Assembly: GCA_023250585.1 (NCBI GenBank)
Contig: JAHFAK010000099.1
Span: 1-8,921 of the forward strand
Length of the DNA: 8,921 bases
Origin: Deltaproteobacteria bacterium
GTDB taxonomy: Bacteria; Bdellovibrionota_F; JAHFAK01
Reading direction: 5' to 3'
Shown piece after piece: positions 1 through 8,921 of this stretch; the first letter of the stretch is position 1, and each line of letters starts with the position of its first letter. A program made the translations under genes and the position numbers. The notes below the pieces were generated by a model. It did not search any database, was not told the DNA's origin, and saw nothing but the letters and a program-made list of their open reading frames with translations.

Positions 1-1237
1 TCTTCTCTTGGCCTTCTTGCATAATCGTTTTAATTGCATTGATGGATTCAGAAAGTGTAACGGGAATATCTGAGATCGCAATCGCTTTAAATGCTTGAAT
101 CGCATTCTTATTGATGGGTATTACATTTAAAGTTTTAACAAGAAAATTTTTACTTTCATTGAGAACTTTTGCATCATTATAGTAAGCAAAAATAGGTCGT
201 AGTGATTTGAAATCATCAGATGCTAAAAGCTGTGAGACAGTATTGATATTCTTTTTGGTATCATCGGTGATACTACAATTAAATTGAGTGAGCTTTTTGT
301 CAAAAGTATCATTGATATATTCTTTAGTGAGTTCATTGTCTGGTGCATGAATAAAAATATCGAGAAAGAAAATTAAAAGATTATCATTGAGTACTCCTCG
401 ACAATGAAGTGAAATATCGAGCTTTGGAATTGCATGTGCAATATTAACAAGCTCTTCATCACTATATAATGCTTGCTTTGTAATTTTGTCTTGCGCGAGT
501 ATCATTTTCCCAAGTATTGTTGTAATGCTTTCTTCATTAGGTTTGGCAGGAGGCGCTATCTTAGCAAAATTAATAATGTCATTAAAATAAGGAGTGAGTT
601 GTCCTTGCTCATGAAGATTAAAGAGAATCTGTATTATGTCATATCCCTTTGCTGAGGCTGTAGCAAAGAGATCACTGATTTTCATAATGATTCTCTTCAG
701 TGGTTTATTTTCATTCTTAATTAACTTTTCCAATACGCTTGCTACATTTTCTTCAGTACGATGTGCAAAAATGCCTTTATTATTGTCCTTTGCAGGAAAA
801 ATAAAATCAGGATCAAAAAAAAGATTGAGAAGATTTTCTAAAACCTTATCTTTTGAAAGATAGACAAGAGCATTAATCACCGCAGGTAAAAGATCGCTTG
901 TGCTTTCACTGAAAAGGTTTTTTAAAGATTCTAATGCTTCTCTATTGGTGAGAATAGGATTAATGAGGTTTCGTAGATCTTCACCCGCACCATTATCTAT
1001 AAGGGCTTTAGCTATATCATAAAAAGTTTGAATTTTTCCATTTTTGTTCAATTCTCCCAAAAAGGCATACAATTGGGCATTATCCTTAAATCCATGAGGA
1101 AGGCTGAGCCCTTTGTAATCTATAGGTCGCCTATTGGCCAAAGGAGAAGGTTTCGATTCCCTATTTTTACATCCTTCAGCACATATAAGAACCCCAAAGA
1201 TAATAAAAAATAGAGTTATGCGTAGTCTTGTTTTCAT
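1..1237 (-). CDS. Putative large lipoprotein of unknown function (5' part; C-terminus outside window)
   Basis: The frame is open from the ATG at 1237 to the left edge, giving 412 codons with no stop, so only the N-terminal part is visible. I do not recognise the family. Residues 1-8 are basic (MKTRLR), 9-18 are hydrophobic, and A20-E21-G22-C23 is a plausible lipobox (C19 is an alternative), so an outer-membrane or periplasmic lipoprotein is inferred. After that the protein is rich in short leucine-rich amphipathic helices (for example residues 80-145 and 160-210), suggesting an all-alpha repeat or solenoid fold. C279 and C321 are the only later cysteines and could pair. The gene follows pssA by 71 bases but has its own strong promoter, so it is probably a separate transcription unit. 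There is no good Shine-Dalgarno directly before the ATG. Short ORFs on the opposite strand here are shadows. Confidence 0.8.
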   Translation of the reverse strand, partial: MKTRLRITLFFIIFGVLICAEGCKNRESKPSPLANRRPIDYKGLSLPHGFKDNAQLYAFLGELNKNGKIQTFYDIAKALIDNGAGEDLRNLINPILTNREALESLKNLFSESTSDLLPAVINALVYLSKDKVLENLLNLFFDPDFIFPAKDNNKGIFAHRTEENVASVLEKLIKNENKPLKRIIMKISDLFATASAKGYDIIQILFNLHEQGQLTPYFNDIINFAKIAPPAKPNEESITTILGKMILAQDKITKQALYSDEELVNIAHAIPKLDISLHCRGVLNDNLLIFFLDIFIHAPDNELTKEYINDTFDKKLTQFNCSITDDTKKNINTVSQLLASDDFKSLRPIFAYYNDAKVLNESKNFLVKTLNVIPINKNAIQAFKAIAISDIPVTLSESINAIKTIMQEGQEK

Positions 1238-1253
1238 AGGAGTTTCCCAGCCT

Positions 1254-1282
1254 CTTATAACAAAAAATACTTGCCGTGTCAA
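1254..1282 (-). promoter_or_regulatory. Sigma70-type promoter for the large lipoprotein gene
   Basis: On the minus strand TTGACA (1282-1277, perfect -35) is separated by exactly 17 bases from TATAAG (1259-1254, 5/6 match to -10). Transcription would start near 1247, about 10 bases before the ATG at 1237. The leader would be very short and without a clear Shine-Dalgarno. Confidence 0.7.
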
Positions 1283-1308
1283 AATTTGTTAATAACTTAA
1301 TGAAATCA

Positions 1309-2097
1309 CTAAAGATTTTCAGCAGGATTTTTATCGGAAATGCCTTCAGATTTAGGTTTCCGAAGCTTGATATAGAGACTTCTTAAAGGGAAAAAAACAA
1401 CATAGCTTATGCCTATTAAAAAAAGCATAATTTCAGGTTCTAATGCTACTACAATAAGCAATAAAACAATAAAGATAAGCGCTGAGAATGATTCTCGAGT
1501 TGTGAATTTAAGATCCTTAAAGCTTCTATATTCGATTTGAGAAACCATGAGAAAAGCAAGAATATATGCACAAATAATAAGATATAAATGCGAGGTATTG
1601 CCATAACCTCCCCAATATTCATGGAGAATAATCGTAATAGCAATCATTCCAGCTGCACATGGAATGGGAAGGCCTTGAAAATATCTTTTGGCCGCAGATG
1701 AAGTATTGGTGTTGTAACGAGCGAGTCGTAAGGCTCCACACACAAAATATAAAAACGCCGCTAGCCACCCTAACCTTCCATATGGTTTTAGTCCCCAAAC
1801 ATACATAAGTATAGCGGGAGCAACACCAAACGAAAGAAGATCACTTAATGAATCATATTCAATTCCAAAGCGGCTTGTTGTTTTTGTAAGACGTGCTATT
1901 CGGCCATCAATACCATCAAAAAACTCTGCAATGATAATAGCCCATGCAGCATCAGAAAAATGTGCTTCAGGTCTGTTCAAAGCATTGATCGAACGAATTA
2001 TTGAAAAGAAGCCACAAAACATACTCGCAGTGGTAAATAGATTGGGAAGAATATAAACGCCTTTTCTGACTTTACTTAATCTTGTGGACTGTTTCAT
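1309..2097 (-). CDS. pssA: CDP-diacylglycerol--serine O-phosphatidyltransferase (phosphatidylserine synthase)
   Basis: This integral inner-membrane enzyme condenses CDP-diacylglycerol with serine to give phosphatidylserine, the precursor of phosphatidylethanolamine. The CDP-alcohol phosphotransferase signature D-G-x2-A-R-x8-G-x3-D-x3-D is complete: D64, G65, A68, R69, G78, D82, D86 (numbering from the ATG at 2097). Several hydrophobic segments follow (about 93-103, 110-122, 147-158, 171-184, 204-218, 222-237). Length is 262 aa, typical of the bacterial type with an N-terminal VYILPNLFT-like start. The frame extends upstream to a TTG at 2133 (274 aa), but I prefer the ATG at 2097, because the extra 12 residues are not typical and neither site has a strong Shine-Dalgarno. 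It is the last gene of the four-gene operon, 39 bases after the HEAT/TPR gene. No phosphatidylserine decarboxylase gene is in the window. Confidence 0.93.
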   Translation of the reverse strand: MKQSTRLSKVRKGVYILPNLFTTASMFCGFFSIIRSINALNRPEAHFSDAAWAIIIAEFFDGIDGRIARLTKTTSRFGIEYDSLSDLLSFGVAPAILMYVWGLKPYGRLGWLAAFLYFVCGALRLARYNTNTSSAAKRYFQGLPIPCAAGMIAITIILHEYWGGYGNTSHLYLIICAYILAFLMVSQIEYRSFKDLKFTTRESFSALIFIVLLLIVVALEPEIMLFLIGISYVVFFPLRSLYIKLRKPKSEGISDKNPAENL

Positions 2098-2136
2098 CTT
2101 CTTGCTTCTAGCATACAGATGTAAAATGGTCAAGAT

Positions 2137-3309
2137 TTAGAGGAGTGTAGAGAGGAGTGAGATGTTCTTTGTCTGTGCTTTATCTTCATTTCGTAACTTT
2201 TTACACTGTTTATCATAGGCGTTCTGTAATTTTTCATTCCCTTGGGCTTTATAGAGATCTCGTAAAACGCAATAGCCTTCGGTAAAAAGGTTATTAATTT
2301 TGATAGCTGTTTTAAGAGCCTTGATTGCATCATCTAAATTTCCATTTTGAACATAGGCCTGCCCTAAACGATAAAAAACAATTTCATGATTGAAAAGCTG
2401 GCTTGCGTTCTTTAAATAATCCAGAGCTTTGCCATAATCTTTTAATTCAAATTCGAGTGACCCTAAAGCAAAATAGAGATTTCCTCTATCTAAAAATCCA
2501 TACGTAAGACATTTATCAAATTCATCTCGTGCAAGGAGTTTATTCTTTTCTTCAAACATTTGAGAATGGATATTCCCCAAAATCCAGTATGCATGCTCAT
2601 TTGTTGAGTCATATTTTAAAGCTTCTCGAGCATTTTTTATGGCGATATCAATATCGCCTTTTTCCTTAGCTTTGTAAGCTAGGTCAATTTTTTTCTGAGC
2701 TTTTAAAATTTGATCATAATCTAATTCTCCTTTGATAATCTTAATTCCTTTTTCTGCCTTATGGATAATTGCTTTATCTTTTGTTATGAGAATTAATCGT
2801 TCGAGATCAGGTATAGTACTATCAACTCGTAATGCTTGAAGACGCTCAATTGCGTAGATCACAATTCGTTGATCGTTCTCAGTAAGTGCATCGATAATAA
2901 ATTGTAATGCGCTTTTATATCCCAAATTATAGATAGCCTCTGCGGCCATGAGCGAAACTTCATAATCAGGATCATTAATCGCTATTTTTTTGAGCTCATC
3001 ACGAAATTCCTTTTTACCTAATCCCCCTAAAAGAAAAACAGAAACAATTCGTAATCGTTTATCTTCATTGGTATTGGCTGCAATCGCTATTAATTTTTGT
3101 TGAGCTTTTTTATCACCTGATAAACTCCAGATTCTAAGAGCATCTTCCTTATCGTTGCGATCCTGGCTTTGAAAAAGTCGAACTCCTCTATCGTAATCGC
3201 CGATTTTTTGTTTTCCCCACGTAGCTATCGAAACAATGAGAAATAGGAGCACTAAGATAACTCTATTTTGAGAAATCAATTTTTGATTTATTCTGAATCG
3301 TATACCCAT
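2137..3309 (-). CDS. Membrane-anchored or exported HEAT/TPR repeat protein
   Basis: The product is 390 aa. An N-terminal basic stretch is followed by a hydrophobic segment at about 17-30, reading as a signal anchor or signal peptide, so the rest probably lies in the periplasm. Residues about 84-195 form helical pairs with HEAT-like spacing (AAEAIYNLG, YAIERLQAL, EKGIKIIKG). Residues about 205-370 carry TPR units with the usual small/large pattern (AYWILGNIHS, LYFALGSLEFELKDYGKAL, VFYRLGQAYVQNGNLDDAI). Such repeats act as protein-binding scaffolds; no catalytic motif is visible. The ATG at 3309 is chosen because AGGTG lies 6 bases upstream; a GTG at 3318 in the same frame is less likely. The start lies 47 bases inside the end of the FHA gene, suggesting translational coupling. 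The partner is unknown, but the tight linkage suggests it works with the FHA protein. Confidence 0.85.
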   Translation of the reverse strand: MGIRFRINQKLISQNRVILVLLFLIVSIATWGKQKIGDYDRGVRLFQSQDRNDKEDALRIWSLSGDKKAQQKLIAIAANTNEDKRLRIVSVFLLGGLGKKEFRDELKKIAINDPDYEVSLMAAEAIYNLGYKSALQFIIDALTENDQRIVIYAIERLQALRVDSTIPDLERLILITKDKAIIHKAEKGIKIIKGELDYDQILKAQKKIDLAYKAKEKGDIDIAIKNAREALKYDSTNEHAYWILGNIHSQMFEEKNKLLARDEFDKCLTYGFLDRGNLYFALGSLEFELKDYGKALDYLKNASQLFNHEIVFYRLGQAYVQNGNLDDAIKALKTAIKINNLFTEGYCVLRDLYKAQGNEKLQNAYDKQCKKLRNEDKAQTKNISLLSTLL

Positions 3310-4954
3310 AGTGTACACCTATTGGTTTTTGGAGATTTTTTATAATTCCAACTTTTTTTTCAAGAATACCGTACATGCATGCATGAAGCTTCTTTTCAAT
3401 GAGTTGTTTTTGATCAAATGATATATGCGTAATTATTCCTTGTGGATCTACAGTAAAGCGCATCCCTATTTTAGTTGTTCTCGTTGTTATTGGAGAATAA
3501 TATTGATAGAGACACTCTTTAATTCCACTAATTTTTTTATCAAGCATTGATGTAAGAGTCGCTTTGGTTTGTTTCTCATGTAGGCTCGTATCAAAGCTAA
3601 TCTCTACATCCACCATAGAACTTACAATGTCTTTTTTTTCTTTATTTTTTTTCTGTTTACCTTGTTCCTTTATTTCTTTTCCTGTTTCTTGAAAATCAAG
3701 ATTGTAGCTGAAGTCGGCAAAAAGTTCTTCTACGCTTTTATCTTTTGATTTTAAATTTTCTTGTTTCTTTGTTTTAATCGATGAAGCTTTTTCCTTTAGC
3801 AATGGAATTTTGGATGAAACAACTTTAAATGGTGTGGGTTGGATTATTGCTTTATGATTTGGAACTACAGGAGTTAATACAATCTTTGCCGGTTGAGGAG
3901 GATTATTTGGCATTGATTTTTTTTCTTCCATTGTTTTTTTTACTAACTGAGTTGAAGGAGTTGCTCCGTGTTTAAATATGATAATCAGGAGTAAAAAAAT
4001 AATGATAATACTTGCAATGAAAATCCAACGTCCATATTTTGAGGCAAATATTATTTTTAACTGATTCGCAACTATTTTTTCGTCTGGTTTTTTTTCAGCA
4101 CTCGTAGAACGATCACGCAATGATTCAATGGCAATTAAGTCAAATTTTTCATCAATGCGCTCATTTATATTTTCTTCTTTTTCTTGGTTTGTTTGAAGAC
4201 TCATATTTTTAGGCGTTGAATTAATAAAGATACAAAATTTTGTTACCCCGATTGTAATAATATCTTTATCATTGAGAATACGACGCAGAATTTTTTCATT
4301 ATTGACGTAGATGCCTTGAATACTAAATAAGTCGTTTATTTGTACTAATTGATCTTCTTTAATTTCGATCATTGCATGTTTTGGAGAAATATTTCTATCT
4401 CCAATAGTAAGATCAGCATTGCTACTTCCTATGACAAATGGAGATTTTGTGATGTCTAATATCTTGCCTCTATAATTTCCTTCCATAAATTGGAGGAATA
4501 TTTTTGGGCGTTTAGGAACGGGCATATGCGTTCTCTCGGTTTTTGTATCATCTTCATGTATACCCTTCACTTTACGTATCTCTTGTTTAATTTTTCTCGT
4601 AATGTTGGTAATTTCTCGTTTGATTATACTTTCCTTGGGCTTATAAATTAATTTAAAAGAGATCGGTCCTAGTGAGATAATATCTTTTTCGTGCAGAAAT
4701 GATTTCTTGATTAATTTTCCATTGAGTAAAATACCTTGCGAAAGAGAATTATTATCTTCGATAAAGAGACCTTGCTCTGGTATGAACGTTACTTTGAGAT
4801 GATTTGCAAGAATTAGAGGATGTTCAAGATAATAATCATCATGTTTGCTTGACCCTAAGAATAACTCTCGCTTTTTAATATGAAATAAATCATGAAAACG
4901 CTCGTTAATTGAGACTTCAAAATATGCCCAAACTTTTTTTCGTTCTTCAGTCAT
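3263..4954 (-). CDS. FHA-domain transmembrane protein with AgmX/PglI-type (TonB-like) C-terminal domain
   Basis: The product is 563 aa. FHA-like domain 1 spans about 12-104 (G34-S35-S36, N51-H52, N79-G80) and is degenerate. FHA domain 2 spans about 150-245 and is near canonical: G176-S177-S178, S190-x2-H193, N207-D208, G214, N218-N219. FHA domains bind phosphothreonine peptides in the cytoplasm. One strong transmembrane helix lies at about 309-327. It is followed by a proline-containing linker (350-380), a lysine/glutamate-rich stretch (385-445) and a C-terminal domain (about 466-555) with a CLYQYY motif at C481, a V-D-P-x-G turn (502-506) and C526. That pattern is typical of the AgmX/PglI C-terminal domain of deltaproteobacterial envelope proteins. 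The layout is TonB-like: cytoplasmic sensor, one helix, periplasmic arm. No Ser/Thr kinase is in the window. The frame extends to a TTG at 4987, but the ATG at 4954 avoids overlap with the upstream lipoprotein; neither has a good Shine-Dalgarno. Confidence 0.85.
   Translation of the reverse strand: MTEERKKVWAYFEVSINERFHDLFHIKKRELFLGSSKHDDYYLEHPLILANHLKVTFIPEQGLFIEDNNSLSQGILLNGKLIKKSFLHEKDIISLGPISFKLIYKPKESIIKREITNITRKIKQEIRKVKGIHEDDTKTERTHMPVPKRPKIFLQFMEGNYRGKILDITKSPFVIGSSNADLTIGDRNISPKHAMIEIKEDQLVQINDLFSIQGIYVNNEKILRRILNDKDIITIGVTKFCIFINSTPKNMSLQTNQEKEENINERIDEKFDLIAIESLRDRSTSAEKKPDEKIVANQLKIIFASKYGRWIFIASIIIIFLLLIIIFKHGATPSTQLVKKTMEEKKSMPNNPPQPAKIVLTPVVPNHKAIIQPTPFKVVSSKIPLLKEKASSIKTKKQENLKSKDKSVEELFADFSYNLDFQETGKEIKEQGKQKKNKEKKDIVSSMVDVEISFDTSLHEKQTKATLTSMLDKKISGIKECLYQYYSPITTRTTKIGMRFTVDPQGIITHISFDQKQLIEKKLHACMYGILEKKVGIIKNLQKPIGVHYGYTIQNKSKIDFSK
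3316..3320 (-). promoter_or_regulatory. Ribosome binding site for the HEAT/TPR gene
   Basis: AGGTG on the minus strand, 6 bases before the ATG at 3309. It sits inside the FHA coding sequence and favours the ATG over the GTG at 3318, which overlaps it. Confidence 0.55.
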
Positions 4955-4971
4955 GAAAACCAAATCTACAA

Positions 4972-5292
4972 CTATTTCTTTATACAATCTGCTCGAACCT
5001 GAACCTCTGGAAAGCCAAAAAGTAAGTAATAATCTTGATAGTAATCAATTTCTACATTGCGAAGTTTTAAACATGCGTATTCAAATTTAATTGCACGAAT
5101 AAGATGATCAGCATCAAGAGGTTCAGATAAAACTAACCATGGATGAAATAGGGAAAATCCTGAATCTGTTTTTTCGACTCGTTCGCTTACTGCTTCAACC
5201 CCTTCGGAAATATTGCTCACGCTCTTTGAATAATAGATAGAACATGAAAAAAAAAGTAATGAACACGTTAGTACACAATAAAGCATTTTCAT
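4972..5292 (-). CDS. Small putative lipoprotein, first gene of the FHA operon
   Basis: The product is 106 aa and I do not recognise the family. Residues 1-16 form a short hydrophobic leader ending F14-F15-S16-C17, a plausible though not perfect lipobox, so attachment to a membrane by an N-terminal lipid is inferred. The mature part is about 90 residues, with two further cysteines (C74, C103) that could pair and an aromatic/acidic patch around 82-94 (DYYQDYYLLFGF). The ATG at 5292 is well supported by a full AGGAGG 9 bases upstream. The stop lies 17 bases before the FHA gene ATG, consistent with co-transcription. As leader gene of the operon its product is a likely partner of the periplasmic arm of the FHA protein, by context only. 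Confidence 0.75.
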   Translation of the reverse strand: MKMLYCVLTCSLLFFSCSIYYSKSVSNISEGVEAVSERVEKTDSGFSLFHPWLVLSEPLDADHLIRAIKFEYACLKLRNVEIDYYQDYYLLFGFPEVQVRADCIKK

Positions 5293-5301
5293 AGATCATT
5301 A

Positions 5302-5307
5302 CCTCCT
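5302..5307 (-). promoter_or_regulatory. Strong Shine-Dalgarno of the small lipoprotein gene
   Basis: AGGAGG on the minus strand, 9 bases before the ATG at 5292. It is the best ribosome binding site in the window and touches the end of the 16-bp palindrome. Confidence 0.75.
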
Positions 5308-5322
5308 ATACTATATAGTATA
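5307..5322. repeat. Perfect 16-bp palindrome overlapping promoter -10 and Shine-Dalgarno edge
   Basis: TATACTATATAGTATA equals its own reverse complement over all 16 bases (centre between 5314 and 5315). On the minus strand it contains the -10 hexamer and ends on the first base of AGGAGG. It may be an operator for a dimeric repressor, or an AT-rich sequence that is palindromic by chance. Confidence 0.5.
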
Positions 5323-5345
5323 CCTATTTTTTTAATAGATTACAA
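5317..5345 (-). promoter_or_regulatory. Promoter of the lipoprotein-FHA-TPR-pssA operon
   Basis: On the minus strand TTGTAA (5345-5340, 4/6 to the -35 consensus) is 17 bases from TATACT (5322-5317, 5/6 to -10). Transcription would start near 5310, giving a leader of about 18 bases that just includes the AGGAGG. Confidence 0.55.
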
Positions 5346-5389
5346 ATAGATATATTTATATACTTTATGATTGCATTCTATCTCTGTTT

Positions 5390-5419
5390 ATGATAAAAAA
5401 TTTATAAATCCTTTATAAT
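5390..5419 (+). promoter_or_regulatory. Possible promoter of the PilZ gene
   Basis: A perfect TATAAT (5414-5419) lies 18 bases after ATGATA (5390-5395, 4/6 to -35). The expected start, near 5426, falls inside the Shine-Dalgarno AGGGAG (5423-5428), so this promoter would give an almost leaderless message. Either initiation is a few bases earlier or the true promoter is another AT-rich box upstream. Confidence 0.35.
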
Positions 5420-5422
5420 AGA

Positions 5423-5428
5423 AGGGAG
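5423..5428 (+). promoter_or_regulatory. Ribosome binding site of the PilZ gene
   Basis: AGGGAG lies 5 bases before the ATG at 5434 and fixes that start. Confidence 0.6.
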
Positions 5429-5433
5429 TATTT

Positions 5434-5784
5434 ATGGATTTAGAGGTATCAAAACCAAATTCAGCGCTCAAACTTGACAAAATTTCCCCGGAACGACGAG
5501 GAACTTTTAGAAGTGACATTCGAGTAGCGGTAAAACTTACCGTTGATGAACAACAACTCAATGCGTTTTCTCGGAACATTAGTAAAGGAGGAATTCTGAT
5601 CGAATCTCCACAAGAACTTCCTGTCGGCAAAGATGTCTTTGTCGAATTTACTCTTCCCCAAACGAATTTACCTATGCAACTCAAAGGAATGGTTATGTGG
5701 GTAAATACCATGAAAAGCATCCAAAATAGTACGCCTGTTTCTGGAGCTGGAATTAAATTTAACTGGAAATATCTCGCTGCCTAG
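5434..5784 (+). CDS. Single-domain PilZ protein (putative c-di-GMP effector)
   Basis: The product is 116 aa, cytoplasmic, with no signal peptide or membrane segment. Both PilZ ligand motifs are present: R-x3-R at R22-R26 (preceded by R21), and N48-I-S50-x2-G53, matching [D/N]-x-S-x2-G. Together these bind cyclic di-GMP in the PilZ family. After them come beta strands with the pattern LPVGKDVFVEFTLP, a GMVMWVN strand and an AGIKF end, which strongly resembles the stand-alone PilZ paralogues of Myxococcus (the TIGR02266-type family, from memory). Such proteins usually act as adaptors in motility, envelope or exopolysaccharide control; the target cannot be read here. The gene stands alone: it is divergent from the FHA operon (141-base gap) and convergent with kbl, leaving only 6 bases between the two stop codons. 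Confidence 0.9.
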   Translation: MDLEVSKPNSALKLDKISPERRGTFRSDIRVAVKLTVDEQQLNAFSRNISKGGILIESPQELPVGKDVFVEFTLPQTNLPMQLKGMVMWVNTMKSIQNSTPVSGAGIKFNWKYLAA

Positions 5785-5790
5785 TTTTCT

Positions 5791-6978
5791 TTAAGTAGAT
5801 TTAAAAACTTTTTTAAATGCAGCTAATGCTTTATCAAGGTCATTTTTTGTATGATCAGCTGAAATTTGGACACGAATACGTGCTGCATTCATCGGAACAA
5901 CAGGATAAGAAAAACTCATAACATTAATTCCTTCTTGAAGAAGCAGTGCAGACATGCGGGATGCTTTTTGAGCATCATATACCATGATAGGAACAATGGG
6001 GTGAATATCTCCTCTGATTTCAAAACCAAGAGCTTGTATATTTTTACGAAAATATGCAGTATTTTCAGCCAATTTTTCTCGTAATTTACTATGAGAGCCC
6101 GTGATGAACTCAAACACTTTGAGCGTCGTTGCTACAATAATAGGCGCCAGGGAATTCGAGAATAAATACGGACGAGATTTTTGTCGTAAATAATCGATAA
6201 TTTCTTTTTTTCCTGTTGTAAACCCGCCTGAAGCTCCGCCTAAAGCCTTTCCAAATGTCGAAGTAATAATATCAATTTTATTTAAAACATTTTTGTACTC
6301 AATTGATCCTCGTCCTTCTTTACCAATAACTCCTGTTCCATGAGAATCATCAACCATAACTAAAGCATTGTATTGTGAAGCCAATGCGCAAATTGCATCA
6401 AGCTGTGCTATGGAGCCATCCATACTAAAAACACCGTCAGTTGCAATGAGGCGAATACGAGCATGCTGTGTTTCTTTAAGTTTTTTTTCTAATTCATTAA
6501 TATTATTATTTTTATACCGTATTTTTTCTGCTTTACAGAGACGAATTCCATCGATGATACTTGCATGATTAAATTCATCAGATAGCACCGCATCTTTTTC
6601 GGTGAGAAATGTCTCAAAGAACCCTCCATTTGCATCAAAACATGATGAATAAAGGAGGGTGTCTTCTGTTTCTAAAAATGTAGATATTTTTTCTTCAAGT
6701 AACTTATGAATATCTTGAGTTCCTGAAATAAAACGTACCGAACTTAACCCATATCCGTAACGTTGTAATGCATCTTGAGCACATCGAATAATCTCAGGAT
6801 GATTTGAAAGACCTAAATAATTATTTGAGCAGAAATTAATCACCTCTCCTTCTTTGAGCCGAATATGAGTCCCTTGAGGAGAATGAAGTACTCGTTCCGT
6901 TCTATACAACATTTCTTTTTTTAAGTGATCTAATTCTTGAACGAAAATATTTTGAATCGTTGAATCCATAATTACCAT
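5791..6978 (-). CDS. kbl: 2-amino-3-ketobutyrate CoA ligase (glycine C-acetyltransferase)
   Basis: This cytoplasmic PLP enzyme splits 2-amino-3-oxobutyrate with CoA into glycine and acetyl-CoA, the second step of threonine breakdown after threonine dehydrogenase. The 395-aa product matches the usual length and aligns by eye along its whole length with E. coli Kbl. Visible landmarks are INFCSNNYLGL (48-58), SSCFDANGG (111-119), H138 in the NHASIIDG block, the TDGVFSMDG block (180-188), D210 and H213 in VDDSHG, and the PLP lysine K244 in STFGKALGGASGG; SRPYLFSNS follows at 268-276. The ATG at 6978 overlaps the tdh stop (ATGGTAA), so translation is probably coupled; a second in-frame ATG at 6969 is equally possible because neither has a Shine-Dalgarno. 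Related alpha-oxoamine synthases (BioF, HemA) are excluded by the close match and the tdh neighbour. Confidence 0.96.
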   Translation of the reverse strand: MVIMDSTIQNIFVQELDHLKKEMLYRTERVLHSPQGTHIRLKEGEVINFCSNNYLGLSNHPEIIRCAQDALQRYGYGLSSVRFISGTQDIHKLLEEKISTFLETEDTLLYSSCFDANGGFFETFLTEKDAVLSDEFNHASIIDGIRLCKAEKIRYKNNNINELEKKLKETQHARIRLIATDGVFSMDGSIAQLDAICALASQYNALVMVDDSHGTGVIGKEGRGSIEYKNVLNKIDIITSTFGKALGGASGGFTTGKKEIIDYLRQKSRPYLFSNSLAPIIVATTLKVFEFITGSHSKLREKLAENTAYFRKNIQALGFEIRGDIHPIVPIMVYDAQKASRMSALLLQEGINVMSFSYPVVPMNAARIRVQISADHTKNDLDKALAAFKKVFKST

Positions 6979-8108
6979 TTAATAATTATTTTTGGATGTT
7001 TATGGAATAGTTCTTCTATTTTAACTTTTGAAAAATTATCAATGGGAATGATTGTTTCATTTCCTTCATTGAGCATCACATTAAATATCTTTTTTTGAAT
7101 CTTATTTTCGGAGTTTTCGAGGAGTTGTTGTGTAGTAAACCATGAAGCAAAAATTTCTCGTCCAATAACTCCATGAAGGTTTTTGCCATCGAGAATGATT
7201 GAATCGAAATGTTGAATCGTAAAATCTCCGCTTTTAAGACCAAAAAGTATAATATCTCCTCCGCGAGAAGTATTTTGAAGAGCATTGTTCACCGAAGCAT
7301 TAAAGCCAGACATTTCAAAGCTTACGTCAACACCACGTCCATTAGTTAAATTGCGAATTTCTTGATAGAGTTTTTTATCACTTGCATAGGGAGTATTTGT
7401 AGTGGACAACGTATATTGAGCGCCGAGCTCTTGAGCAATTGTTCGGTTTTTTTCATTTGGATCAACGCCTATAATAGTAGTTGCTCCGTAGGTTTTGGCT
7501 AAAAGAATTAAGAATTGGCCTATCGATCCGCAGCCAAATATAGCTACTGTTTTACCTTGAAGTGAAACTTTTGATGCAGCATGTACGGCGTTTCCAAAAG
7601 GCTCTTGTATGGCTGCAACTTCTTTTCGGATCTTTTTCGTATTTGTTGGCCATAAAACATAGGCTGGAAGCTTTACATATTCAGCAAAGCATCCATCAAT
7701 TGAAACACCCATAATTAGTTCATTTTCACAAATATTTGATTGCCCATGCTTACAAAAATAACATCGTCCACAGAAAAGATGTGACTCCGAAGAAATAACT
7801 TGCCCTTTGTGTAAATCAAACTTTTCTTCAACGTCATTTCCAACTTCAATTATTTCTCCAACAAATTCATGGCCTAAAACACGCATTTTCTTTTTTTCTT
7901 TATGTAAGGAATTAAAAATTACGTCTTTAAATGTTTCTCTATTCCAAACGCTACGATCGGAACCACATATCCCCGTGTAATGGACTTTAATGAGAACTTT
8001 CTTGGCATCTTTTTTGGGATCAAAATCAGGAATGGGAACTTCTTCAAGTTCAAAACCGCGTGTATTTTCCCATAATTTATCGTCGATATTTAATATGAGA
8101 GCTTTCAT
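6972..8108 (-). CDS. tdh: L-threonine 3-dehydrogenase (zinc-dependent, MDR family)
   Basis: This enzyme oxidises L-threonine with NAD+ to 2-amino-3-oxobutyrate, which kbl then cleaves. The 378-aa product is a medium-chain dehydrogenase. Catalytic zinc ligands are C48 (in TGICGSD) and H80-E81 (GHEFVG). Structural zinc cysteines are C113, C116, C119 and C127. The NAD fold shows G192-x-G194-x2-G197 with D216 at the end of the next strand, which favours NAD over NADP. The EPFGNAVHA block (169-177) and IGREIFASWF (315-324) match TDH rather than sorbitol or alcohol dehydrogenases. H110 corresponds to E. coli H90. It is about 35 residues longer than E. coli TDH, with extra residues at the N-terminus and between C48 and H80. 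The ATG at 8108 is fixed by GGAGG 8 bases upstream; an in-frame TTG at 8123 lies before that Shine-Dalgarno. It starts 19 bases after tRNA-Cys. Confidence 0.9.
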   Translation of the reverse strand: MKALILNIDDKLWENTRGFELEEVPIPDFDPKKDAKKVLIKVHYTGICGSDRSVWNRETFKDVIFNSLHKEKKKMRVLGHEFVGEIIEVGNDVEEKFDLHKGQVISSESHLFCGRCYFCKHGQSNICENELIMGVSIDGCFAEYVKLPAYVLWPTNTKKIRKEVAAIQEPFGNAVHAASKVSLQGKTVAIFGCGSIGQFLILLAKTYGATTIIGVDPNEKNRTIAQELGAQYTLSTTNTPYASDKKLYQEIRNLTNGRGVDVSFEMSGFNASVNNALQNTSRGGDIILFGLKSGDFTIQHFDSIILDGKNLHGVIGREIFASWFTTQQLLENSENKIQKKIFNVMLNEGNETIIPIDNFSKVKIEELFHKHPKIIIKW

Positions 8109-8116
8109 TATATCTG

Positions 8117-8121
8117 CCTCC
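8117..8121 (-). promoter_or_regulatory. Shine-Dalgarno of tdh
   Basis: GGAGG on the minus strand, 8 bases before the ATG at 8108. It decides the start in favour of the ATG over the TTG at 8123, and begins only 6 bases after the tRNA 3' end. Confidence 0.75.
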
Positions 8122-8127
8122 AAAAAA

Positions 8128-8199
8128 AGGCGGCACCCGGATTTGAACCGAGGAATAAAGGTTTTGCAAACCTCTGCCTTACCACTTGGCTATGCCGCC
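8128..8199 (-). tRNA. tRNA-Cys (anticodon GCA)
   Basis: The 72-nt cloverleaf reads on the minus strand. Acceptor stem GGCGGCA (8199-8193) pairs perfectly with TGCCGCC (8135-8129). The D stem is GCC/GGC, the anticodon stem GAGGT/ACCTT (one G-U) with loop TTGCAAA giving anticodon GCA, and the T stem CTCGG/CCGGG (one wobble) with loop TTCAAAT. The discriminator base is U73 (position 8128), the known identity base for cysteine tRNAs. The 3' CCA is not encoded; the gene is followed directly by a T run (8127-8122), so CCA must be added enzymatically. It lies 19 bases upstream of the tdh start on the same strand and 5 bases from the inverted-repeat element, with no clear promoter of its own in between. 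Confidence 0.97.
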
Positions 8200-8206
8200 T
8201 CGTTAT
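8194..8206. repeat. 13-bp direct repeat, copy 1 (includes tRNA-Cys 5' end)
   Basis: GCCGCCTCGTTAT on the plus strand; 8194-8199 is the acceptor-stem start of tRNA-Cys and the remainder is its 5' flank. An identical copy lies at 8295-8307, 101 bases away. Confidence 0.85.
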
Positions 8207-8223
8207 ACTCAGTCGCATTCAAA
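8205..8223. repeat. Terminal inverted repeat, arm 1 (19 bp)
   Basis: ATACTCAGTCGCATTCAAA is the exact reverse complement of 8310-8328. The flanking bases do not pair, so the boundary is sharp on both sides. Confidence 0.95.
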
Positions 8224-8278
8224 CGCTAACTTCGTTGGCTTCGTCAGAAAGCTCCTCGACGTATTAAAATATACGCCT

Positions 8279-8299
8279 GCGGCGCCTCTTCCTCGCCGC
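8279..8299. repeat. GC-rich hairpin inside the inverted-repeat element
   Basis: GCGGCG (8279-8284) pairs with CGCCGC (8294-8299) around a 9-base loop. It is not followed by a T tract on either strand, so it does not read as an intrinsic terminator. Confidence 0.6.
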
Positions 8300-8307
8300 C
8301 TCGTTAT
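8295..8307. repeat. 13-bp direct repeat, copy 2 (tRNA 5'-end fragment inside the element)
   Basis: GCCGCCTCGTTAT, identical to 8194-8206. It lies just inside inverted-repeat arm 2, whereas copy 1 lies just outside arm 1 and overlaps it by two bases. Confidence 0.85.
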
Positions 8308-8309
8308 CA

Positions 8310-8328
8310 TTTGAATGCGACTGAGTAT
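8310..8328. repeat. Terminal inverted repeat, arm 2 (19 bp)
   Basis: TTTGAATGCGACTGAGTAT is the exact reverse complement of 8205-8223. Confidence 0.95.
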
Positions 8329-8366
8329 TTAAACACGAAATTCTACAAAAATTATTATTGAATGTC

Positions 8367-8388
8367 TAGACGTAAGAAATAGACGTAA
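8367..8388. repeat. Short direct repeat TAGACGTAA x2
   Basis: TAGACGTAA occurs at 8367-8375 and 8380-8388, a 13-base period, in the leader region before the peptidase gene. It may be a regulator binding site or chance. Confidence 0.4.
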
Positions 8389-8404
8389 TATGAAGGGTAT
8401 ATGG

Positions 8405-8433
8405 TTGTGTATGAAAATTTACTCTGCTACAAT
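8405..8433 (+). promoter_or_regulatory. Possible promoter of the peptidase-like gene, giving a leaderless message
   Basis: TACAAT (8428-8433, 5/6 to -10) lies 17 bases after TTGTGT (8405-8410, only 3/6 to -35). The predicted start falls on or beside the ATG at 8440, which has no Shine-Dalgarno. Confidence 0.3.
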
Positions 8434-8439
8434 ATATTA

Positions 8440-8921
8440 ATGAAGAGCCTTTTTTCTATTGCATTCTTACTCGCTATTTTTACACCTGTTAATGCCCTAC
8501 CAAAATATACAATAACGGCTGTATTTAATCCGACTACTAAAACTATTACGGGAAAGATGCAGATAACTTTTACGAATACTTCCTCAATAGCTTTAAAAGA
8601 AATAAAAATTCTCAATTTTCCTCATTCTTATAAAGAAGAATCAACAAGTCTTACTGAAGTGAATTTTGAACAGCTATATCCAGAAAAATTCAATCCAGGA
8701 TTTATGGATATAACCGTTAAAGATCAGAAAGAATCATTACAGTATGAAAAGCCTTACCAAGCCTCGATTAGTTTAGTCGAACCACTGAAGCCTCATGAAG
8801 AAATATCAATAGCATTATTTTTTAATGTACAGATACCAGAAAAATTTGGAATCTTTGGTAGTTATAAAGATACTTTTAATCTCACTGCGCAGTGGTATCC
8901 AAATCTTTGTTCTCTTGAGAA
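8440..8921 (+). CDS. Secreted protein resembling the N-terminal domain of M1 metallopeptidases (partial, C-terminus outside window)
   Basis: 160 codons are visible and the frame is open to the right edge. Residues 1-19 (MKSLFSIAFLLAIFTPVNA) form a signal peptide, probably cleaved after A19, so export is inferred. The rest is beta-rich, with the pattern YTITAVFNP-x4-ITGKMQITFTN and later FFNVQIPEKFGIFGSY and LTAQWYP. This recalls the N-terminal saddle domain of M1 aminopeptidases, in particular the G-x-FG-Y and QWYP features near the end of that domain. The zinc motif HExxH would lie beyond the window, so catalytic activity is not shown. The ATG at 8440 is preferred because the signal peptide begins there. 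An in-frame ATG at 8401 has GAAGGG 3 bases upstream and would add 13 residues. The gene diverges from tRNA-Cys across the inverted-repeat element. Confidence 0.75.
   Translation, partial: MKSLFSIAFLLAIFTPVNALPKYTITAVFNPTTKTITGKMQITFTNTSSIALKEIKILNFPHSYKEESTSLTEVNFEQLYPEKFNPGFMDITVKDQKESLQYEKPYQASISLVEPLKPHEEISIALFFNVQIPEKFGIFGSYKDTFNLTAQWYPNLCSLE

Follow-up and report, generated by a model that had tools for sequence, protein, structure and literature searches.

A probable MITE beside tRNA-Cys in a deltaproteobacterial genome, with arms that covary copy by copy and a structured core

The Element beside tRNA-Cys

The window analyzed here, 8,921 nucleotides in length, is the whole of contig C18 in the assembly of a Deltaproteobacteria bacterium (Bdellovibrionota_F; JAHFAK01). 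This genome has 2.24 Mb in 164 contigs, of which ~634 kb was read as stretches, and its phylum is represented by two genomes in the collection searched. The window carries a tRNA-Cys gene on the minus strand and, next to its 5′-end, a 124-bp inverted-repeat element, a copy of what is called family A below (Table 1). A reading made from the letters alone (the sequence-only reading) had put the outer arm 5 bases from the tRNA 5′-end, and the gap is indeed 4 or 5 bases by the ARAGORN and Rfam boundaries, respectively. Its description of perfect 19-bp terminal inverted repeats around a GC-richer interior of 86 bases in AT-rich DNA, without a gene in the 124 bp, also holds: the two arms are perfect complements (an inverted-repeat search calls the same repeat as 26 bp at 92% as well), and GC content is 53% in the interior vs. 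34% in the window. One reading frame stays free of stops for ~40 codons in most copies of the element. On either strand, the element folds better than all of its dinucleotide shuffles (z = −7.1 for the plus strand and −9.2 for the minus strand). The three nested hairpins that had been proposed give way in the best fold to a single long minus-strand hairpin, which small internal loops rich in purines interrupt. Rfam has no match for the window element, nor for five element loci at a permissive threshold. A 13-bp direct repeat, GCCGCCTCGTTAT, occurs at 8194–8206, across the 5′-end and flank of tRNA-Cys, and at 8295–8307, on the right side of the element core, perhaps by chance or through target choice.

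Table 1. Features at the tRNA-Cys locus (positions in the window)
Feature	Position	Strand	Remarks
tRNA-Cys(gca)	8127..8200	-	ARAGORN; Rfam gives 8128-8199; sole copy found in assembly
Left target duplication copy, TTA	8203..8205	+	Includes first base of the element as first reported; TNA pattern over 37 copies
Whole element, family A copy	8205..8328	-	Strand of conserved fold = tRNA-Cys sense strand; fold z -9.2
Left terminal inverted repeat, ATACTCAGTCGCATTCAAA	8205..8223	+	First 12 bp variable among copies, ATTCAAA nearly fixed
Structured core (model R2)	8237..8300	-	Covarying short helices, conserved purine-rich internal loops, CGTA..TACG closing hairpin
Right terminal inverted repeat	8310..8328	-	Exact complement of left arm
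Right target duplication copy, TTT	8328..8330	+	One base off TTA; TNA pattern over 37 copies
Likely original tRNA-Cys promoter, TAGACA-17-TAGAAT	8340..8368	-	Consensus match 10/12

When the element and one copy of its target duplication are removed and the flanks are joined, the −10 box of the likely promoter comes to lie ~12–15 bp from the mature 5′-end of tRNA-Cys, which is a normal distance. Judging from this arrangement, the element now appears to separate the promoter from the tRNA. It would have landed in the tRNA-Cys leader, between the promoter and the mature 5′-end, and the pre-tRNA leader should therefore contain its hairpin, which would probably be transcribed within pre-tRNA-Cys and then cut off by RNase P. 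Since no second tRNA-Cys gene was found in the assembly, expression of this one must be tolerated despite the element.

Dispersed Copies and Target Duplication

The 124-bp unit is present in ~45 copies in its own genome by sequence search, and a census with a covariance model gave a similar result. The copies have conserved arms and differing flanks, which is what the sequence-only reading had expected of a dispersed element; a single copy fixed beside tRNA-Cys, which it had named as the sign of a local structure, is not what the genome holds. Nearly all copies are intergenic in a simple reading-frame survey, and several contigs end inside or beside copies, as is expected of repeats. No copy of the unit was found in 40 relatives, one of them of the same class, and the covariance model found none in this class relative. 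Matches to the 19-mer in Enterovibrio and a planctomycete were dismissed, being as many as expected by chance and having no second arm. Lone left ends of family A without a right end, diverging at different points, occur at L046 (~1533), L048 (~1548), L049 (~1556), L053 (~1527), L070 (~1504), and L076 (~1458). On C164, a left end lies 2 kb from a right end, and the pair was considered as one element and rejected; the interval looks like two host genes, which in translation look like the SurA/peptidyl-prolyl-isomerase kind, and the ends that enclose them are therefore taken as separate decayed pieces.

Target duplication was analyzed in an alignment of the 37 copies having both ends. Two bases out from the element, the left flank (−2) has T in 32/37 and the right flank (+2) has A in 32/37, and the base adjacent to the element is identical on both sides in 22/37 vs. 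10.1 expected, a value that none of 20,000 permutations reached. No other pair of flank positions comes near this match of the middle base. An exact 3-bp duplication is found in only 17/37 copies. Given the T-N-A pattern of the flanks, the terminal A and T of the element as first reported are best read as the inner ends of the duplication, and the element proper would be TAC...GTA inside a 3-bp TNA duplication. The occurrence of ~45 copies, nearly all of them intergenic, flanked by such a duplication indicates a mobile element of the type of a miniature inverted-repeat transposable element (MITE). Indeed, the characters of a MITE are found together here: short length, terminal inverted repeats, lack of a transposase gene, dispersed copies with differing flanks, and target duplication. 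This distribution also bears on the idea that the hairpin belongs to tRNA-Cys as a local regulatory or RNA structure, to which the closeness of the element to the tRNA and the best fold on the tRNA sense strand would lend themselves. With ~45 copies elsewhere beside unrelated neighbors, and with the target duplication pattern, this idea is highly improbable and is refuted as the origin of the element, although the element may have taken on a regulatory role at tRNA-Cys later.

Partner Insertion Sequence

A genome search with the arm tip found ATACTAAGTTGCATTCA on C65, C27, and C155, each time at a contig break and with T-N adjacent as at the MITE. These IS-like ends have the same 17–19 bp in common with the MITE, and their tips carry TACTAAGTTGC. 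Two of the three are 98% alike over 120 bp, and in them a reading frame starts after a ribosome-binding site; in the third, a possible reading frame finishes, its stop codon lying inside the repeat. A candidate for the autonomous element with the same arms that the sequence-only reading had called for is thus seen in part: IS-like ends are present at three contig breaks, where the assembly has only the start and the end of reading frames, while the interior is missing and the transposase is not seen whole.

The C-terminal 30 residues of the putative IS have 48% identity over 25 aa to an IS630-type transposase from a Polaromonas plasmid (E = 0.1), and the N-terminus has no match in Pfam or NCBIfam. 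The C-terminal similarity points weakly to an IS630-like transposase. IS630 usually duplicates TA, which would leave the matching N unexplained, a pattern that comes mainly from the MITE copies, the IS flanks being three and one-sided. From the flanks, TNA duplication would fit the IS1031 group better than the TA of IS630. An IS630 fragment on C118 was considered as the partner and rejected, no matching end being visible. A truncated IS630-type transposase beside an IS3-like element lies at L088 1546–1995. The IS transposase would recognize the shared ends, move the element, and insert it at TNA between genes. Mobility, which had earlier been deduced from the build of the element, is now supported by the target duplications and the IS ends.

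The sequence-only reading had left the choice between a MITE and a REP/BIME-like element; the terminal repeats, the 3-bp TNA duplication, and the ends in common with an IS support the former and do not support the latter. If the element were a REP/BIME repeat mobilized by a RAYT (IS200/IS605-like) transposase, it would likewise be palindromic, intergenic, and multicopy. However, the present element has target duplications and long terminal repeats common to it and an IS, and with 124 bp it exceeds the 20–40 bp of REPs (PMC3733652), so that this origin is very improbable. On the features of its sequence, we place the element in a MITE family that is new and has an IS partner seen only in part.

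Structured Core

The copies have one minus-strand fold in common, in which short helices are split by conserved purine-rich internal loops. In 12 diverse cores, pairing reaches 95.6% vs. 28–45% in slid controls, and 19 cells are double-changed vs. 8.1 in shuffles; mismatches in the inner stem are G-U nine times on the minus strand and once on the other. The window core scores 77.6 bits with core model R2, the window copy being among the 12 source sequences of the model. The full model picked up this core between unrelated arms at C132 (72 bits; the C132 core was later included in building R2) and more weakly at C141. A core with other arms also lies on plasmid pGLOV01 of Trichlorobacter lovleyi, a member of another phylum, between a DUF2149 gene and cobN; it scores 54.6 bits with R2, which was built without the T. 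lovleyi sequence, and gives 76–80% identity by blastn (E = 2e-4 to 2e-7). This is the one clear relative of the core beyond its own genome in the collections searched. Core patterns in viral contigs were set aside as weak or chance matches only. In tandem contexts, orientation relative to transcription is 12 vs. 7, with no significant preference. A palindrome at L140 3450–3583 with 22-bp arms of different sequence (TTTCAGTACCCAACATCAGAAC) scores 20 bits with R2, and its interior has short helices and GA-rich internal loops in the same style as the core.

It could be supposed that the core does its own job as a structured module of RNA or of single-stranded DNA, for example as a protein-bound or processed hairpin, that the arms merely close it and can be swapped, and that IS movement is secondary. 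The cores with unrelated arms at C132, more weakly at C141, and on the T. lovleyi plasmid agree with this, as do the purine-rich loops kept while the helices covary and the G-U bias toward the minus strand. Against it stand the lack of a significant orientation preference, several short copies without the inner hairpin, and the single clear relative outside the genome in the collections searched, and on balance we consider it unlikely. In the preferred explanation, that of an IS-moved MITE, the minus-strand fold would matter as single-stranded DNA in transposition or as a host-sparing transcript.

Covariation of the Arms

Over their first 12 bp, the arms differ among copies and yet are complementary within a copy, and the ATTCAAA part is nearly fixed. 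Tip changes are the same on both arms in 40 cells and affect one arm in 26, and the two arms of a copy agree in 415/444 tip cells, where permutations reach 376 at most, although relatedness of the copies inflates such counts. Double changes are found in lone copies of the main group, which is uniform in other respects (C73 at position 4 and C43 at position 1), and at C63 the arms are 33 bp long, the left matching the right throughout. One-sided mismatches in the tips show no strand preference, and RNA selection on the tips is therefore not indicated. Extension of the palindrome into the flanks (up to 4 bp) was considered as a proof of conversion and was judged to lie within chance.

Arms behave in a similar manner in family C, which is unrelated to family A and has 18 copies. 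Within-copy arm identity is 99.3% over 30 bp, arms of different copies are 54% identical ungapped and 71% gapped, and the loop is 90% conserved; this even stronger matching favors copying between arms. Family C palindromes are seen at L051 1015–1143, L133 1816–1932, L111 3730–3846, L116 1084–1198, L142 6258–6372, and others, mostly with near-perfect arms of 33–47 bp and a conserved loop of 39–40 nt (CGTCGCTTCCATAATA..TTAAGAAC..AAGCGCGC). Long inverted repeats number 74 per Mb in 40 contigs not picked for family A; the class relative, whose GC content differs strongly, has 2.6 per Mb.

Copying from arm to arm, probably by template switching in replication, would be the most economical reading of these sequences: one arm would be copied onto the other by quasipalindrome template switching. 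Such copying within quasipalindromes is well established as a source of mutations; it is known from E. coli and has been proposed for RNA genes (PMC7202029, PMC8794818). Tips that vary are unexpected where a transposase should bind and count against an IS-moved MITE. The covariation could instead reflect transposase subfamilies, several in number and each having a terminal repeat of its own, a reading that competes with arm copying alone and leaves the element a MITE anyway. The main tip, ACTAAGTTGC, is that of the IS too, and ACTCAGTCGC recurs in several copies, both of which suit such subfamilies. Nevertheless, double changes in single copies otherwise near-identical to the main group (C73 and C43), the 33-bp arms of C63, and the contrast in family C between within-copy and between-copy arm identity make this origin rather improbable, and copying between arms is preferred.

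Further palindromes populate the genome. One of family B (arms AAGGTGCCCGGCAACTTCCGGTC; L043 24–100) interrupts the gene for RNase P RNA at what looks like helix P12, and a family A copy (L043 315–438) starts at the 3′-end of this gene. The palindromes of family D lie at L048 806–930, L130 8637–8768, and L071 394–532; their arms resemble GGAACCTCTACAAAGG, and their loop measures ~90 nt. At L026 1492–1610, a family A copy is fused to a family C palindrome at the common string GTCGCTTCC, which suggests recombination between palindrome families.

Comparison with Known Elements

RUP of Streptococcus pneumoniae, a 107-bp element proposed to be moved by IS630-Spn1, resembles family A in size, intergenic copies, TA at both termini, a highly base-paired transcript, and ends common with a resident IS, possibly of the same superfamily (PMC2229807). 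RUP inserts at TA, whereas family A duplicates TNA, and RUP has 9-bp terminal repeats, covarying arms not being mentioned for it in that review; the two are compared by description only (PMC2229807). Rickettsia palindromic elements are also similar, as palindromes of 105–146 bp with long stem-loops, but have 12-bp terminal repeats and a target duplication marked unknown in the review, while family A copies are nearly all intergenic and have a clear duplication (PMC2229807). The IS1031 group of the IS5 family has the TNA target and the 3-bp duplication; family A is likened to it by target and ends alone, and the ends of a described member of that group are GAACCTG..., vs. TACTAAG here (PMC12016507). 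Chunjie, a MITE of Geobacter uraniireducens, likewise has many intergenic and partial copies (PMC10969869), and the plasmid that carries the family A core is from Geobacterales too. Chunjie measures 178–235 bp and is set beside family A by description only (PMC10969869).

Meaning of the Covarying Arms and the Core

As a whole, the explanation that the element is a non-autonomous DNA transposon, a MITE moved by an IS into the tRNA-Cys leader, with arms copied one onto the other and a fold that matters, is very probably right. More tentatively, and with doubt prevailing, one may imagine the core as an undescribed structured module of at least two phyla that is read from one strand, has repeated purine-purine internal loops, and travels with interchangeable arms, while strong arm-to-arm copying in this genome keeps several unrelated palindrome families perfect as their sequences drift.

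Compensatory changes in stems usually count as proof that an RNA is functional. Repeat arms that covary copy by copy within one genome, including those of family C, provide a natural test of whether covariation of this kind can arise by template switching alone, and are a caution for RNA discovery based on covariation. What goes beyond the routine here is this within-genome covariation together with a structured core common to another phylum. The core in common with a Geobacterales plasmid also speaks for a mobile, structured module found across phyla and absent from Rfam. With arms that change among copies and still match each other, hairpins seem to be actively kept perfect in this genome, and the structured core may be more widespread.
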